64,000 bases of DNA from Ureibacillus sp. FSL W7-1570 (GCF_038593265.1 NZ_CP151979.1:868001-932000), one strand, 5' to 3'. Shown: positions 1-64,000, numbered from the stretch's first letter. Notes: generated from the letters alone by a model not told the origin. Made by a program: numbers and translations.

Positions 1-2
1 TT

Positions 3-725
3 AAACGCATTCAAGCAATTCATAAAGAAAGTAAAGGACGTTATGGAGCACCCAAAATTTATGAAATGCTTAAAAAAGAAGGTTATACAGGCAGTATCAA
101 TCGAGTTCAACGTCTGATGAAACGAGCAGGCATCAAATCTTGTATCGCAAAAAAGTTTCGCCCAACACCAACACAAAAGCCAGTAGAAGAACGAGAAAAT
201 GTATTAAATCAAGATTTCACTACAACAACAATCAACGAAAAATGGGTAGCTGATATTACATATGTCCATACGCTTCGTGATGGTTGGTGTTATCTAGCGT
301 CCGTTCTTGATTTACATACAAAAAAAGTGGTCGGATATAAATTCTCTCGTACCATGACAACAGAAATTGTGCTGGAAGCACTTCAGAATGCGATTCAAGA
401 TCAAAAGCCCGATCCCGGTCTTATCGTGCATACAGATTTAGGAACACAATATACAAGTGAAGCCTTTCAAAAACTACTAAAAAAACATGAAATGGTTCCG
501 TCATTTAGTCGAAAAGGATGTCCATATGACAACGCTTGTATTGAATCTTTTCATGCCATATTGAAAAAAGAAGAAGTGTATCTAACCAAATACGAAAGCT
601 TTGAGACAGCGAGAATTGCGTTATTTCAATTCATCGAAGGTTGGTATAATCGCAAACGAATTCATGGAAGCATTGGTTATTTGACACCGGATGAATACGA
701 AAAAATGTGCCGAATAGCAGCGTAA
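3..725 (+). CDS. IS3-family transposase OrfB (5' partial)
   Basis: This is the DDE integrase-type transposase of an IS3-family element (IS150-like group), which catalyses cutting and strand transfer of the IS ends. The frame is open to the window edge; the first visible residues, KESKGRYGAPKIYEML, are the HTH_21 region that precedes the rve core. Core motifs follow in order: the first Asp in WVADITYV, the second in IVHTDLGTQY and the Glu in YDNACIESFHA, ending with the usual LTPDEYE tail. The start codon and OrfA lie outside the window. No frameshift is visible in this part. Confidence 0.9.
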   Translation, partial: KRIQAIHKESKGRYGAPKIYEMLKKEGYTGSINRVQRLMKRAGIKSCIAKKFRPTPTQKPVEERENVLNQDFTTTTINEKWVADITYVHTLRDGWCYLASVLDLHTKKVVGYKFSRTMTTEIVLEALQNAIQDQKPDPGLIVHTDLGTQYTSEAFQKLLKKHEMVPSFSRKGCPYDNACIESFHAILKKEEVYLTKYESFETARIALFQFIEGWYNRKRIHGSIGYLTPDEYEKMCRIAA

Positions 726-758
726 AACATGGGGTACAGAACCACTTCCCCCTTCACA

Positions 759-883
759 TTTTTTTGGCACAACAGCCATTGGTTTATTTCTCCACGTCCC
801 AAGTAGATTGTCAAAGGCTCTTTTCACTTTGACAATCTACTTGGGATGTGGAACAATCCATGAATGGTTGTTGTGCAAAAAAA
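759..883. repeat. 125-bp imperfect palindrome downstream of the transposase
   Basis: Arms 759-815 and 828-883 are near-perfect reverse complements; the inner part around ACAATCTACTTGGGA is exact and mismatches sit in the outer third. The central loop is about 12 nt. Poly-T and poly-A tracts close the ends, so the transcript would fold into a very long hairpin in either direction. Confidence 0.8.
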
Positions 884-942
884 CTTAATCTTTTTGTGTC
901 CAAAAACTTGACGTAGATCCAAAACTAAAAGGGCGAATTACC

Positions 943-1754
943 TTGAGACTAAAAAGCTTCCTGTTTTTCTTTTCCATTTTCTTATTTTCTAATGCTTCAA
1001 TGGCAAACGCTAATGAAAGTAAAACTATTGATTTACTAAAAGATGCGGAAATTACGATTTTGATTAATGATGTAGGTCTTACTGATAGTGAAATTAACGA
1101 ATTTCCTGTAGAAGTTCTACATCAATTAATAAATAATAATGCAAAAAAAATCTATTTTAATCAAGAACATTTAGTTTTAGATCAAAATAATGAATAAATA
1201 AGATTTCGCCATTAGTCAAAAAAGATACAGACATTACTGTAGGCGCAGCTGCATTTGAAGTCAAAAGTGACAGAGCTGGTCAAAAGAAACTGTATGTGTA
1301 CGGTAATTTTAATTGGCTTAAAAGTCCTCCAAGTAGATGGACTGATGCACTTTCTATTGGTTGGCCGGAGTCTGCAGAGCTATCGTTTCCAATAAGTAGT
1401 AGAGGGGATATTGCACAATATGAAGCCAAATATTTATATAGGGATGGTCCATACAGTGCATTCGGATGGCAAACTGGTAAATCAGCTACACAACCTGATA
1501 AAGTTGCATCTTTATCAGGAGTAGGGTTTAGATTTAATTTAAAGAGTGGAATTGGTTTTACAGAGCACAAGGGATATGTTGGGCAATACCTTTATACTAA
1601 GAAATCACAAGGTTTATTTAATGTACTTGTGAGATATGGTCATTACACAATCTCATTATCACCATCTTTTACAGTTTACCCGTCAGTAGGTCTAGCTGTT
1701 ACTCCTGTGCTTAGAAATACAACTTTAAACTCCTACGCTGTATTAAGTTGGTGA
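943..1754 (+). pseudogene. Frameshifted gene for a small secreted protein
   Basis: Two frames abut exactly. The first (943-1197, TTG start, AAAAGGG about 9 nt upstream) encodes a signal peptide with a FLFFFSIFLFSNASMANA core, then about 60 residues. It stops at TAA 1195-1197 inside the repetitive run AATAATGAATAAATAAG. The second frame opens at 1194 with no start codon and runs without a break to 1754, giving an acidic then Tyr/Gly/Ser-rich domain. Restoring one base near 1190 would join them into one exported protein of about 270 residues. I do not recognise the family. The downstream part might alternatively be translated from GTG 1296, but no good ribosome site precedes it. The gene sits between an IS3 element and a small membrane protein gene in a region of decayed mobile DNA. 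Confidence 0.6.
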
Positions 1755-1785
1755 TTAAAATTAATTATAATGATAAAGGTGTAAT

Positions 1786-1992
1786 ATGGGACTATTAGTT
1801 TGGTTAATCATATCTATATTATTTATATTAAGTTATTACTTCAAAATTAAATACATTGAATCAATACTAGCAGAAAGTAAACCTAATAGTAATAATTATA
1901 AAATTTTAACTATTACCCTATTCTCAGTAGGGATATTAATTATTTCTTTTTTGCTAGTAGAGCTTTTATTCTTAAATCAGTTTAGATTCTAA
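1786..1992 (+). CDS. Small two-span membrane protein
   Basis: A 68-residue protein with two predicted membrane spans: an N-terminal one (LLVWLIISILFILSYYF) and a second (ILTITLFSVGILIISFLLVE), joined by a short polar loop. An AAAGGTG ribosome site lies 4-5 nt before the ATG. The preceding broken gene ends 32 nt upstream on the same strand, so both may belong to one transcript. I do not recognise a family and propose no function. It is less AT-biased at third positions than random sequence would allow, and the start signal is good, so it is probably a real gene. Confidence 0.55.
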   Translation: MGLLVWLIISILFILSYYFKIKYIESILAESKPNSNNYKILTITLFSVGILIISFLLVELLFLNQFRF

Positions 1993-2039
1993 CCTAGATT
2001 ATTCACCATCAACACAAAATCCCACAGTAAAGCGGATTG

Positions 2040-2087
2040 AACTGCACCCCAATTATTAGTCACTATCTAACATTGGAGGTGCAGTTT
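2040..2087 (+). terminator. Hairpin with T-run, possibly a left-over IS end
   Basis: AACTGCACCCCAA (2040-2052) pairs with TTGGAGGTGCAGTT (2074-2087), followed by TTTTT. It can act as a terminator for 1786-1992. The same arrangement is familiar from the left ends of Bacillus IS3-type elements just before orfA, so it may be a residual IS tip; only nine codons of any such orfA would remain. Confidence 0.5.
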
Positions 2088-2167
2088 TTCTATGGGGAAA
2101 ATGACCGTGTCTAACTATTAGCGATCACTTCAATACAAGGAGGAACCGGTATGACTTTATTTCAAAC

Positions 2168-3947
2168 CTACATTTCGAACACAAATGAAACTTTCCCATC
2201 GGTAATCGTTAATTTTGCATCAAACGACTTTCCTGCTTTTGATGTAAACCCTTTAATCATGGATGTAGTTCCTTTTTCCAATAAATCTGTGACCTGCTTG
2301 TCTGTTAACTTTTTCCCTAAAATCGTTCGATTGATCGTAAACTTACAACCGTTACGATAATTGCTACAACCGATAAATGTCTTTCGATCTATCATCGTTC
2401 CTTTTCGACAAGACGGACAGCTACCAAAGTGATCAGTCTGTTGTTCTTGAGCAAATGATACCGTTTCGATTTCTTGCATTGCAGCTGGTGCGGTTTCTAA
2501 CAAATCCGATATAAACCTTTTCGTCTGTGCAACGAAGACCTCTTTTGTACCGCTTCCTTCACCAATCTTTTTCAAGTAACTTTCCCACTTTGCTGTCATT
2601 GCAGGACTTGCAAGCATGGTGTTATGGATGGCTTCACAAAGAAGCTCACCCTTTTTCGTAATCGAAACTATGTTCTTGTTGATATCAATATAGCCATTCT
2701 TTTTAACTGTTTCGATAATGCTTGCACGAGTAGCTTCTGTTCCAATTCCTTCAATTTCTTTCAAAATTGCAGAATCTTCTTCATCTTCTACCATTTTCCC
2801 CGAGGTTTTCATTAAATTAATTAAGCCCCCTTCTGTATATGGTTTAGGTGGGCTGGTACAAGCTTCCTTTGAATGTAACAAACTTGTTACCTTTTCATCA
2901 ACAACTACAACAGGAAGTACGGGATCGTCTTCTTTTTTCTCGATACCTTCCACTGATTTTGTAAATAACAGTTTCCACCCTTTATCAATTTCAACTTTCC
3001 CAATACTTTCAAATTCAATATCATTTACAGAAGTAAGTATTTTCGTTTCTTCATAAACATAATCTCGATGAAACATCGCAAGTGTTGTAAGTACGATTTC
3101 TTCATAAATCGATTTTTCTTCTGTTGTCAGACCGTTCAGATTCGTATCAGACGGTATAGTTTTCGTTGGAATAATTGCATAATGCACCTGTACTTTCGAA
3201 TTATCGACATAGCGTTTATTAACTTTTAAATTTGCTTCAAACGTAACGTTTAACAACTCTTTATATCGTTCGAGATTCTCAACTAAATACAAAAATTCAT
3301 TTTCCGTAATATAATTGGAGTCGGTACGTGGATAAGTAACTAATTTCTTCTCATATAAAGATTGCATCACTTCTAATACTTTTGCAGGACTATACTTCCA
3401 CTTTTTATTGGCAACCGTTTGTAACGTTGATAACGAATGCAATTTAGGAGATTTTACACGTTTTTCTTTCTTCTCAACAGAGACAACCATACCACTTATT
3501 TCTGAATCAAGTAAACAACCGTTGTCCTCAACAAATGATTGTAATGGTTCAATCGTATCCGTTCGAATGTTTTTAGCTTTCCCCATATACATACCGTTTG
3601 CTGTTTTAAACTCACCAACTAGTTCAAAAAATGGTTTCGAAACAAACTGTTCGATTTCCTTTTGGCGCTGATAAATGAGATAACATAAAGGGCTCTGAAC
3701 ACGCCCAACCGACAACGTCATATTCACACCTTTTTCATGCATTAACAAGCTATATAATTGACTGGCGTTCATCCCAACGAGCCAATCACTGATTTGACGA
3801 GCCTTTGCTTCTTCATACATCAATAAGTCTTTTGAATTATCCAATAAGCTATTAAAACCTTTTCTTACTTCTTCTACTTCTAGCGAATTAATCCATAAAC
3901 GTTTAATCTTCTTATTTTTCACGTCCGTCTTATTCAAAATAGAATAA
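2168..3947 (-). pseudogene. Topoisomerase III, 5'-truncated (Toprim domain lost)
   Basis: About 590 residues homologous to type IA topoisomerase III. Present are the core domains, the active-site tyrosine in LVTYPRTDS, and a C-terminal Cys-rich module (CPSCRKG, then CSNYRNGCKF) followed by a topoisomerase tail. Missing is the N-terminal Toprim domain (about 130-150 residues), which supplies the acidic metal-binding residues, so the product cannot be catalytic. The frame runs into the terminal repeat of the neighbouring ISL3-type element near 3945, so truncation is best explained by that insertion plus loss of the flanking DNA. It differs clearly from the complete topB at 12.6 kb and resembles the second TopB-like enzymes found on plasmids and integrative elements, suggesting it is left over from such an element. 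Confidence 0.85.
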
Positions 3948-3983
3948 AAAATAGGGTAATCGGATTAGTGAGTTGAAAGAGGG

Positions 3984-5329
3984 TTAAAACTCTCCCTCTT
4001 CCATCGCTCTCACTAAAGTTGAAATGTCTGCTCCAAGTGTAACTGGTGGCCACTGTGCAATGTCATCCCAAAAGTTTCCGTAGTTGGACATTACGTTGCC
4101 AAATGCACCTGTCATATCCGAGCGTTTAGAATGACGTGTCTTACGTTGTTTCCTAAAGCCCTCAGTAAACAGTATTTTGGCTCTAAGGGCTTCAAAGGAG
4201 TAACCACCCCTACCCATTCGATTACAATGGCGTATGAGGCTATTTAAGCCTTCTGTGTATGCGTTGGTAAGTTTCTTAGGACTATCAAAGTACGCAAAGA
4301 ACTCTTCTTCCCAATTCTCAGAAGCAGTAATGAGTTCTTGGAAGTGGGGTTTAAGTTCCTTTGGTATCTTTTGTTTCCATGATTGAAACTTGTGATAGGC
4401 TTCGACTTTTTTCTCTAAGTCCCATATGTCAAAGAGTTCCTCTTTTAGTTCATAGGCTTCGGCTAATAGAGGGAAGTATCCAGTCCATGTTTCCAGTAGG
4501 AAAAGGTCTTCAGGTTTAAGGTCACGTTTACGAGATAAAAGAACCCATCTATCACGCATTAACTGCCTACGTTGCTTTGTAGGAAGGTCTTTCTTGTAAC
4601 TCCTTCTGAACTTTTCCAGAGCTTCATTAGCCTTTTTGACAACGTGGAACTTATCTATGACTATTGTGGCCCACGGAAGCTCTTGATTCACTGCTGTTCG
4701 GTAAGGGTTCCACATATCAATAGTGACGTATTTGATTCGTTCCTTATCGGGCAAAGAACGCAGATAAGGGATAACTGTACCAAGTTCACGATTTTTCAGA
4801 ATATCAATGACTGTTCTATGCTGTATGTTTGTCACAACGAATCTTGGTTTCTTTAAGATATGGATTTCATCCATACCCAACCAAGCAGGAGTTTCAAATG
4901 AAATCTCTTGTTCCAGTTCAGCCACATAGTCTCGGAAGATATTACGGACTGTTTTTTCATCAACGCCAATCTCTTCTGCAATACTTGTAAAAGTGCGTTT
5001 GAGAGAAGCGTCACGAATGTATTTAACAGTCTATTGGTCATAAAACGGACATCATCCATATCGGGCAGTGTTTCCCAAAAGGTATGACTGCATTGTTTGC
5101 ATCTAAACCTTTTACGGTCAACTGTAATGCCAACACGCTTACTGTGCATGGTGGTGTCCATATAAAGCTGTTTCTTACGCCCGAATCTTTGAAAGTCGGG
5201 CGGACAACCCATAGGACAAGCAGGTGGAGACAGGATCGTCTCCACCAAGAAGTTGTAATTGTAATCATCTTCTTTCCAGTCCTTAATGTTATACAAATCT
5301 AAATTAAGCTCATTGTGCATGACTATCAT
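3984..5329 (-). pseudogene. ISL3-family transposase, frameshifted
   Basis: The 5' part (from ATG 5329) encodes an N-terminal region with a zinc-finger-like CPMGCPPDF...CKQC pattern. The 3' part (to 3984) carries the catalytic DDE domain: Asp in GMDEIHI, Asp in TIDMWNPYR and Glu in NAYTEGLNS. The two parts are in different frames. Around 5027 (CTGTTAAATAC) the first frame becomes nonsense, while the other gives KYIRDASLKRTFTSIAEE, the expected helix-turn-helix linker. A one-base change therefore breaks a protein of about 445 residues. The site has no canonical X-XXY-YYZ slippery heptamer, so programmed frameshifting is unlikely though not excluded. The start codon overlaps the stop of the BRO-N gene by four bases (ATGA), implying translational coupling. 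Confidence 0.8.
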
Positions 5330-6111
5330 TGCCCTTCTTGTTGTAATAGTTCTGTGATTTTACGTTTACCTTTCTCGTTGTATTGGAACGAGCTAACTTG
5401 CTTATCTGAATGTCGGGACTTATCGAGAACCCATATACCGTATTCATCGGTTTTTAATCCATGCTTGTTGGCGATACGACCTATTTTGTTGGCTGAAACG
5501 CCCAGAATTGCCCCTATTTGCCCTGCTGTGTAGGTTTTAGGTATTTCGGGTTTAGGAAGCATTGGAACGTCTGAAATAAGCTCTGTGGCGTTTCCTATGA
5601 GTATCTGAATCTGTTCCTTTGGGAGAATGTCTTTGAACTTGTCAGCTACATTTACGAGCAATCTCGCTTGTCTGGTCTTTGCATTACGAATACGAGCTTC
5701 TAATTCAAGTTTACGAGCTTCATCACCTTCAACCACCGTCAGTTTGGGGGTAGTTGGAGTGATTTGATAATCGCCCTTGCGAAGACCTTCCAGAACGTCA
5801 TATACGAAGTCGAAGAACGCATCAGCTTTTGGTTGTCTGCTCCATCGGCAGATTTCATAGACACCTTTTGCAGTATAAAGAATAGTGTCGTAGGCTTTGC
5901 CATCAGTTGTCGTCAGTTTGGTGACAACTGAAAATTTATCTAAACGGTGCTTATAGCGTTCGTGAATCTTTTGAATCGCCTTCCTCGGTTCAGAGTATTC
6001 TAACGCTGTACCGATTTGTTCTCTGGTCATAAAGACTTCGTTATTATCGCTGTAAAAATCACATTGCATTGAACCGAAAGGAGCTGATTTAACAAGTGAA
6101 AGGTTACTCAT
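5326..6111 (-). CDS. BRO-N / phage antirepressor-like protein
   Basis: A 261-residue protein. The N-terminal 110 residues match the BRO-N fold of phage antirepressors and baculovirus BRO proteins (MQCDFYSDNNEVFMTREQI, then ALEYSEPRKAIQKI and the FFDFVYDVLE end). The middle is charged and helical. The C-terminal part, from about residue 190, contains a second DNA-binding-type segment (TAGQIGAILGVSANKIGRI). Such proteins usually bind DNA and relieve repression in phages. Here the gene lies inside the terminal repeats of an ISL3-like element and overlaps the transposase start by four bases, so it probably serves the element, for example as a regulator or end-binding accessory factor; that role is inference. 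An AAGGGGG ribosome site lies 7-8 nt before the ATG. The frame is intact although the transposase is broken. Confidence 0.8.
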   Translation of the reverse strand: MSNLSLVKSAPFGSMQCDFYSDNNEVFMTREQIGTALEYSEPRKAIQKIHERYKHRLDKFSVVTKLTTTDGKAYDTILYTAKGVYEICRWSRQPKADAFFDFVYDVLEGLRKGDYQITPTTPKLTVVEGDEARKLELEARIRNAKTRQARLLVNVADKFKDILPKEQIQILIGNATELISDVPMLPKPEIPKTYTAGQIGAILGVSANKIGRIANKHGLKTDEYGIWVLDKSRHSDKQVSSFQYNEKGKRKITELLQQEGQ

Positions 6112-6224
6112 TGATTTGCCCCCTTAAACATACTGTGATTGACCATAGTTTCTGGGTATGCTGACCAATTGACATTAGCAAGACCAAATAGCTTTTTAGA
6201 TACATCAGCAGAAGCGTTAAGCAA
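6108..6224 (-). CDS. Possible 38-residue leader ORF upstream of the BRO-N gene
   Basis: From TTG 6224 a short frame ends in TGA that overlaps the BRO-N start as ATGA. The peptide (LNASADVSKKLFGLANVNW...) has normal-looking composition. No clear ribosome site precedes the TTG. It might be a remnant of a longer gene or an upstream coupled ORF of the element; support is weak. Confidence 0.25.
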   Translation of the reverse strand: MLNASADVSKKLFGLANVNWSAYPETMVNHSMFKGANQ

Positions 6225-6278
6225 TTCTTCACATTGTCAACCATGTAAGTATAAATATTTATAAATTTATTTGTGTAT

Positions 6279-6307
6279 TAAAAAAGACCACCTGTTATGG
6301 TAGTCTT
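6279..6307 (-). terminator. Hairpin terminator at the entry edge of the BRO-N/ISL3 element
   Basis: AAGACCACC (6284-6292) pairs with GGTAGTCTT (6299-6307); on the minus strand it is followed by a run of T (6279-6285). It would stop transcription entering the element from the chromosomal side. Confidence 0.6.
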
Positions 6308-6560
6308 CAACTCAATAATCCGTTTTTTATATACATGAACAAATATTATAAATTAATGGTTTTCAACCGTATAATCCGATTACCCGATTTTTATTGCGGT
6401 TAAATAATTTTGTCAAAATACCCATACAAACTACCAACCTTTCCAAATCATTATCTACTAAACAACTATGAAACTGGATGATCTTGACAACCAGCCGAAA
6501 AAATAAAATGGATTTAGGAATATTTTATCATATTTTCCAACTCAGAATATCTCCTTTTAC

Positions 6561-6593
6561 AAAAAACAGCCCGGATGTCCCAGACACCCGAGC
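6561..6593 (-). terminator. Terminator of the Na/Pi cotransporter gene
   Basis: GCCCGGATGTC pairs (with G-U pairs) with GACACCCGAGC at 6569-6593, followed on the minus strand by TTTTTT. It lies 30 nt after the stop codon at 6622. Confidence 0.75.
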
Positions 6594-6621
6594 GTTTAAA
6601 ATGAAACCATATTTCATTCCC

Positions 6622-8229
6622 CTACATCGTCTCCACATCACGGAAATTTGTCGACTCCTCGATTTCCGCACCTTTCTGAAACTCCACCAATCTCGCAAAG
6701 GCGCGCCAGTAATGATAGACGAGGCGGTCAATCCAGAGCAGCGCCTGCACTTTGGACATGGCCACTTCCAGTTCCGTCTCCCGAACCGCTGTCCGTTCGT
6801 AATATTTTCTTCTGCGGGTGCGCCGCTCTTCCGCAATGGTGTGGGCCGTTTTCTCCAGCTCCTGCTCCATGGCCGAGAGCGTTTCTTCACTGCCGAAGCT
6901 TTCATTGATTTGCTCCAGCGTTTTGGAAAATCGTTTCATCAACTTTTCATGATGATAAATGCCTTCCACCTTTTGATGTTCCCTCAGCACGCTGACCAGC
7001 CTTGTGATGTGGTCAAGCACATGGATGATCGCCACATGCTGATTCCGGAGTCTTGCGGAATCCGACTGCACTTCATTGAGGAATTTCCGGATTTCCACAA
7101 TGGCGGCCTCCACTTCCCTCACCTTTTTCTCGAAACTGCCCGTTCCCTTTTTCGCTTCAATCAATTCCAAAATGGCATCCGTCAGCTGCTTCATCATTTG
7201 CAGCAACGTTTGATAAGCCACTTCGAGGGCGGCCGATGGAATGGAAACCAATTGATCGTCCAGATTCCGTGTCAATGCATTGGCTTTTTCCGGCAACATC
7301 TTTATCAATAATTTGGAAAACTGATTTGTAAATGGAACAAAAATGATCGCTCCCAATACACTGAATAACGTATGGAATAAAGCGAGCCCCACCGTTTCAT
7401 CAAAACTTCCGACCAGCCCAATCGTCATGAACTCCACCAATTGCAATATGTAGCCGATAAATACTGTCACGATGACAGCGGTTACGACATTGAACAACAG
7501 ATGGGTCGCCGCTGTTCGTTTTGCGGCAATGGAAGAACCGAACGATGCGACAATCGCCGTTGCCGTCGTTCCGATGTTTTGGCCGACCACCAGATACGCC
7601 GCCTGTTCAAAATCGATCGCTCCCGCAAACAAGGCGGTGAGGGTCGTCGCCATTGCCGCGCTGGAAGCCTGCATAATGATGGTCATCAATATGCCGATGC
7701 CAATGAGCAGCAGGATGGACAGCCACGATTCCGTATCGAATGAATCAAAGGAAATCCATTCTTGGGCCGACTCCATCCCTGTTTGCAGCAAATCGATCCC
7801 CAAAAACAACAGTCCAAAACCGGTGAAAACGCCGCCATATTTTTTGATGTCGCTTGGGGCCACATATTGGATCAGCACACCCAGCGCAATCATCGGAAGC
7901 GACATGGCTTGCAGACTGATTTTAAATCCTAACAAGGAAATGATCCAGCCGGTGCTGGTGCTTCCGATATTGGCGCCGATGATGATCCCGATGGACTGCA
8001 CAAAGGTGAGAAGCCCGGCACTTACAAAACCGACCGTCAAAATCGTGGTGGCGGTTGATGACTGAACCAGCACCGTCATGACAAATCCGGTTAAGAGGGA
8101 AGTCAATGTGCCTTTCGTGAAAGTATGCAGCCATTTTTTCAACGTTTCCCCCGCAATCTCTTTCAAACCGTTCGTGAGCAATGACATGCCCAATAAAAAA
8201 ATCCCAATTCCTCCGATGGCATTGATCAA
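6622..8229 (-). CDS. Na+/phosphate cotransporter family protein with PhoU-like tail
   Basis: A 535-residue membrane protein of the NptA/YjbB (PNaS) family, expected to couple phosphate movement to sodium. Two inverted Na_Pi_cotrans repeats are visible, each with the characteristic Gln-Ser/Ala-Ser-rich motif: LVQSSTATT near residue 55 and IMQASSAAMATT near residue 190, plus GANIGSTSTG and GQNIGTTATA. From about residue 330 the chain is soluble and helical, resembling PhoU, as in long-form family members. The longest frame begins at GTG 8238, but GAGGTG lies directly on that codon. TTG 8229, with GAGGTG 6 nt upstream, is the more likely start. The gene is monocistronic, with a terminator below it. 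No partner pst genes are nearby. Confidence 0.88.
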   Translation of the reverse strand: MINAIGGIGIFLLGMSLLTNGLKEIAGETLKKWLHTFTKGTLTSLLTGFVMTVLVQSSTATTILTVGFVSAGLLTFVQSIGIIIGANIGSTSTGWIISLLGFKISLQAMSLPMIALGVLIQYVAPSDIKKYGGVFTGFGLLFLGIDLLQTGMESAQEWISFDSFDTESWLSILLLIGIGILMTIIMQASSAAMATTLTALFAGAIDFEQAAYLVVGQNIGTTATAIVASFGSSIAAKRTAATHLLFNVVTAVIVTVFIGYILQLVEFMTIGLVGSFDETVGLALFHTLFSVLGAIIFVPFTNQFSKLLIKMLPEKANALTRNLDDQLVSIPSAALEVAYQTLLQMMKQLTDAILELIEAKKGTGSFEKKVREVEAAIVEIRKFLNEVQSDSARLRNQHVAIIHVLDHITRLVSVLREHQKVEGIYHHEKLMKRFSKTLEQINESFGSEETLSAMEQELEKTAHTIAEERRTRRRKYYERTAVRETELEVAMSKVQALLWIDRLVYHYWRAFARLVEFQKGAEIEESTNFRDVETM

Positions 8230-8284
8230 TGAAAACACCTCATTTGTCGAGAAGGCAATCTCCTGGAGTATAATTATTTTACAT

Positions 8285-8317
8285 AAAAAAACAAATTGCG
8301 TTCCTCAAAGAACGCAA
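8285..8317 (-). terminator. Terminator after the small gene at 8415
   Basis: TTGCGTTC and GAACGCAA (8296-8317) form an 8-bp stem with a 6-nt loop, followed on the minus strand by a T-rich run (8285-8295). Confidence 0.75.
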
Positions 8318-8414
8318 AATGCTCCATAAATATTGTCAAACTGAGGAAAAATATTGCAGTGGGTATTCAACACTCTTTTTTCGAAGGGTCAGGGAGTCCG
8401 CAAGAAGGCACTCC

Positions 8415-8663
8415 CTATTCCGCATCAATGACAAAATCATTCACCGTATTCCGCTCTTCTTCTTCTTTTAAATAGATTACCAATTCTTGATGGTATTCAT
8501 TATCTTCAATATAAAAATCGAGGGAATGAAAATCGTATTTAAACGTGCCGAAAGGAAATGTGACATACTCGCCCTTCACAGCGGCAAGAAGTCCCGCTAC
8601 ATCGTCGGTGACCATTTGAAGCAATTCCTGGCCGGTTGCTGTCAAGACAAATACTACTTTCAT
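8415..8663 (-). CDS. Small acidic protein of unknown function
   Basis: An 82-residue protein (MKVVFVLTATGQELLQMV...) with an acidic C-terminal half containing an EEEERN stretch. It has no membrane span and no signal peptide. Among three candidate starts (GTG 8672, ATG 8666, ATG 8663), the last is best spaced from the AAGGTG ribosome site. Its composition, clear ribosome site and flanking terminators on both sides argue for a real single-gene transcript. I do not recognise a family. The upstream side is separated from the DoxX-type gene by that gene's own terminator, so a promoter must lie in the roughly 25 nt between or overlap it. Confidence 0.6.
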   Translation of the reverse strand: MKVVFVLTATGQELLQMVTDDVAGLLAAVKGEYVTFPFGTFKYDFHSLDFYIEDNEYHQELVIYLKEEEERNTVNDFVIDAE

Positions 8664-8684
8664 CATTTTCACCTTTTTCTCATG

Positions 8685-8711
8685 AAAAAACGTTGCCTGT
8701 CAAGCAACGTT
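8685..8711 (-). terminator. Terminator of the DoxX-family gene
   Basis: AACGTTGC (8689-8696) and GCAACGTT (8704-8711) form a perfect 8-bp stem with a 7-nt loop; on the minus strand it is followed by TTTTTT. Confidence 0.8.
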
Positions 8712-8746
8712 TTATTGTAATCATTATCATTATTCTACCATATGGA

Positions 8747-9322
8747 TTATGTATTGAACATCGATGTTTCTGCATTTTCTTCTTTTTTGATTTTTCCCCA
8801 AGGTGTGCCCAGTTTCAATAATGCCCAGCGATCCAGTCCGTACCATCCTGCCACTTTCCATGCAAGCATGACGAGAATTCCGAGCAGCAACAATCGCGGA
8901 TTCGAGCTGACCGTTCCTGCGAATAAGAAAGCAACGTTCATTAACACGCCGAAAAATGCGGCGATGGCTGTAAATAATCCGACTATAAGTCCAAGTCCAA
9001 CAAGCACTTCCCCATAAGCTACCATAAAGCTGATAATCTTAGCGTTTGGCAGGCAGAATGTTTCAAGAAATTTGGCATACCAGCCCATCACATCATGGGT
9101 CGTGGAAGCTTTTTCAATAGCCCCTTTCAAGAAGCCGCTTACCGCTGCTCCGGCATTCTTTCCGGTCCAGGCATCATCGGCCACTTTATGGATTCCCGCT
9201 TCCAACCACGCCCATCCCAAATAGAGGCGGATGATGAGCCAAATGGCGGCGGAACGCGTGTCGTTAAATAAAAAACGGGTCACCGGATTTTCCGGATAAA
9301 AAATCACTTCCTTTTTTTCCAT
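8747..9322 (-). CDS. DoxX-family membrane protein
   Basis: A 191-residue integral membrane protein with four predicted spans and the DoxX-type features RLYLGWAWLEAGIHKV near residue 32 and YGEVLVGLGLIVGLFT near residue 104. DoxX/DoxD relatives are subunits of thiosulfate:quinone oxidoreductases or poorly characterised quinone-linked membrane proteins; the exact reaction cannot be assigned. The start is firm: ATG 9322 with GAAGGGAGTG about 6 nt upstream. It is a single-gene transcript with a terminator just below. Upstream of the gene lies the large 104-bp repeat array (9478-10660), so its promoter must be in the roughly 150 bp between gene and array. Confidence 0.85.
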   Translation of the reverse strand: MEKKEVIFYPENPVTRFLFNDTRSAAIWLIIRLYLGWAWLEAGIHKVADDAWTGKNAGAAVSGFLKGAIEKASTTHDVMGWYAKFLETFCLPNAKIISFMVAYGEVLVGLGLIVGLFTAIAAFFGVLMNVAFLFAGTVSSNPRLLLLGILVMLAWKVAGWYGLDRWALLKLGTPWGKIKKEENAETSMFNT

Positions 9323-9477
9323 ACATTCACTCCCTTCACAAATATTATAAAGCTTTTTAATACTTTAGACTATCTTTTTATATTAACATATTAAATTACT
9401 TGCGGAAAATGCAGGAAAAATGGAAAAAAGGACCCACAGATTCATTGATCGGCTAGCTATTTCGGAGCGATTCTCTA

Positions 9478-10660
9478 TTACCCCTTGGCGGATTTGTTCG
9501 TGACTTTGGCGGATATTTTTTCATAGTTGGCGGATTCCCTTCCCGATTTGGCGGATATCCTGTTCCACAGAGGACAAACTTCACCCCCCCTGGCGGATTT
9601 GTTCCCGACTTTGGCGGATTTTCTTCCATGGTTGGCGGATTCCCTTCCCGATTTGGCGGATATCCTGTTCCACAGAGGACCAACTTCTCCCCCTTGGCGG
9701 ATTTGTTCCCGACTTTGGCGGATTTTCTTCCATGGTTGGCGGATATTCCTTCCCTTTTGGCGGATATCCTGTTCCACAGAGAACCAACTTCTCCCCCTTG
9801 GCGGATTTGTTCCCGACTTTGGCGGATTTTCTTCCATGGTTGGCGGATTCCCCTCCCCTTTTGGCGGATATCCCGTTCCACAGAGGACCAACTTCTCCCC
9901 CTTGCGGATTTGTTCCCGACTTTGGCGGATTTTCTTCCATGGTTGGCGGATATTCCTTCCCTTTTGGCGGATATCCCATTCTACAGAGAACCGACTTCTC
10001 CCCATTGGCGGATTTGTTCAGGACTTTGGCGGATTTTCTTCCATGGTTGGCGGATATTCCTTCCCTTTTGGCGGATATCCCATTCTACAGAGAACCGACT
10101 TCTCCCCATTGGCGGATTTGTTCGCGATTTTAGCGGATTTCCTTTCATGGATGGCGGATTCCCCTCCCCTTTTGGCGGATATCCTGTTCCACAGAGGACA
10201 AACTTCACCCCCCTGGCGGATTTGTTCGCGATTTTAGCGGATTTTCTTCCATGGTTGGCGGATTCCCCTCCCCTTTTGGCGGATATCCCGTTCCACAGAG
10301 GACCAACTTCTCCCCCTTGCGGATTTGTTCCCGACTTTGGCGGATTTTCTTCCATGGTTGGCGGATATTCCTTCCCTTTTGGCGGATATCCCATTCTACA
10401 GAGAACCGACTTCTCCCCATTGGCGGATTTGTTCGCGATTTTAGCGGATTTCCTTTCATGGATGGCGGATTCCCCTCCCCTTTTGGCGGATATCCTGTTC
10501 CACAGAGAACCAACTTCTCCCCCTTGGCGGATTCCCTTCCCAATTTGGCGGATATCCTGTTCCACAGAGAACCAATTTCTCCCCCTTGGCGGATTTTCTT
10601 CCATGGTTGGCGGATTCCCCTCCCAATTTGGCGGATATCCAGTCCCCGTGAGAGCCAACA
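9478..10660. repeat. Array A: about ten 104-bp units, each with four phased TCCGCC motifs
   Basis: About ten complete 104-bp units plus two shortened ones. Each unit contains four copies of GGCGGA (TCCGCC on the minus strand) spaced 21, 21, 21 and then 41 bp; for example starts at 9800, 9821, 9842 and 9863. Spacers are also repeated, with variants such as TGTTCCACAGAG and CATTCTACAGAG mixed along the array, as if by shuffling between units. The array lies between the lysC terminator and the DoxX gene and is free of stop codons in several frames, creating long but meaningless open frames. Confidence 0.95.
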
Positions 10661-10729
10661 TTTCCTTCATGGCCAAGGATTCCCCTCCCGATTTGACGGA
10701 AAATCAATTCTATACTCCAAAATCATTTC

Positions 10730-10776
10730 AAACAAAAAAGCGGAGCGGAAAACTCACCGATTTCCACTCCGCTTTT
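10730..10776 (-). terminator. Terminator of the aspartokinase gene
   Basis: AAAGCGGAGCGGAAA pairs with TTTCCACTCCGCTTTT (10737-10776), followed on the minus strand by T-rich sequence. It lies directly after the stop at 10786. Confidence 0.85.
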
Positions 10777-10785
10777 CATCTATTT

Positions 10786-12141
10786 TTAAATCGCTACGGG
10801 CGTAAAAAATTCTTCATATAGTGCGCGCAAGCATTGATCTTCATATTCTTGCAGAACACCGAACACAAGGCTCACTTCGGAAGAACCTTGGTTGATCATT
10901 TCGATATTTGCTCCGGTTTTTGAAATCGCTGAAGCCGCTCTTGCAGCCAATCCTTTGTTTTTGCGCATTCCTTCTCCGACAATTACAATCATGGAAAATC
11001 CGTGACGGAAATATACATCATCCGCATGAAGCTCTTCTTTCACCCGTTTGACAATGCGTTCCTCTTTCTCAGGCGTCAATTGGTTGGAACGGATGATGAC
11101 GGAAATGTCATCCACTCCGGATGGCGTATGTTCATAGGAAATTTGTTCTTCCTCGATGATTTGCAATAGTTTTCTGCCAAAGCCGATTTCACGGTTCATC
11201 AAATATTTGGATACATATAAAGTCGAGAATCCGTGGTCAGCGGCAATACCAATAACCGGACGTCCGTTTGGTTTGCGTGTTGGCATGATGCGAGTACCAG
11301 GTGCTGATGGATTGTTTGTATTTTTGATGTTTACAGGAATACCAAATTTGAATACCGGGATTAACGCTTCATCATGGAATACAGAGAAACCTGCATAAGA
11401 AAGTTCTCTCATTTCACGATACGTGATTTCTTCGATGCCAACCGGATCGTTCACCACTTTAGGGTTTGCGGAAAATACGCAATCCACGTCTGTAAAGTTT
11501 TCATATAATTCCGCTTTTACTGCGGCCGCCAAAATGGAACCTGTGATATCGGAACCGCCGCGGTCAAATGTGCGCAAAACGCCATCTTTCGTATATCCGA
11601 AAAATCCAGGGAAAACAACGATTTCTTCGCCTTTTCCAAGGTCTTTCAAATTCTCGTATGTTTCAGGCAGTGCAAATGTTCTTTCCGGCGGATCGTTTAC
11701 GACCAACCCTTCTTTCGGGCTGACATATTTCGCTTTCAAACCGATGGAGTTGAAATATTCCGCCACCAATTTTGCGTTGTTGTCTTCTCCGCTCGCTTTT
11801 AAACTGTCAACGAATAAATCTTTATCCGTTTTTGATGCGATACGTCCGCGCAAATCTTTTTCAATGACTTCGGAAATGGCTTCGTCTAATCCAAGGCCTT
11901 CCGCGATCTCTTTATAGCGGTTTACGACCTTTTGCAGTTTCGCTTCCACTTCGCCGTTTTGAAGCACTGCGTCCGCCAAATCGATCAATAAATCCGTCAC
12001 TTTGATATCATCGCTGAAACGTTTTCCCGGAGCAGATACCACGACAATTTTTCTTTTTGGATTCGCCTTCACAATATTTGCCACTTTTTGAATTTGTTCT
12101 GCGCTTGCAACCGAAGTACCACCAAATTTACACACTATCAT
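10786..12141 (-). CDS. Aspartokinase III-type
   Basis: Aspartate kinase (EC 2.7.2.4), the first step from aspartate to lysine, threonine, methionine and diaminopimelate. The 451-residue chain begins with the kinase motif KFGGTS (residues 5-10), has FDRGGSDITG near residue 193 in the catalytic domain, and ends in two ACT regulatory domains (about 300-370 and 375-451; NIEMINQGSSEVS in the last). Length and architecture match the monofunctional YclM/AK-III type of Bacillus, not the AK-II type with an internal start. ATG 12141 is the only sensible start because KFGGTS follows at once. It is transcribed alone; a promoter lies at 12203-12231. No lysine-riboswitch fold is apparent in the short leader, so control is probably allosteric or protein-based (inference). 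Confidence 0.92.
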   Translation of the reverse strand: MIVCKFGGTSVASAEQIQKVANIVKANPKRKIVVVSAPGKRFSDDIKVTDLLIDLADAVLQNGEVEAKLQKVVNRYKEIAEGLGLDEAISEVIEKDLRGRIASKTDKDLFVDSLKASGEDNNAKLVAEYFNSIGLKAKYVSPKEGLVVNDPPERTFALPETYENLKDLGKGEEIVVFPGFFGYTKDGVLRTFDRGGSDITGSILAAAVKAELYENFTDVDCVFSANPKVVNDPVGIEEITYREMRELSYAGFSVFHDEALIPVFKFGIPVNIKNTNNPSAPGTRIMPTRKPNGRPVIGIAADHGFSTLYVSKYLMNREIGFGRKLLQIIEEEQISYEHTPSGVDDISVIIRSNQLTPEKEERIVKRVKEELHADDVYFRHGFSMIVIVGEGMRKNKGLAARAASAISKTGANIEMINQGSSEVSLVFGVLQEYEDQCLRALYEEFFTPVAI

Positions 12142-12202
12142 CTCATCATCAAATCCTTACTTTCCAAGATTGTATTTTCCAAAAAAACATTTGACTTTTC
12201 AC

Positions 12203-12231
12203 AGTGTACAAATTTTTCAAATAAACGTCAA
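12203..12231 (-). promoter_or_regulatory. Predicted SigA promoter of the aspartokinase gene
   Basis: On the minus strand TTGACG (12226-12231), a 17-nt spacer and TACACT (12203-12208). The predicted transcript would begin about 55 nt before the start codon. Confidence 0.6.
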
Positions 12232-12359
12232 GCCTATTTTTAATCAAAAAGATAAAAAATTTTTGCAAAATTTCAAACGAGAAGATGAACTTGCACTAGT
12301 ATACGTAAGAGAAGGTCTCAAAAACTCCGTCATTGCCTACTATAATCTGAAAAGAAAAC

Positions 12360-12392
12360 CGTGCACACCTATCCCGAAAATAGATGTACACG
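12360..12392. promoter_or_regulatory. 13-bp inverted repeat upstream of the aspartokinase promoter
   Basis: CGTGCACACCTAT (12360-12372) and ATAGATGTACACG (12380-12392) are inverted repeats with a 7-nt centre. It has no T-run, so it is more likely an operator or fold than a terminator. The rest of the 12232-12629 gap is AT-rich with no gene I can support. Confidence 0.4.
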
Positions 12393-12629
12393 ATTGCTAG
12401 TGACGCTGGAATGTCCGGTGTCAATTCATTTTTAGATTAGTAGTATTATTATATAACATATACTTGATTTTTCTAGTCCAAATCCATTTTATTTCATAGA
12501 TTTTTAATGGATAAATTTTATCATTTCAATCGAAAAATGTAATAAATGTTCCTGCCTTTCTTGGCGGCCTTTTCTCAATTTTTATCATATTCAAATTCCG
12601 TTGAAACGGATTATGAAATTGAATATTCC

Positions 12630-14780
12630 TCATCCTTTGTGGGCATCGGGAAATTCCATTTTCCAACTGAACAGATCTTGATCCGGATGTTTTTCATAAC
12701 GCAATATGGCATCGAATTTGTTTCCTTTTTTGCTGGTGAGGCCTTTCACGAGCACCTTCCCGTTTTTCAACAGCTGCTTCACCATCGTTTTGGTTGGTTT
12801 CTTTTTCATGGAAGCGAGGAATTTATCATTTTTCCAGATGACGAATTTGCAACCGCTTTTCCAATTGCTGCAGCCGAAACCTTTTTGCCCTTCGATGACC
12901 GGATTGCCGCAAAGAGGGCATTTCCCCAACGGTTCAAATGTTTTCTTTTCCACTTTATTTAAGATGATTTCTTCCTCTTGCTGTATGATGTGTACGGCTT
13001 TTTTTGTGAAATCGAAAATGAATTGCAAAAACCGGTCCCGGTGAAACTTTTGTTTTTCTATATCGGCAAGCGTCTTTTCCAATCGGCCGGTAAATTCCAA
13101 ATCAAACAGTTCTTTGACAGGAAAGGTTTCCACCAATCTTCTGCCAAGTTCGGTGCACATCAAGTATTTGTTTTTCGTTGTTATGTAGCCGACCGTCTTC
13201 AACTTTTTGATGGTTTCCGCCCGCGTCGCCGGGGTGCCGATGCTGAAACCGCTCAGGACATTTGCCATGATTTCTTCGCTTTCCTGCTCCCCGCTCCCTT
13301 TCCCTTTTCCGCATGTTTCCATGACTTTGAGCAATGTTTTTTCCGTATGGTGCTTCGGCGGCTTTGTCACATGGGAAGTCAGTTCATGGTCCACGATTTC
13401 CACTTCCTCATGGAGGGATACATTTGGAAGAATCGTGTCCTTTGATTCTATATTTTCAACTTTCCGCCATCCCTCCACCAGTTGAACCCTGCCCTTTGTT
13501 ATAAATATTCCGTGGACGTCAGCGTGTTCCATTTTCGTGACGATTTTTGTTTCTTCATGTTCTGCCAGGGGCATAAATTGCATAATGAACCGGTTTTTGA
13601 TCGCATCATAGACGATGGCTTCATCCTTTGACAGGGAGGACGGTTTTACGTACGTCGGGATGATGGCGCTATGGCTCTCGACTTTTGAATTGTCAAAGAC
13701 CCGCTTCTTTTTGGCAAAGACGATTTCTTCTTCATAAGGAAGGCCCTTTTTCAACGTTTCGAGCACCTTTTTCGCTTTATCCTCCAAGCTTTCTTCCAAC
13801 ACGACACTAGCCGTGCGGGGATAGGTGATGTATTTCTTTTCGTAAAGGGATTGGGCCACTTTCAATACTTTGTCCGAAGTCCAGCCCTTATATTTGCCCG
13901 TGATGTAACCTTGCAAATTGGTCAGGTTGAATAAATAAGGAGGATATTCCTTTTTCTTTTCCACTGTTTTATCAATGATGCGGGCTTTCCGGGCTTGCGG
14001 ATCGGCCAGCGACTGTCGGATCTGTTCCAGCGTTTGCCGGTCTTTGAATTTTTCTTCTCCCTTTTCATGATACGTGCCTTCATACATGCCGCCATCACAG
14101 GTTTGGAAGGTGGCTTCCAGTTTGAAATAGTTTTCGGGAACAAAGTTTTCGATTTCCTTGTCGCGGTCATAGATGATTTTTAGGGTCGGAAGGAGAACCC
14201 TTCCGATGTTTAACGCGCTGCCCGAACCTTTCTGATATTTCAAGGTCGTGACAGAAGTCAAATTGATGCCGATCACCCAGTCTGCCCATTGGCGGCAAAT
14301 GCCCGCATCCAATAGCGGCCGCAAGTTTGTATTGGGGATGAGATTCCGGAGGCCTTTCAGCACCTCTTCCTGCGTCCATTCATTTTGCAGCATGCGAAAG
14401 ACGGGTTTTGCAGGTTTCATCCGGTAAATGATCGTATCGCCGATGAGCTGCCCTTCCCGATCATAATCGCATGCGGAAATGATCATTTCGATGTCCGGAC
14501 GTTGGATGAGCTGCCGGATGATTTGCAGCTGTTTTTTTGCCCCAAAATCGCCCTTCACTTTGTATTGGAAATTGGATGGGATGAAAGGAAAATACTCCAT
14601 TCTCCAAGTTTTCATTTTCGGATCGTAATCTTTCGCATCATACAATTCGAGAAGATGGCCGAACGCCCAAGTGATGATGTAGCCGTTCCCTTCAAAATAG
14701 CCGTCTTTTTTCGTTTTTATGTTTAACGCATCCGCTATGTTTTTCGCTACAGATGGTTTTTCCGTCAATATGAGTTTCAT
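12630..14780 (-). CDS. topB: DNA topoisomerase III
   Basis: A complete 716-residue type IA topoisomerase that relaxes and decatenates DNA by a 5'-phosphotyrosine intermediate. The Toprim domain is intact: EKPSVAKNIA at the N-terminus and CDYDREGQLIGD near residue 105 carry the metal-binding acids. The active-site tyrosine is in YITYPRTAS near residue 325. The C-terminus has a CPLCGNP...CSNWKSGCKF module and a basic tail. The longest frame starts at TTG 14789, but the AGGTGA ribosome site is correctly spaced (9 nt) only from ATG 14780. It is the second TopB-like gene in the window; the one at 2168 is truncated. The promoter is not obvious and no terminator is clear below it. Confidence 0.93.
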   Translation of the reverse strand: MKLILTEKPSVAKNIADALNIKTKKDGYFEGNGYIITWAFGHLLELYDAKDYDPKMKTWRMEYFPFIPSNFQYKVKGDFGAKKQLQIIRQLIQRPDIEMIISACDYDREGQLIGDTIIYRMKPAKPVFRMLQNEWTQEEVLKGLRNLIPNTNLRPLLDAGICRQWADWVIGINLTSVTTLKYQKGSGSALNIGRVLLPTLKIIYDRDKEIENFVPENYFKLEATFQTCDGGMYEGTYHEKGEEKFKDRQTLEQIRQSLADPQARKARIIDKTVEKKKEYPPYLFNLTNLQGYITGKYKGWTSDKVLKVAQSLYEKKYITYPRTASVVLEESLEDKAKKVLETLKKGLPYEEEIVFAKKKRVFDNSKVESHSAIIPTYVKPSSLSKDEAIVYDAIKNRFIMQFMPLAEHEETKIVTKMEHADVHGIFITKGRVQLVEGWRKVENIESKDTILPNVSLHEEVEIVDHELTSHVTKPPKHHTEKTLLKVMETCGKGKGSGEQESEEIMANVLSGFSIGTPATRAETIKKLKTVGYITTKNKYLMCTELGRRLVETFPVKELFDLEFTGRLEKTLADIEKQKFHRDRFLQFIFDFTKKAVHIIQQEEEIILNKVEKKTFEPLGKCPLCGNPVIEGQKGFGCSNWKSGCKFVIWKNDKFLASMKKKPTKTMVKQLLKNGKVLVKGLTSKKGNKFDAILRYEKHPDQDLFSWKMEFPDAHKG

Positions 14781-14980
14781 TTTCTGCAATCACCTGAATT
14801 AGAGTTTTAGCTTGTATAGTTATTATAATGGTTTTTCTTATCATTGGATGAACTCTTTGCCGGAGCGCCATGAACATCCGAGATATTTGCCGTTCCAAAT
14901 AGAAAATCTATATCTTTTTATAGAAATTATATTCTCATAATGTTATAATTTCATTACAAAGGTGGGGGGAGTTTTTTGAT

Positions 14981-15391
14981 ATGCAAAATGTATCAAAGAG
15001 AACGGTTCTATGGATTGTCCCGATTGTAATCATCTTTCTTTTCTGGTATATGAATCGGCCCAATGACGGGGATGAATATATAGCTTATATCAAAGGGGCT
15101 ACTTTGGAAGATGCACCGGTCAATTTGGAAAGCGCTTTAAACGGCCAATGCGACAAAGAAGAATGGGTTTATTTTAAAACGAATAATCGTCAGCATGTGG
15201 TGGAGTTCAAAGGCGCCTGCCCGGTGAATGGACAAAAGAACGCGAACATCAACTTGCAATTTATTGTGGAGAAAGATTTGTCGGATTATAAAGTGGGAGC
15301 CATGTTGCTTGAAGGGGAGCAGCAAACGCCCGAACAGCGGGATGCGTTTTTGAAGGAACTGGTGTCCGAAAGCAAAATTGCAACTCCATAA
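14981..15391 (+). CDS. Membrane-anchored protein of unknown function
   Basis: A 136-residue protein with one N-terminal membrane anchor (VLWIVPIVIIFLFWYM) and an extracytoplasmic domain with two cysteines (NGQCDKEE and KGACPVNG) that could form a disulfide. A strong GGGGGGAG ribosome site lies about 9 nt before the ATG. A TATAAT box at 14944-14949 is a possible -10 element, without a good -35. A terminator follows, so it is a single-gene unit, divergent from topB. I do not recognise the family. Confidence 0.7.
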   Translation: MQNVSKRTVLWIVPIVIIFLFWYMNRPNDGDEYIAYIKGATLEDAPVNLESALNGQCDKEEWVYFKTNNRQHVVEFKGACPVNGQKNANINLQFIVEKDLSDYKVGAMLLEGEQQTPEQRDAFLKELVSESKIATP

Positions 15392-15420
15392 TTTAAAGGG
15401 GATGGGAGTTGCTGATAGAG

Positions 15421-15458
15421 CGGATGGGGAAAATAATACGTTTCCCCGTCCGTTTTTT
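15421..15458 (+). terminator. Terminator of the 14981 gene
   Basis: CGGATGGGGAAA pairs with TTTCCCCGTCCG (15421-15452), followed by TTTTTT. Confidence 0.88.
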
Positions 15459-15498
15459 ATTTTGGCCCGCATCGACTGATACTTCCCTTCAATGAGTT

Positions 15499-15533
15499 CA
15501 AAAACAAAAGGCCCCATCATAATGGAGCCCTTT
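15499..15533 (-). terminator. Terminator of the aspartase gene
   Basis: AAAGGCCCCAT pairs with ATGGAGCCCTTT (15507-15533), followed on the minus strand by TTTTGTTTTT. It lies 12 nt below the stop. Confidence 0.7.
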
Positions 15534-15544
15534 CGTAAATCACA

Positions 15545-16951
15545 TCAATGCTTGCCGGCGATTCCAGGATGTGTCATTTCATATGGATTTAATATTTCAT
15601 TTAATTGTTCTTCCGTTAATACGCCATATTTGATGCACAGGCTGCGGATGGATTCCCCTGTGAGGTATGCTTCGCGCGCCAATTTCGCCGCTGTTTCATA
15701 GCCCACATGCGGATTGATCGCCGTGATGATGCCGATGCTTTTTTCCACATATTCTTTCATGCGTTTTTCATTCGCTTGGATACCTTTTAAGCAGTTTTCC
15801 GTAAATGATTTGAACACGTTGTTCATGATGGAAATGGATTGAATTAAATTGAAGAACAATACCGGTTCCATCACGTTTAATTCAAATTGGCCCGCTTCCG
15901 AAGCCGCAGAAATGGTCACATCATTGCCAAAAACTTGGAATGCCACTTGGTTCACCACTTCCGGCATGACCGGATTCACTTTGCCAGGCATGATGGAAGA
16001 TCCCGGTTGACGGGCAGGAAGGATGATTTCCGATAATCCCGCACGCGGTCCGGATGCCATCAAACGCAAGTCATTGGCGATTTTGGACATGTTGATCATG
16101 CAAATTTTCAATGCGGATGATACTTCTGTATAGCAATCCGTATTTTGCGTCGCATCCACCAAATGTTTGGCTCCTTTTAATGGATGTCCGCTCAATTTCA
16201 CCAATTGGTCCGTCACGATACGGATATATTCGGGTTCCGCATTTAATCCTGTTCCGACCGCCGTTGCCCCCATGTTGATTTCATATAAATTGTTTTTTGT
16301 ATTTGAAATGCGTTCGATGTCACGGGCAATGACGCGGGCATATGCTTCGAATTCCTGCCCCAATAAAATCGGAACCGCATCTTGCAGGTGGGTTCTCCCC
16401 ATTTTGATAATGCCTGCGAATTCATCCGCTTTTTTCAAAAATGCCGTTTGCATCGATTTCGTAGTGTCGATTAATTGGTCCAACAAGCTTAGCACCGCAA
16501 TATGTATTGCCGTTGGAAATGCGTCATTTGTGGATTGGGACATGTTGACATGGCTGTTTGGGCTGATGATGGAATATTTCCCCTTTTCTTCGCCCATCAA
16601 TTCCAACGCACGGTTGGCAATCACTTCATTGGCGTTCATGTTAATGGAAGTTCCAGCACCGCCCTGAATCGGATCCACAATGAACTGATCGTCCCATTTT
16701 CCTTCGATGACTTCATCCGCCGCTTGAACAATGTATTTGCCAATGGTTTTATCCAATAAGCCGACTTCCATGTTTGCGAGTGCCGCCGCTTTTTTTACAA
16801 TACCAAGTGATTTGATCAATTCCGGATGAATGCGGTATCCGGTAATTGGGAAGTTTTCTGTCGCACGGACAGTTTGCACACCGTAATAGGCGTCGACCGG
16901 TATTTCCTTTTCACCTAAAAAATCTTTTTCAATGCGGATATTATTTTTCAT
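15545..16951 (-). CDS. aspA: Aspartate ammonia-lyase
   Basis: Converts L-aspartate to fumarate and ammonia (EC 4.3.1.1). The 468-residue chain belongs to the fumarase/aspartase superfamily: the signature GSSIMPGKVNP lies near residue 310, STNDAFPTA near 140 and GAGTSINMN near 100. NIRIEKDFLG at the N-terminus and the overall pattern match aspartases better than class II fumarases. The longest frame starts at 16975, but AAAGGAG lies 10 nt before ATG 16951, which gives the expected MKNNIRIEKDF start. A near-perfect CcpA-type operator lies just upstream (16987-17000). Fumarate production fits with the C4-dicarboxylate uptake module at 58-63 kb, though there is no linkage. Confidence 0.93.
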   Translation of the reverse strand: MKNNIRIEKDFLGEKEIPVDAYYGVQTVRATENFPITGYRIHPELIKSLGIVKKAAALANMEVGLLDKTIGKYIVQAADEVIEGKWDDQFIVDPIQGGAGTSINMNANEVIANRALELMGEEKGKYSIISPNSHVNMSQSTNDAFPTAIHIAVLSLLDQLIDTTKSMQTAFLKKADEFAGIIKMGRTHLQDAVPILLGQEFEAYARVIARDIERISNTKNNLYEINMGATAVGTGLNAEPEYIRIVTDQLVKLSGHPLKGAKHLVDATQNTDCYTEVSSALKICMINMSKIANDLRLMASGPRAGLSEIILPARQPGSSIMPGKVNPVMPEVVNQVAFQVFGNDVTISAASEAGQFELNVMEPVLFFNLIQSISIMNNVFKSFTENCLKGIQANEKRMKEYVEKSIGIITAINPHVGYETAAKLAREAYLTGESIRSLCIKYGVLTEEQLNEILNPYEMTHPGIAGKH

Positions 16952-16986
16952 AAGAAACAGTCTCCTTTTCTTCAAAAAAAGCTGAA

Positions 16987-17000
16987 AGTAAACGTTTACA
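16987..17000. promoter_or_regulatory. cre-like site upstream of aspA
   Basis: On the aspA strand the site reads TGTAAACGTTTACT, matching the CcpA consensus TGWAANCGNTNWCA except for the last base. It sits only 36 nt before the start codon, where bound CcpA would repress or block transcription. Confidence 0.55.
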
Positions 17001-17192
17001 TTGTATTTATTGTATAAAATATGCTTTCTCTTAAATACTACACTATTCTAACACAGAAAGATATTGATTAGGCTTCATTTCTTTATAGTATTTTGTAATA
17101 GTATTGCCAAATTGATATAAATGTTATTTAATAGATTTTATATTGTTTTATTTCCGATTTTTCTCACTATTCTTGTGATGAGGGGAAGTCCA

Positions 17193-18080
17193 GTGAACAC
17201 ATCAGCAATGATCAAATTGGCGGCAAGCATGGCCATTTTTGGTTCCATCGGCCTGTTTACGGTTCATGCAGGGATTCCTGCGGTGGAGCTTGTGTTTGTA
17301 CGTTGCATTTGCGCGACGTTGTTTTTGGGAGGATTATGGTTAGCGACTGGCGGGCATAAGACGGAAGCCTGGAACCTAAAAGAGGTCATTCAAACATTGT
17401 TTTGCGGGATTTTTCTCGTTTTGAACTGGGTGTTTTTGTTTAAAGCGTTTGAAGAAATGTCCATATCCGTCACCATTTCCATTTATAATTTGGCACCGAT
17501 TTTCGTGTTGATTTTGGGGGCCATTTTTTTGAGGGAACGCATCACCATCGGGAATGTCCTTGCCATAGCGGTTTGTTTTATCGGCTCCATTTTCATCATT
17601 GGCATTGAGCATCTGAATTCCTTGGAAGCGTTTATGAATTCCGGTTTTCTGTGGGCCTTGTTATCGGCGTTTTGCTATGCCATGACGATGTTCTTAAGCA
17701 AGACGTTGAAAGGTTTGTCGCCTTATGCAACGACCTTTTTGCAAACGATGGTCGGCATCGTGATGCTTTTGCCGATGTGTGATTTCTCGGTATTTCACGG
17801 TTTGTCGGAAAAAAATATTTTCTTTATTTTAGGTACGGGGATCATCCATACGGGCTTTGTTTATTATTTGTTTTTTGACAGCATCCGGAAATTGCCGACG
17901 ATTGTCGTTTCTGTTTTGACATTTGTGGATCCGGTGGTGGCCATTTTGTTGGATACGATTCTTCTTGGATTTCGTCCAAGCATTTTGCAAACCATTGGCA
18001 TTGTGCTGGTATTTGGAGGCATCTTTTATACCGTGTTAAAACCGAAGCGGGTGCGGAAAAAAGAGATGGCGGCAGAGTGA
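17193..18080 (+). CDS. EamA/DMT-family transporter
   Basis: A 295-residue polytopic membrane protein with ten predicted spans in two homologous EamA halves. The halves start at SMAIFGSIGLFTVHAGIPA and at FLWALLSAFCYAMTMFLSK near residue 150; a conserved NLAPIFVLILGAIFLRE closes the first half. Family members export metabolites or amino acids; the substrate cannot be told. The frame is open from 17121, but the AGGGGAAG site is correctly placed only for GTG 17193. The short basic tail (KPKRVRKKEM) marks the cytoplasmic C-terminus. Directly after it comes a small member of the phased-repeat family and then an insertion sequence. Confidence 0.85.
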   Translation: MNTSAMIKLAASMAIFGSIGLFTVHAGIPAVELVFVRCICATLFLGGLWLATGGHKTEAWNLKEVIQTLFCGIFLVLNWVFLFKAFEEMSISVTISIYNLAPIFVLILGAIFLRERITIGNVLAIAVCFIGSIFIIGIEHLNSLEAFMNSGFLWALLSAFCYAMTMFLSKTLKGLSPYATTFLQTMVGIVMLLPMCDFSVFHGLSEKNIFFILGTGIIHTGFVYYLFFDSIRKLPTIVVSVLTFVDPVVAILLDTILLGFRPSILQTIGIVLVFGGIFYTVLKPKRVRKKEMAAE

Positions 18081-18164
18081 GGGGCTTTGGTTGCGCGAGG
18101 AATCTCCAAGAGTTGAGTGTGACTTTTGCTTAGAAATGCCCACTTTCCTTTACTTCTGTGAGCT

Positions 18165-18305
18165 TTTTGGGATTCATGAATTTGTTCGTCGGCGATTATA
18201 TTTGCCATTTTGGCGATTATTCTTCGACGGATGGCTATTATTCCGTTTTCTTTGGCGATTATCCGCTTTCTGGCACTTGTTATTTTCTTCGTCAGCGATG
18301 ATCCT
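18165..18305. repeat. Array C: single phased-repeat unit with AT-CGCC motifs
   Basis: On the minus strand the motifs ATCGCC/ATAGCC occur with starts spaced 21, 21, 21 and 40 bp (plus-strand positions 18191, 18212, 18233, 18254, 18294). Each is preceded by AATA-like bases. The spacing equals that of arrays A and B although the sequence is different. It lies just after the DMT transporter gene. Confidence 0.85.
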
Positions 18306-18347
18306 TTAGGATAAACTTTGTTCATTCATTCACAATCCAAAGACACT

Positions 18348-18389
18348 CGAAAAAAAAAAAAACGGATGCTTCCAAAGTTTGAAACATCC
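18348..18389 (-). terminator. Minus-strand hairpin terminator
   Basis: GGATGCTTC and GAAACATCC (18364-18389) pair, followed on the minus strand by more than ten T. A second small inverted repeat, GCGGGA-TTCCCGC, lies at 18410-18430. Before the ISL3 insertion at 18442 these were backup terminators for leftward transcription from cvfC. Confidence 0.6.
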
Positions 18390-18441
18390 ATTCTTCCATC
18401 TTCTTCAAAGCGGGATTCCGTCATTCCCGCCAATTTATTAA

Positions 18442-19937
18442 GGCTCTATAATATTTGGTGTTGGTGAGTATAAACCAGCACCAATTTTTTTGAACAAAAA
18501 AAAATGAGACAGTGACAAAACTCTGGTAAAATGTAATCGCCAAAACACATTTTCCAAAGGAGTTGTGTCACATGTCTCACCATCATTCTATACGAAACCT
18601 ACTCAATATAAAAGACAAAAATATCACATTTGATGAAAATTTTTGTGCAGAAGAACTCATTAAAGGGGTCCAATCAAAAGTCTTTTATGGCCAATTAACT
18701 TACCAACCAAAAGCTTGTTATGCTTGTGGACATGTCTTTGATGTTCAAATCATTAAACACGGTTTTAAAACGTCTCTCATTAAAATGCCTAGCATTTCAG
18801 GTTTTCATACCTACTTAAAATTGCGTAAACAGCGTTATTTCTGTAAACATTGTCATTCCACGTTTACTTTAAAAACGAGCGTCGTGGCTAAAAACTGTTG
18901 TATTTCCAACAATACTAAAGTAGCGATTGCTTTAAACGCCAAAGATAAAATATCCGAAAAAGATATTGCGATGAAACATCATGTTTCTCATGCCACTGTC
19001 AGTCGTGTCATTGACAGCTTTTATAGCTATTATCAACCAAATGTTCACTACCTTCCAAAGCATTTGTGTTTTGATGAGTTTAAATCAGTGAAATCCGCAG
19101 CTGGAGCGATGTCCTTTATTTTCTGCGACTCTGAAACGGGGGAGATTGTGGATATCGTGGAGGACCGGAGATTACATGTCCTCAAAGAGTATTTCTTACG
19201 GTATTCCAAGAAGGCGAGAGATGCGGTAAAAACGATTGTCATCGATATGTACAGCCCTTATATTTCCTTAATCCACGAAGTTTTCCCTAAAGCGGAAATC
19301 GTACTCGACAAATTCCATATCCTCCAACTATTTAGCAGAGCTTTAAACAAAACACGCATCAACGTCATGAATCGGGATAAAAAGAATTACAATAAATTAA
19401 AAAAATACTGGAAGCTCCTTCTGAAAGATCAAACAAAACTTGATTATAAGAACTATAAATATCATCGTTGCTTTAAAAAGCATATGTGTGAGGTGGAGAT
19501 TCTCCACTATCTCATTGATTTAGATTCTGAATTAAAAGCGTCCTATGAGTTATATCAATACGTGCAACATTGCATAAAAATCAAAGACTTTGAGCTCCTA
19601 AAGAAAACATTAGAGAATAAACAAAATATCGTTTCCAGCTATATGAAAACCGCCATCAAGACAATCAACAAATACATCAATTACGTGGAGAATACGTTGA
19701 AATATGATTATAACAACGGCATTTTAGAGGGGATTAATAACAAAATCAAAGTGATTAAACGCATTTCTTTCGGTTATCGATCCTTCTATCACTTTAGAAA
19801 CCGAATATTCATTACCCAAAACTTAGCGAAAATAAAAACAGCTTAGGGGAACCTCGAATTTCCCCTAAGCCATCCGATTACATATTACCAAATAATGTAA
19901 CTAAAATTTATTCACCAACACCATTTGACAAAGAACC
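18442..19937 (+). mobile_element. Complete ISL3-family insertion sequence with 8-bp target duplication
   Basis: The terminal inverted repeats start GGCTCT (left) and GGTTCT (right, reverse complement) and share TGGTGTTGGTGA. The element is 1496 bp. It is bordered on both sides by TTTATTAA (18434-18441 and 19938-19945), the 8-bp duplication expected of ISL3 elements. It contains one intact transposase gene and is therefore probably a recent, potentially active copy. Confidence 0.93.
18572..19846 (+). CDS. ISL3-family transposase
   Basis: A 424-residue intact DDE transposase. The N-terminus carries paired Cys clusters (CYACGHVF and CKHCHSTF) of the zf-ISL3 domain; a helix-turn-helix (KDIAMKHHVSHATVSRVI) follows. 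The catalytic acids are in CFDEFKS, IDMYSPY and LEGINNKIK. AAAGGAG lies 9 nt before ATG 18572, which is preferred over the in-frame TTG 18563. Sequence similarity to the broken transposase at 3984-5329 is low, so this is a different ISL3 subgroup, and it has no passenger gene. Confidence 0.93.
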   Translation: MSHHHSIRNLLNIKDKNITFDENFCAEELIKGVQSKVFYGQLTYQPKACYACGHVFDVQIIKHGFKTSLIKMPSISGFHTYLKLRKQRYFCKHCHSTFTLKTSVVAKNCCISNNTKVAIALNAKDKISEKDIAMKHHVSHATVSRVIDSFYSYYQPNVHYLPKHLCFDEFKSVKSAAGAMSFIFCDSETGEIVDIVEDRRLHVLKEYFLRYSKKARDAVKTIVIDMYSPYISLIHEVFPKAEIVLDKFHILQLFSRALNKTRINVMNRDKKNYNKLKKYWKLLLKDQTKLDYKNYKYHRCFKKHMCEVEILHYLIDLDSELKASYELYQYVQHCIKIKDFELLKKTLENKQNIVSSYMKTAIKTINKYINYVENTLKYDYNNGILEGINNKIKVIKRISFGYRSFYHFRNRIFITQNLAKIKTA

Positions 19938-19940
19938 TTT

Positions 19941-19978
19941 ATTAAAAGGGCTTGTCCTTCTTCCCTGGACAAGCCCTT
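19941..19978 (-). terminator. Terminator of cvfC
   Basis: AAGGGCTTGTCC (19947-19958) and GGACAAGCCCTT (19967-19978) form a perfect 12-bp stem, followed on the minus strand by TTTTAATAAA. The ISL3 element is inserted exactly at its distal edge. Confidence 0.85.
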
Positions 19979-20059
19979 ACTTTCTTCATTAATTATTTCT
20001 CTCTAGTCTAATGTCACTGAAGCTGAACGCAGTTTAACATCAAACCCGCTTATATAATG

Positions 20060-21175
20060 TTAATTATTTCTCTCCATCATCTGCTTCCAGACGGAGCCTT
20101 TTGCTTCCTCGCCCTGTTCGATGCGGGCAATGGCCATTTTCACTTGCAGCCTTACTTCAAATTCCGGATCGTTTTCCGCTTCCCGCAATGTAGGAAGGCA
20201 GCGCTCCGTTCCGGATTCATATAAAAACATCGCCGCGCGCCAACGCACCAATTTATTTTTATCCTTCAACGCTTCCATCATGGCCGGTTCAAACTCCACA
20301 AAACCGAGGTCGCTCATGCAATCCCCCGCTGTCCGGCGAACGGCTGGACTTTTATCTTTCAACGCACGGATCAAGAGTGGCACAACCGCCTTATCGTCTA
20401 TCATGCCCAAATATACTGTGGCAAGTCTCCGTATCGACATTTGCTCATCCTCAAGCGCTTTCTCAAGCAACGGCAAATCATCCAAATCGGGATCCGGGAT
20501 TTGATCGAGCATTTGGAAACGTTCTTTCCAATCCTCCACACTAAATTCTTCCACCGTAATTTTTCTGCGTTTGACCGTTTCCTGCTTTTTGGCATTGGCC
20601 GCTTCCACAATGCGGGCAACCCGTTCTTCCGGATAGGTCGCTTCGATTTCCCTCAACACGCTTTGGGCGATTTCTTCCTTATCTCCATAACGGATACCGA
20701 AGTCTGCCCATTTCCGTTCCATGATATAGTTTTCATCGGTTTTATCGATTTTGATTTGTTGGAATGCTTTTATGAATCGATCCCCCGTGGAAATCCGGTG
20801 CTCGCCGGAAGCATCGAACACTTTGATTTGGAGCGGCAATCCCCGGAACATTTGCACATGGACGAACACTTCCCCATAGTGGTCGACCGCCTGCTCTCCC
20901 TGTTCCACATGTTCCGTTTGTTCGCCGAGAGCGTTGCGGACTTGGGATAAAATCGTTTCCCACTGGTATTTCGGATTCCGTTCCACCGCCAAAAAATCCG
21001 CCACACGGTAAACGCCCTTGACCCCTTCAATGTTTAAAATTTCCCGGATTTCAACCGGCGCATCATCCACATTCTCCTTCGTATAATTAAAGCTTTTGCC
21101 GAATGGCAATTCTTCATCCACCACGACTTTCATCGTGTTGGGGCTCGGCGTCGGTTCGATTGTTACAATCTTCAA
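20060..21175 (-). CDS. cvfC: Conserved virulence factor C family (YpgR-like) HEAT-repeat protein
   Basis: A 371-residue cytosolic protein. Residues 1-85 are an Nfu/NifU N-terminal domain (EPTPSPNTMKVVV, FFLAVERNPKYQWE-like end); the middle is the 'virulence factor' domain; residues 235-365 are HEAT-like repeats (LATVYLGMIDDKAVVPLLI, RALKDKSPAVRRTAGD, RWRAAMFLYESG). The architecture matches Staphylococcus CvfC and B. subtilis YpgR, whose biochemical role is not established; the Nfu-like part hints at iron-sulfur or metal handling. The start is TTG 21175 with GGAGGGG 7 nt upstream. It follows the ABC-F gene by 25 bp and is probably co-transcribed. A 15-bp copy of its 3' end recurs 71 bp below the stop (19989-20003). 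Confidence 0.85.
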   Translation of the reverse strand: MKIVTIEPTPSPNTMKVVVDEELPFGKSFNYTKENVDDAPVEIREILNIEGVKGVYRVADFLAVERNPKYQWETILSQVRNALGEQTEHVEQGEQAVDHYGEVFVHVQMFRGLPLQIKVFDASGEHRISTGDRFIKAFQQIKIDKTDENYIMERKWADFGIRYGDKEEIAQSVLREIEATYPEERVARIVEAANAKKQETVKRRKITVEEFSVEDWKERFQMLDQIPDPDLDDLPLLEKALEDEQMSIRRLATVYLGMIDDKAVVPLLIRALKDKSPAVRRTAGDCMSDLGFVEFEPAMMEALKDKNKLVRWRAAMFLYESGTERCLPTLREAENDPEFEVRLQVKMAIARIEQGEEAKGSVWKQMMERNN

Positions 21176-21200
21176 GAATCTTCCCCTCCGTTTTCAATCC

Positions 21201-23090
21201 TTATTTTCCATTGACAATTTCATCCAAATACGTCCATCTTTCAATGAGGCGCTCATATTCCGCGTTGAGCTCGTTCAATTTTTCCGTATACTCTTGCAGT
21301 TTCACATAATCCGAACCGCATCCGGCCATCAGTTCTTCCGTTTCGGCGATCGCCTCTTCCACTTGGGCGATGGTTTCTTCGATCGTTTCCCATTCTTTCT
21401 GTTCTTTGTATGTCAGCTTTCGTTTCTCCGTTTTCGGCTTTTCCTGTTTCGGTTTTTCTTGCTTTTCCGCTTTTGATTCCGACTTTTCAACCGCGGATTT
21501 CTTCGCCAAATATTCCGTATACAGATCAAAGCTCTCTTCCACATTTCCCTTGCCGTCCAAAATCCATAACTTTTTCGCTATCCGGTCTAGGAAGAAACGG
21601 TCATGGGAAATGGTGATGACCACGCCCGGAAAATGTTCAATAAAATCTTCCAACACGCCCAATGTTTCAATATCCAAATCGTTCGTCGGCTCGTCCAATA
21701 ACAGGACATTCGGCTGTTCCATCAGCAGTCTCAACAAATGGAGCCGTTTCCGCTCCCCGCCGGACAATTTTCCAATTGGCGTTCCATGGGTATGTAACGG
21801 GAATAAAAATCTCTCCAACATTTGGGCAGCGGAATAGCGGACCCCTTCCGAATCGGTGATGTCATTGGACGCTTCACGGATGTATTCAATCATCCGCTGA
21901 TTTTCATTCATTTCCGGCAGCACCTGATGGAAGTGGGCAATTTTCACGGTTGGGCCGACGATCACTTCCCCCGCATCCGGTTCCAATTCCCCGGCCAATA
22001 TTTTTAATAAAGTCGATTTCCCGTAACCATTCGCTCCGACAATTCCAATCCGGTCGCCCTGCTGAATCAGGAAATCAAAATCCTTTAATATCACACGGTC
22101 ACCGAAAGATTTGGACAAAGAAACGCCTTCCAACACCTTTTTCCCTAAACGGGTTGTGGATAGGGACATATCCAGTTTTGCATCGTCCGCATTTCGGTCA
22201 ATTTGCTTTTCCAATTCTTCAAAGCGTTGGATTCTCGCCTTTTGTTTCGTGGTTCTGGCTTTTGCCCCGCGGCGGATCCATTTCAATTCATTGCGGTAAC
22301 GGTTGCGGAGTTTTTCCTGCGTCGCCTGTCTGTTTTCTTCCCGAATCGCACGGGCTTCCAAAAAGTCGGCGTAATTGCCGGTATGGCGATAAAGGGTTTG
22401 ATCCGCAAGCTCATAAATGTGCGTCGCGATTTCATCCAAAAAGTAACGGTCATGGGTGATGAAAATGATGGCCCCTTTCAACCGGAGAATCATTTCCTGG
22501 AGCCATTCCGTCGATTCCGCATCGAGATGGTTCGTCGGCTCATCCAACAAATAAAGATCGGCCGGTTCAATCAACACTTTGGCCAAAGCGACCCGTTTTT
22601 GCTGTCCGCCGGATAAATTGGAGACCTGCTCATCAAACATATCAATGCCAAGTTTCGTCAAAGCCTGTTTGGCAAGGGCATTGACATCCCATGCCTTTTC
22701 CGCATCCATCCGCTGCTGGAGCTGGAACAATTTGTTTTGCAACGTTTCCGATTCCGGATGAAGGCTTAATTCTTTTACGACTTCCTCATACTCCCGGTTC
22801 AACTGCAAAATCGGCGAGTTTCCGGAAAAGACCGCTTGCAGTACCGTCACATTTTCTTCAAAAACCGGTTTTTGCGGCAGGTAGGCGATGCGATATTTGT
22901 TCGGATGATCCATCTCGATGGAATCCGCTTCCTGCTCTCCCGCCAAAATGGAAAGCAAGGTGGATTTGCCGGTTCCGTTGATGCCGATCAGTCCGGCCCG
23001 CTCCCCCTCGTAAATCGTAAATTCCACATTTTTAAATAACGTTTTATCTCCTACGGTTTTCGTCAAATTCGAAACTATCAAATGACTCAT
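21201..23090 (-). CDS. ABC-F family ribosome-associated ATPase (YfmR/Uup-like)
   Basis: A 629-residue soluble protein with two ABC ATPase domains and no membrane spans. Walker A motifs are GINGTGKSTL and GANGYGKSTL; signatures are LSGGQQKRVAL and LSGGERKRLHL; Walker B regions are LYLLDEPTNHLD and VLLLDEPTNDLD. A charged linker follows domain one, and a Lys/Glu-rich coiled coil forms the C-terminus (about 545-629). This layout and length match YfmR/Uup, translation factors that act at the ribosomal E site on stalled or Pro-rich translation. The frame is open to 23276, but the conserved start is MSHLIVSNLTK at ATG 23090, with AGAGAAG upstream. It is cotranscribed with cvfC. Confidence 0.9.
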   Translation of the reverse strand: MSHLIVSNLTKTVGDKTLFKNVEFTIYEGERAGLIGINGTGKSTLLSILAGEQEADSIEMDHPNKYRIAYLPQKPVFEENVTVLQAVFSGNSPILQLNREYEEVVKELSLHPESETLQNKLFQLQQRMDAEKAWDVNALAKQALTKLGIDMFDEQVSNLSGGQQKRVALAKVLIEPADLYLLDEPTNHLDAESTEWLQEMILRLKGAIIFITHDRYFLDEIATHIYELADQTLYRHTGNYADFLEARAIREENRQATQEKLRNRYRNELKWIRRGAKARTTKQKARIQRFEELEKQIDRNADDAKLDMSLSTTRLGKKVLEGVSLSKSFGDRVILKDFDFLIQQGDRIGIVGANGYGKSTLLKILAGELEPDAGEVIVGPTVKIAHFHQVLPEMNENQRMIEYIREASNDITDSEGVRYSAAQMLERFLFPLHTHGTPIGKLSGGERKRLHLLRLLMEQPNVLLLDEPTNDLDIETLGVLEDFIEHFPGVVITISHDRFFLDRIAKKLWILDGKGNVEESFDLYTEYLAKKSAVEKSESKAEKQEKPKQEKPKTEKRKLTYKEQKEWETIEETIAQVEEAIAETEELMAGCGSDYVKLQEYTEKLNELNAEYERLIERWTYLDEIVNGK

Positions 23091-23365
23091 CGATTTCATC
23101 TTCTCTTTCAATATAGAATTCCATTCTTTATTATATAGAAATTTTGATGGGCATGTACAATATGAAGTCACTTGATGCAAAAGGCGGCCGCCTTTTTCGC
23201 TTCCATCCCTGGACATCGCTCGTGATAAAATTATTTTTAAATAATATATTCCAAATTTTATGTCAATCACATGCATGGATGGGTTTATTGGTTGATGTAT
23301 GGAGATTTATCGACAAATTATGAAACAATTATTGTCCATTTTATGAATTATTACTATTTGCATAG

Positions 23366-23379
23366 TGTAAACGCTTTTT
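23366..23379. promoter_or_regulatory. Weak cre-like site upstream of qoxA
   Basis: TGTAAACGCTTTTT matches 12 of 14 positions of the CcpA operator consensus, about 90 nt before the qoxA start. Carbon control of qox is known in Bacillus, but the match is imperfect. Confidence 0.35.
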
Positions 23380-23468
23380 ATTTTTTTATTTTGATATATT
23401 ATTGAGTCAAACATATTTTAGGACGTCGAAAAGGGTTTTTCTTTTTGACCATCGAAAGGAGCACTTCA

Positions 23469-24386
23469 ATGAAACTCAAAGGAACACTACTGTTGTTACT
23501 TTCCATGCTTGTCGTCTTCCTTAGCGGTTGTGAACCTTTATTAGTGTTGGATCCAAAAGGGCCACAAGCGGAACGGCAAGCAAGCGATATTATAATCTCC
23601 ATTGGTATTATGGCGTTTATTGTCATTGTCGTGATGGTTTTACTTGTATACATGCTTGTCAAATATCGGGCATCCAGACTGCCTGAGGATTATGAACCCC
23701 CTCATATTGAGGGAAATCCGATTTTAGAGGGAATTCTTATTGGAGTTCCAATCATTATTGTCGCCATTCTTTCTGTTATTACGGTGAAAAGCAACTATAT
23801 TGTCGAGTCGACACCTGAAGGATATGAAGATCAGGAACCATTGGTGATTTACGCTTCATCTTCCAACTGGAAATGGCATTTCAGCTACCCTGAGCAGGAT
23901 ATCGAAACAGTGAACTACCTGTATATTCCAACCGATCGTCCAATCGAGTTCAAACTTTATTCGTTCGGCCCAATCACAAGTTTCTGGATTCCGCAATTGG
24001 GCGGACAAAAATATGCCATGGCGGACATGGTGACGACACTCCACTTGGCTGCGGAAACACCAGGGGAATATATGGGACGGAATGCAAACTTTAGTGGTAA
24101 AGGTTTTGCGGAAAATACATTTACCGTTACCGCCATGACTCAAACAGAATTTGACGAGTGGGTGGATGAAGTGCATGAAACGGCTGAACCCCTCACAGAA
24201 GATACGTTTGAACAACTATTGGAACCAGGCCATCTAGGAAGAATGACTTTCACCGGAACGCATCTGGGATTCTCTCCTGCACCGGAGCATGAACATTCTG
24301 ACGATGAGATGGATTCCGGAGAAGAACACGAAATGTATTCTGGAAAAGAACACAAAATGCATTCCGAACATGCGGCTCACGAATAA
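23469..24386 (+). CDS. qoxA: Cytochrome aa3 quinol oxidase subunit II
   Basis: Subunit II of the proton-pumping menaquinol oxidase. A lipoprotein signal ends in LSGC (Cys about residue 20), followed by two membrane spans and a periplasm-facing cupredoxin domain. The CuA-binding cysteines are absent, as expected for a quinol and not a cytochrome c oxidase. ATG 23469, with AAAGGAG 8 nt upstream, is preferred over upstream in-frame codons. The last 35 residues form an unusual His/Glu/Met-rich tail (EHEHSDDEMDSGEEHEM...) that could bind metal. It is first in the qoxABCD operon. Confidence 0.93.
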   Translation: MKLKGTLLLLLSMLVVFLSGCEPLLVLDPKGPQAERQASDIIISIGIMAFIVIVVMVLLVYMLVKYRASRLPEDYEPPHIEGNPILEGILIGVPIIIVAILSVITVKSNYIVESTPEGYEDQEPLVIYASSSNWKWHFSYPEQDIETVNYLYIPTDRPIEFKLYSFGPITSFWIPQLGGQKYAMADMVTTLHLAAETPGEYMGRNANFSGKGFAENTFTVTAMTQTEFDEWVDEVHETAEPLTEDTFEQLLEPGHLGRMTFTGTHLGFSPAPEHEHSDDEMDSGEEHEMYSGKEHKMHSEHAAHE

Positions 24387-24434
24387 ATTTGAATCTAGCA
24401 GTTTTCGCAATATATTTTGAGAGGAGAAAATTCG

Positions 24435-26423
24435 ATGGAATTTTTTGAACGATTTGCGGTGCCGAATCCAAACCCGGCCATTTATGCATCCATGGTAGCC
24501 ATCGTCGTCGTATCCCTCGCCATCATCTTTGGGTTGACCTACTTTAAAAAATGGGGTTACCTATGGCGGGAATGGTTGACAACAGTGGACCATAAAAAAA
24601 TTGGGATGATGTATTTAATCTCTGCGCTATTGATGCTGTTCCGCGGTGGAGTGGATGCCCTCATGTTACGGGCACAGCTTTCCATGCCGGATAATAAATT
24701 GCTTGACCCTCAACATTACAATGAAGTGTTTTCAACCCACGGTATTGTCATGATCATCTTTATGGCGATGCCGTTCATCTTCGCTTTTATGAACCTTATT
24801 GTTCCATTGCAAATCGGGGCTCGTGATGTGGCGTTCCCTAGACTGAACGCCATCAGCTTCTGGTTATTTGCTGCCGGGGCGATGCTATTTAACATTTCCT
24901 TCGTCATTGGCGGTTCACCGGATGCAGGATGGACATCCTACTTCCCTCTTGCCGGCACGGAATTCAGTGAATCTGTCGGAACGAACTATTACATGATCGC
25001 CATTCAGATTTCCGGGATCGGTTCCCTGATGACCGGAATCAATATGATTACGACGATTTTAAAAATGCGCGCACCTGGCATGACCTTGATGAAAATGCCG
25101 ATGTTCACATGGGCCAGCTTTATGGCATGTGTCATCATCATCTTTGCCTTCCCGGTATTGACCATCGCGTTATTGATGGGAACAACCGACCGTTTGTTTG
25201 CAACAAACTTCTTTACGACAACAAATGGCGGTATGGACATGCTTTGGGCAAACTTCTTCTGGGTTTGGGGACACCCTGAAGTGTACATCTTGATCTTGCC
25301 CGCCTTTGGGATCTACAGTGAAGTGATTTCCACTTTCTCCGGCCGAAACCTTTACGGTTACAAATCCATGGTCGGCTCTATGGTCATTATTTCTTTGCTA
25401 TCATTCCTTGTTTGGACCCACCACTTCTTTACAATGGGTCAAGGCGCGCTCACAAACAGCATTTTCTCCATTTCCACAATGGCGATTGCGGTGCCGACAG
25501 GAGTGAAAATTTTCAACTGGCTGCTCACGATGTGGAAAGGGAAAATCCGTTTTACCGTTCCAATGCTTTACTCAGTCGGATTTATTCCACTGTTCACCAT
25601 CGGGGGCGTGACCGGAGTCATGCTGGCCATGTCAGCGGCGGACTATCAATATCACAATACAATGTTTTTGGTCGCCCACTTCCATAACACGATCATTCCG
25701 GGCGTTGTCTTCGCGATGCTGGCTGGACTCACGTACTACTGGCCTAAAATGTTTGGCTTTATGTTAAATGAACGGATTGGGAAATGGGGCTTCTGGTTCT
25801 TATCCATTGGATTTGTTCTCGCCTTCTTCCCGATGTACATCACAGGCTTGAACGGACAAGCCCGCCGTATGTACACATACTCTGAAGCGACAGGTTTCGG
25901 ACCTTTGAACTTCGTCGCATTCATCGGTGCAGGTTTGATGGCGATCGCCTTCTGTCTCATTGTCTATAACATTTTTTATAGTATCAAACACTCTCCAAGA
26001 AACGTTGGAGACGATCCATGGAATGCCCGCTCTTTGGAATGGGCCACTCACAATCCGGTGCCGGAATACAACTTTGCCCGCACGCCTCATGTGGCTTCCA
26101 GCGAAGCGTTCTGGGACGCGAAAAAACATGGGCATGAATTGTTCAAAGGCGAAATTGAAGAAATCCATATGCCTAATAACAGCGGAGTGCCGTTCATTAT
26201 GGGTGTCATCTTCTTCATTGCAGGCTTCTCCTTCGTCTTTGCATTATGGGTTCCTGCGGTTGTCTCTTTAATCGGCATTTTTGCTTGCATGGTGCTACGT
26301 TCCTTTGAAAAAGATGACGGACGCCACATTTCGGTGGAAGAAATCAAAGCGACGGAAAGCAAATTTGAATCTGCGGAGGAAATTAAAACAGCCGTAAGCA
26401 CGTATGGAGGTGCCAATTCATGA
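24435..26423 (+). CDS. qoxB: Cytochrome aa3 quinol oxidase subunit I
   Basis: The 662-residue catalytic subunit of the heme-copper oxidase, binding the low-spin heme and the heme-CuB centre where oxygen is reduced. The CuB/His motif [15 protein letters not shown] (near residue 275) and the later THHFFTMG and HFHNTI motifs carry the metal ligands. GAGGAGAA lies upstream of ATG 24435. The stop overlaps the start of qoxC by four bases (ATGA). Confidence 0.96.
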
Positions 26424-27016
26424 AAATCGATCACACGCAGCCTCTTGAATATAGTACGCACCAAAACCAATTGAACATTTTTGGTTTTTGGATTTTCCTT
26501 GGTGCGGAGATTATGTTGTTTGCCACCCTGTTCACAGCTTATTTCATCATGGAAAACCGGACCGGGAATGGACCGGCCGGACCGGAAATTTTCGAAATCA
26601 GTCCAGTGTTGTTTGAAACGTTTATTTTGTTAACAAGCAGCTTCACCATCGGCCTTGCCGTACATGCCATGAGAATCGGACGAAAAAAAGCGATGCTCGC
26701 CTTTCTGGGAATCACCCTTTTGCTCGGCGTTGCTTTCCTTTCAGCTGAAATCAATGAATTTGTACACTACTACCATGTGGGTGCCACTTATCAAACAAGC
26801 GGATTCACCGCCGCCTTGCTTACGACACTCGGAACCCACGGGGGCCACGTCACCCTTGGTTTCTTCTGGGGATTATGCATCTTTATCCAGGTGATGAGAG
26901 ACGGGATTAATCCTCGTACAGCGAACAAATCCTTCATCTTTTCTCTCTACTGGCACTTCTTGGATGTTGTCTGGATTTTCATCTTCAGCTTCATCTACTT
27001 GAAAGGATTGATGTGA
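26420..27016 (+). CDS. qoxC: Cytochrome aa3 quinol oxidase subunit III
   Basis: A 198-residue membrane protein of the COX3 family with five spans. [18 protein letters not shown] and the [12 protein letters not shown] segment are characteristic. It stabilises the catalytic subunit. Its start overlaps the qoxB stop, and qoxD starts 1 bp after its stop, so translation of the operon is tightly coupled. Confidence 0.95.
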
Positions 27017-27017
27017 T

Positions 27018-27299
27018 ATGAAAGAATTGTTTCCTGCGAAACAGGTCGGCGGCTATATTTTTTCATTGGTGTTGACCTTGGTTGCATTGCTCGTGTATTT
27101 ATTGGATTTCACTTTTCCCGTGGCAATGACGATTCTTCTTGTGACCGCTTTTGTACAAGCCTCAGTGCAGCTCGTGCTGTTTATGCACGCCGGTGAAACG
27201 GAAGATGGCAAAGCGATTTATACGAATGTCCTATATGGAATCATTATCGCTGTGGTAACAATCATCGGTTCACTATTAATCTTTGTTTGGGATATGTAA
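27018..27299 (+). CDS. qoxD: Cytochrome aa3 quinol oxidase subunit IV
   Basis: A 93-residue protein with three spans of the COX4_pro family. FMHAGETEDGKAIYTN-like sequence between spans two and three is the usual conserved segment. It is the last gene of qoxABCD and is followed by a long terminator. Confidence 0.93.
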   Translation: MKELFPAKQVGGYIFSLVLTLVALLVYLLDFTFPVAMTILLVTAFVQASVQLVLFMHAGETEDGKAIYTNVLYGIIIAVVTIIGSLLIFVWDM

Positions 27300-27309
27300 T
27301 GTGAACTGC

Positions 27310-27360
27310 AAAAAGGAGAAAGGAGATTTGAGCGGACCTCAAATCATCCTTTCTCCTTTT
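27310..27360. terminator. Bidirectional terminator after qoxD
   Basis: AAAAGGAGAAAGGA...GATTTGAG pairs with CTCAAATC...TCCTTTCTCCTTTT over about 20 bp (27310-27360), with T-rich tails in both directions. It serves qox on the plus strand and the convergent 27363 gene on the minus strand. Confidence 0.9.
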
Positions 27361-27362
27361 AT

Positions 27363-27548
27363 TTATGTATCCATTGGCTTATTTAGTTCCATTAAATATA
27401 GAAACAGGCCGATGAGCAACAAGTAGATGCCGCTGTTGACGATTCCGATGCCGTACCAAAAAGAAACATCGAAAATAAAACTGCTGAAAAGCAATAGAAT
27501 CCCAAGTACAAACAGAAAAGCGGAAGTCTTAAGAAAAAAATGTAACAA
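27363..27548 (-). CDS. Small two-span membrane protein
   Basis: A 61-residue hydrophobic protein with two predicted membrane spans (FLFVLGILLLFSSFIF and GIVNSGIYLLLIGLFLYLM). TTG 27548 is preceded by GAGGGGG at 8 nt, a convincing start. It converges on qoxD and shares its terminator. I do not recognise a family and propose no function. Confidence 0.6.
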   Translation of the reverse strand: MLHFFLKTSAFLFVLGILLLFSSFIFDVSFWYGIGIVNSGIYLLLIGLFLYLMELNKPMDT

Positions 27549-27795
27549 TGAAAATCCCCCTCGAGTCCGGAAAGTGAATACAGTTTATGCTGATTGTTCA
27601 CAATTTAGACAAATTTTTATTTATCAGTACCCCACTTTCTTCATTTTTAAACAGATTGTTTTCAAAAATGCCTATTATTCTTCTTAAGACTGATAATCAG
27701 AGGGTAAATTCTTCCCCATCTGCCATTCAAGGGTTCTCGAAGGGGATGGACATCGACAATATAGGTCACGGACATACCCAATCATAAAGGACATT

Positions 27796-28512
27796 CTATT
27801 TTTTGAGATGTTTAAATAACACTTCTTTAAACGCTTGATCGTGCTCAATGCGAAAGGCTGCTTCAAAACTTTCTTCCCGCTGTTTGATCATAAATTGTTT
27901 TGTGAATCGCAAGGTGTCTGAAGGAGCTTCTAAAATTTGCTTTGCAATTTCAATGGATTTACTTAATACTTGTCCATGTTCCACCAGATAATTCACGAAG
28001 CCGATGTCATGTGCTTTGTTGGCATCCAGTTTTCTTCCTGTAAAACAAAGATCCTTCGCAATCCCTTCCCCCACAATCCAAGAGAGCGGTGTATAAATAG
28101 GCGGGGCGCCAAACTTGATTTCTGGATGGGCAAAAACGGCATCGATTGAGCTGACCCTTAAATCACAGAGCGTTGCCAAATCAAAGCCTCCCCCAAAGGC
28201 CAATCCGTTGACGCCGGCAATCATCGGCTTTGGAAAATGCCAGACATCCCGATGGTATTTGGCGGAAGACTCATAGATTTCATCAAATAAAGCCGGGTCT
28301 TGAAACTCCGTTAAATCAAAACCGCTGGAAAATGCGTTGCCCGCCCCTGTAATGATCACAACACCGATATGCTCCGAATCCTTCCATCTGTTCAAATATT
28401 CCGAAATTTTTCTTCGCATTGAAATGTTTAAGGCATTCTTTTTTTCTGGCCGATTCAACGTAATGATCCCGATTCCATCTTCTCTTTCCTTCACCACGAT
28501 TGCTTCATCCAT
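27796..28512 (-). CDS. Enoyl-CoA hydratase/isomerase family protein
   Basis: A 238-residue crotonase-fold protein. ITLNRPEKKNALN near residue 16 and the oxyanion-hole motifs AFSSGFDL (about 62) and GLAFGGGFDLATLCDLR (about 103) are intact. The position of the usual second catalytic Glu is occupied within HPEIKFGAPPIYT, so a hydratase or isomerase activity on an acyl-CoA is plausible, but the substrate is not defined. ATG 28512, with AAGGGGG upstream, is chosen over the in-frame ATG 28530. No other fatty-acid or catabolic genes are adjacent. Confidence 0.82.
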   Translation of the reverse strand: MDEAIVVKEREDGIGIITLNRPEKKNALNISMRRKISEYLNRWKDSEHIGVVIITGAGNAFSSGFDLTEFQDPALFDEIYESSAKYHRDVWHFPKPMIAGVNGLAFGGGFDLATLCDLRVSSIDAVFAHPEIKFGAPPIYTPLSWIVGEGIAKDLCFTGRKLDANKAHDIGFVNYLVEHGQVLSKSIEIAKQILEAPSDTLRFTKQFMIKQREESFEAAFRIEHDQAFKEVLFKHLKK

Positions 28513-28612
28513 CGGTTTTCCCCCTTGCATTCATGTTAAAACCAATCGGGCCCTTTAAACGTTGTGTAATCACTGCACCTTCGTTCTTGCGAAACAACTG
28601 TCGCATAAGTGC

Positions 28613-28640
28613 ATAAAAAAACTTGGTGTTATCAACCAAG
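28613..28640 (-). terminator. Terminator overlapping the stop of the 28632 gene
   Basis: CTTGGTGTTATCAACCAAG (28622-28640) is a perfect 7-bp stem-loop followed on the minus strand by T7. The stem includes the last two codons and stop of the gene. Confidence 0.8.
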
Positions 28641-28859
28641 CTTTTCCCGGTACTTATGAATATAAATTTTTTCTGCAAGAAAACTGGCCATTAGACCCAT
28701 TATGAAAGGAATCAATGAACCACTCGTAATGTAGAGGCCATTTGAATGATCTGTATATTGGTGATTAAACATGAACGGAATGGTAAATAGATGCCCCACT
28801 AAATAAAGAAGCCCTGTTGTTAAAACAAGTGTCATCAAAACAATCATACACCTTATCAT
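28632..28859 (-). CDS. Small membrane protein with two spans
   Basis: A 75-residue protein with two hydrophobic segments (CMIVLMTLVLTTGLLYLVG and LIPFIMGLMASFLAEKIYI) and a Lys/Arg-rich end. The AGGAGGTGGGTAC site gives a perfect ribosome-binding context for ATG 28859, so the longer frame to 28889 is rejected. Its stop lies within its own terminator. I do not recognise a family. Confidence 0.65.
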   Translation of the reverse strand: MIRCMIVLMTLVLTTGLLYLVGHLFTIPFMFNHQYTDHSNGLYITSGSLIPFIMGLMASFLAEKIYIHKYREKLG

Positions 28860-28959
28860 GTACCCACCTCCTATAGAAAATTTTAACATTAATTTATATT
28901 TTTGTTAATTATGTATTTTTGCTTAAAGGAAGCTGGGACAAAACCACCTCTAACTAAAA

Positions 28960-29003
28960 ATTAGCCGCTGGCATTTTACAAAAGTAAAGTGTCGGCGGCT
29001 TAA
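28960..29003 (+). other. Long hairpin in the leader of an IS remnant
   Basis: ATTAGCCGCTGGCATTTTAC (28960-28979) and GTAAAGTGTCGGCGGCTTAAT are inverted repeats of about 19 bp, followed by T-rich DNA. It stands upstream of the decayed transposase and may insulate the element from read-through. Confidence 0.5.
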
Positions 29004-29103
29004 TTTTATTGCATCATAAAAGTACACTTTCTGCTAAAATTTAAGTATCTGACCCCAAAAATTTTAGCTAAAGGAAGTGTCCTTATATTTAAAATATTAT
29101 AAC

Positions 29104-30143
29104 ATGTATCAATTAGATTTACCTCTAGTTTTAGAAATAAAATTACAAGAAAATGATATTGCCTTCCACATTCATCATTTTGTTGAAAGTATCCCTGATG
29201 AAGCCTTCCATTCGTTTCTTCGAAATACAGGCTGTCCTGCTTATCATCCACGTATGATGCTCAAAATTATTTTTTGTGCCTATTCGCAGTCTGCCTTTTC
29301 AGGTTAAAAATTGAAGCTCTATTATAAGAAGCGACCGGAAATATCCCAAACAAGCCTACAAACAATTAATAGACTTCATTCTACGGGAACAAAGGTACCA
29401 AAAAGACTTTGACATCTTGGGGGAACGGAACAGTTTATTCCTAAACAGACTTAGATGCAACGTTCATGTGTATGAAAGACGACTATATGAAAAACGGCCA
29501 ATTGAAAGCTGGGTACAATGTACAAATCGCAACGAAAGGTCAGTACGTACTGGCTTATGGCATCTTTCCAAATCCTTCAGATACACGTACACTCATTCCA
29601 TTTTTAGATGAGATAGAACAACATTATTTTTGAATTGCCAAAGTATATTGTGGCAAATGCATGGTATGGCAGTGAAGTGAACTATGGGGATATCCTTTCC
29701 GATCGCAAACGCGAGGTGCTTATTCCATATACCATATGTATGAGAAAGAACAAAAGATGAAATATAAACAAAACCCATTTCATCCGGACAATTGGGAATA
29801 TGATGAATGTGAAAACTGTTCAGGATGTCCATTTCGTTCATCATGCACAAAAGCAAAGGAAGGCAATCACCGAAAGGTCATGGTGAATGAAAAATGGGAA
29901 CAACAAAAAGAATATGTAAGAGCGAAGCTTTCAGAAGAAAAAGCTGGTTCTATTTTCCGTCAACGTAAAATAGACGTAGAACCAGTTTTTGGATTCTTGA
30001 AGGCTAATTTGCGTTTCACTCGATTTTCCGTTCGAGGAAAATCGAAAGTGGAAAATGAAATGGGCATTGCCTTAATGGCCGTGAATTTACGGATATACAC
30101 GGCCAACAAAGATCAAACGACCAAAAAAATGGAGAGAAATTGA
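29104..30143 (+). pseudogene. Decayed IS1182-like transposase
   Basis: Pieces of a transposase in at least two frames interrupted by stops. The N-terminal part (29104-29307, MYQLDLPLVLEIKLQEND... PAYHPRMMLKIIFCAYSQ) is typical of IS1182-type enzymes; the middle (29308-29735) is full of stops. The C-terminal part (29736-30143) has the Cys-rich CENCSGCPFRSSCTKA motif and the DVEPVFGFLKANLRFTRF end. It is clearly non-functional. The convergent hairpin at 30143-30179 looks like the element's terminator. Exact boundaries are not clear; the remnant seems to span about 28920-30190. Confidence 0.8.
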
Positions 30144-30179
30144 AAAAGGAGAATTTGAACAAACTCAAATTCTCTTTTT
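30143..30179 (+). terminator. Terminator after the IS1182-like remnant
   Basis: AAAAAGGAGAATTTGA pairs with TCAAATTCTCTTTTT with a single bulge (30143-30179). Between here and the small gene at 30371 I see nothing else. Confidence 0.75.
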
Positions 30180-30370
30180 AATAAAAATTTGTTCTATTGT
30201 CTTCCATTTCAAACCTGAAAGAGGGGAAAATACTTTCCTTATTTTATGGCGACTTTCCGGTTACAAACATATATTCTTTTGCATTCACTACATCCGAAAT
30301 TTCGGCTTTTTCTTACCTTCAAATTATCTTCAAGAAAATACATACGAGTAATTAACATATCGTACCATTT

Positions 30371-30511
30371 TTACCTTGTACCACAAACTTTAGCAAATTT
30401 TTCTTGAATCGATGCAGATTCTTTTTTCATTGCAGCAAGTTGACGTTCGATAATTTGTTTGCCATAACCTTTTTTTGCGGATGCAACCAATACAATCCGT
30501 TCCTTTTTCAT
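30371..30511 (-). CDS. 46-residue basic protein downstream of the DUF4062 gene
   Basis: ATG 30511 follows the stop of the DUF4062 pseudogene by 2 nt, and GGAGGGG, made by the last codons of that gene, is its ribosome site. The peptide (MKKERIVLVASAKKGYGK...) is Lys-rich, soluble and ends in VCGTR. The tight junction suggests co-translation with the upstream gene. I do not recognise it; it may be the start of a longer gene cut by decay. Confidence 0.4.
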   Translation of the reverse strand: MKKERIVLVASAKKGYGKQIIERQLAAMKKESASIQEKFAKVCGTR

Positions 30512-30513
30512 AC

Positions 30514-31355
30514 TTACCCCTCCATCAATTTTTTCAGAAAAAAGCAATAACGATATCCCTTTGACTCTAGTATAGCATTAAATACAAAATCATGATACTC
30601 TTCTTTAATAATTTCCCCATCGTTTGGATAATGCACACAAAAAACATATGTATTCACTTTAAACAAAAAATAAAAAAGATTTTTATCATAATTATAAAAT
30701 AACGCTTCCTCATATTCAGGATTTGTAGCCGTTATCACAACATAAGAATCCCGGTTATCCAAAGGGATATTTTCGGCAGTTACATCTCCACTATATTCAA
30801 CTAATACCATTTCATCACTTTCCATTGAATATAAAGTAATTGCCGTTGCCGGATTTAATACTGTAATTTTTTCATTTTGATATTTAGATTTTTTTCAACT
30901 ACAATTCTATCCATTTGATTTTGAAGCCTAGATAATAAAAGTCTTGCGTCGACGATTTTTCCGTTTCTAATCAATTCAACAAGCCTTAATGAATTTTCGT
31001 AAAAATCACGATATATTGAAAAATGATACATTGCTCGTTGAATATCTTTTTCTATACTGAGATACCTTAAGCTCTTTTTCATAATTGAAGATAAATGCTG
31101 TTTAATTTGATCATCTAAATCAATGCCTAACTCAAATGAATTTAAATAGTAACCTTTTTGGTATAAATCATATAGAAGAACAAGAACATATGAATCTGAT
31201 ATGTAAGTAGTTTCGAAAGTATCAACTACGTTTACGAATTGTCTATAATTATTAAAATATAAATCATTAACTTCGTCTAATTTATTTTTTAATTGAACAT
31301 TTTGCACATTTTTCAACCCAAGAGTCATAAGGTTTTCTAAAGCATAAAAAAGGAC
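30514..31355 (-). pseudogene. C-terminal part of a disrupted DUF4062-domain gene
   Basis: The frame runs leftwards from the IS boundary (VLFYALENLMTLGLKN...) to about 30886. There an A7 run (GTTGAAAAAAATC) puts it out of frame; with one more A the protein continues as VVEKKSKYQNEKITVLNPATAI and on through MESDEMVLVEYSG to the stop at 30514. It is a helical region of about 190 residues followed by a beta-rich domain of about 90. Alone neither part is recognisable, but the junction with the N-terminal piece beyond the IS is exact (see 32660-33099). Confidence 0.65.
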
Positions 31356-32659
31356 TTCACCCCTTATTTGTAGAATTTTGAAGTGACCAAACCACAAAAA
31401 TCCATAAGGAGGAAGTCACTTTGTATATTCTACAAGAAAGTCTATTTTCCTTTGAAGAATTGCAAATTTTAGAGTCAAAAGAGAAATTACCGATCTTTTT
31501 TAGTGCTCTAGATTTGCGTCCTTATGCTAAACAATTGAAAAGTTCTTCACCCCAAGGGGCTGAAGGACATTCCAAAGAAGGGATATTAAGGGCTCTTATC
31601 GCTGCCCCATTAGAAGGTATTGATACTTTTACTTCTCTTCACAATCGATTAAAAAATGACCTGCGTTTTCGTTACCAATGTGGTTTAGATATTAGCAGGC
31701 CTGCACCATCCATCTCTACTCTTAGCCGAGTATTTTCTTCACTAACCAAAACTGGACTTGTGAAAAGAATCTTTCAAGATCTCGTCCAGTTAGCTCAAGA
31801 GGAAGGAGTAATTGATGGAAAACATCAGGCTATCGACAGTGCCGCCATTGATGCTTATGAAAAGAAGCAGCCTAAGAAGCGAAGTGAACAAACAGGCAAC
31901 GCCAATTGGGGGGCAAAGTTTGATTCCTTCGGTAATAAAATTACTTGGTTTGGCTATAAGATGCATCTTTCCGTTGACACCAAAAGTGAATTACCAATGG
32001 CGATTGAAGTAACCCCTGCTCATATCAACGATGGGGATGTCGCACCACAATTAATTGAACAAGTAAAGAGTTGTACAAACTCTAAAATTGATTTCCTGAT
32101 AATGGATGGTGGGTACGACCAGCTAAAAAACTACGAATCCGCCAAGAACATCGGGGCTCAAGCTATTATTCCACTCAATTTGCGTAATGAAAAGGAGCCT
32201 CCCGAAGGAATTGCCTCCAATGGAACCCCACGCTGTTCGATGGGGTACGAAATGACTTATTGGGGCGCCAATAAGGATCAGCTCAAATTCAGATGTCCAC
32301 ACGCAACCGGAAAAGTGGATTGCCCATTAGGAATGGCAGCCTGTTCATCCTCCAACTATGGAATGGTAGTAAAAATTAACGTGAATAAGGATCTTCGCCG
32401 GTACTCTAATCCACACCGCGATTCCAAACGTTGGAAAGAACTTTACAATGAGCGAACCAGTGTAGAACGGTGCAATTCAAGAATGAAAAGTTATCTTACA
32501 GCGAACTCCCTGCATGTGTGGGGAATCGATAAAGTAAAAACTCATATTTACTTGAACGCCATCGTATTACTGGTTTCAGCTCTCGCAATGGCAAAAGAGA
32601 GTAAAAAGCAACAAACCGCTTAAAAAATTTTTAAAGCGAAAAATTCTGCAAGTACGCCC
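31356..32659 (+). mobile_element. IS4-type insertion sequence in the DUF4062 gene
   Basis: AAAAAAGGAC occurs at 31346-31355 and again at 32660-32669, fitting a 10-bp target duplication. The ends share a degenerate inverted repeat around TTTGTAGAATTTT and the reverse complement of AAAATTCTGCAAGT. One intact transposase gene lies inside, oriented opposite to the disrupted gene. Confidence 0.7.
31421..32623 (+). CDS. IS4-superfamily transposase
   Basis: A 400-residue DDE transposase. The catalytic acids are in AIDSAAIDAYEK and FLIMDGGYDQ, and the C-terminal YREK box is YNERTSVERCNSRMK, which fits Y(2)R(3)E(6)K exactly. A Cys/His-rich stretch (CPHATGKVDCPLGMAAC) lies between the second Asp and the Glu. 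TTG 31421 is preceded by AAGGAGG at about 8 nt. The gene is complete. Automated naming may give IS1182 or IS5; the YREK box supports the IS4 superfamily. Confidence 0.85.
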   Translation: MYILQESLFSFEELQILESKEKLPIFFSALDLRPYAKQLKSSSPQGAEGHSKEGILRALIAAPLEGIDTFTSLHNRLKNDLRFRYQCGLDISRPAPSISTLSRVFSSLTKTGLVKRIFQDLVQLAQEEGVIDGKHQAIDSAAIDAYEKKQPKKRSEQTGNANWGAKFDSFGNKITWFGYKMHLSVDTKSELPMAIEVTPAHINDGDVAPQLIEQVKSCTNSKIDFLIMDGGYDQLKNYESAKNIGAQAIIPLNLRNEKEPPEGIASNGTPRCSMGYEMTYWGANKDQLKFRCPHATGKVDCPLGMAACSSSNYGMVVKINVNKDLRRYSNPHRDSKRWKELYNERTSVERCNSRMKSYLTANSLHVWGIDKVKTHIYLNAIVLLVSALAMAKESKKQQTA

Positions 32660-33099
32660 AAAAAAGGACAAACAGAATATTTGTAAACCAAAGATACAAA
32701 ATACCCCAATTTATTTGGGTTTCTTTTAAAACTCTTTTTAATAAAAATCTAATTTTGCAAAACTCTCAATTTAAAAAATTCATCAACAACTTGTCGATTT
32801 ACATAAACCAAGACCTTTTTTCCTTCTTCATGGGCAGTTAAAAATTCCAAATGAGTAACAGATTTACCTTCGGAGGAAATCATTGAGCCAGCTTTAGTGT
32901 CTATAAATAATATTAACATATCACTGTCTTTTACATATTCCAAACATGTTTTAACACTATCCAATTCAGTAAACATAATACTCTCTTCAAAAATAATACC
33001 TTCATGACCCAAATTATCTAATAATTGTTTAGTTCTCATCCTCAACGTTGTCAATGAATCTTGAGCAACAGAACTAATAAAGACTGAAAGTTTATCCAC
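32660..33099 (-). pseudogene. N-terminal part of a disrupted DUF4062-domain gene
   Basis: GTG 33099, with GGAGGTG 7 nt upstream, starts a DUF4062 domain (KLSVFISSVAQDSLTTLRMR, LGHEGIIFEES, SDMLILFIDTKAGS, SVTHLEFLTAHEEGKKVLVYV). This Rossmann-like, TIR-related domain is frequent at the front of multi-domain STAND-type and other putative defence proteins. The frame hits TAG at 32749-32751. Dropping one base there continues in frame as RFLLKRVLKETQINW...TNILF up to the IS, and then exactly into the C-terminal piece. The intact protein would be about 420 residues. One IS and two frameshifts show the locus is no longer maintained. Confidence 0.7.
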
Positions 33100-33281
33100 T
33101 ATTTTCACCTCCATTTATGCTTATTGCAGAACGAATCTGTTGTATTTATATACAATTTACAATAATCCGGTAATAAAGGGTATATGTACACTTTTATTAT
33201 ACTACAATCAAAAATCTTATTTTCCGATTTTTCAAATTGCTTACCAGCTTCTATCAACAATTAATTTTTATTTTTTAAAAC

Positions 33282-33331
33282 AAAAAACAAATGCAGAACC
33301 CTGCATTCAAATCTTGCAAAGTTCTGCATTT
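33282..33331 (-). terminator. Terminator of cstA
   Basis: AATGCAGAAC (33290-33299) and GTTCTGCATT (33321-33330) form a 10-bp stem, followed on the minus strand by TTGTTTTTTG. Confidence 0.75.
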
Positions 33332-33392
33332 ATTATGATGAACCCCTTCATTTTATATGTTTCCCATCCCATTCATGGCAACCATCACCAGA

Positions 33393-35192
33393 TTAGTTGT
33401 TGATGGTTGCCACTTTGCTGAAGCGGGGGCTTGCCCAAAGTTCTTTCCACTTCACAATGGACGTCACCACAATCACCAACCCAAGCGCCAACATGATGAC
33501 CGATAACACGCCATTCACCATATTGAATCCACTTGCCGCTTCGTTCCAGTAGACATTTTTGATCATCCAGATGCCTGCCACATTGACCGTCACATATAGG
33601 TAAGCGAGCGGAATCAAACATGTCAGGGCGTAAATGCGTTTATCTGCGATTTTCAATACAAATGTCACGCCGCACACTAACCCGATGGATGCCATCAACT
33701 GGTTGGATACCCCGAACAGCGCCCATACGGATGCGATGTCCCCGGAATTCAATAAATACCCCCACATCAAGCAGGCCAAGGCGCTTGCACCGATTGCTCC
33801 AAGCATCGAATCCGTTTTCTTCAACGGTTTGATCACATTCCCCAAAAAGTCTTGAATCAAATATCGGGCCGTACGCGTACCGGCATCAATCGCCGTTAAA
33901 ATGAAGACGGCTTCAAACATGATGACGAATTGATAGAAGTAGCTTGTCAAATGGCTGAACCATTTGATGCCTGAGAAAATGGAAGCCATCCCCACAGCCA
34001 ATGTCACCGCACCGCCAGTACGCCCTTCAAGATCCATGCCGATTGCTTCGGAAAGCACCGGTAAATCCACGACCGTCATGCCTAATTGGGCGAATTTTTC
34101 AGGCGCCGAGTTGATGGCGAAATAGTCGGCCGGATGTAGAACCGTCGCGGCAACCAATGCCATCACCCCTACCACACATTCCACCAACATGGCACCAAAT
34201 CCGACAGGTCGGATATCCTCCCAACGATTCAGCATTTTCGGTGTTGTACCGGAGCCTACAAACGCGTGGAAACCGGAAATCGCACCGCAGGCGATGGTGA
34301 TGGATACAAATGGCCATACAGGACCCGCAACAATGGGACCGCCGCCATTAATAAAATCCGGAATAATGGCTGGAAATTGTATTGTTGGATTTATAATAAA
34401 TACCCCAATGATTAACGCGATAAATACCCCAATTTTCATAAAGCTGGACAGATAATCTCTCGGTGCAAGCAGGAACCATACCGGCAAGGCTGCCGCAAAG
34501 AACGCGTAAACCGGCAAGATCATCGCCAATGTATCTTTATCTAAAGTTAATACATCCCCCAACCAAGTGCCTTGGATGGATGGTCCATAGAAGACTGCCG
34601 CAACGAGCAGAACCACACCGATGATGGTCGATAATTTGATATTTCCGGTAAACCGGTTGATCAATCCCATGATCATGGCGATTGGAATGGTGGAAGCAAC
34701 GGCGAATGTGCCCCATGGATTTTCAGCCAACGCCCCCAAAATCACCATGGAAAGTCCTGCCATCGTAATGGTGATAATAAATAGCATGGCAAGGCCTGTA
34801 CAAAAGCCGGCAACCGGTCCCAATTCTTCTTTCATGACTTCTGAAAGGGATTTTCCGCCTTTCATCATGGATGCGAATAACACCACCGCATCATGCACAG
34901 CCCCGCCAATAACGGCCCCAATCAAAAGCCATAAATATCCCGGCAGATATCCGAATTGGGCCGCCAACACCGGTCCCACCAATGGACCAGCCGCTGCAAT
35001 GGCCGCAAAGTGATGGCCAAAAGCAATCCATTTATTTGTTGGCACAAAGTCTTTTCCGTCATTGTATGTATGTGCCGGTGTCGGTTGATCATCTTTGATT
35101 TTCAACACTTTTTTCGTAAAGAAAATGCCGTAAAATCGGTAAGCAATTACTAAAATGCAGATTGCCCCGATTACAATGGTGATTGCATTCAT
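33393..35192 (-). CDS. cstA: Carbon starvation protein A (CstA family transporter)
   Basis: A 599-residue polytopic membrane protein with about 16 spans. CstA proteins import pyruvate or small peptides during carbon limitation. Characteristic segments are NKWIAFGHHFAAIAAAGPLVGPVLAAQ-like (about 52-78), GGAVHDAVVLFASMMKGGKSL (about 97) and GFHAFVGSGTTPKML (about 300). ATG 35192 is preceded by two GGGG-type sites. It is monocistronic. The 320-bp upstream region contains paired TTGTTATATAACAA-type palindromes (35281-35326), also found ahead of the dicarboxylate transporter at 58.6 kb. Confidence 0.93.
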   Translation of the reverse strand: MNAITIVIGAICILVIAYRFYGIFFTKKVLKIKDDQPTPAHTYNDGKDFVPTNKWIAFGHHFAAIAAAGPLVGPVLAAQFGYLPGYLWLLIGAVIGGAVHDAVVLFASMMKGGKSLSEVMKEELGPVAGFCTGLAMLFIITITMAGLSMVILGALAENPWGTFAVASTIPIAMIMGLINRFTGNIKLSTIIGVVLLVAAVFYGPSIQGTWLGDVLTLDKDTLAMILPVYAFFAAALPVWFLLAPRDYLSSFMKIGVFIALIIGVFIINPTIQFPAIIPDFINGGGPIVAGPVWPFVSITIACGAISGFHAFVGSGTTPKMLNRWEDIRPVGFGAMLVECVVGVMALVAATVLHPADYFAINSAPEKFAQLGMTVVDLPVLSEAIGMDLEGRTGGAVTLAVGMASIFSGIKWFSHLTSYFYQFVIMFEAVFILTAIDAGTRTARYLIQDFLGNVIKPLKKTDSMLGAIGASALACLMWGYLLNSGDIASVWALFGVSNQLMASIGLVCGVTFVLKIADKRIYALTCLIPLAYLYVTVNVAGIWMIKNVYWNEAASGFNMVNGVLSVIMLALGLVIVVTSIVKWKELWASPRFSKVATINN

Positions 35193-35280
35193 CCCCTTTT
35201 ATTCCCCTTTCTCTCTCTACTTTCCATTTCATTATTCTAATAATCTTTTTATTTTGAATATAAACATATCCTAGCACCAT

Positions 35281-35326
35281 TTTTGTTATATAACAATAGT
35301 TTTCTGTTTCATCTGTTATATAAAAA
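35281..35326. promoter_or_regulatory. Paired TTGTTATATAACAA operator-like sites upstream of cstA
   Basis: A perfect 14-bp palindrome TTGTTATATAACAA (35283-35296) and a degenerate copy TGTTATATAAAAA (35314-35326), centres 30 bp apart, lie about 100-130 bp before the cstA start. The same pair arrangement occurs upstream of dctP (60037-60083). The rest of the 35193-35573 gap is AT-rich with no gene I can support. Confidence 0.5.
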
Positions 35327-35573
35327 TCAACTACATAATAATAGAAGAAATTGTTTTCACTATAAAAACCTTTAAAATCAGTTTTGCTTTATTTTTCTAT
35401 ATTAACGGTAAAATATTCTAGTAAATTACTATTTTTTATAAATCTTCTAAAAATTCAATGATTTCAATGATTTCCATCCAACTTCCTCTTCTCCGAAACC
35501 GGATGGGAGGTTGAAACGTTTATATAGTACAATCCAATTCAGTTGTTTTTTTCCAAAAAGGAGTTGCAGTTTA

Positions 35574-36236
35574 TTGTCATTGATTCATAAATACAAAGAA
35601 CCCGCTTTCATCATTGTTGCGTCCATTTTTGCATGCATCATGTTATACATCATTGAACAGATTCTTTTATCCACCTATGAAATCAAAACGATCTTCAAAA
35701 TTATCTTTTTTACCTCCATTCCGCTGATTTATTGGAAATGGTTTCAACCTGCCAAAAGGATGAAAGAAAAACAATCGGGGCTGCGGTTGAGCTTTGCCCT
35801 TTCCACCGCTGTTTTCTGCATCATTTGGCTTGTTTTTTGGCTCTTTGGTTCCTTTGTGGACTTTTCCAATATCCTGAAAGAACTGGAACTGTCAAAAAAC
35901 GAGTATATTTTGAGAGGCATTTATATCATTTTTGGGAATTCTTTTTTGGAAGAGTTCTTTTTCCGGGGATTCATCTTCTTGAATCTTTATGAATCGGGTT
36001 ACCGGAAAACCGCCTATGGGTTTTCTTCCTTGTTGTTTTCCATTTATCATATTGCGTTGTTTCAAAGCTGGTTTTCCCTTTGGATTATGCTCCTTATTCT
36101 TCTCTCATTATTTGCCGTGGGTTTTGTTTTTGACGTTCTCACGAAACGGGCCGGTTCCTTTAAAGGCTCCTGGGTGGTGCATATCAGCGCGGATCTTGCC
36201 ATCATCCTCATCGGATGGGTCATGTTTTTTGCATGA
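35574..36236 (+). CDS. CPBP-family intramembrane glutamic protease
   Basis: A 220-residue membrane protein with about six spans of the CPBP/CAAX protease (Abi) family. The three motifs are present: EEFFFRG near residue 137 (the catalytic Glu pair and Arg), FSIYH near residue 165, and HISADLAIILIG near the C-terminus. Substrates of such bacterial proteases are mostly unknown. The frame is open from 35511, but AAAGGAG at 35556 fits TTG 35574 best. It is followed by a shared terminator and is convergent with the cobalamin cluster. Confidence 0.8.
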   Translation: MSLIHKYKEPAFIIVASIFACIMLYIIEQILLSTYEIKTIFKIIFFTSIPLIYWKWFQPAKRMKEKQSGLRLSFALSTAVFCIIWLVFWLFGSFVDFSNILKELELSKNEYILRGIYIIFGNSFLEEFFFRGFIFLNLYESGYRKTAYGFSSLLFSIYHIALFQSWFSLWIMLLILLSLFAVGFVFDVLTKRAGSFKGSWVVHISADLAIILIGWVMFFA

Positions 36237-36276
36237 AAAAAACTTCTGCACCGATAATTTGGTTGCAGAAGTTTTC
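36235..36276. terminator. Bidirectional terminator between the CPBP gene and cob cluster
   Basis: ACTTCTGCA (36242-36250) and TGCAGAAGT (36264-36272), with A7 before and TTTT after, so it works on both strands. Confidence 0.85.
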
Positions 36277-36287
36277 AATTGGTGTGT

Positions 36288-36719
36288 TTAAGATTTGATC
36301 AAACGGCAATGGTCCCCTTTCAACACTTCAGGAATCCCATACCACACCCGGATCACTTTTTCGCTCTTTTCAAACAGTTGCTGATACAACCGGCCGCAAG
36401 TATCCCTCAAATGGCGCTCCTCTTTGGAAAGGGGGACGATGCCGCGGCCGATGTCTGTGCATATGCAAATCAAATTCGTCACTTCATCCAATTTCAACAA
36501 CTTGGCCATCATTTGTTCCACAATTTCATCTTCGGACAAGCCTTCGTATTGGGGGACCATCTTTTCAAAATGGCCAACGATGACATAATCCCCTTTTGTA
36601 AAGGGGCCGTCCGGAATTTCCCCTTCAAAGAAAAAGATCCGCTGATTCTCCAAGTCTTTCAATGATTCCTTTACAAATTTTCTCTTACCGTTATAGGCGC
36701 CACCGATAACCGATTGCAT
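36288..36719 (-). CDS. CobU-like P-loop protein
   Basis: A 143-residue protein resembling a shortened adenosylcobinamide kinase. The N-terminal glycine loop is GGAYNGKRKFV, where an Arg replaces the usual Ser/Thr after the Lys, and CTDIGRGIVPLSKEER (about 88) is the CobU-type GRGIVP element. It probably helps adenosylcobinamide handling, but the kinase and guanylyltransferase residues of CobU are better preserved in the 38025 gene. ATG 36719 has GGGGGAG 4 nt upstream and overlaps cobC by 49 bp. It is the last gene of the cob cluster. Confidence 0.7.
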   Translation of the reverse strand: MQSVIGGAYNGKRKFVKESLKDLENQRIFFFEGEIPDGPFTKGDYVIVGHFEKMVPQYEGLSEDEIVEQMMAKLLKLDEVTNLICICTDIGRGIVPLSKEERHLRDTCGRLYQQLFEKSEKVIRVWYGIPEVLKGDHCRLIKS

Positions 36720-37267
36720 GCTTCTCCCCCTTTCAACGATCCAACATCATCCCAAACGAAAGTGTAAATCGTTCGATGCTCTGCCGTCACTTCCTGGAAA
36801 CTATGTTCCTTCAAAAATTTTGAAATCAACAATCGGATCACCCCGCCATGGACGACAAACACATACTCTCCTCCGCTGCCCACAATATGATGAAACGTGT
36901 CCAGCACCCGCTTTTCAAAATCAACAAAAGATTCGCCGTCGGGGGGCGTCACCTTGTACGGCGCATCAATCCATCGGCGATAGGTTTCAAAATGTTTCAA
37001 TTCTTCATAGGTTTTCATCTCAAAATCCCCGAAATCGAGTTCCCTCAAACCGGAAAACGGGAGGTACCGGGCATTGGGAAAGTACAGTTCTGCCGTTTCC
37101 CGGCAGCGTTTCAAATCGCTGCCATAGACGGTTTCTGTATGTACCGGAACCGAGCAAACCGCCTTCCGGATCGCGATCGGTTCATCCGTCCATCCAAGAT
37201 ATTTCCGTTGCCAATTCGCCTTCGTTTTTTCGTGGCGAATCAGATGCACAACAACAGAATTCCCCAT
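36671..37267 (-). CDS. cobC: Alpha-ribazole phosphatase-like histidine phosphatase
   Basis: A 198-residue histidine-phosphatase-superfamily protein, expected to remove phosphate from alpha-ribazole 5'-phosphate in the lower-ligand branch of cobalamin assembly. The catalytic LIRHEKT motif is at residues 9-15, the GLRELDFGDFE element near 72, and the second histidine motif VVHGGVIR near 137. It overlaps cobS by 28 bp and the CobU-like gene by 49 bp, which confirms an operon. Confidence 0.85.
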   Translation of the reverse strand: MGNSVVVHLIRHEKTKANWQRKYLGWTDEPIAIRKAVCSVPVHTETVYGSDLKRCRETAELYFPNARYLPFSGLRELDFGDFEMKTYEELKHFETYRRWIDAPYKVTPPDGESFVDFEKRVLDTFHHIVGSGGEYVFVVHGGVIRLLISKFLKEHSFQEVTAEHRTIYTFVWDDVGSLKGGEACNRLSVAPITVRENL

Positions 37268-38013
37268 AGCACCAGTTCCATCCCTTCATATAATGCGCCG
37301 AGCAAATCGCCCGTCATGCCGCCGAAATGTTTGTACGTCCAGTTTCGGTAAAATAAGGCCGAAATCAGCATGACCACTAGCAAAACAAAGAAAAAAACGT
37401 CCTTCAACAAAATTCCAAACACGAGAATGATCAACAGATAAACCCCTATAAAGATCCAAAGACGACCCGGAATCACCTGTTTTTTAAAATAAGCGGCCAA
37501 TCCCGACTCCTTCACATTGACCGACATATTAAAATAGATCATGATCGCCAGACGGCACAAAAGGGGCACTATAAGAACATAATAAAAAAGATGTGAAGGG
37601 CGCTGAAGGAACATCTCATGAAAAATGCCCACTTTCAATAATAATAGGACCGCCAAAGCGATCGCGCCGAATGCTCCAACCCTGGAGTCGCTCAAAATTT
37701 CCAGCCTTTTTTCTTTGTCACGGTAGGAAAAGTACGCATCCCCCAAATCAATCCAGCCATCCAGATGCAAACCGCCTGTCATGGCCACATTCAGCACCGC
37801 CACCAAAATGGCTAAAAAAAGCGGGGAAAATTCAAAATAAACATCATTTAATCGGATCACCAGTACAACCGCCATTCCCATCAACAGGCTGATAAACGGC
37901 ATTGCGCCAAACATTGCTGTCACGCTTTTGTCCGTCATCGGAAGCGCCTTCCGGATGGGAAAGGAAGTAAAAAATTGCAAAGATAATAAAAATCCATATA
38001 CTAAATTTTTCAC
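37240..38013 (-). CDS. cobS: Adenosylcobinamide-GDP ribazoletransferase
   Basis: Cobalamin synthase: it joins adenosylcobinamide-GDP with alpha-ribazole in the membrane. The 257-residue protein has about six spans; LQFFTSFPIRK near the start, GGLHLDGWIDLGDA near residue 80 and FGGMTGDLLGA near residue 230 are the family motifs. GTG 38013 follows AGGCGGTG. It sits 11 bp after cobU. Confidence 0.93.
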   Translation of the reverse strand: MKNLVYGFLLSLQFFTSFPIRKALPMTDKSVTAMFGAMPFISLLMGMAVVLVIRLNDVYFEFSPLFLAILVAVLNVAMTGGLHLDGWIDLGDAYFSYRDKEKRLEILSDSRVGAFGAIALAVLLLLKVGIFHEMFLQRPSHLFYYVLIVPLLCRLAIMIYFNMSVNVKESGLAAYFKKQVIPGRLWIFIGVYLLIILVFGILLKDVFFFVLLVVMLISALFYRNWTYKHFGGMTGDLLGALYEGMELVLWGILLLCI

Positions 38014-38024
38014 AAAAACACCGC

Positions 38025-38576
38025 CTATTTCCTACGTACATTGATTCCATAATCCAATTCATACGCTTCATCGCAAATTGCCACAATCCATTGATGAAGC
38101 TTGCCGATCAGTTCACGATATAAATTGACTTCCTCATAGATTGAAGAGGCTTCATCGAGCACTTCATTCGATACCAACAGCACAATGGCACCGTCCTGTT
38201 TCCATCGCCCGACCGTTTGTTGGAATCTTTCAATCGATTGTTGAATTTTTACATATCGATTTTCACTCTGTTCCGTTTTATACAATACATTGTTTAACCA
38301 GGTCGTGATACAATCCCACAATACAATGTCGTCCGCACCGAAAGTCGCTTGCGGCAGGTCATCGGCGACTTCCATTGTCACCCACGGCAATTGTGATCGT
38401 TCCCGGTCATTTTGGTGCCGGCGTATCCGCTTTTTCATTTCTTCATCAAAAGGGACGCCGGAAGCGATATAAAATAACCCTTTCTGATGCCGCCCAAAAA
38501 GGGTTTTCGCATAGTGTTCCGCAAAGGCGCTTTTTCCGCTCCGGACTCCACCGGTAATAAAAATGATTTTGCCCAC
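38025..38576 (-). CDS. cobU: Adenosylcobinamide kinase / phosphate guanylyltransferase
   Basis: CobU phosphorylates adenosylcobinamide and transfers GMP to it. In the 183-residue chain the P-loop is FITGGVRSGKSAFAE (residues 5-19), followed by YIASG, the guanylylation-site region MKKRIRRHQNDR, and VLWDCITTWLNN (the Walker B-like element). The longest frame starts at 38657, but AAAAGGAG fits GTG 38576, which puts GKIIFITGG at the N-terminus. Only late cobalamin genes are present here, so the cluster serves corrinoid salvage. No cobalamin riboswitch is seen upstream. Confidence 0.92.
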   Translation of the reverse strand: MGKIIFITGGVRSGKSAFAEHYAKTLFGRHQKGLFYIASGVPFDEEMKKRIRRHQNDRERSQLPWVTMEVADDLPQATFGADDIVLWDCITTWLNNVLYKTEQSENRYVKIQQSIERFQQTVGRWKQDGAIVLLVSNEVLDEASSIYEEVNLYRELIGKLHQWIVAICDEAYELDYGINVRRK

Positions 38577-38601
38577 CTTGTCCGCTCCTTTTAAAATCAA
38601 C

Positions 38602-38649
38602 AAAAAATAATGGCTGTCCAACAATGAGTATATCATTGAAAGGACAGCC
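38602..38649 (-). terminator. Terminator of the ger operon
   Basis: GGCTGTCC (38612-38619) and GGACAGCC (38642-38649) enclose an inner stem CAATGA-TCATTG. On the minus strand A/T-rich ATTATTTTTTG follows. Confidence 0.85.
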
Positions 38650-38666
38650 TGAATCAAATAAATTTC

Positions 38667-39872
38667 CTATTTCCATTCCATGCCGACACGACGGATTTTA
38701 TAATCCAAATGAATTTGAATATCCAAATCCTTGTACACTTCATACCAGCCCTTATCGTCTTTGACCTTTTCATGCCAATATTTCGGATATTTCGCCCTCA
38801 CCCTCGCTCCAATTCCAAGAATATCCGATTCATCTTGCTGAAGTCTTTTCATCAGCTTGGACAATGCTTTTTCACCGTAGTTGGATAAAGTCTTTTCGAG
38901 CTCCTCCAGCCTGTCTTTGCTTAAATCATTTACATGATTTTGTTCTTCCACAAACCCTTCTATTTTCACATTGATGGTCACTTTCGGTTCACCATCCACC
39001 AGTTTCACCGAAATTTTCGACTTTCTTCTTTGCGGCTTGATAAGGTATACTCCGCTTTGATCCTCCGTTTCAACAACGTTCGAATATCCTGCGGGATTCA
39101 TGCCTTGCATCGCCAATATGGCACCTGTATCGGTCGGTGTCAGTTTTCCAACCATCTTATCTCCTTTAAAGTACGCGAGCCCATGCACGAGAATATGATC
39201 CCCCATGGATTTGACGAGGGGAATCATGGCATCCACCCCGATATCCGAAAAATCGATCCATATCTTCCCCAAAAACTCTTTCGGCAATTTTCCGAATCGT
39301 ACCGCATCTTTCAATGTGTTGGATAAATATAAAGAAGGTACCGTTTGGATTGGGGGCGTGGCATTCAATATATCTTGGGCCTCCCCCCCATCTGTAATCA
39401 TGAGCCAGGCGCTTCTCCGAACTTCATAATCCCTTCTCAAAAAATCCATGATCTCACTGATTCCGTTTTTCGCGATTTCTTCGCTGACGACAATAATTTG
39501 AATATGTCCCAAATATATTTTCGCAGCCAGTTCCTGTTGCAAATTGGACAGCGCATCTTTCATCGTATAGCCGTATGTGACCAACAGCCAGTCCGTATCT
39601 TCTGAATTCATTTCTCCACCGCCGGGACCGAGCATGATTTTTCCCGGAACCGCCAATTGGGCCGTCAGTTTGTAATACTTTTGATCTTCACGAACCGGAA
39701 AATCCCCTTTCGAATGGGTCACTTCATACTTTTCCACTTCTTCCCTATCATCGGTAACATCGATGGAGATGGCAAGAATCATCGCCCTTTCTTCCAGCTC
39801 ATATCGGTCCCAGCACCCGCTCAACAACATCAGGATTGGAATGATAGCCATAAATAATAGGACCCTTTTCAT
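38667..39872 (-). CDS. Germinant receptor subunit C (Ger(x)C lipoprotein)
   Basis: A 401-residue lipoprotein of the GerAC family. The lipobox is LLSGC (Cys 20), followed at once by WDRYELEERAMILAISID, the family hallmark. The mature protein lies on the outer face of the spore inner membrane with the A and B subunits and is needed for response to nutrient germinants. Its start overlaps the gerB stop by four bases (ATGA). It is last in the operon and followed by a terminator. Confidence 0.92.
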   Translation of the reverse strand: MKRVLLFMAIIPILMLLSGCWDRYELEERAMILAISIDVTDDREEVEKYEVTHSKGDFPVREDQKYYKLTAQLAVPGKIMLGPGGGEMNSEDTDWLLVTYGYTMKDALSNLQQELAAKIYLGHIQIIVVSEEIAKNGISEIMDFLRRDYEVRRSAWLMITDGGEAQDILNATPPIQTVPSLYLSNTLKDAVRFGKLPKEFLGKIWIDFSDIGVDAMIPLVKSMGDHILVHGLAYFKGDKMVGKLTPTDTGAILAMQGMNPAGYSNVVETEDQSGVYLIKPQRRKSKISVKLVDGEPKVTINVKIEGFVEEQNHVNDLSKDRLEELEKTLSNYGEKALSKLMKRLQQDESDILGIGARVRAKYPKYWHEKVKDDKGWYEVYKDLDIQIHLDYKIRRVGMEWK

Positions 39873-40963
39873 TGCACTCCCACCTTTTTCCGGAAACGGC
39901 CTATGACGATCAAACCGAACGGAAGCAATATAAAGAGAACTGTCACAATTTTAGCGATGGTGATGACATATTCAAAAATTTCATATACATTGTTTGGAAT
40001 TAAGGCAACCACGAATATGATGGGGATCATAATCGTTGAAATAAAGGCAAATCGGTTCGTCCGAAAAATCTCTGCGGTTCCCCGGACAATGACAAAAAAG
40101 TAAGACAGCAATGTGGTAAAAACCGCAAAAATCCATGTTATGAGAATGATTGCATCCACTCTTGATAATATTTCTCCCGGTATTTCGATCACCCGGCTCA
40201 ACGACAATGCCGACCAATGAATTTGCTCCAGCTCTTTCACCCCGAATACGCCAAGAGCAATGATAATGGTATACAAGATGGCGAGCCCGCCCAGGAAGAA
40301 ACCCCAAATCCCGTTTTTTACCATGCTTTCGTTATCCTTTATATAAGGGATCAACAAGGAGATTACAAAAAAATTGGTGATTGCGGAGGACATCTCGAAA
40401 GCACCGGACATAAACTCAAAAAAGGATAAATCATGGCCGAAAATGGGCAATAAATGATAACTTTCCATATCTTCAAAGGCAAGAATAAAAAAGACCATCG
40501 GAATCAATAAAAAAGGCAAATAGAACGTATGAATATAAGCGAAGGTGGAAACATTGCGGAAGCCGACCAATGCGCAAAGAATGATCATTAAAGCGATGGA
40601 TATTTCGATCGGTGTGTTCGGCAATAAACCGCTGGCAAGCACTTCCGAAAATTGCCGAACCTCAAGCCCCATAAGGAAAATGGTCAAAAGGATGATCATG
40701 TAATTCATCAAATTGCCCACAAATTTCCCCAATATTAATCGGTTGCATCCGATGATGGTATAATTTCGATATTTCCTGCCCAATAAAGTGATTGCAAGGA
40801 CACTCAAAAATGATATCAACAGCCCGACAACGCTTGCCAATATCGCCGCTTCCCCCACCTTGGAGGCAACGAACCTTGGCAATACCAACAAGGATACCCC
40901 AATGATTGAACTTGCAATAATGATGGCCATTTGAATGGAACTGATTGAATCGGTATGTTTCAT
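39869..40963 (-). CDS. Germinant receptor subunit B (spore permease)
   Basis: A 364-residue membrane protein with ten spans of the GerAB amino-acid-permease-like family. SSIIGVSLLVLPRFVASKVG in the first span and LGRKYRNYTIIGCNR after the second are typical. Such subunits form the germinant-binding part of the receptor. It overlaps gerA and gerC by four bases each, so expression of all three is coupled. Confidence 0.9.
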   Translation of the reverse strand: MKHTDSISSIQMAIIIASSIIGVSLLVLPRFVASKVGEAAILASVVGLLISFLSVLAITLLGRKYRNYTIIGCNRLILGKFVGNLMNYMIILLTIFLMGLEVRQFSEVLASGLLPNTPIEISIALMIILCALVGFRNVSTFAYIHTFYLPFLLIPMVFFILAFEDMESYHLLPIFGHDLSFFEFMSGAFEMSSAITNFFVISLLIPYIKDNESMVKNGIWGFFLGGLAILYTIIIALGVFGVKELEQIHWSALSLSRVIEIPGEILSRVDAIILITWIFAVFTTLLSYFFVIVRGTAEIFRTNRFAFISTIMIPIIFVVALIPNNVYEIFEYVITIAKIVTVLFILLPFGLIVIGRFRKKVGVQ

Positions 40964-41926
40964 ATTTTTTCCCTTTCTTCTTTATCGAGGAAATTGTAAT
41001 TGGTATAGTGCTTTTCCATTTCTCCCAGACGTGTTTTATCTTGCGGATGAATATTGGAAGGCCGCTTTTTTAATTTATAGAACGGAAACCGGATAATGGA
41101 ATCCTTCATCGCTTTCATATTTAATGGCGCATAAGGATCCATATAAGGCACACCGAAGGAACGCAAGGACAGTATGTGATTCACCACAACCATAAGACCT
41201 AAAGCGAGCCCCAACAAACCGAGGGTGCCTGCCAAAATAATGAGAAGAAAACGCAGCATGCGGAACGTATTGGCCGCATTATATGAGGGAATCGCAAAGG
41301 ATCCGATGGTGGACATTCCAATGATGACAACGGTGATGGGACTGACAAATCCCGCCTGCACCGCTGACTGTCCAACAACGAGCACCCCGACGATGGATAA
41401 GGCCCCGCCGACTTGTTGCGGCATCCGCACACTAGCTTCCCTCAACACTTCCATGGCGAGTTCCAACATCAACACTTCAAGGACGACGGGAAACGGAATG
41501 CTGTGCCGCCCGCTGGAAGCCGCAACGACATATTTCGCCGGAATCAATTCCGGATGAAAAGAAATGACTGTCACATAAAGGGAAGAAAAAGTCAATGAAA
41601 ACAAAAGGGCGAGAATCCGGAAAACTCTCACGAATGAAGAAATGACCCAGTGTTCATTGTAATCTTCCGTTGTATGGTAAAACTGATTAAACGTGGCGGG
41701 TGCGATCAGCGCGGATGGGCTCCCCTCAAACATTACCGCCACACGGCCTTCCAAAAGATTTCCCACCACTTTGGTCGGCCTTTCGGTATTGATCAATTGG
41801 GGAAAAGGCGATAACGGATTATCTTCAAGAAATTGCTCCGCATAACCGGAGTCCAGAACCCCATCAATTTCAATCGCATCGATTCTTTTTTTCATTTCTT
41901 CCACCAATGTGGGGTTGGCAATATCC
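40960..41926 (-). pseudogene. Germinant receptor subunit A, C-terminal part
   Basis: Continues the gene at 43570-44217 beyond an insertion sequence. Reading resumes at DIANPTLVEEMKKRIDAIEIDG within the duplicated target. It contains the NERPTKVVGNLLEGRVA-type strand, the GerA membrane region with VLMLELAMEVLREASVRMPQQVG and a cytoplasmic tail. A shorter protein could start at codons near 41907, but without the N-terminal domain it would not form a normal receptor. It overlaps gerB by four bases. Confidence 0.88.
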
Positions 41927-43569
41927 CAATGTCAGAAACTTATACAACCAATAATTTACAGTTAGTAGGCAACCATCTGGTTGTCTACTTTTAAAAATAC
42001 TATTCAACCTACAAAGTGTTGATAATTTTCTAAAATCGGCTAAAAAAGGCAATAGGATGCCCGGGGCTTAAATTTTTATTTTTTTAAGCCCCTAATTTAT
42101 TTACATTTAATAAACAAATAGGTTATATTTATCCTATGTATTGTTTATAGACACCTTTTTTGGTTTAGGGAATACTTTGTTGAGGACAGACCATTCCTTC
42201 GTGGGTAGCTTCTCCCAAACCGAATAGGTGTCTTATTTCTTATAATCACTTTCATGATTTTTGTAAACATTCTCTCTCTTTTGATTGGACAATCTTCTAA
42301 TAATAAGTGAACCATCCTATCTTTTAATTTTCCTATTAAGATATTTGTGTTTACTTGATAATCATGTTTTCGTCTTTTTTTCTTACTCTCCTCATTAATT
42401 GTTTCATTGGCATCATTTCTCAATAAACTGACCATATTCGATAAATATATTGATGCATAGAAATCTTGTTCAATTGCGATTTTCGAACTACCCGTGAAAT
42501 TTTCTATTTCGATTTTATTTTTCACATCATTATATTCTGTTTCAATTCCCCAGCGTTTAAAATAAAGAGATTTAAACTCAGAGATATCAAACTCTTCCTC
42601 GGTTAAATTTGTGACAAGTATTTCTTCCGTGCCAGAATCCAGTGGGAATCTAACTACACGAGCAGTAATCACTTGTTTCCTATGTATTATATGAATGTTT
42701 TGATCAGCATCTTTCGCTTCGACAATTTCCTTTATCGTATTTTTTTGACATCGCATCACATATTTGATACCAAGGGCATCTAAATAGGCAATAAAATCTC
42801 TCGATGGATACCCTCGATCAAATAAAAAAAGATCATTTTTTAATCCAATTTGTACGAGTTCTTCAATCATATCCTTTGCACTATCTCGCTCAGCTACCTT
42901 ATATGGATTGATTCTAGAAGTAATAATGATTCCATTCTCAAGATCGTAAATACAAGAGGCACTAGCTCTTGCATAACTTGTCTTATGATTTTTTCCATAC
43001 CCAAAATAATTTCGAAGCTCCTCAGTATCAGGAATTTGGAGCACACTTCCATCGATTGCGCAAAGTCTAAATCCACGATAAGTTTTAAAGGAATTTTCTT
43101 CATAATACCAATTCACAATCGCTTTTGTAAGTTTTACAAAAGCGAGAGGAGAAATCTTTTTTCGTGCGGCTGAATAGCCTTGTTTGGAAATACTAATTTC
43201 TGATAAATTAAATTTGTCGAAAAAGTCGTCAAGTTCAATTTGGAGGCTCTTTTTAACAAAGTTTAAGCTAAATAGAATAGTATTTTTAAAATTTAACTTC
43301 TTTTCTTTTCGTGTAAAATACGTTTCTTTTGTCCGAGATTCAAGCATAAACATCACATCATTCAGCAACTTTCGAGTAATCTCAATTGCCCCTAAAAAAG
43401 TACTTTTTGTTTTCAAAAAAACCACCATCCTCGTTTTATTAACCAAAAATTGGATTCTAAAACGATTTTGGGGGCCTTTTTAAAATTACAAGAGGCTTAT
43501 TACCTAATTTTATAAAAGTTAAATTAAATATTATTTTCCATTAAATGTAACGTTAAGTTGATGACATTG
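41927..43569 (-). mobile_element. IS4-family insertion sequence inside gerA
   Basis: 1643 bp, ending in inverted repeats CAATGTCA(G/T)NAACTTA, flanked by the 10-bp target duplication GGCAATATCC at 41917-41926 and 43570-43579. It carries one intact transposase gene on the same strand as gerA. Size and duplication length fit IS231-like members of the IS4 family. Confidence 0.93.
42145..43428 (-). CDS. IS4-family transposase
   Basis: A transposase of about 428 residues with DDE acids in CAIDGSVLQIPD and FLFDRGYPSRDF and the YREK box in YFKRWGIETEYNDVKNK. The exact start is uncertain: in-frame ATG 43446, ATG 43428 and TTG 43416 all follow a GAGG element, and 43428 is given here as a compromise. 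The frame is intact, so the element may be mobile. It belongs to a different group from the IS4-type enzyme at 31421. Confidence 0.88.
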   Translation of the reverse strand: MVVFLKTKSTFLGAIEITRKLLNDVMFMLESRTKETYFTRKEKKLNFKNTILFSLNFVKKSLQIELDDFFDKFNLSEISISKQGYSAARKKISPLAFVKLTKAIVNWYYEENSFKTYRGFRLCAIDGSVLQIPDTEELRNYFGYGKNHKTSYARASASCIYDLENGIIITSRINPYKVAERDSAKDMIEELVQIGLKNDLFLFDRGYPSRDFIAYLDALGIKYVMRCQKNTIKEIVEAKDADQNIHIIHRKQVITARVVRFPLDSGTEEILVTNLTEEEFDISEFKSLYFKRWGIETEYNDVKNKIEIENFTGSSKIAIEQDFYASIYLSNMVSLLRNDANETINEESKKKRRKHDYQVNTNILIGKLKDRMVHLLLEDCPIKRERMFTKIMKVIIRNKTPIRFGRSYPRRNGLSSTKYSLNQKRCL

Positions 43570-44217
43570 GGCAATATCCTCGATATAACAAACCACCACT
43601 TTCGTTTTCGTTCTCGCCCCCACTTCCGATTCTTCCACCCGGAATTCCGGAATGGGCAGGCGGTAACGGAGCAAGGCAACATTCGTGGACAAATGTTCGA
43701 TAAAACCGTCCCTTGGTCCCCGTACCACCCGTTCCGTTTCCGGTTCCTCGATGCTCCTTTTTTCTTTTGTTACAACATCCAGTTCCAGCGCCTCAGCGAT
43801 CCCGTCGATAAAAACAACCGCTTTTCCCTGCACAATGGAGCTTATAATCGTTGAAAAGTCTTTCACTTTTTTTACATCGTTGAAATAAAGGATATTGTCG
43901 ATGAGAAATTTTAGGATGTCCAAGGGTTCTTTTTCAGGAGCTTCATAATGTTGCAATAGTTTTATGACGTCATGATTGATGACCTCTTGATCCACCAAGG
44001 AATTCAGATAAACAATGGCGGCATGTCTATGTTGAAAAAGTTCAAAGGTCCGCAAAGAATAATCCATATCCTTATGAAAAATCTCTTTCAGCAGGCGGAC
44101 ATTGTCATCCAGAATGCCTGTCATTTGTTTATCCTTATATTCGTTCACTATCTTGCTCACCGGATAAATGGACGTTTGATCTGTCTTATGATTGCTTTTC
44201 TTGAAGAACGGTGACAA
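43570..44217 (-). pseudogene. Germinant receptor subunit A, N-terminal part
   Basis: TTG 44217 with AGGTGA at about 6 nt (or GTG 44226) starts the GerA cytoplasmic domain: SKIVNEYKDKQMTGILDDNVRLL, then the conserved SIIQGKAVVFIDG-type segment and SEVGARTKTKVVVCYIEDIA. The frame enters the IS after EDIA and ends in 12 foreign residues. Joined to 40960-41926 across the 10-bp duplication, the intact protein would be about 540 residues. Confidence 0.9.
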
Positions 44218-44254
44218 TCCAATCACCTGCCTGAATGTTTCATGTTTTTGTTGT

Positions 44255-44284
44255 TATTATGTTCGAAGAAAGATATTCCATACA
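44255..44284 (-). promoter_or_regulatory. Possible forespore (SigG-type) promoter of the ger operon
   Basis: On the minus strand TGTATG (44279-44284), a 17-nt spacer and CATAATA (44255-44261), close to the SigG pattern TGAATA/CATACTA. It lies about 40 nt before the start codon, where a receptor-operon promoter is expected. Confidence 0.4.
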
Positions 44285-44379
44285 TGCGATTATTTTCTCT
44301 TTGCTTGATTTCTATTCTCACTTAATTTAAGATTTTCTTATTATTTCCTTTTCATTTGAAAAAAAGGAGAATTGCAGCT

Positions 44380-45774
44380 TTGGAAACTATGAAAAGTGTT
44401 TCATATAATCGGAATTTGATTGTCAGTATATTGCTTGCGGCATCTTTTGTTTCTTTGCTGAATCAAACGTTGCTCATCGTGGCATTGCCATCTATCATGG
44501 AAGAATTTTCCGTCAGTCCGACACTGGCCCAATGGGTGACAACGGGCTTCATGCTGGCCAATGGCGTCATGATTCCCATTACCGCCTTTCTGATTGAAAA
44601 ATATAGCAGCAAAGCTTTATTAATTTTTGCTCTTGGCATTTTTGCCATTGGAACCTTGATTGGTGCCGTCACGCCGAATTTTTGGCTGCTCATCGTTGCA
44701 AGGATCGTTCAGGCCATCGGGGCGGGTATGTTGATGCCGTTGATGCAGACGGTGATTTTCTCCATCTATCCCGTGGAAAAACGCGGCGCAGCGATGGGGA
44801 TGAGCGGATTGGTGGTCGGTTTTGCTCCGGCTATCGGACCGACTCTTGCAGGATGGATCATTGACCACACTTCCTGGAGATTTTTATTTTATACCGTTTT
44901 GCCTATTACACTGATCGTATTCGTCCTTGCCATCTTTTTAATGAAGAATGTGACAACACAGCATGAACGGAAACTGGATGTGTTATCGGTGATTTTATCT
45001 TCCTTTGGATGGGGCGGCCTCCTTTACGCGACAAGTATGGTGGGGACTTATGGATGGACGGGGCTGAATGTCATCCTTTCCATCCTGATCGGCTCCATCT
45101 CATTATTCTTTTTTATCCGGAGACAATTTAAACTGTCCCAGCCGATGTTGAATTTCACCGTGTTCCAATCCAAGGAATTTACGTTGACGACGATTCTTTC
45201 CATCGTCGTATTCGGGTTGCTGATCGGCATTGAAACCATCTTGCCGATTTTTGTTCAAAATGTCCGACAAGGCACGGCCCTCACCTCCGGATTGATGCTT
45301 TTGCCAGGTGCCATCATTACCGGTGCCATGTCGCCGATTTCCGGAAAGCTGTTTGACCGGTTCGGCGTAAAAGGGCTTGCCATCATCGGATTCAGCTGTA
45401 TTGTACTGGCAACCATTCTGTATAATTTCATCGGCCAGGATACGTCATTTGCCGCTATTTCCGCGATCTTTACAGTTCAAATGCTGGGATTTGCCCTGCT
45501 TTCCATGCCTTTGATGACAGCAGGGATCAATTCATTGCCACATGAACTCATTGCCCATGGCACGGCCATGCATAACACGATCCGTACAGTCGGCTCTTCC
45601 ATTTTCGCCGCATTGCTTGTGACCGTCATGAGTTTTGGCAATATCCAACACGATGGGATCTTTAAAGGAATCAAAATCGCCTTTTTCGTTGCGATGCTTT
45701 TCGGTGCGGTCGGCCTTCTTCTCTCCTTCTTCCTTGCAAAAAAGGAAAAGCGTCCGATGGAAAGCGCGAATTGA
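44380..45774 (+). CDS. DHA2-family MFS drug-type efflux transporter
   Basis: A 464-residue major facilitator with 14 predicted spans. Motif A-like LIEKYSSKALLIF and motif C-like GLVVGFAPAIGPTLAGWIID, with the early LNQTLLIVALPSIMEEF segment, identify the DHA2 (LmrB/EmrB) group of proton antiporters. The substrate cannot be inferred. AAAGGAG lies about 13 nt before TTG 44380, and ATG 44389 is an alternative. It is divergent from the ger operon. Confidence 0.85.
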   Translation: METMKSVSYNRNLIVSILLAASFVSLLNQTLLIVALPSIMEEFSVSPTLAQWVTTGFMLANGVMIPITAFLIEKYSSKALLIFALGIFAIGTLIGAVTPNFWLLIVARIVQAIGAGMLMPLMQTVIFSIYPVEKRGAAMGMSGLVVGFAPAIGPTLAGWIIDHTSWRFLFYTVLPITLIVFVLAIFLMKNVTTQHERKLDVLSVILSSFGWGGLLYATSMVGTYGWTGLNVILSILIGSISLFFFIRRQFKLSQPMLNFTVFQSKEFTLTTILSIVVFGLLIGIETILPIFVQNVRQGTALTSGLMLLPGAIITGAMSPISGKLFDRFGVKGLAIIGFSCIVLATILYNFIGQDTSFAAISAIFTVQMLGFALLSMPLMTAGINSLPHELIAHGTAMHNTIRTVGSSIFAALLVTVMSFGNIQHDGIFKGIKIAFFVAMLFGAVGLLLSFFLAKKEKRPMESAN

Positions 45775-45921
45775 TCGTTTCCTAGCAACACTATATAAGG
45801 ATAGCCGGGCGGAAAGAAATGCCTGAATCTATCCTTTCCACCCTTTTGTTATCAGAAAATTCCGTCATATGTTGGACGGGCGGTTTAAAACAAGAATCAT
45901 TGATTGAGAGGCGGGGTCACC

Positions 45922-47163
45922 TTGAAACGCATTCACTATAGTTGGGTTATATTAATCATTTCATTTTTCTCCATTCTGACAGCAGGAATCGTGGTTTCAT
46001 CCTCAGGCGTTTTCTTGACCCCATTTGAGAAAGAATTTGGCTGGGACCGCTCCATCATTTCCCTTTCCTTTGGGATCTGCATGCTTTTCTACGGAATGGC
46101 TGGCCCTTTTATGGCCGCCTTATTGGAAAAATGGAAATTGAAGAAAATGATGCTCGCTTCAATGGGAATTTTGCTGGCCGGGCTCTTTTCGACCTTCTTC
46201 ATGAAACAATCCTGGCATTTGATTATCATCTGGGGAACAATCCTTGGTCTCGGTTCCAGTCTGTTATTAACCGTATTAAGTCCCTATGTGGCGAATCATT
46301 GGTTCAAGGAAAAAAGAGGGCTTGCCACCGGGATCCTGGCAGCGAGCACCGCAACGGGCCAGTTACTATTGCTACCCATCTTGGCGATGATTATTGAAAA
46401 TTATTCATGGCGCTGGGCAATCGGGTTCATCATTGCGATCCTGATGGTAATGACCCTGATCATCTTTTTCTTTATGAAAAATTCGCCCAAGGAAATGGGG
46501 ATTTTACCCTATGGCCAACTTGAGGAGATGGAGGAAACAAAGAATACCCAACATGGCAATCCTGTCGTGGTAGCATTTGGGGGATTGGCTGAAGCCGTAA
46601 AGAAAAAAGAATTTTGGTTGTTGGCCGGAAGTTTCTTTATTTGCGGCTGTTCAACAATGGGGCTGATCGGGACCCATTTTGTATCCTATTGCATCAGTTT
46701 TGGGATTCCGCTTGTCACCGCCGCTTCACTGCTCTCTTTTATGGGGATTTTTAATATTTTGGGGACGACGCTCTCCGGTTGGCTGTCTGACCGTTTTGAT
46801 AATCGGTGGCTGCTATTTTGTTACTATCTTTTAAGAGGAACTTCTTTAGTGGTGCTACCATTTTTATTAATGAACGGCCACATTGCCTGGCTTATTGTAT
46901 TTACCGTGTTTTACGGCTTGGATTGGATTGCCACGGTGCCTCCAACCATCAATATTTCAAGGCAAATTTTTGGCGTGCAGAAGAGTGCGGTCATTTACGG
47001 CTGGGTATATGCTGCCCACCAGGCTGGCGCCGCTTTCGCCGCCTACGGGGGAGGACTGGTCTATAAATATTTTAATACATATACATGGGCTTTTTTTATG
47101 GCAGGCATTTTCTGTATATTGGCAAGCCTATTTGTCATTGTGATCAAAAAACAGCAACATTAG
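45922..47163 (+). CDS. MFS transporter (monocarboxylate/OFA-like)
   Basis: A 413-residue major facilitator with 12 spans. RIHYSWVILIISFFSILTAGI at the N-terminus, FGWDRSIISLSFG and HWFKEKRGLATGI are typical of the oxalate:formate antiporter/monocarboxylate group; the substrate is probably a small organic acid. TTG 45922 is preceded by AGGCGGGG. It stands alone and converges on the BtuF-like gene. Confidence 0.8.
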   Translation: MKRIHYSWVILIISFFSILTAGIVVSSSGVFLTPFEKEFGWDRSIISLSFGICMLFYGMAGPFMAALLEKWKLKKMMLASMGILLAGLFSTFFMKQSWHLIIIWGTILGLGSSLLLTVLSPYVANHWFKEKRGLATGILAASTATGQLLLLPILAMIIENYSWRWAIGFIIAILMVMTLIIFFFMKNSPKEMGILPYGQLEEMEETKNTQHGNPVVVAFGGLAEAVKKKEFWLLAGSFFICGCSTMGLIGTHFVSYCISFGIPLVTAASLLSFMGIFNILGTTLSGWLSDRFDNRWLLFCYYLLRGTSLVVLPFLLMNGHIAWLIVFTVFYGLDWIATVPPTINISRQIFGVQKSAVIYGWVYAAHQAGAAFAAYGGGLVYKYFNTYTWAFFMAGIFCILASLFVIVIKKQQH

Positions 47164-47223
47164 ATTTTCAAATTTATCCATAGGGGGACATTGGGTGAAG
47201 ATATGCACCACCTCAATACCCAT

Positions 47224-47255
47224 AAAAAAAAAGGGCGAAAATTCTTCGCTCTTTT
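47224..47255 (-). terminator. Terminator of the BtuF-like gene
   Basis: AAAGGGCGAA and TTCGCTCTTT (47231-47255) pair, with A9 on the plus strand giving a T-run on the minus strand. It may also serve the convergent MFS gene. Confidence 0.75.
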
Positions 47256-47262
47256 TGTCGGA

Positions 47263-48204
47263 TTATTTTGCAAATAATTCCGGATAAATCGTTTTTGCGA
47301 TCAATTCCACCGCTTCCGCAATGCGTGGGCCAGGTCTGTCCAAAATATCCGCATTCAATTCATAGACATCCCCATTCTTAATCGCTGTCACGGATTCCCA
47401 ACCTTGTCGGGATTTGATTTCTTCCGCAGGATTTTCAGCATGATACACTGTTGTAATGATGGCATCCGGATTCCGGTTGATGAGATCTTCTTCTGTTACG
47501 GAAAACCAGCCTTGTTGATCCGCATATATATTTTCAACACCGGCCGCTTCGATCAGCTCCTGCTGGAATGTGCCTGAACCGATGGACCAAATATCCGGAG
47601 CGGGCGCGATTTCAAAATAGACTTTTTTCTTCTGCTTAATTTGATCTGTTTTTTCTTTGATGGCGGCAAACTGATCTTTGATTTTTTCAACCAATTCTTT
47701 ACCTTTGTCTTCAACGCCCATCACTTGGGCAATTTGTCCAATGTCGCCGTACACATCCTCGATGGAGCTGGCGGATTGGATGACAAACACTTTCAATCCC
47801 GCGCTTTCCAACTGCTCCACTTGTTCCTCGCCGCCCATTGTGTAGGCAAATACCACATCCGGATTCAATTCAATGACCCTTTCCAAGTTCACATTGATTG
47901 TGTCGGATACTTTTTCAATGTTTTGCACTTCTTCCGGCCATTTATCGTAATCTGTCACACCGATCACTTTGTCGCCAACGCCCAATTCAAATAAAATTTC
48001 CGTATTGCTTGGCTGCAACGAAATGACGGTTTCAGGCACTTTATCAAATGTGATTTCCACCCCGCGATCATCCACCACCGTGTATGAATCGCCGGATTTT
48101 TTGGCATCTGTTTCTTTTGGCGCCGCTTCATCATCCTTGCCGCATCCTGCCAATGCCAAGGCAAGTATAAGTGCAAGTAAAAAATAGATTCTCTTCAGCT
48201 TCAT
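47263..48204 (-). CDS. ABC transporter substrate-binding lipoprotein, BtuF/FepB type
   Basis: A 313-residue lipoprotein (lipobox LALAGC, Cys 21) with a class III binding-protein fold (Peripl_BP_2): VVDDRGVEITFDKVPETVISLQPSN, then NVNLERVIELNPDVVFAY. The family binds cobalamin, heme or ferric siderophores. The corrinoid-salvage cluster in the window favours a BtuF role, but its position next to zur could instead indicate a metal-stress gene. It is not a ZnuA-type (class II metal-binding) protein, so it is unlikely to be the missing zinc-binding partner of ZnuBC. No cognate permease or ATPase adjoins it. Confidence 0.78.
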   Translation of the reverse strand: MKLKRIYFLLALILALALAGCGKDDEAAPKETDAKKSGDSYTVVDDRGVEITFDKVPETVISLQPSNTEILFELGVGDKVIGVTDYDKWPEEVQNIEKVSDTINVNLERVIELNPDVVFAYTMGGEEQVEQLESAGLKVFVIQSASSIEDVYGDIGQIAQVMGVEDKGKELVEKIKDQFAAIKEKTDQIKQKKKVYFEIAPAPDIWSIGSGTFQQELIEAAGVENIYADQQGWFSVTEEDLINRNPDAIITTVYHAENPAEEIKSRQGWESVTAIKNGDVYELNADILDRPGPRIAEAVELIAKTIYPELFAK

Positions 48205-48295
48205 TTCTTATCCCTCTTTATTTCTTTATTTTCCAGGAACAGATTTGCTTATAAATGGTATTTCTTCTGCCCCTTTGTTTGCATCATAAGAAAAA

Positions 48296-48709
48296 TTATA
48301 CATTACATGCCGGACATTTTCCATAGAGTTCAAATTTATGAGATTCAACGGAATAACCTGGTAGCATGGATTCCATCATTTCCAATGGGCATAACGATAC
48401 TTCCTTCACCATTCCGCATTTCAAACAGATGAAATGGTGATGATGGTGATCCACTTCGCAATGCATTCGGAAATTTTTTTCCCCATTCAATTCGGTTTCT
48501 TCCAATATCCCTAACTCGACAAAGGTTGCGAGATTCCGATAAATCGTATCATAACTCATGCCAGGATAATCCTTTTTCAACACTTCCAACAAATCCCGGG
48601 CAGTCAAATATTTATCGGTCGCTTCAAACATCGATAAAATGAGCTCCCGTTTATCCGTTTTTTTGTATCCATTCGCTTTTAATATTTCCCAAGCTTTTTC
48701 CCGGTTCAT
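48296..48709 (-). CDS. zur: Fur-family zinc-uptake regulator
   Basis: A 137-residue Fur-family repressor. The winged helix contains TARDLLEVLKKDYPGMSYDTIYRNL; the metal-binding part has HCEVDHHHHHFICLKCG and a final CPAC, so the structural zinc site (two CxxC pairs) is complete. The start overlaps the znuB stop by four bases, placing it third in znuC-znuB-zur. A Zur-box-like sequence upstream of znuC suggests autoregulation. Zur is preferred over Fur or PerR because of this context and the His run. Confidence 0.9.
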   Translation of the reverse strand: MNREKAWEILKANGYKKTDKRELILSMFEATDKYLTARDLLEVLKKDYPGMSYDTIYRNLATFVELGILEETELNGEKNFRMHCEVDHHHHHFICLKCGMVKEVSLCPLEMMESMLPGYSVESHKFELYGKCPACNV

Positions 48710-49551
48710 TGCTGCGCCTCCTTCCGAACCGCTTTTTTGAACAAGATGACGATAATCAAAATCAGAATCGAAGTCACGACAATGGTTCCGCCCGGGGCCA
48801 AATCCAAATAGAAGGCCAAAATCAATCCAGCGATCACCGCCAATTCCCCGAATAGAACCGAATAAATCATCGTCTGCTTAAACCCTTTCGCCAACCGCAT
48901 TGCACTGGCAACAGGCAGCGTAATCAATGAAGAAACAAGCAGGATCCCGACAATTCGCATGCTTGCGGCAATGGTCAATGCAACCACGACCATGAACAGA
49001 AAATGGATCATTTTCGCCGGAAGCCCTGACGCTTTTGCATACTCTTCATCAAAGGATAACACAAACATTTCTTTAAAAAAGAATGCCAAAAATAACAACA
49101 CAATGAAAGCAATGGCGAGGATGATCCATAAATCATGTCTTGAAACGGCGGAAACCGTGCCAAAAAGATAGCCCATCACATCGGTGCTGAAACCATTGGC
49201 CAGGGAAATAAAGATGGCGCTCAAGCCGATTCCGCAGGACATGATGATCGGAATCGCCAATTCTTCGTAATGTTTATATAAAGCCCGTAACCTTTCAATA
49301 AAAACGGAACCAAGCACACTGGCCGCTATTCCAAAATAAATGGGATTGAGGAAACCCAATGCGGCCAGATTCTGATTAACCAATAATCCCCCCGTAATCC
49401 CCGCCAAAGTGACATGGGAGAGCGCATCGGCAATCAGGGACATTCTGCGGACCACAATAAACACACCCAACAGAGGAGCAATGAAACCTATAATGATTCC
49501 AGCAATAAAAGCATTTTGTAAAAATTCATAATGAATGATTGCATCTAACAT
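48706..49551 (-). CDS. znuB: Zinc ABC transporter permease
   Basis: A 281-residue permease of the ABC-3 (ZnuB/AdcB) family with about eight spans. PLLGVFIVVRRMSLIADALSH near residue 27 is the conserved coupling region. AAGGAGAG precedes ATG 49551; the longer frame to 49593 overlaps znuC and is rejected. It pairs with ZnuC for high-affinity zinc uptake. No znuA is in this operon. Confidence 0.9.
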   Translation of the reverse strand: MLDAIIHYEFLQNAFIAGIIIGFIAPLLGVFIVVRRMSLIADALSHVTLAGITGGLLVNQNLAALGFLNPIYFGIAASVLGSVFIERLRALYKHYEELAIPIIMSCGIGLSAIFISLANGFSTDVMGYLFGTVSAVSRHDLWIILAIAFIVLLFLAFFFKEMFVLSFDEEYAKASGLPAKMIHFLFMVVVALTIAASMRIVGILLVSSLITLPVASAMRLAKGFKQTMIYSVLFGELAVIAGLILAFYLDLAPGGTIVVTSILILIIVILFKKAVRKEAQQ

Positions 49552-49562
49552 ACCCGCTCTCC

Positions 49563-50303
49563 TTACACCGCCCGTACGGAATGACCGTACCACTCATAAA
49601 TTTGTTCTTTTGGAATTTGATTGTATTCTTCCATGTTTCCGTAAAAAAGAATGCGCTTATTCAAAAATGCCACATGACTGATCTGGTTGGAAGGCGTTTC
49701 AATATCATGAGTAACCAAAATGATGGTTAAATTGTGTTTCTTATTTAATTCTCCCAACATATCATAAAATGATTGAACCTGTTTGATATCCACGCCGACT
49801 GTCGGTTCATCCAAAACGAGCAATTTGGGTTCAGAAATCAATGCCCGCGCAATAAACACCCGTTGCTGTTGGCCGCCGGAAAGTTCGCCAATATTGCGGT
49901 GTTGAAACTGCTCCATTCCGACAGCAGCCAAAGCTTCATGCACCCGTTTATTTGCATCCTTTGGCAACCGTTTAAATAATCCGGCTTTTTTCGTCAATCC
50001 ACTTTGCACCACTTCCTTCACGGTTGCCGGAAAGGCGGTGTTGAAAGAATTGGATTTTTGCGAAACGTATCCAATCCATTCCCGATGCTGGAATGAAGAA
50101 ACCGGTTCGCCAAAAAGCGTTACTTCTCCTTTGGCTTTCAGCAACCCTAAAATAATTTTCAATAAAGTGGATTTTCCCGAACCATTCGGACCGACAAGGG
50201 CTAAAAAATCCCCTTCATCCACTGTTATAGAAACGTTATTTAAAACGGGATCCGATCCATAGTTAAACGAAACATTTTTCAACTCGACAAAAGGTTTTTT
50301 CAT
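49563..50303 (-). CDS. znuC: Zinc ABC transporter ATP-binding protein
   Basis: A 246-residue ABC ATPase: Walker A GPNGSGKSTL (about 38), Q-loop VSQKSNSF, signature LSGGQQQRVFIARAL (about 138), Walker B LLVLDEPTVGVD. First gene of znuC-znuB-zur; its upstream region has a Zur-box-like sequence. Confidence 0.92.
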   Translation of the reverse strand: MKKPFVELKNVSFNYGSDPVLNNVSITVDEGDFLALVGPNGSGKSTLLKIILGLLKAKGEVTLFGEPVSSFQHREWIGYVSQKSNSFNTAFPATVKEVVQSGLTKKAGLFKRLPKDANKRVHEALAAVGMEQFQHRNIGELSGGQQQRVFIARALISEPKLLVLDEPTVGVDIKQVQSFYDMLGELNKKHNLTIILVTHDIETPSNQISHVAFLNKRILFYGNMEEYNQIPKEQIYEWYGHSVRAV

Positions 50304-50319
50304 CGTTTCTCTTCTTTCT

Positions 50320-50340
50320 AATTCATAATCATTACGATTT
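50320..50340. promoter_or_regulatory. Zur-box-like operator upstream of znuC
   Basis: The minus strand reads AAATCGTAATGATTATGAATT, close to the Bacillus Zur box AAATCGTAATNATTACGATTT, with mismatches only in the right half. It lies 17 nt before the znuC start, and the promoter must be just upstream. Confidence 0.7.
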
Positions 50341-50413
50341 ACATTTTGTAAGTATACGAGATTTGCGTATCTTTGTAAAGGTTTCTTGCTTGATCAATGG
50401 AAAGGATGACGAG

Positions 50414-50662
50414 ATGAATCAGATTATTGAATTTTGGGAGTCATTATTATCGAAATCCGATAACGAAATCAGGAAAATGGCGAAGCAATACGGAGTGGAT
50501 TTGACGATTGAGGAGATCCGGCAACTCCGGCCACTGGCTCAAAAGGCCAACATCACCTGGCTTGTGACGGGAATACCGGATTGGGTTTTGAAAGAAGCCG
50601 AGCGAATATTGGGTTCGAAGAAATTTAAAAAATATAAGAAGATGCTGGATGATTTGAGATAA
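50414..50662 (+). CDS. Small cytosolic protein in the YqfT position (DUF2624-like)
   Basis: An 82-residue helical protein (MNQIIEFWESLLSKSDNEIR...) ending in a Lys-rich segment (KKFKKYKKMLDDLR). Location beside zur and nfo matches YqfT of B. subtilis, and length and helix pattern are compatible with DUF2624, but I cannot confirm homology by eye. AAAGGATGACGAG precedes ATG 50414; the longer frame from 50363 is rejected. The group II intron's 3' end lies only a few bases after its stop. Confidence 0.55.
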   Translation: MNQIIEFWESLLSKSDNEIRKMAKQYGVDLTIEEIRQLRPLAQKANITWLVTGIPDWVLKEAERILGSKKFKKYKKMLDDLR

Positions 50663-50664
50663 CT

Positions 50665-52550
50665 AATCGAGTAGGAGGGAGCGATTAACTCCCGTCCTCT
50701 CACACCACCGTACGTACGGTTCCGTATACGGCGGTTCAATTAAGATCATTGACGCAAGTTTTCATAACGAGCTTCAAGACTTTCCAACCCTTGGTTTCTC
50801 CAATAGGAGTTACCAAGGGTTCTGTGTAATATTGGACTATTTGAAATACGCCAATAACTCTTCCGAGTATTTCCCCATTCATACGCTTGCCATTGTGGTA
50901 CGCCAAGCTGAATAAGGTTGCGTGTCTTTGTTTTCGGTTTCTTCCAGTTCTTCCATAGACACATTCGAAGTCTTCTACGAATCCATTTATCTAATTCAAG
51001 GAATATAGATTTGGTGTCTGCTAACGCAAAATATCCACACCATCCCACTAGATATTGATTCAGTTTCTGAATGCGGTATTCCATCGGGTAGGGCATCTTG
51101 CGTGATGTGATTTCACGAACTTTATTCTTCATTCGTTTAAGGCTTTCTTTTGCGATACGAACCTTTGGCTCTTTATGATAGGTAAAGCTAAATCCTAGAA
51201 ACTTACGTTTCCATGGACGGTCGACCGCTGATTTCTTTTCATTTACTTTCAGTCGTAGTTTTCCTTCAATGAATCGTTGAATGCTTGCCATTGTGCGAAG
51301 TCCTGCTCGTTTACTTTTCACGTAAATGTTACAGTCATCCGCATATCGAACGAATTTGTGTCCTCTTCTTTCCAATTCTTTATCTAGTTCATCTAGTACA
51401 ATGTTAGATAGTAGCGGACTTAATGGTCCTCCTTGTGGAGTTCCTTCTAATGTGCTTGACACCACACCATTAATCATGACTCCCGATTGTAAATACTTAC
51501 GAATCAATTTCAGTAATGGTTTATCTTGGATTCTCTTCGCGAGTGTACCCATTAATCTGTCATGGTTGACCTTATCAAAGAATTTCTCCAAGTCCATATC
51601 TACAACCCATCGATGTCCATCTCTTATATATTCTTTCGCTTTCCTCACCGCATCATGGGCACTTCGGTTTGGTCTAAATCCGTAGCTGTTTTCAGAGAAT
51701 GTAGGGTCATACACTTTTGAAAGTACTTGGGCGATTGCTTGTTGAATCAAACGGTCTGTTACGGTAGGGATTCCTAGTAAACGAACACCGCCGTCAGGTT
51801 TCGGGATTTCGACTCTGCGGACTGGCATTGGTTCATAAGTTCCCTTGAGAATTGCCTCCTTAATAGATAGCCAGTTTTCGACTATGTGCTGTCGTAGGTT
51901 TTGTACGGGCATCATATCTACTCCGTGGCTTCCTTTATTCTGTTCTACACGTTTTAGTGCTTGAAGCATGTTCTCCCGTGACAGGATTTGATTCAAAAGC
52001 ATCGTTATTCTCCTTCCGTGAATAGCTGTTCTCTTTATGCCAGTGGTCACTCCACCCTCCAAGAGGTCCCCCACGGGATTCACCGCTTCCTTCCTCAAGT
52101 GAGGTACTACGTTTTCTGTTTTCATCATGACTCACTGAATGCCAAGGGCTATTCTCTCTTAATTGTTCGGTCCTTCTTAGTTGTTCTAGACCAACTAATA
52201 CTATGACCTCTGCTGACTTCTGACGGTTCAGCTACTTATCACTAAGTAGGTTATGAAGCGTACTTCACCTATCCGCCAGACCTCCCCGGGTAAGTACATG
52301 CACTTTCACACCATCTATCCGCCTCATCTACTCGATATGACCTTCGACAGAAAGAGCTTTGTTTTGTTTTGCAAACTCACTCAATCATACCTAGCCTTAT
52401 ATGAGGTTCGTGTTCCTCGGACCGGTGTTTTGCCTCCAGCTTCCTTCAGATTCCGCGTCACCACGGACACCCTTGCTCTTGGCTAACCTCTACTTCTGTC
52501 TTCGGGGTTCGGGACTTACACCCTATAGTTCATGTACATGCCGGGCGCAC
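50665..52550 (-). mobile_element. Group IIC intron
   Basis: On the minus strand the element starts GTGCGCCCGGCATG (52550) and ends near 50665 with a domain V/VI region at about 50670-50735 (GAACCGCCGTATACGG..., ACGGTGGTG). It encodes one reverse transcriptase. Directly 5' of it is a rho-independent terminator stem and T-run (52551-52590), the insertion preference of class C introns. Exact 3' edge is uncertain by a few bases. Confidence 0.88.
50746..52002 (-). CDS. ltrA: Group II intron reverse transcriptase/maturase
   Basis: A 418-residue intron-encoded protein. Reverse-transcriptase blocks include SYGFRPNRSAHDAV, the palm motif FVRYADDCNIYV and EGTPQGGPLSPLLSNIVLDELD. The maturase (domain X, GIIM) part follows with KLNQYLVGWCGYF. 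No HNH endonuclease domain is present, as usual for class C. GGAAGGAG is 6 nt before ATG 52002, so the longer frame to 52128 is rejected as intron RNA. It splices and mobilises the intron. Confidence 0.93.
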   Translation of the reverse strand: MLLNQILSRENMLQALKRVEQNKGSHGVDMMPVQNLRQHIVENWLSIKEAILKGTYEPMPVRRVEIPKPDGGVRLLGIPTVTDRLIQQAIAQVLSKVYDPTFSENSYGFRPNRSAHDAVRKAKEYIRDGHRWVVDMDLEKFFDKVNHDRLMGTLAKRIQDKPLLKLIRKYLQSGVMINGVVSSTLEGTPQGGPLSPLLSNIVLDELDKELERRGHKFVRYADDCNIYVKSKRAGLRTMASIQRFIEGKLRLKVNEKKSAVDRPWKRKFLGFSFTYHKEPKVRIAKESLKRMKNKVREITSRKMPYPMEYRIQKLNQYLVGWCGYFALADTKSIFLELDKWIRRRLRMCLWKNWKKPKTKTRNLIQLGVPQWQAYEWGNTRKSYWRISNSPILHRTLGNSYWRNQGLESLEARYENLRQ

Positions 52551-52590
52551 AAAAAGAGCGAAAGGGACTATCCCCCATTCGCTCTTTTTG
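52551..52590 (-). terminator. Terminator used as the group IIC intron target
   Basis: AAAGAGCGAA and TTCGCTCTTT (52553-52588) pair with G-rich loop, followed on the minus strand by TTTTT and directly by the intron's GTGCG. It is the likely end of transcripts from the PBP4-type gene across array B. Confidence 0.8.
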
Positions 52591-52657
52591 TTTGAACAAG
52601 TAATTGAGGAAGGTTTGCTTCGACTATGTTGTGATGAGATGGAAATCGGTCATATTT

Positions 52658-53640
52658 GCGCTAAGTCAATTTTTTGGGCTTCCCGGCAATGGAATATCCG
52701 CCAAAATCGGAGGTATTTCCGCCGTTTTGCATTGCTTTTCCGCCAAAATTATGAATTTATCCGCCAAGCCAATTATTTTAAGCTTCCCGGCAATGGAATA
52801 TCCGCCAAAATCGGAGGTATTTCCGCCATTCTGCAGTACTTTTCCGCCAAAGTTATGAATTTATCCGCCAAGCCAATTATTTTAGGCTTCCCGGCATTGT
52901 AATATCCGCCAAAATCAGTCGAATATCCGCCATTCTTCAGTGCTTTTCCGCCAAAGTTGCAAATTTATCCGCCGAGCCAATTTTTTTGTCTTCTCGGCAA
53001 TAGGATATCCGCCAAAATTGGAGGATTTTCCGCCATTCTTCAGTGCTTTTCCGCCAAAGTTGCAAATTTATCCGCCGAGCCAATTATTTTAGGCTTCCCG
53101 TCATTGGGATATCCGCCAAAATCGGAGGTATTTCCGCCATTCTTCAGTACTTTTCCGCCAAAGTTATGAATTTATCCGCCGAGCCAATTATTTTAGGCTT
53201 CCCGGCATTGTAATATCCGCCATAATCGGGCATTTTTCCGCCGTTTTGCATTGGTTTTCCGCCAAAATTATGAATTTATCCGCCAAGCCCATTTTTTTGT
53301 CTTCTCGGTAATGGGATATCCGCCAAAATCGGGCGTATTTTCGCCGTTTTGCATTGGTTTTCCGCCAAAGTTATGAATTTATCCGCCGAGCCAATTTTTT
53401 TGTCTTCTCGGCAATAGGATATCCGCCAAAATTGGGCGTATTTCCGCCATTCTGCAGTGCTTTTCCGCCAAAGTTATGAATTTATCCGCCGAGCCAATTA
53501 TTTTAGGCTTCCCGGCATTGTAATATCCGCCAAAATCAGTCGAATATCCGCCATTCTGCAGTGCTTTTCCGCCAAAGTTGCAAATTTATCCGCCGAGCCA
53601 ATTATTTTAAGCTTCCCGCATTGGGATATCAGCCAAGTTA
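52658..53640. repeat. Array B: nine 104-bp units with four phased TCCGCC motifs
   Basis: Nine full units and two partial ones, on the plus strand. TCCGCC starts at, for example, 52697, 52718, 52739, 52760 and then 52801: spacing 21, 21, 21, 41. The spacing and the TATCCGCCAAAA, TCCGCCAAAGT and TCCGCCAAG contexts are those of array A on the opposite strand, while other spacer bases differ. It fills the gap between the PBP4-type gene (53693) and its distal terminator. Confidence 0.95.
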
Positions 53641-53692
53641 AAGAACTTATCCGCCATCTAAAAAAAACTCCAAATACGCACATTCAGCCTTA

Positions 53693-55114
53693 TCAATACT
53701 GTTCCATCATCGCTTCCACCACTTTGTCAATGTCTTTGATTTTATTTTTCTGTTGATTCTGGGTCATCACGGCAAAGGCATACATTTTCCCGCTTTTGGC
53801 CTTCACGTATCCCGCCAAGGTATACACTCCGGATATATGCCCTGTTTTGGCAAATACACGGCCTTTCAAATGATCATCCAAGTACCGTTCCCTCAATGAT
53901 CCCCCGATCTCCCGTTTCTTTTCCCCTCCAACAGGCAAGCTGCTGAAAAAGATGGGGAAATAGGGTTCGTGGCGGACTATTACTAATAAATTGGTCAACT
54001 CATTGGCCGTAGTCCGGTTTTTGTAGGAAATGCCCGAACCATCTTCCAACTGCCAAAATTCCATATTTAATCCAATTTGTTCCCCATAGTACCGGATCAC
54101 GTTTAATCCGCTTTTAAAATCCCCGTGTCCGTAAACCGTTTGCCCCATTGTTTTGACTAAAATATCCGCAATGCTGTTGTTGCTCAATTTCAGAAAAGGA
54201 TGGACAAGAACTTCCAATGGCAAGGAATGTTTTGTATAAAGCAAGACGGCATTTTTCGGTACCGCTTTTCTTTCAATGGCCGTATCATAAAATGAAACAC
54301 CCGCTTCTTCCAACGTTTTCTTGAATGCAATAAGCGTATTAAGGGTTGGATCATATAAGGTCACCCAATCTTTATGGGGCTCTCCAACAGGAATATTGCC
54401 TGAAATGACAACCTCATTGGATCGGTGTTTCCGGATGATTTCAATGGTATTTTTTTCATTTGAAGCAACCGTCTTTGCCTGGTTGATGAAAATCATGCCG
54501 CAATCATTTGGCTCAAATTCAATCATCGGTTTGTTCCCGATTTCCGTCGGTTTGACATGAACAATCATGGTACCGGCGTCAAAATCCTGATCTGGCGACA
54601 TCGTCAAAGCGCTGATCCGCGGTGCGTAATAATAGCTTTCATCGTCTTTTGCAATCCCTGGAGAAAGGGCCGCACCTTGAAAATGCAAATCATCGCCATA
54701 TAGATTACCCCGTATGGAATGAACTCCTAATACCTTCAATATATCTGCAATTTGCAAAAAATTGTTCTTTTGAAAAGTGGGATCGCCGCGTCCTTTAAAA
54801 TAAAGATTGCCCACCAGCTCACCGTTCTCGATTTTGCCATCGGTGTACACATCTGTTTGAAAACGGTGCAGTTCCCCCAATGTATGCAATGCGCTTGCAG
54901 CCGTCAGCAATTTCAATGTGGAAGCCGGTTTCATCCCGACATCCCCATTTTTTTCATACACTATTTCACCGGTTTCCGGATCCCTGATGGACACGCTTAT
55001 ATTATCCGTGCCCAAATATTGCTGGATTGTTTCGTTCAGGGACTTTGCCTGAATGGGATGAACATAGCAAAACATAAATAGAACTGTAATTAAAGCCGTA
55101 TATCTTTTAATCAT
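53693..55114 (-). CDS. D-alanyl-D-alanine carboxypeptidase/endopeptidase (PBP4 type, peptidase S13)
   Basis: A 473-residue exported penicillin-binding protein that trims or cuts peptidoglycan cross-links. A signal peptide (ALITVLFMFCYVHPIQAKS) is followed by the catalytic motifs: SxxK in MKPASTLKLL (about 60), SxN in LKLSNNSIADI (about 310) and KTG in FAKTGHISG (about 415). The domain insertion between SxxK and SxN typical of S13 is present. AAGGTGGCTGG precedes ATG 55114. It resembles DacC of Bacillus. Downstream comes array B, upstream array D. Confidence 0.9.
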   Translation of the reverse strand: MIKRYTALITVLFMFCYVHPIQAKSLNETIQQYLGTDNISVSIRDPETGEIVYEKNGDVGMKPASTLKLLTAASALHTLGELHRFQTDVYTDGKIENGELVGNLYFKGRGDPTFQKNNFLQIADILKVLGVHSIRGNLYGDDLHFQGAALSPGIAKDDESYYYAPRISALTMSPDQDFDAGTMIVHVKPTEIGNKPMIEFEPNDCGMIFINQAKTVASNEKNTIEIIRKHRSNEVVISGNIPVGEPHKDWVTLYDPTLNTLIAFKKTLEEAGVSFYDTAIERKAVPKNAVLLYTKHSLPLEVLVHPFLKLSNNSIADILVKTMGQTVYGHGDFKSGLNVIRYYGEQIGLNMEFWQLEDGSGISYKNRTTANELTNLLVIVRHEPYFPIFFSSLPVGGEKKREIGGSLRERYLDDHLKGRVFAKTGHISGVYTLAGYVKAKSGKMYAFAVMTQNQQKNKIKDIDKVVEAMMEQY

Positions 55115-55204
55115 GCCAGCCACCTTCAAAAAAATCATTTGCATTTTAGTATGGCTGGTTTGCCTTCTTTTATATTGAAAATTGACTAAAGAAAAGAATC
55201 CATA

Positions 55205-55460
55205 ATAGCCATTCTTTAAGGGAAAATAGTCAAATTGGCGAACTTAATTGCCAAAGATGAAAAAACGCCATGCAAAAAGGCCGATAATAGTCAAACCCGT
55301 GAGCATAATAGCCATTCCCCGATGAATATTAGTCAAAGGATTCAATTTATTAGCCAATCTCTAAAAACATGCCGCCCCAAAAGCCAATAATAGGCAAACT
55401 CCGAAACATAATAGCCCCGATGTATATTAGTCAAATGAATCAATATATTCGCCAAACCTC
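55205..55460. repeat. Array D: phased repeat with ATAGCC/TTAGTC-type motifs
   Basis: Motif starts on the plus strand are 55205, 55226, 55247, then 55287, 55308, 55329, 55350, then 55390, 55411, 55427, 55448. Spacings are 21 within groups and 40 between groups, with one shortened step of 16. Motifs are ATAGCC, ATAGTC, ATTGCC, TTAGCC, TTCGCC. It fills the gap between nfo and the PBP4-type gene. Confidence 0.88.
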
Positions 55461-55464
55461 AATC

Positions 55465-55494
55465 AAAAAAAGAGCGAGGTGTTTTCCTCGCTCT
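55465..55494 (-). terminator. Terminator of nfo
   Basis: AGAGCGAGG (55471-55479) and CCTCGCTCT (55486-55494) form a perfect 9-bp stem, followed on the minus strand by T7. It overlaps the nfo stop region. Confidence 0.85.
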
Positions 55495-56381
55495 CAGCCG
55501 CGCAATGCGTCAATCCATTCCGGATGGAAATCCCCGGTTTTCAGCATTTCAATTTCTTCTTTATATGGCGGCTTTTTATTTTTCGAATCAGAACCGACCC
55601 AAGGCGTTTCAAGAATTTTTGGGATGTCTTTGAACACTTCATGATGGACGATGTAGTTGAGCGCATCAAATCCGATATGGCCAAAGCCCAGATTCTCGTG
55701 GCGGTCTTTTCTTGCCCCGCGCTCGTTTTTGCTGTCGTTGATATGTACGACTTTGATGCGGTCGAGGCCGATGATTTTATCGAATTCCTCCAACACGCCA
55801 TCGAAATCTTCAACGATGTTATAGCCCGCATCATGGGTATGGCATGTATCAAAGCAGACGGAAAGACGCTCGTTGTTCGTCACGCCGTCGATGATTTGCG
55901 CCAGTTCCTCAAAAGTTTTACCGCATTCGGAACCTTTCCCCGCCATCGTTTCCAATGCAATTTGCACGTTGGAATCCACGGAGAGCACTTCATTCAGCCC
56001 TTCGATGATTTTTTTGATGCCCTTTTCTTCCCCTTCCCCCACATGGGAACCTGGATGGAGAACGATTTGTGTGGCACCGATCGCTTCCGTGCGCTCAATT
56101 TCTTTTTGCAAAAATTCCACACCCAAAGCAAAGACTTCCGGTTTTACCGTATTGGCAATGTTGATGATGTAAGGGGCATGGACCACAATGTCGGAAATGC
56201 CGTGTTCCTTCATATGTTGCAAGCCCGCTTCGATATTCAATTCTTCAATGGCTTTTCTTCTCGTATTTTGAGGGGCCCCTGTATAAATCATGAAGGTTGT
56301 TGCCCCGTAGGATGCCGCTTCTTCACTGGCGGCAAGCAGCATTTTCTTGCCGCTCATGGATACGTGTGAACCGATTAACAT
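55494..56381 (-). CDS. nfo: Deoxyribonuclease IV (endonuclease IV)
   Basis: A 295-residue AP endonuclease that cuts 5' of abasic sites and repairs oxidised 3' ends. [14 protein letters not shown] at the start, [14 protein letters not shown] near residue 110 and [11 protein letters not shown] near residue 175, with [20 protein letters not shown], carry the zinc ligands. AAAAGGAG precedes ATG 56381. It lies 17 bp below cshB, as in B. subtilis (yqfR-yqfS). Confidence 0.95.
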
Positions 56382-56398
56382 TCTCCTTTTCCCTCTTT

Positions 56399-57691
56399 CT
56401 ACCGCTTACTCTTCTTCAATTTCTTCTTGATTTTCTGCATTTCCTTCTGCATCGCTTTTTTATAACCCGGCTTCACTTTTTTCGGTTTTCGCACCAGCGC
56501 TTTTGCGACTTTGTCCAATTCATCTTCCTGCTTTACGCGTTTTTTGCGGGCTTGACGGTCTTTTAATTCAATCCATTCCCCATCCTTCACGTCGCGATGT
56601 TTAAATGGAATGCCCAATTTTTCATCAATGCGGTCCAAAGCATCTTCATCATCCGGACCATACAGGGTGATGGCTGTTCCCTCCAGACCCGCGCGCGCTG
56701 TTCGTCCGACGCGGTGGACGAAAAACTCCAAGTCTTCAGGAATTTCATAATTGATTACGTGGGAAACGCCTTCGATATCAATGCCCCGGGCTGCCAAATC
56801 CGTTGCGACAATGTACTGGAATTCCAAGTCGCGGATTTGCTTCATCATTTTCTTGCGTTCCCTTGGCGTCAAATCCCCATGAATTTCCCCTGTGCGGATG
56901 CCGTTTTCCGATAGGAAGCTTGCCACTTCATCCGCCGTTTTTCTCGTATTGCAGAAGATGAGGCATAAAAACGGATTGATAGTCTTGCAAACTTCCAGCA
57001 GTTTGTCCGACCGGTTTTTGGATCGGATCGGCACAAGGAAAAATTCTATCCCTTCCGCCACCGGTTTCCGGTCATTGATTTTGATGTGCGCTGGGGATTC
57101 CATATATTTATTGAGGAATGGCTGCAACTTGACGGGGATGGTCGCTGAGAAAACGTACATTTCCAGCTTTTCCGGCATGCGCGCCGCAAAACCGTCGATT
57201 TCTTCAATGAATCCCATGTCGAAAGCCAAGTCCGCTTCATCCACCACCAAAATTGGCGCTTTGTGGACAAGAAGGGCATTTTCCTTCACCAAATCATGAA
57301 TTCGTCCAGGCGTTCCGACAACGATGTGGGGTTGGTTTTTCAGCTTTTCCATCAATCGTTGCTTGTCCGTGCCGCCAATCAGCAATTTCGCCGTAATTTC
57401 CGTGCCTTCGATAATTTCTTTCAATCGTTCATATATTTGAGTCGCCAATTCCCTCGTCGGCGAAGTGATCACCGCTTGCACTTCCTGTTTGCCCGTATCG
57501 ATTCTTTGGACAATCGGCAATAAGAAGGCATGGGTTTTCCCGGTCCCTGTGTGGGCTTGCCCAATGGCGCTTTTCCCTTCCAGAATCAACGGAATCATTT
57601 CTTTCTGAATCGGAGTTGGTTCTTTAAAGCCGAGCTTTTGAATGGCATCCATAATAAATGGTTTGAATTGAAATTCTGTAAAGTTCGACAT
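56399..57691 (-). CDS. cshB: DEAD-box RNA helicase CshB
   Basis: A 430-residue ATP-dependent RNA helicase. The Q motif is [21 protein letters not shown], motif I AHTGTGKT, motif [10 protein letters not shown], motif III FSATIP, and motif [12 protein letters not shown]. The tail is rich in Lys/Arg ([12 protein letters not shown]...KKLKKSKR), the usual CshB extension. It acts in RNA unwinding, ribosome assembly and growth in the cold. AGGAGGGA precedes ATG 57691. It is first of the cshB-nfo operon. Confidence 0.94.
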
Positions 57692-57897
57692 GTTTCGTCC
57701 CTCCTAACATAAGTTATATTGTAACATCACCCTATGTCATAGAACAATGATTACAGCTTTTGCGTGCGGATTTTATCAATTGCCGCCTTTCCAAACTGGA
57801 ATATAAAAAGACGACTCATAATATAATGTCTAGTACTTAACATTTCTGGAATGCGGGATAACAAGAGAAAGATCAGTATTGGAAAGGAGGAAGGAAC

Positions 57898-58566
57898 ATA
57901 TTCCAAAGTCTGCAAAAAGAGATTATCGTCATTGAAATATCTGGCGGAAAACACTTAAACGGCTCCGTTGTCGATTCCAGTGATGAACTCATCGTGTTAT
58001 ATGATGGGAATAAATTTGTCTATATACCATTTGAACATATCCAATCATTCTATAAAGATTTCGAAAACGAAAATAATATTCAAACTCCATCAGAAATCCC
58101 GGCATTTATTTCGCGGGTCAACCAAAATTTGACACTAAAAAATATACTCACATTGGCGAAGGGCATCCACGTGGAAATCATGGTCGCCAAAAACGAACCC
58201 CTGCATGGTGTGATCACAACCATCAAAGACGACTATTTTGTATTCGAGTCGCCTGTTTACAAAAGGATGTACATTGCCCAGTACCATTTGAAATGGCTGA
58301 TACCACATTTGAACCAATTACCTTATGGCCTTAGCGAGAAAGAATTTCAGCATTTCGCATCGGCAAACGATGAAACCTTTCAAAGCACTTTCGTTTCCCA
58401 GCTTGCTGAATTGAAAAATCAAATGGCTATATTGAATTTGGGGAAAGATTTTTCCCACATCGGGAAAGTCATCAATGTAAACAATCAGTTGATCAGTATA
58501 GAAAACGGAAAATCGAAACTCACTTATTTTAATCTCTCCCACATTCAAACCCTTCAACTAGTTTAA
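57898..58566 (+). CDS. Protein with three small barrel-like repeats, possibly a spore coat protein
   Basis: About 222 residues if started at ATA 57898, or 190 from GTG 57994. Three similar segments resemble the short DUF2642/Sm-like barrels of spore coat proteins: EIIVIEISGGKHLNGSVVD...YIPFEHIQSF, HVEIMVAKNEPLHGVITTI...YHLKWLIPH, and FSHIGKVINVNNQLISIENG...LSHIQTLQ. This relation is by pattern only. A perfect AAAGGAGG lies 7 nt before ATA 57898, and the first repeat needs codons upstream of GTG 57994, so the longer form is favoured even though ATA is an unusual start. It is followed by a strong terminator. Confidence 0.6.
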   Translation: MFQSLQKEIIVIEISGGKHLNGSVVDSSDELIVLYDGNKFVYIPFEHIQSFYKDFENENNIQTPSEIPAFISRVNQNLTLKNILTLAKGIHVEIMVAKNEPLHGVITTIKDDYFVFESPVYKRMYIAQYHLKWLIPHLNQLPYGLSEKEFQHFASANDETFQSTFVSQLAELKNQMAILNLGKDFSHIGKVINVNNQLISIENGKSKLTYFNLSHIQTLQLV

Positions 58567-58569
58567 TGG

Positions 58570-58617
58570 AAAAAAGGCTTTCAAGAAAGTTCTTTACCTT
58601 CTTAAAAGCCTTTTTCT
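58570..58617. terminator. Bidirectional terminator between the 57898 gene and dctP
   Basis: AAAAAAGGCTTT pairs with AAAGCCTTTTT with an inner stem CAAGAA-TTCTTA (58571-58615). It serves both convergent genes. Confidence 0.85.
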
Positions 58618-58619
58618 TA

Positions 58620-59879
58620 TTAGTGGGCTTCCAATTTGTGCTGTTTCAATTCTTCGTATTTCGCCACATCAAATTCTTTTTCCGATTTTGAAATCACGAC
58701 CGCTGATAACGCATTCCCTATCAAATTCGTCACGGAACGGGCTTCTGACATAAAGCGGTCCACACCGATCAACAGGGCGATCCCTTCAATCGGAATCATC
58801 GGGAATGCCGCGAGTGTCGCCGCAAGTGTGATAAATCCGGAGCCCGTCACCCCGGCAGCCCCTTTGGACGTAATCATCAACACGGCCAGGATGGTAACAA
58901 TTTGTACCCATGTTAAATGAATGCCATAAGCTTGCGCGATAAATAAAGTTGCCATCGACAAATAGATCGCTGTTCCATCCAGGTTGAAGGAGTAGCCGGT
59001 TGGAACGACCAATCCGACTGTTTGTTTGGAACAACCAAATTGTTCCAACTTTCTGATCAAAGACGGCAATGCCGATTCAGATGAAGATGTCCCGATGACG
59101 ATGAAGATTTCTTCTTTGATATAGGCAATAAATTTTAAGATATTGATGCCATAAAATCTGGCGATGGAACCTAAAATGAACACGATAAATATAAACATGG
59201 TCGTATAAACGGAAACCATTAAAAGCCCCAAGTTTGCCAAAGACTTGATTCCGAAGTTGCCGATCGTATAGGCCATTGCACCAAATGCCCCAATCGGTGA
59301 AAAGATCATCACCATGCCGACAATTTTGAAAAAGATTTCTGAAACGTTTTCAAAAAAGGTAATCACAGGTTTCGCCCGCTCTCCGACAGCCGCCGCCGCA
59401 AGTCCAAACAACACCGCCGCAAACAACGTCGGCAATAATTCGCCATTGGCCAATGCCCCTACAAAGTTGTCAGGTATAATACTGGAAATGAAATGGGCAA
59501 GCCCGTGCTCCGATTCGGAAGCCGCCGAAGTGTATTTTGAAATGTCGGCATTTCCTGCAGCAGAGGTATCCAATCCTTTACCTGGTTGAATGACTAGTGC
59601 AACGATGATTCCAATGGCAAGGGCAATAGTGGAAACGATTTCAAAATAGATTAGCGCTTTGCCGCCGATTTTTCCGACCTTCTTTACATCCCCCATGCTG
59701 CCGATTCCAACGACCACCGTCAAAAAGATGATTGGGGCAATCAACATCTTGATCAATTTAATGAATAAATCCGCAAGTATCTTCAACTTTGCCCCAAATT
59801 CAGGCCAAACCGCCCCTACAATAATCCCCAAGATGATTGCTATAATCACTTGAACTGTAAGATTTTTCAATATTTTCAT
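58620..59879 (-). CDS. dctP: C4-dicarboxylate:proton/sodium symporter (DAACS family)
   Basis: A 419-residue transporter with eight spans and two re-entrant loops, importing succinate, fumarate and malate. IGTSSSESALPSLIRKLE near residue 268 and PTGYSFNLDGTAIYLSMA near residue 300 are the conserved substrate/ion-binding segments; the SSSESALP form matches DctA/DctP and not glutamate carriers. GGGGATG precedes ATG 59879. Next to it are DctB, DctS and DctR homologues, reproducing the B. subtilis ydbEFGH module with the transporter on the other side. Two TTATATAA-core palindromes lie in its upstream region (60037-60083). Confidence 0.9.
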   Translation of the reverse strand: MKILKNLTVQVIIAIILGIIVGAVWPEFGAKLKILADLFIKLIKMLIAPIIFLTVVVGIGSMGDVKKVGKIGGKALIYFEIVSTIALAIGIIVALVIQPGKGLDTSAAGNADISKYTSAASESEHGLAHFISSIIPDNFVGALANGELLPTLFAAVLFGLAAAAVGERAKPVITFFENVSEIFFKIVGMVMIFSPIGAFGAMAYTIGNFGIKSLANLGLLMVSVYTTMFIFIVFILGSIARFYGINILKFIAYIKEEIFIVIGTSSSESALPSLIRKLEQFGCSKQTVGLVVPTGYSFNLDGTAIYLSMATLFIAQAYGIHLTWVQIVTILAVLMITSKGAAGVTGSGFITLAATLAAFPMIPIEGIALLIGVDRFMSEARSVTNLIGNALSAVVISKSEKEFDVAKYEELKQHKLEAH

Positions 59880-60036
59880 ATCATCATCCCCGTCAAAAAT
59901 TGATTTGTTGTTATGCTTGAATCTATAATAATAAAAATTATTTGAAAATTAGTTTTTCGTTTATAAAGGTTATTTCGTTTGTTTTGTTCATTATCCGGAA
60001 GAATCCTTAAAAACCCTGATGTTTCAAGGGTTTGCG

Positions 60037-60083
60037 TGTTATATGACTGATCTTTAAAGCAATTCTTTTGTTATATAACAAAA
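60037..60083. promoter_or_regulatory. Paired palindromes upstream of dctP
   Basis: A perfect 18-bp palindrome TTTTGTTATATAACAAAA (60066-60083) and a degenerate half TGTTATATGAC (60037-60047), centres about 32 bp apart. They lie between the dctB terminator and dctP and match the pair upstream of cstA (35281-35326). They are probable operators, perhaps for DctR; this is inference. Confidence 0.55.
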
Positions 60084-60115
60084 ATAAAAAAGGTCCCCTT
60101 TTTCAAGGAAACCTT
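60081..60115 (-). terminator. Terminator of dctB
   Basis: AAGGTCCCC and GGAAACCTT (60089-60115) form an imperfect stem, followed on the minus strand by TTTTTTATTTTT. It lies 24 nt below the stop. Confidence 0.6.
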
Positions 60116-60138
60116 CATTTTGTTCATTTTGTTCAATT

Positions 60139-61194
60139 TCAAAAATCTTCCACTTTATCGATATCTTGCAGAAGCAGATTGAAATATGTGCCATTCCCCT
60201 TTTGATTAAAGTATTCGTAAAGGGGGCTGACAGATTGCATCCATTGCTTTTTATTTTGTTCATTCAATTGGATTATTTCCACATTCGGTTCTTTATAAAG
60301 CTTCTCCAAAAATTCCCCGTTGATCCGTTCAGCCAACTCAAATTGCCATTCTTGCATTTCTTCCAATGATTCGATGATGATTTGTTGATCCTCTTCCGTT
60401 AAACTATTCCAAAAATTTTCATTCATCATCACCGCATAGGCCATGATGCCATGATTGGAAAGGGTGATGTGATTTTCCATTGTATAAAATTTTTTCGAAT
60501 AAATATTCGAAATCGTGTTTTCCTGGGCATCAATCAACTGGTTTTGAATTTCATAATAGACATCATCAAAATTTAAAGGGATCGGCTCCGCATTTAGCTT
60601 GCGATATTGTTCTTTAATGATATCGCTGCCCATCGTCCGGATCTGTTTCCCTTTGAAATCTTCCGCACGGATAATCGGTTGGTTGGAAGAGATTTGCTTG
60701 AATCCGTTGCTCCAAAAAGTGAGCCCTTTGATATGAAGCTTTGACAATTCTTCCAACAGCTTGCCGCTCAACTCCCCGGTCAAAACGGCCTTCAACTGTT
60801 CGTTGGTTTCGATGACAAAGGGCAAATCCAGCACCTGCCAACTTGGCAAACGTTCGGTCATTTTGGAAGTGGTCGGGGCGATCATTTGCACTTCATTATC
60901 CAACAAGGCTTCCAATTCATCATAATCGCTGTACAACATGCCGTCAGGATACACTTTCACCATGATCCGGCCCCCGCTTTTTTCTTCCACCAGTTCCGCA
61001 AACTTTTTGGCCACCATCCCTTTTGGCGTATTTTCCGCCACAACATGGCTGAAATTGATGATGATTTGATCATCCAATCCCACTTGTTCATCATCATAGG
61101 CTATTTTTTCTTTTGAAAATGCCCCTTGCTGATATGCGATCAATCCTATGACAAACAGAATCGTCAAAACTGCGCTACCCACAAAATATTTCAT
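60139..61194 (-). CDS. dctB: TRAP-type dicarboxylate-binding protein (DctB-like)
   Basis: A 351-residue extracytoplasmic protein with an N-terminal anchor (FVGSAVLTILFVIGLIAY) and no lipobox. The DctP/TRAP binding fold is clear: NFSHVVAENTPKGMVAKKFAEL (about 50), EKSGGRIMVKVYPDG, and QIRTMGSDIIKEQYRKL (about 180). No TRAP permease (DctQM) is near. With DctS/DctR and a DAACS carrier alongside, it should act like B. subtilis DctB as a binding-protein co-sensor. The upstream codons ATG 61206 and GTG 61212 are possible starts; ATG 61194 has GGTGA 5 nt upstream. It is divergent from dctS, with only about 75 bp between starts. Confidence 0.87.
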   Translation of the reverse strand: MKYFVGSAVLTILFVIGLIAYQQGAFSKEKIAYDDEQVGLDDQIIINFSHVVAENTPKGMVAKKFAELVEEKSGGRIMVKVYPDGMLYSDYDELEALLDNEVQMIAPTTSKMTERLPSWQVLDLPFVIETNEQLKAVLTGELSGKLLEELSKLHIKGLTFWSNGFKQISSNQPIIRAEDFKGKQIRTMGSDIIKEQYRKLNAEPIPLNFDDVYYEIQNQLIDAQENTISNIYSKKFYTMENHITLSNHGIMAYAVMMNENFWNSLTEEDQQIIIESLEEMQEWQFELAERINGEFLEKLYKEPNVEIIQLNEQNKKQWMQSVSPLYEYFNQKGNGTYFNLLLQDIDKVEDF

Positions 61195-61268
61195 ACGTTT
61201 CACCATAGCCACTGTAATATAATATGATTATAGCCATTATGGCAAAAATGCGTTCGGAGGGCAATGAA

Positions 61269-62864
61269 TTGAAAAGAAGAAAATTATCAATGAATTCGAA
61301 AATCATGTTCCTCACCTTTTTCATTATTGCCTTCTCCTTTTTTATTGCGGGCAGTTTTGTCCTTGGTAGTATGATAAAGGAAAGGGAAAAAGAAATTGGG
61401 CAAAGGGCCATGCTCGTTGCAAGAACGGTGGCCAATCTGCCCGAATTGAAAACCTCTCTCCAAAACGAAAACTTCGGTGAGGCGTCAAAGAAAATTAATC
61501 AAATCGTTGACGAAATCCGCACCATTAACCGCGCGGAGTATATTGTTGTGATGGATATGAACCGGATCAAATATTCCCATCCGTCCAAAAATCAAATCGG
61601 ACAAATAAGCAAGTCCACCGATATCAATGCAGCCTTTGCGGAACATTATTATCTTTCAAAGGCAAAAGGTGAAAAAGGAATCATGTTGCGGGCATTTGTT
61701 CCGATCATGGATGAAAATAAACAAATTGGCGTAACAGTGGTCGGTTACTCGCTGCCCACTTTCTCAGACTTTTTTTCTGAGTATTCAAATGAGATTTTAA
61801 TCACTTTTGCCCTGTCAATGTTGTTTAGCGCATTTGGAGCGAAAGCCCTTGGCATGCATATCAAAAAACAAATTTTTGGACTTGAACCCCATGAAATTGC
61901 AAAACTCTATGTGGAGCGGACGGAAACCTTCAATTCCATGCATGACGGAATCATTGCCATCGACCAGGATTTGAAGATCACCATTTTTAATCAAAAGGCT
62001 TGCGAAATCTTGGGCGTGGATCTGGAACCTTCCCAATGCATCGGAAAAAGGATCGAAGACGTGATTCCTGACACAAGGCTGCCGGAAATTGTGTATTCCA
62101 AAAAACCGGTGTATGACCAGGAAATTTTTGTGAACAACCACAGCATTTTAAGCAACCGCATCCCCATTTCCGTAGATGGGCAAGTGGTGGGAGCCGTGGC
62201 GGTATTCAAAGACTTGACGGCCTTCAAAAAAATGGCGGAAGAATTGACGGGCGTCAAAGCTTATGTACAAGCATTGCGTGTCCAAACCCATGAATACAAA
62301 AACAAACTCCATACCATTGCGGGGCTGTTGCATTTAGGACGGACAAAACAAGCGCTCGAATACTTATCCCAAGTATCGAGCCAACATGATAATGTCACAA
62401 AATTTCTGAATGAACGGATTTATAATGAGAATATCTCCGGCCTATTGTTAGGCAAAATCATCCGTGGACAGGAATTGGGGATCAGGGTTACCATCGATAA
62501 AGAAAGCCGTTTTACCAGATTTCCTGAAAAGCTGGATTATCATGATTTTGTGGTATTATTGGGCAATTTGATTGAAAACGCCTTTGATGCGTTGATCATG
62601 GCCAATAAAGACGAAAAAGAAATCCACATTTCAATCGATGACCGGGATGAAGTCCTCGCGATCGAAGTGAGTGACAACGGCATCGGCATGACGGAAGAAG
62701 TGAAGTCGCAAATTTTTGAAAGAGGTTATTCTACAAAAGAAAAAGAAAATCGTGGAATCGGGTTGTACCTGGTGAAAGAAATTGTGAAAAAAGGAAATGG
62801 TGTCATCGAAGTGTACAGCGAACCTGACAAAGGAACCACATTCTTGATATCATTCAATTTTTAG
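61269..62864 (+). CDS. dctS: Sensor histidine kinase DctS (CitA/DcuS family)
   Basis: A 531-residue membrane sensor. Two spans bracket an extracytoplasmic PASTA-less PDC sensor domain (about 30-165; VVMDMNRIKYSHPSKNQIG). A cytoplasmic PAS domain follows (MHDGIIAIDQDLKITIFNQKA, about 220-300), then the SpoB-type histidine box TFHEY-like QTHEYKNKLHTIAGLL (His near 352), the N box GNLIENAFDAL and the G box DNGIGM...RGIGLYLVKE. It senses C4-dicarboxylates, probably with DctB. TTG 61269 with GGAGGG 7 nt upstream is preferred over ATG 61224. dctR follows by 9 bp. Confidence 0.9.
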   Translation: MKRRKLSMNSKIMFLTFFIIAFSFFIAGSFVLGSMIKEREKEIGQRAMLVARTVANLPELKTSLQNENFGEASKKINQIVDEIRTINRAEYIVVMDMNRIKYSHPSKNQIGQISKSTDINAAFAEHYYLSKAKGEKGIMLRAFVPIMDENKQIGVTVVGYSLPTFSDFFSEYSNEILITFALSMLFSAFGAKALGMHIKKQIFGLEPHEIAKLYVERTETFNSMHDGIIAIDQDLKITIFNQKACEILGVDLEPSQCIGKRIEDVIPDTRLPEIVYSKKPVYDQEIFVNNHSILSNRIPISVDGQVVGAVAVFKDLTAFKKMAEELTGVKAYVQALRVQTHEYKNKLHTIAGLLHLGRTKQALEYLSQVSSQHDNVTKFLNERIYNENISGLLLGKIIRGQELGIRVTIDKESRFTRFPEKLDYHDFVVLLGNLIENAFDALIMANKDEKEIHISIDDRDEVLAIEVSDNGIGMTEEVKSQIFERGYSTKEKENRGIGLYLVKEIVKKGNGVIEVYSEPDKGTTFLISFNF

Positions 62865-62873
62865 GAGGATTTC

Positions 62874-63581
62874 ATGGCAATTAAAGTGTTATTGATCGAA
62901 GACGATCCAATGGTTAGGGAAGTCAATCGGCAATTTATTGAAAAAGTGGAAGACTTTGAAGTCATTGCCATGTGCAAAAATGGCGTCGAAGGTTTTCAAA
63001 AAATCCTGGAATGTAAACCGGATTTGGTATTCATGGATATATTCATGCCCGAACAGGACGGACTCTCCACTTTAAGAAAAATCCGGTCGGAAAATTTGCC
63101 TGTGGATTGTATTGCCGTCACAGCGGCGAATGATTTGCAAACCATTCAGCAAATTTTGCACTTGGGCGTGTACGACTATATTATGAAACCCTTCACCTTC
63201 GAACGGATGCAGCAAACGTTGTTGAATTATAAAAAGTTTAAACATGTCAGTGCCGAAACACGGATTTTGAATCAGGAAGAGTTGGACAACCTTATTCATC
63301 CCCATGGGAACATGGAAAACCGGGAAACAAAGAGCGGCCATTTGCCCGAGGAACTTCCGAAGGGGTTCAACCGTTCAACGCTCAATAAAGTCCTCCACTA
63401 TCTGAAAGAAGCAGAAAATGGGGCCTCCGCCGATGATGTGGCGGCAGCCATCGGGGTGGCAAGAGTCACGGCAAGACGGTATCTGGATTTTTTGGAAAAG
63501 CAAAATATGGTGAGTGTCGATGTGCATTATGGCGGCATCGGAAGACCCATCAACCAATACTTTATTCAGAAGGATAATTGA
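62874..63581 (+). CDS. dctR: Response regulator DctR
   Basis: A 235-residue CitB-type regulator. The receiver has the acidic pocket EDDPMVREV (residues 9-10), phosphoacceptor Asp in VFMDIFMPEQDGL (about 55) and Lys in YDYIMKPFTF (about 106). The C-terminal winged helix contains ADDVAAAIGVARVTARRYLDFLE. AGGAGG is 5 nt before the ATG. Phosphorylated by DctS it should activate dctP and possibly dctB; the shared palindromes at 60 and 35 kb are candidate targets. Confidence 0.92.
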   Translation: MAIKVLLIEDDPMVREVNRQFIEKVEDFEVIAMCKNGVEGFQKILECKPDLVFMDIFMPEQDGLSTLRKIRSENLPVDCIAVTAANDLQTIQQILHLGVYDYIMKPFTFERMQQTLLNYKKFKHVSAETRILNQEELDNLIHPHGNMENRETKSGHLPEELPKGFNRSTLNKVLHYLKEAENGASADDVAAAIGVARVTARRYLDFLEKQNMVSVDVHYGGIGRPINQYFIQKDN

Positions 63582-63591
63582 GCATAAAAAT

Positions 63592-63640
63592 AAAGGATTT
63601 TATATATTAGAGTCCGCTAATATATAAAATCCTTTTATAT
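63592..63640. terminator. Bidirectional terminator between dctR and ispH
   Basis: AAAGGATTTTATATATTAG and CTAATATATAAAATCCTTTT form an almost perfect 19-bp stem with a 6-nt loop (63593-63636). It serves both convergent genes. Confidence 0.9.
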
Positions 63641-63649
63641 TTTCTCCCA

Positions 63650-64000
63650 TTATTCTTCGGGCAGAATTTTCTTCACCGGTTTCGGCTCTTTGATTTTCGG
63701 AAGGATTTTATCAAGGGTCACTGTGCGTTTAATTTCATGGGTCGATGGGTCGTTTTTGTCGAACTTCTCCAAAAATGCAATGACTTCCTTGACAATCGGC
63801 GTTGGTGTGGAAGCTCCTGCCGTCACCGCCACCTTCTCCGCATCCATTAACCATTCGATTTTCAATTCGGATAGATCGGCGATTCGGTATGCGGGTGTTC
63901 CCGCAATTTCTTCCGACACTTGTTTTAACCGGTTAGTATTGTTGGAGCGGGGATCGCCGACAACGATGACGACATCCGCTTCTTTTGCCTGCTGTGCGAC
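63650..64000 (-). CDS. ispH: 4-hydroxy-3-methylbut-2-enyl diphosphate reductase (5' partial)
   Basis: The last ~116 residues of IspH (LytB), the final enzyme of the MEP isoprenoid route, a [4Fe-4S] enzyme making IPP and [21 protein letters not shown] and [15 protein letters not shown] are family motifs; the tail [15 protein letters not shown] is a Bacillus-type extension. The frame is open through the window edge, so the start and the first cysteines are outside. Location near cshB-nfo agrees with B. subtilis yqfP. Confidence 0.93.

Follow-up and report, generated by a model that had tools for sequence, protein, structure and literature searches.

The 64,000-nucleotide stretch of Ureibacillus sp. 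FSL W7-1570 analysed here (the window) contains a genuine but decayed ISL3 element that belongs to a new passenger-carrying variety, in which an antirepressor-type gene with a Bro-N domain runs directly into the transposase gene. From the comparison of this copy with an intact one in Bacillus sp. REN10, and with related modules of phages and plasmids, we conclude that gene modules resembling the phage immunity-I region have apparently been captured as passengers of ISL3 elements. Our best explanation, in which we have moderate confidence, is that an ISL3 transposon captured such a control module, which now governs an operon that includes the transposase. The same degree of confidence, which applies to the explanation as a whole, extends to the window copy being a dead derivative of that transposon.

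The decayed element of the window

A repeat search of the window gave a pair of 32-nt inverted repeats with 84% complementarity at 3947-3978 and 6361-6392, and alignment with the intact REN10 copy (positions 4231-7156 of locus L003) fixed the exact ends of the ISL3-family element at 3954-6385 (minus strand, 2432 bp; GGGTAATCGG...CCGATTACCC). The left terminal inverted repeat (TIR), on the operon side, occupies 6361-6385 (minus strand) and the right TIR, on the transposase side, 3954-3978 (plus strand), both placed by the repeat search and the REN10 comparison, and at 6306-6325 (minus strand) the end repeat occurs a second time in subterminal position, with 90% complementarity to the right end. 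The initial annotation had described terminal repeats of about 35 bp around the gene pair; the repeats do enclose the pair, but they are imperfect and measure approximately 25-32 bp. Just inside the left end there is a terminator-like hairpin (6283-6308, minus strand; z -4.4 to -4.7 in folds of the identical REN10 stretch), which could block read-through from outside. Such a left-end terminator is not a rule of the family, being present in 5 of 37 ISL3 elements against 1 expected. The element, which is single-copy in the 3.28-Mb genome, interrupts topB (DNA topoisomerase III; 2168-3937, minus strand) at about residue 120, the match to the NCBIfam profile starting at 113-119, and further topB-type genes are present elsewhere in the genome. 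No target duplication was found at this copy, whose flanks are AAAAAATA and GATTTTTA.

The Bro-N gene (5326-6111, minus strand) has an intact frame of 261 aa, and its product matches both Pfam Bro-N (PF02498, E 8.5e-9, 36.4 bits against a curated cut-off of 25.6) and, over nearly its full length, the PHROG anti-repressor family phrog_1726 (E 8e-36); judged by family, it would antagonise a phage repressor. Its stop overlaps (ATGA) the start of the N-terminal transposase frame, which contains the zinc ribbon (4853-5329, minus strand), and the DDE part (DDE_Tnp_ISL3, E 2e-60) follows in a shifted frame at 3984-4925 (minus strand). The transposase exceeds the cut-off of the NCBIfam transpos_ISL3 model, and the frameshift is a 1-bp deletion near 5029 relative to the REN10 copy. 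Pfam, PHROG and the TIRs bear out what had been proposed from the window alone, namely an ISL3 element with a Bro-N passenger translationally coupled to the transposase, the Bro-N frame being intact and the transposase frameshifted. Upstream, the 3' remnant of another gene, orf84 (6108-6236, minus strand; phmmer match of the REN10 orf84, E 2e-24), ends in a stop that overlaps the Bro-N start.

The window copy is 99.7% identical to that of REN10, from which it differs by two substitutions, a 3-bp insertion, the 1-bp loss that shifts the transposase frame, and a deletion of 496 bp. Alignment located the scar of this deletion at 6234-6242 (minus strand), with ACAAT repeats at both breakpoints. 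The -35 hexamer TTGACA was kept; since the -10 hexamer, the Arc-like gene, the gap between arc and orf84 and about half of orf84 were lost, the Bro-N gene of the window is probably without its native promoter. With the -10 and the beginning of the operon gone, the earlier idea that this Bro-N could be active in trans is unlikely to hold. The 1-bp change may be a sequencing error, an origin that can hardly be proposed for the 496-bp deletion.

The intact copy in Bacillus sp. REN10

One further copy, in Bacillus sp. REN10, emerged when 84,980 species were scanned with one genome each, and genome searches at class, order and phylum level found a close copy in this genome only, which belongs to the same class as the window genome and to another family. 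There the element is also single-copy, measures 2926 bp, and has TIRs and an 8-bp target duplication (AAGAAATT) on each flank. It splits a tyrosine integrase gene, and joining the flanks restores the empty site as one 400-aa frame; together, the duplication and the empty site indicate that the whole unit has transposed. The transposase is here encoded in one unbroken frame of 447 aa and has zinc ribbon (PF14690, E 2e-4, below its cut-off), HTH (PF13542, E 5e-10) and DDE (PF01610, E 2e-60) domains, and the ISL3 family features of a DDE transposase, TIRs and an 8-bp target duplication are all present in REN10. Hence, the unbroken copy with target duplication that the initial annotation had suggested looking for exists, and REN10, together with the three divergent elements described below, also provides the second genomic instance of the gene pair on which that reading was staked.

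Inward from the left end, the REN10 element presents the end repeat, its subterminal copy, the terminator-like hairpin (z -4.7) and the promoter, followed by the genes arc, orf84, ant (Bro-N) and tnp in this order, with 4-nt ATGA overlaps at both orf84/ant and ant/tnp. The operon promoter (TTGACA-17-TATTAT, sigma-70-type, 11 of 12 matches) is the best in the element. Its spacer, between -35 and -10, holds an inverted repeat, ATGTTT-AG-AAACAT, which is imperfect and carries no calibrated probability, a candidate operator that occupies the same place in a related module of Paenibacillus cellulosilyticus (see below). The arc-like gene codes for a putative repressor of 59 aa with a TTG start (phrog_3180, E 1e-12) and is separated from orf84 by a 140-bp gap, on the opposite strand of which both REN10 and the Paenibacillus module have a promoter (TTGCCG-18-TATAAT) and, next on the same strand, a strong terminator-like hairpin with T residues after it (z of -5.7 and -4.4), whose stem has changed in sequence on both sides with its pairing kept. 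In both, the ribosome site of the gene after the gap pairs with an upstream CCTCCT. The antisense RNA predicted from these signals would lie upstream of the orf84 ribosome site, not over it, and a search of the control region against Rfam returned no match above chance. For orf84 (84 aa), no family, phage or plasmid relatives were found in profile and sequence searches, and its AlphaFold model is poor (mean pLDDT 46.6), with no reliable fold.

Related modules without a transposase

The 40.9-kb plasmid NZ_CP054610 of P. cellulosilyticus has the order Arc-like gene, small ORF and Bro-N gene, with a 4-nt overlap ahead of Bro-N, and the same module was found on a viral contig (L158). Compared with REN10, the Arc-like proteins are 69% and the Bro-N proteins 49% identical, and at the DNA level the promoter (72%), arc (72%) and the gap (64%) stand against only 40% for the next gene, orf84. 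Order, promoter, gap and the overlap before Bro-N are shared, whereas the small ORF has no similarity to orf84 and there is neither a transposase nor ISL3 ends; as judged by these identities, the promoter, the Arc-like gene and the gap have been conserved in a phage-plasmid without transposase. A gut phage has an Arc-like gene ahead of a different Bro-N gene, and the gap between them again has a promoter on the opposite strand (TTGACT-17-TATACT), together with a hairpin, so the opposite-strand promoter and terminator-like hairpin occur in three modules. The 100 genomes examined of one genus (that of genome G434) had no Arc-like gene, and the Bro-N relatives in Bacillaceae lie in prophage-like regulatory regions without a transposase.

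The known system closest in plan is the immunity-I region of phage P22 (the "ant moron"), composed of arc, mnt, the sar antisense RNA and ant, in which Arc, Mnt and sar control ant (PMC2629481). As in P22, the REN10 element has an Arc-like repressor gene, a gap and an antirepressor gene; the antisense RNA predicted from the opposite-strand promoter and terminator-like hairpin of the gap, and the candidate operator formed by the inverted repeat in the -35/-10 spacer, would be further points in common. Unlike P22, it has no mnt (the element contains no second repressor ORF), an extra gene, orf84, stands between the gap and ant, the transposase ends the operon, and the position predicted for the antisense RNA is ahead of the ribosome site. 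Because mnt is missing and the antisense RNA is a prediction, we describe the REN10 control region as one that would work like immI, which it resembles in plan, and do not file it as a member.

Recurrence of the Bro-N and transposase pair

In 80 ISL3 loci taken from viral contigs, profile searches identified two more Bro-N genes directly upstream of tnp, in L111 and L109 (Pfam E 7e-22 and 1e-24). The L111 element has a target duplication (GAAACAAC) and the ATGA overlap between Bro-N and tnp; in that of L109 the two genes are separated by 12 nt and there is no target duplication. A further Bro-N element, with TIRs, a target duplication (TGGATTTT) and a TTGA overlap, is present in the Pseudomonas aeruginosa plasmid NZ_CP064404. 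The transposases of these three and of REN10 are 38-45% identical and their Bro-N proteins 21-44%, with differing C-terminal parts. In none of the three was an Arc-like gene found by profile, and the Arc-like and predicted antisense part is known from one ISL3 element only, that of REN10 and the window. Gene order, overlaps, ends, duplication and empty site can be read directly from the DNA, as can the recurrence of Bro-N in four divergent elements. Since the REN10 transposase stands in the tree apart from the other three, among ISL3 elements without a detected Bro-N, and the well-supported branches require at least three changes, the Bro-N/ISL3 pairing would have arisen more than once or would reflect repeated exchange of passengers. 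The nearest Bacillaceae ISL3 transposases (47-53% identical) had no Bro-N within 1.5-kb flanks, and Bro-N elements are rare, with two near-identical records among the best-scoring 5000 plasmid records.

Discussion

From this organisation we infer the functional steps as follows. A single promoter just inside the left end would drive arc, orf84, ant and tnp as one operon, the last three chained by their 4-nt stop/start overlaps. The Arc-like protein would repress this promoter through the inverted repeat of the spacer, and the predicted antisense RNA from the arc-orf84 gap would restrain the coupled orf84-ant-tnp, assisted by the hairpin over the ribosome site. Entry into a cell without the repressor and the antisense RNA would allow antirepressor and transposase to be made for a short time, until the system shut itself off. 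The targets of the antirepressor, in trans and as in phages, would be the repressors that resident prophages produce, and not the ends of the transposon. The promoter scan of the REN10 element found no second good promoter ahead of the transposase, which should for that reason be under the captured control, and it is probable that the captured module sets transposase expression. The earlier suggestion that Bro-N regulates transposition is plausible as far as regulation goes, but the likeliest source of it is the promoter, Arc-like and antisense module rather than Bro-N alone. More speculatively, and in our opinion unlikely in its full form, a phage switch of the lysis-lysogeny type would have become the control of a transposon that is quiet once established and fires in a naive cell, its antirepressor waking the prophages that are likely ISL3 vehicles between hosts.

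The explanation that best competes with a captured control module, although still rather improbable, is that ISL3 elements simply pick up adjacent genes, Bro-N being a moron that plays no part in transposition and its co-transcription with tnp an effect of layout. All 35 distinct ISL3 elements for which the two ends were located and the target duplication agreed in 7 or 8 of 8 positions have ORFs upstream of tnp, a count that refers to ORFs called mechanically in loci that are nearly all viral contigs (bacterial flanks were mostly too short) and does not represent all ISL3 elements. The recognisable passengers are diverse and mostly phage-type, such as YopX, Lar, a PAPS-reductase-like protein, a DNA methyltransferase, a queuine transferase and antirepressors. 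Passenger genes in ISL3 elements are known, as had been stated in the initial annotation, and they include cellular cargo: ISPpu12 carries lspA, czcD and cueR, and ISPst2 a permease and an ArsR gene (PMC12060670; PMC4447125; PMC6305408). Both resemble the REN10 element in their ISL3 transposase, GGGT...CGG-type ends, 8-bp duplication and passengers beside tnp, and the rarity of Bro-N is equally in keeping with mere cargo. However, the passenger of REN10, unlike theirs, is an antirepressor with its own repressor and control region and 4-nt overlaps leading to tnp; the captured piece includes the promoter, and Bro-N elements unrelated to it also show stop/start overlaps. In the literature searched, no description of an antirepressor as an ISL3 passenger was found. 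The nearest report, as cited in PMC3230853, is that of prokaryotic class II transposons with bro genes, which share with REN10 a bro-type gene inside a transposon but are called class II and are described with no ISL3, Arc or antisense arrangement.

Bro-N proteins are DNA-binding regulators. From this property, and from the physical linkage of Bro-N and tnp in each of four divergent elements, a role as a cofactor of transposition could be imagined, Bro-N binding either the ends or the transposase, which is close to the recognition of ends first proposed. We consider this very unlikely, and recognition of the ends by Bro-N in particular is disfavoured because ends of the same type occur with quite different passengers, in ISL3 elements whose perfect target duplications indicate that they moved without Bro-N; moreover, a zinc ribbon and an HTH are already present in the transposase itself, and the four Bro-N proteins share no more than 21-44% identity and have differing C-terminal parts. 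That an ISL3 element merely inserted beside a prophage Bro-N gene, with a coincidental outer repeat, can be dismissed, common as Bro-N genes are in prophages, given the independent REN10 insertion with Bro-N inside the ends, a perfect target duplication and a restored empty site, and three further elements, two of them with target duplications.

The control of insertion sequences is usually credited to weak promoters, frameshifting and host factors. With the transposase at the end of a phage operon of repressor, predicted antisense RNA and antirepressor, as the captured module implies, transposition would instead follow phage-like entry signals. For ISL3 elements that reside in phage sequences, our survey points to phage genes as regular cargo ahead of tnp; if so, these elements would be a general route by which phage morons pass between phages and chromosomes.

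Genes adjoining ISL3 transposases

Two viral contigs with a common metagenome of origin carry ISL3 elements (L065, 2301–5247; L066, 1206–3646) with several ORFs upstream of the transposase, among them one for a NikA/CopG-like ribbon-helix-helix protein that immediately precedes it, and these elements are possibly another case of a transposase under repressor control. The L065 element is flanked by a perfect target duplication, ATTATTTT. In Bacillus sp. REN10, two ORFs (1033–2285 of locus L003) near the integrase gene that bears the intact Bro-N element resemble, judged by their translations, an XRE-type repressor and ImmA/IrrE, respectively, and the translations place this element within a prophage- or ICE-like unit adjoining suf-type genes.

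Inspection by eye of the bacterial loci L034 and L035/L051 showed an adenine methyltransferase-like ORF and an ORF for a 362-aa protein immediately upstream of an ISL3 transposase; judged by its position, the latter is perhaps a restriction enzyme, and the two ORFs, read by eye, are possibly a mobile restriction-modification pair. In the sequenced genomes of Vibrio phage K256 (L246) and Lysinibacillus phage vB_LspM-01 (L247), an annotated DNA methyltransferase gene has the ISL3 transposase directly downstream or overlapping, and approximately 20 Vibrio phage records match L246. ISL3 transposases of 443 aa (L014–L018 and L043–L048; L013 and L019) neighbor, by eye, either mercuric reductase-like ORFs or metal P-type ATPase-like ORFs with an ArsR-like regulator; element ends were not found at these loci because the flanks are short.

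Other features of the window

A second topB-like gene, a long open frame of 719 aa on the minus strand (12714–14780), stands 9 kb from the truncated topB and, together with an IS3-type transposase frame (66–725), suggests a mobile-element patchwork at the start of the window. Upstream of an aspartokinase-like gene, a 104-bp tandem repeat of approximately 10 copies (9481–10553), within which the 21-bp unit TTGGCGGATATTCCTTCCATG is nested, leaves several frames open.
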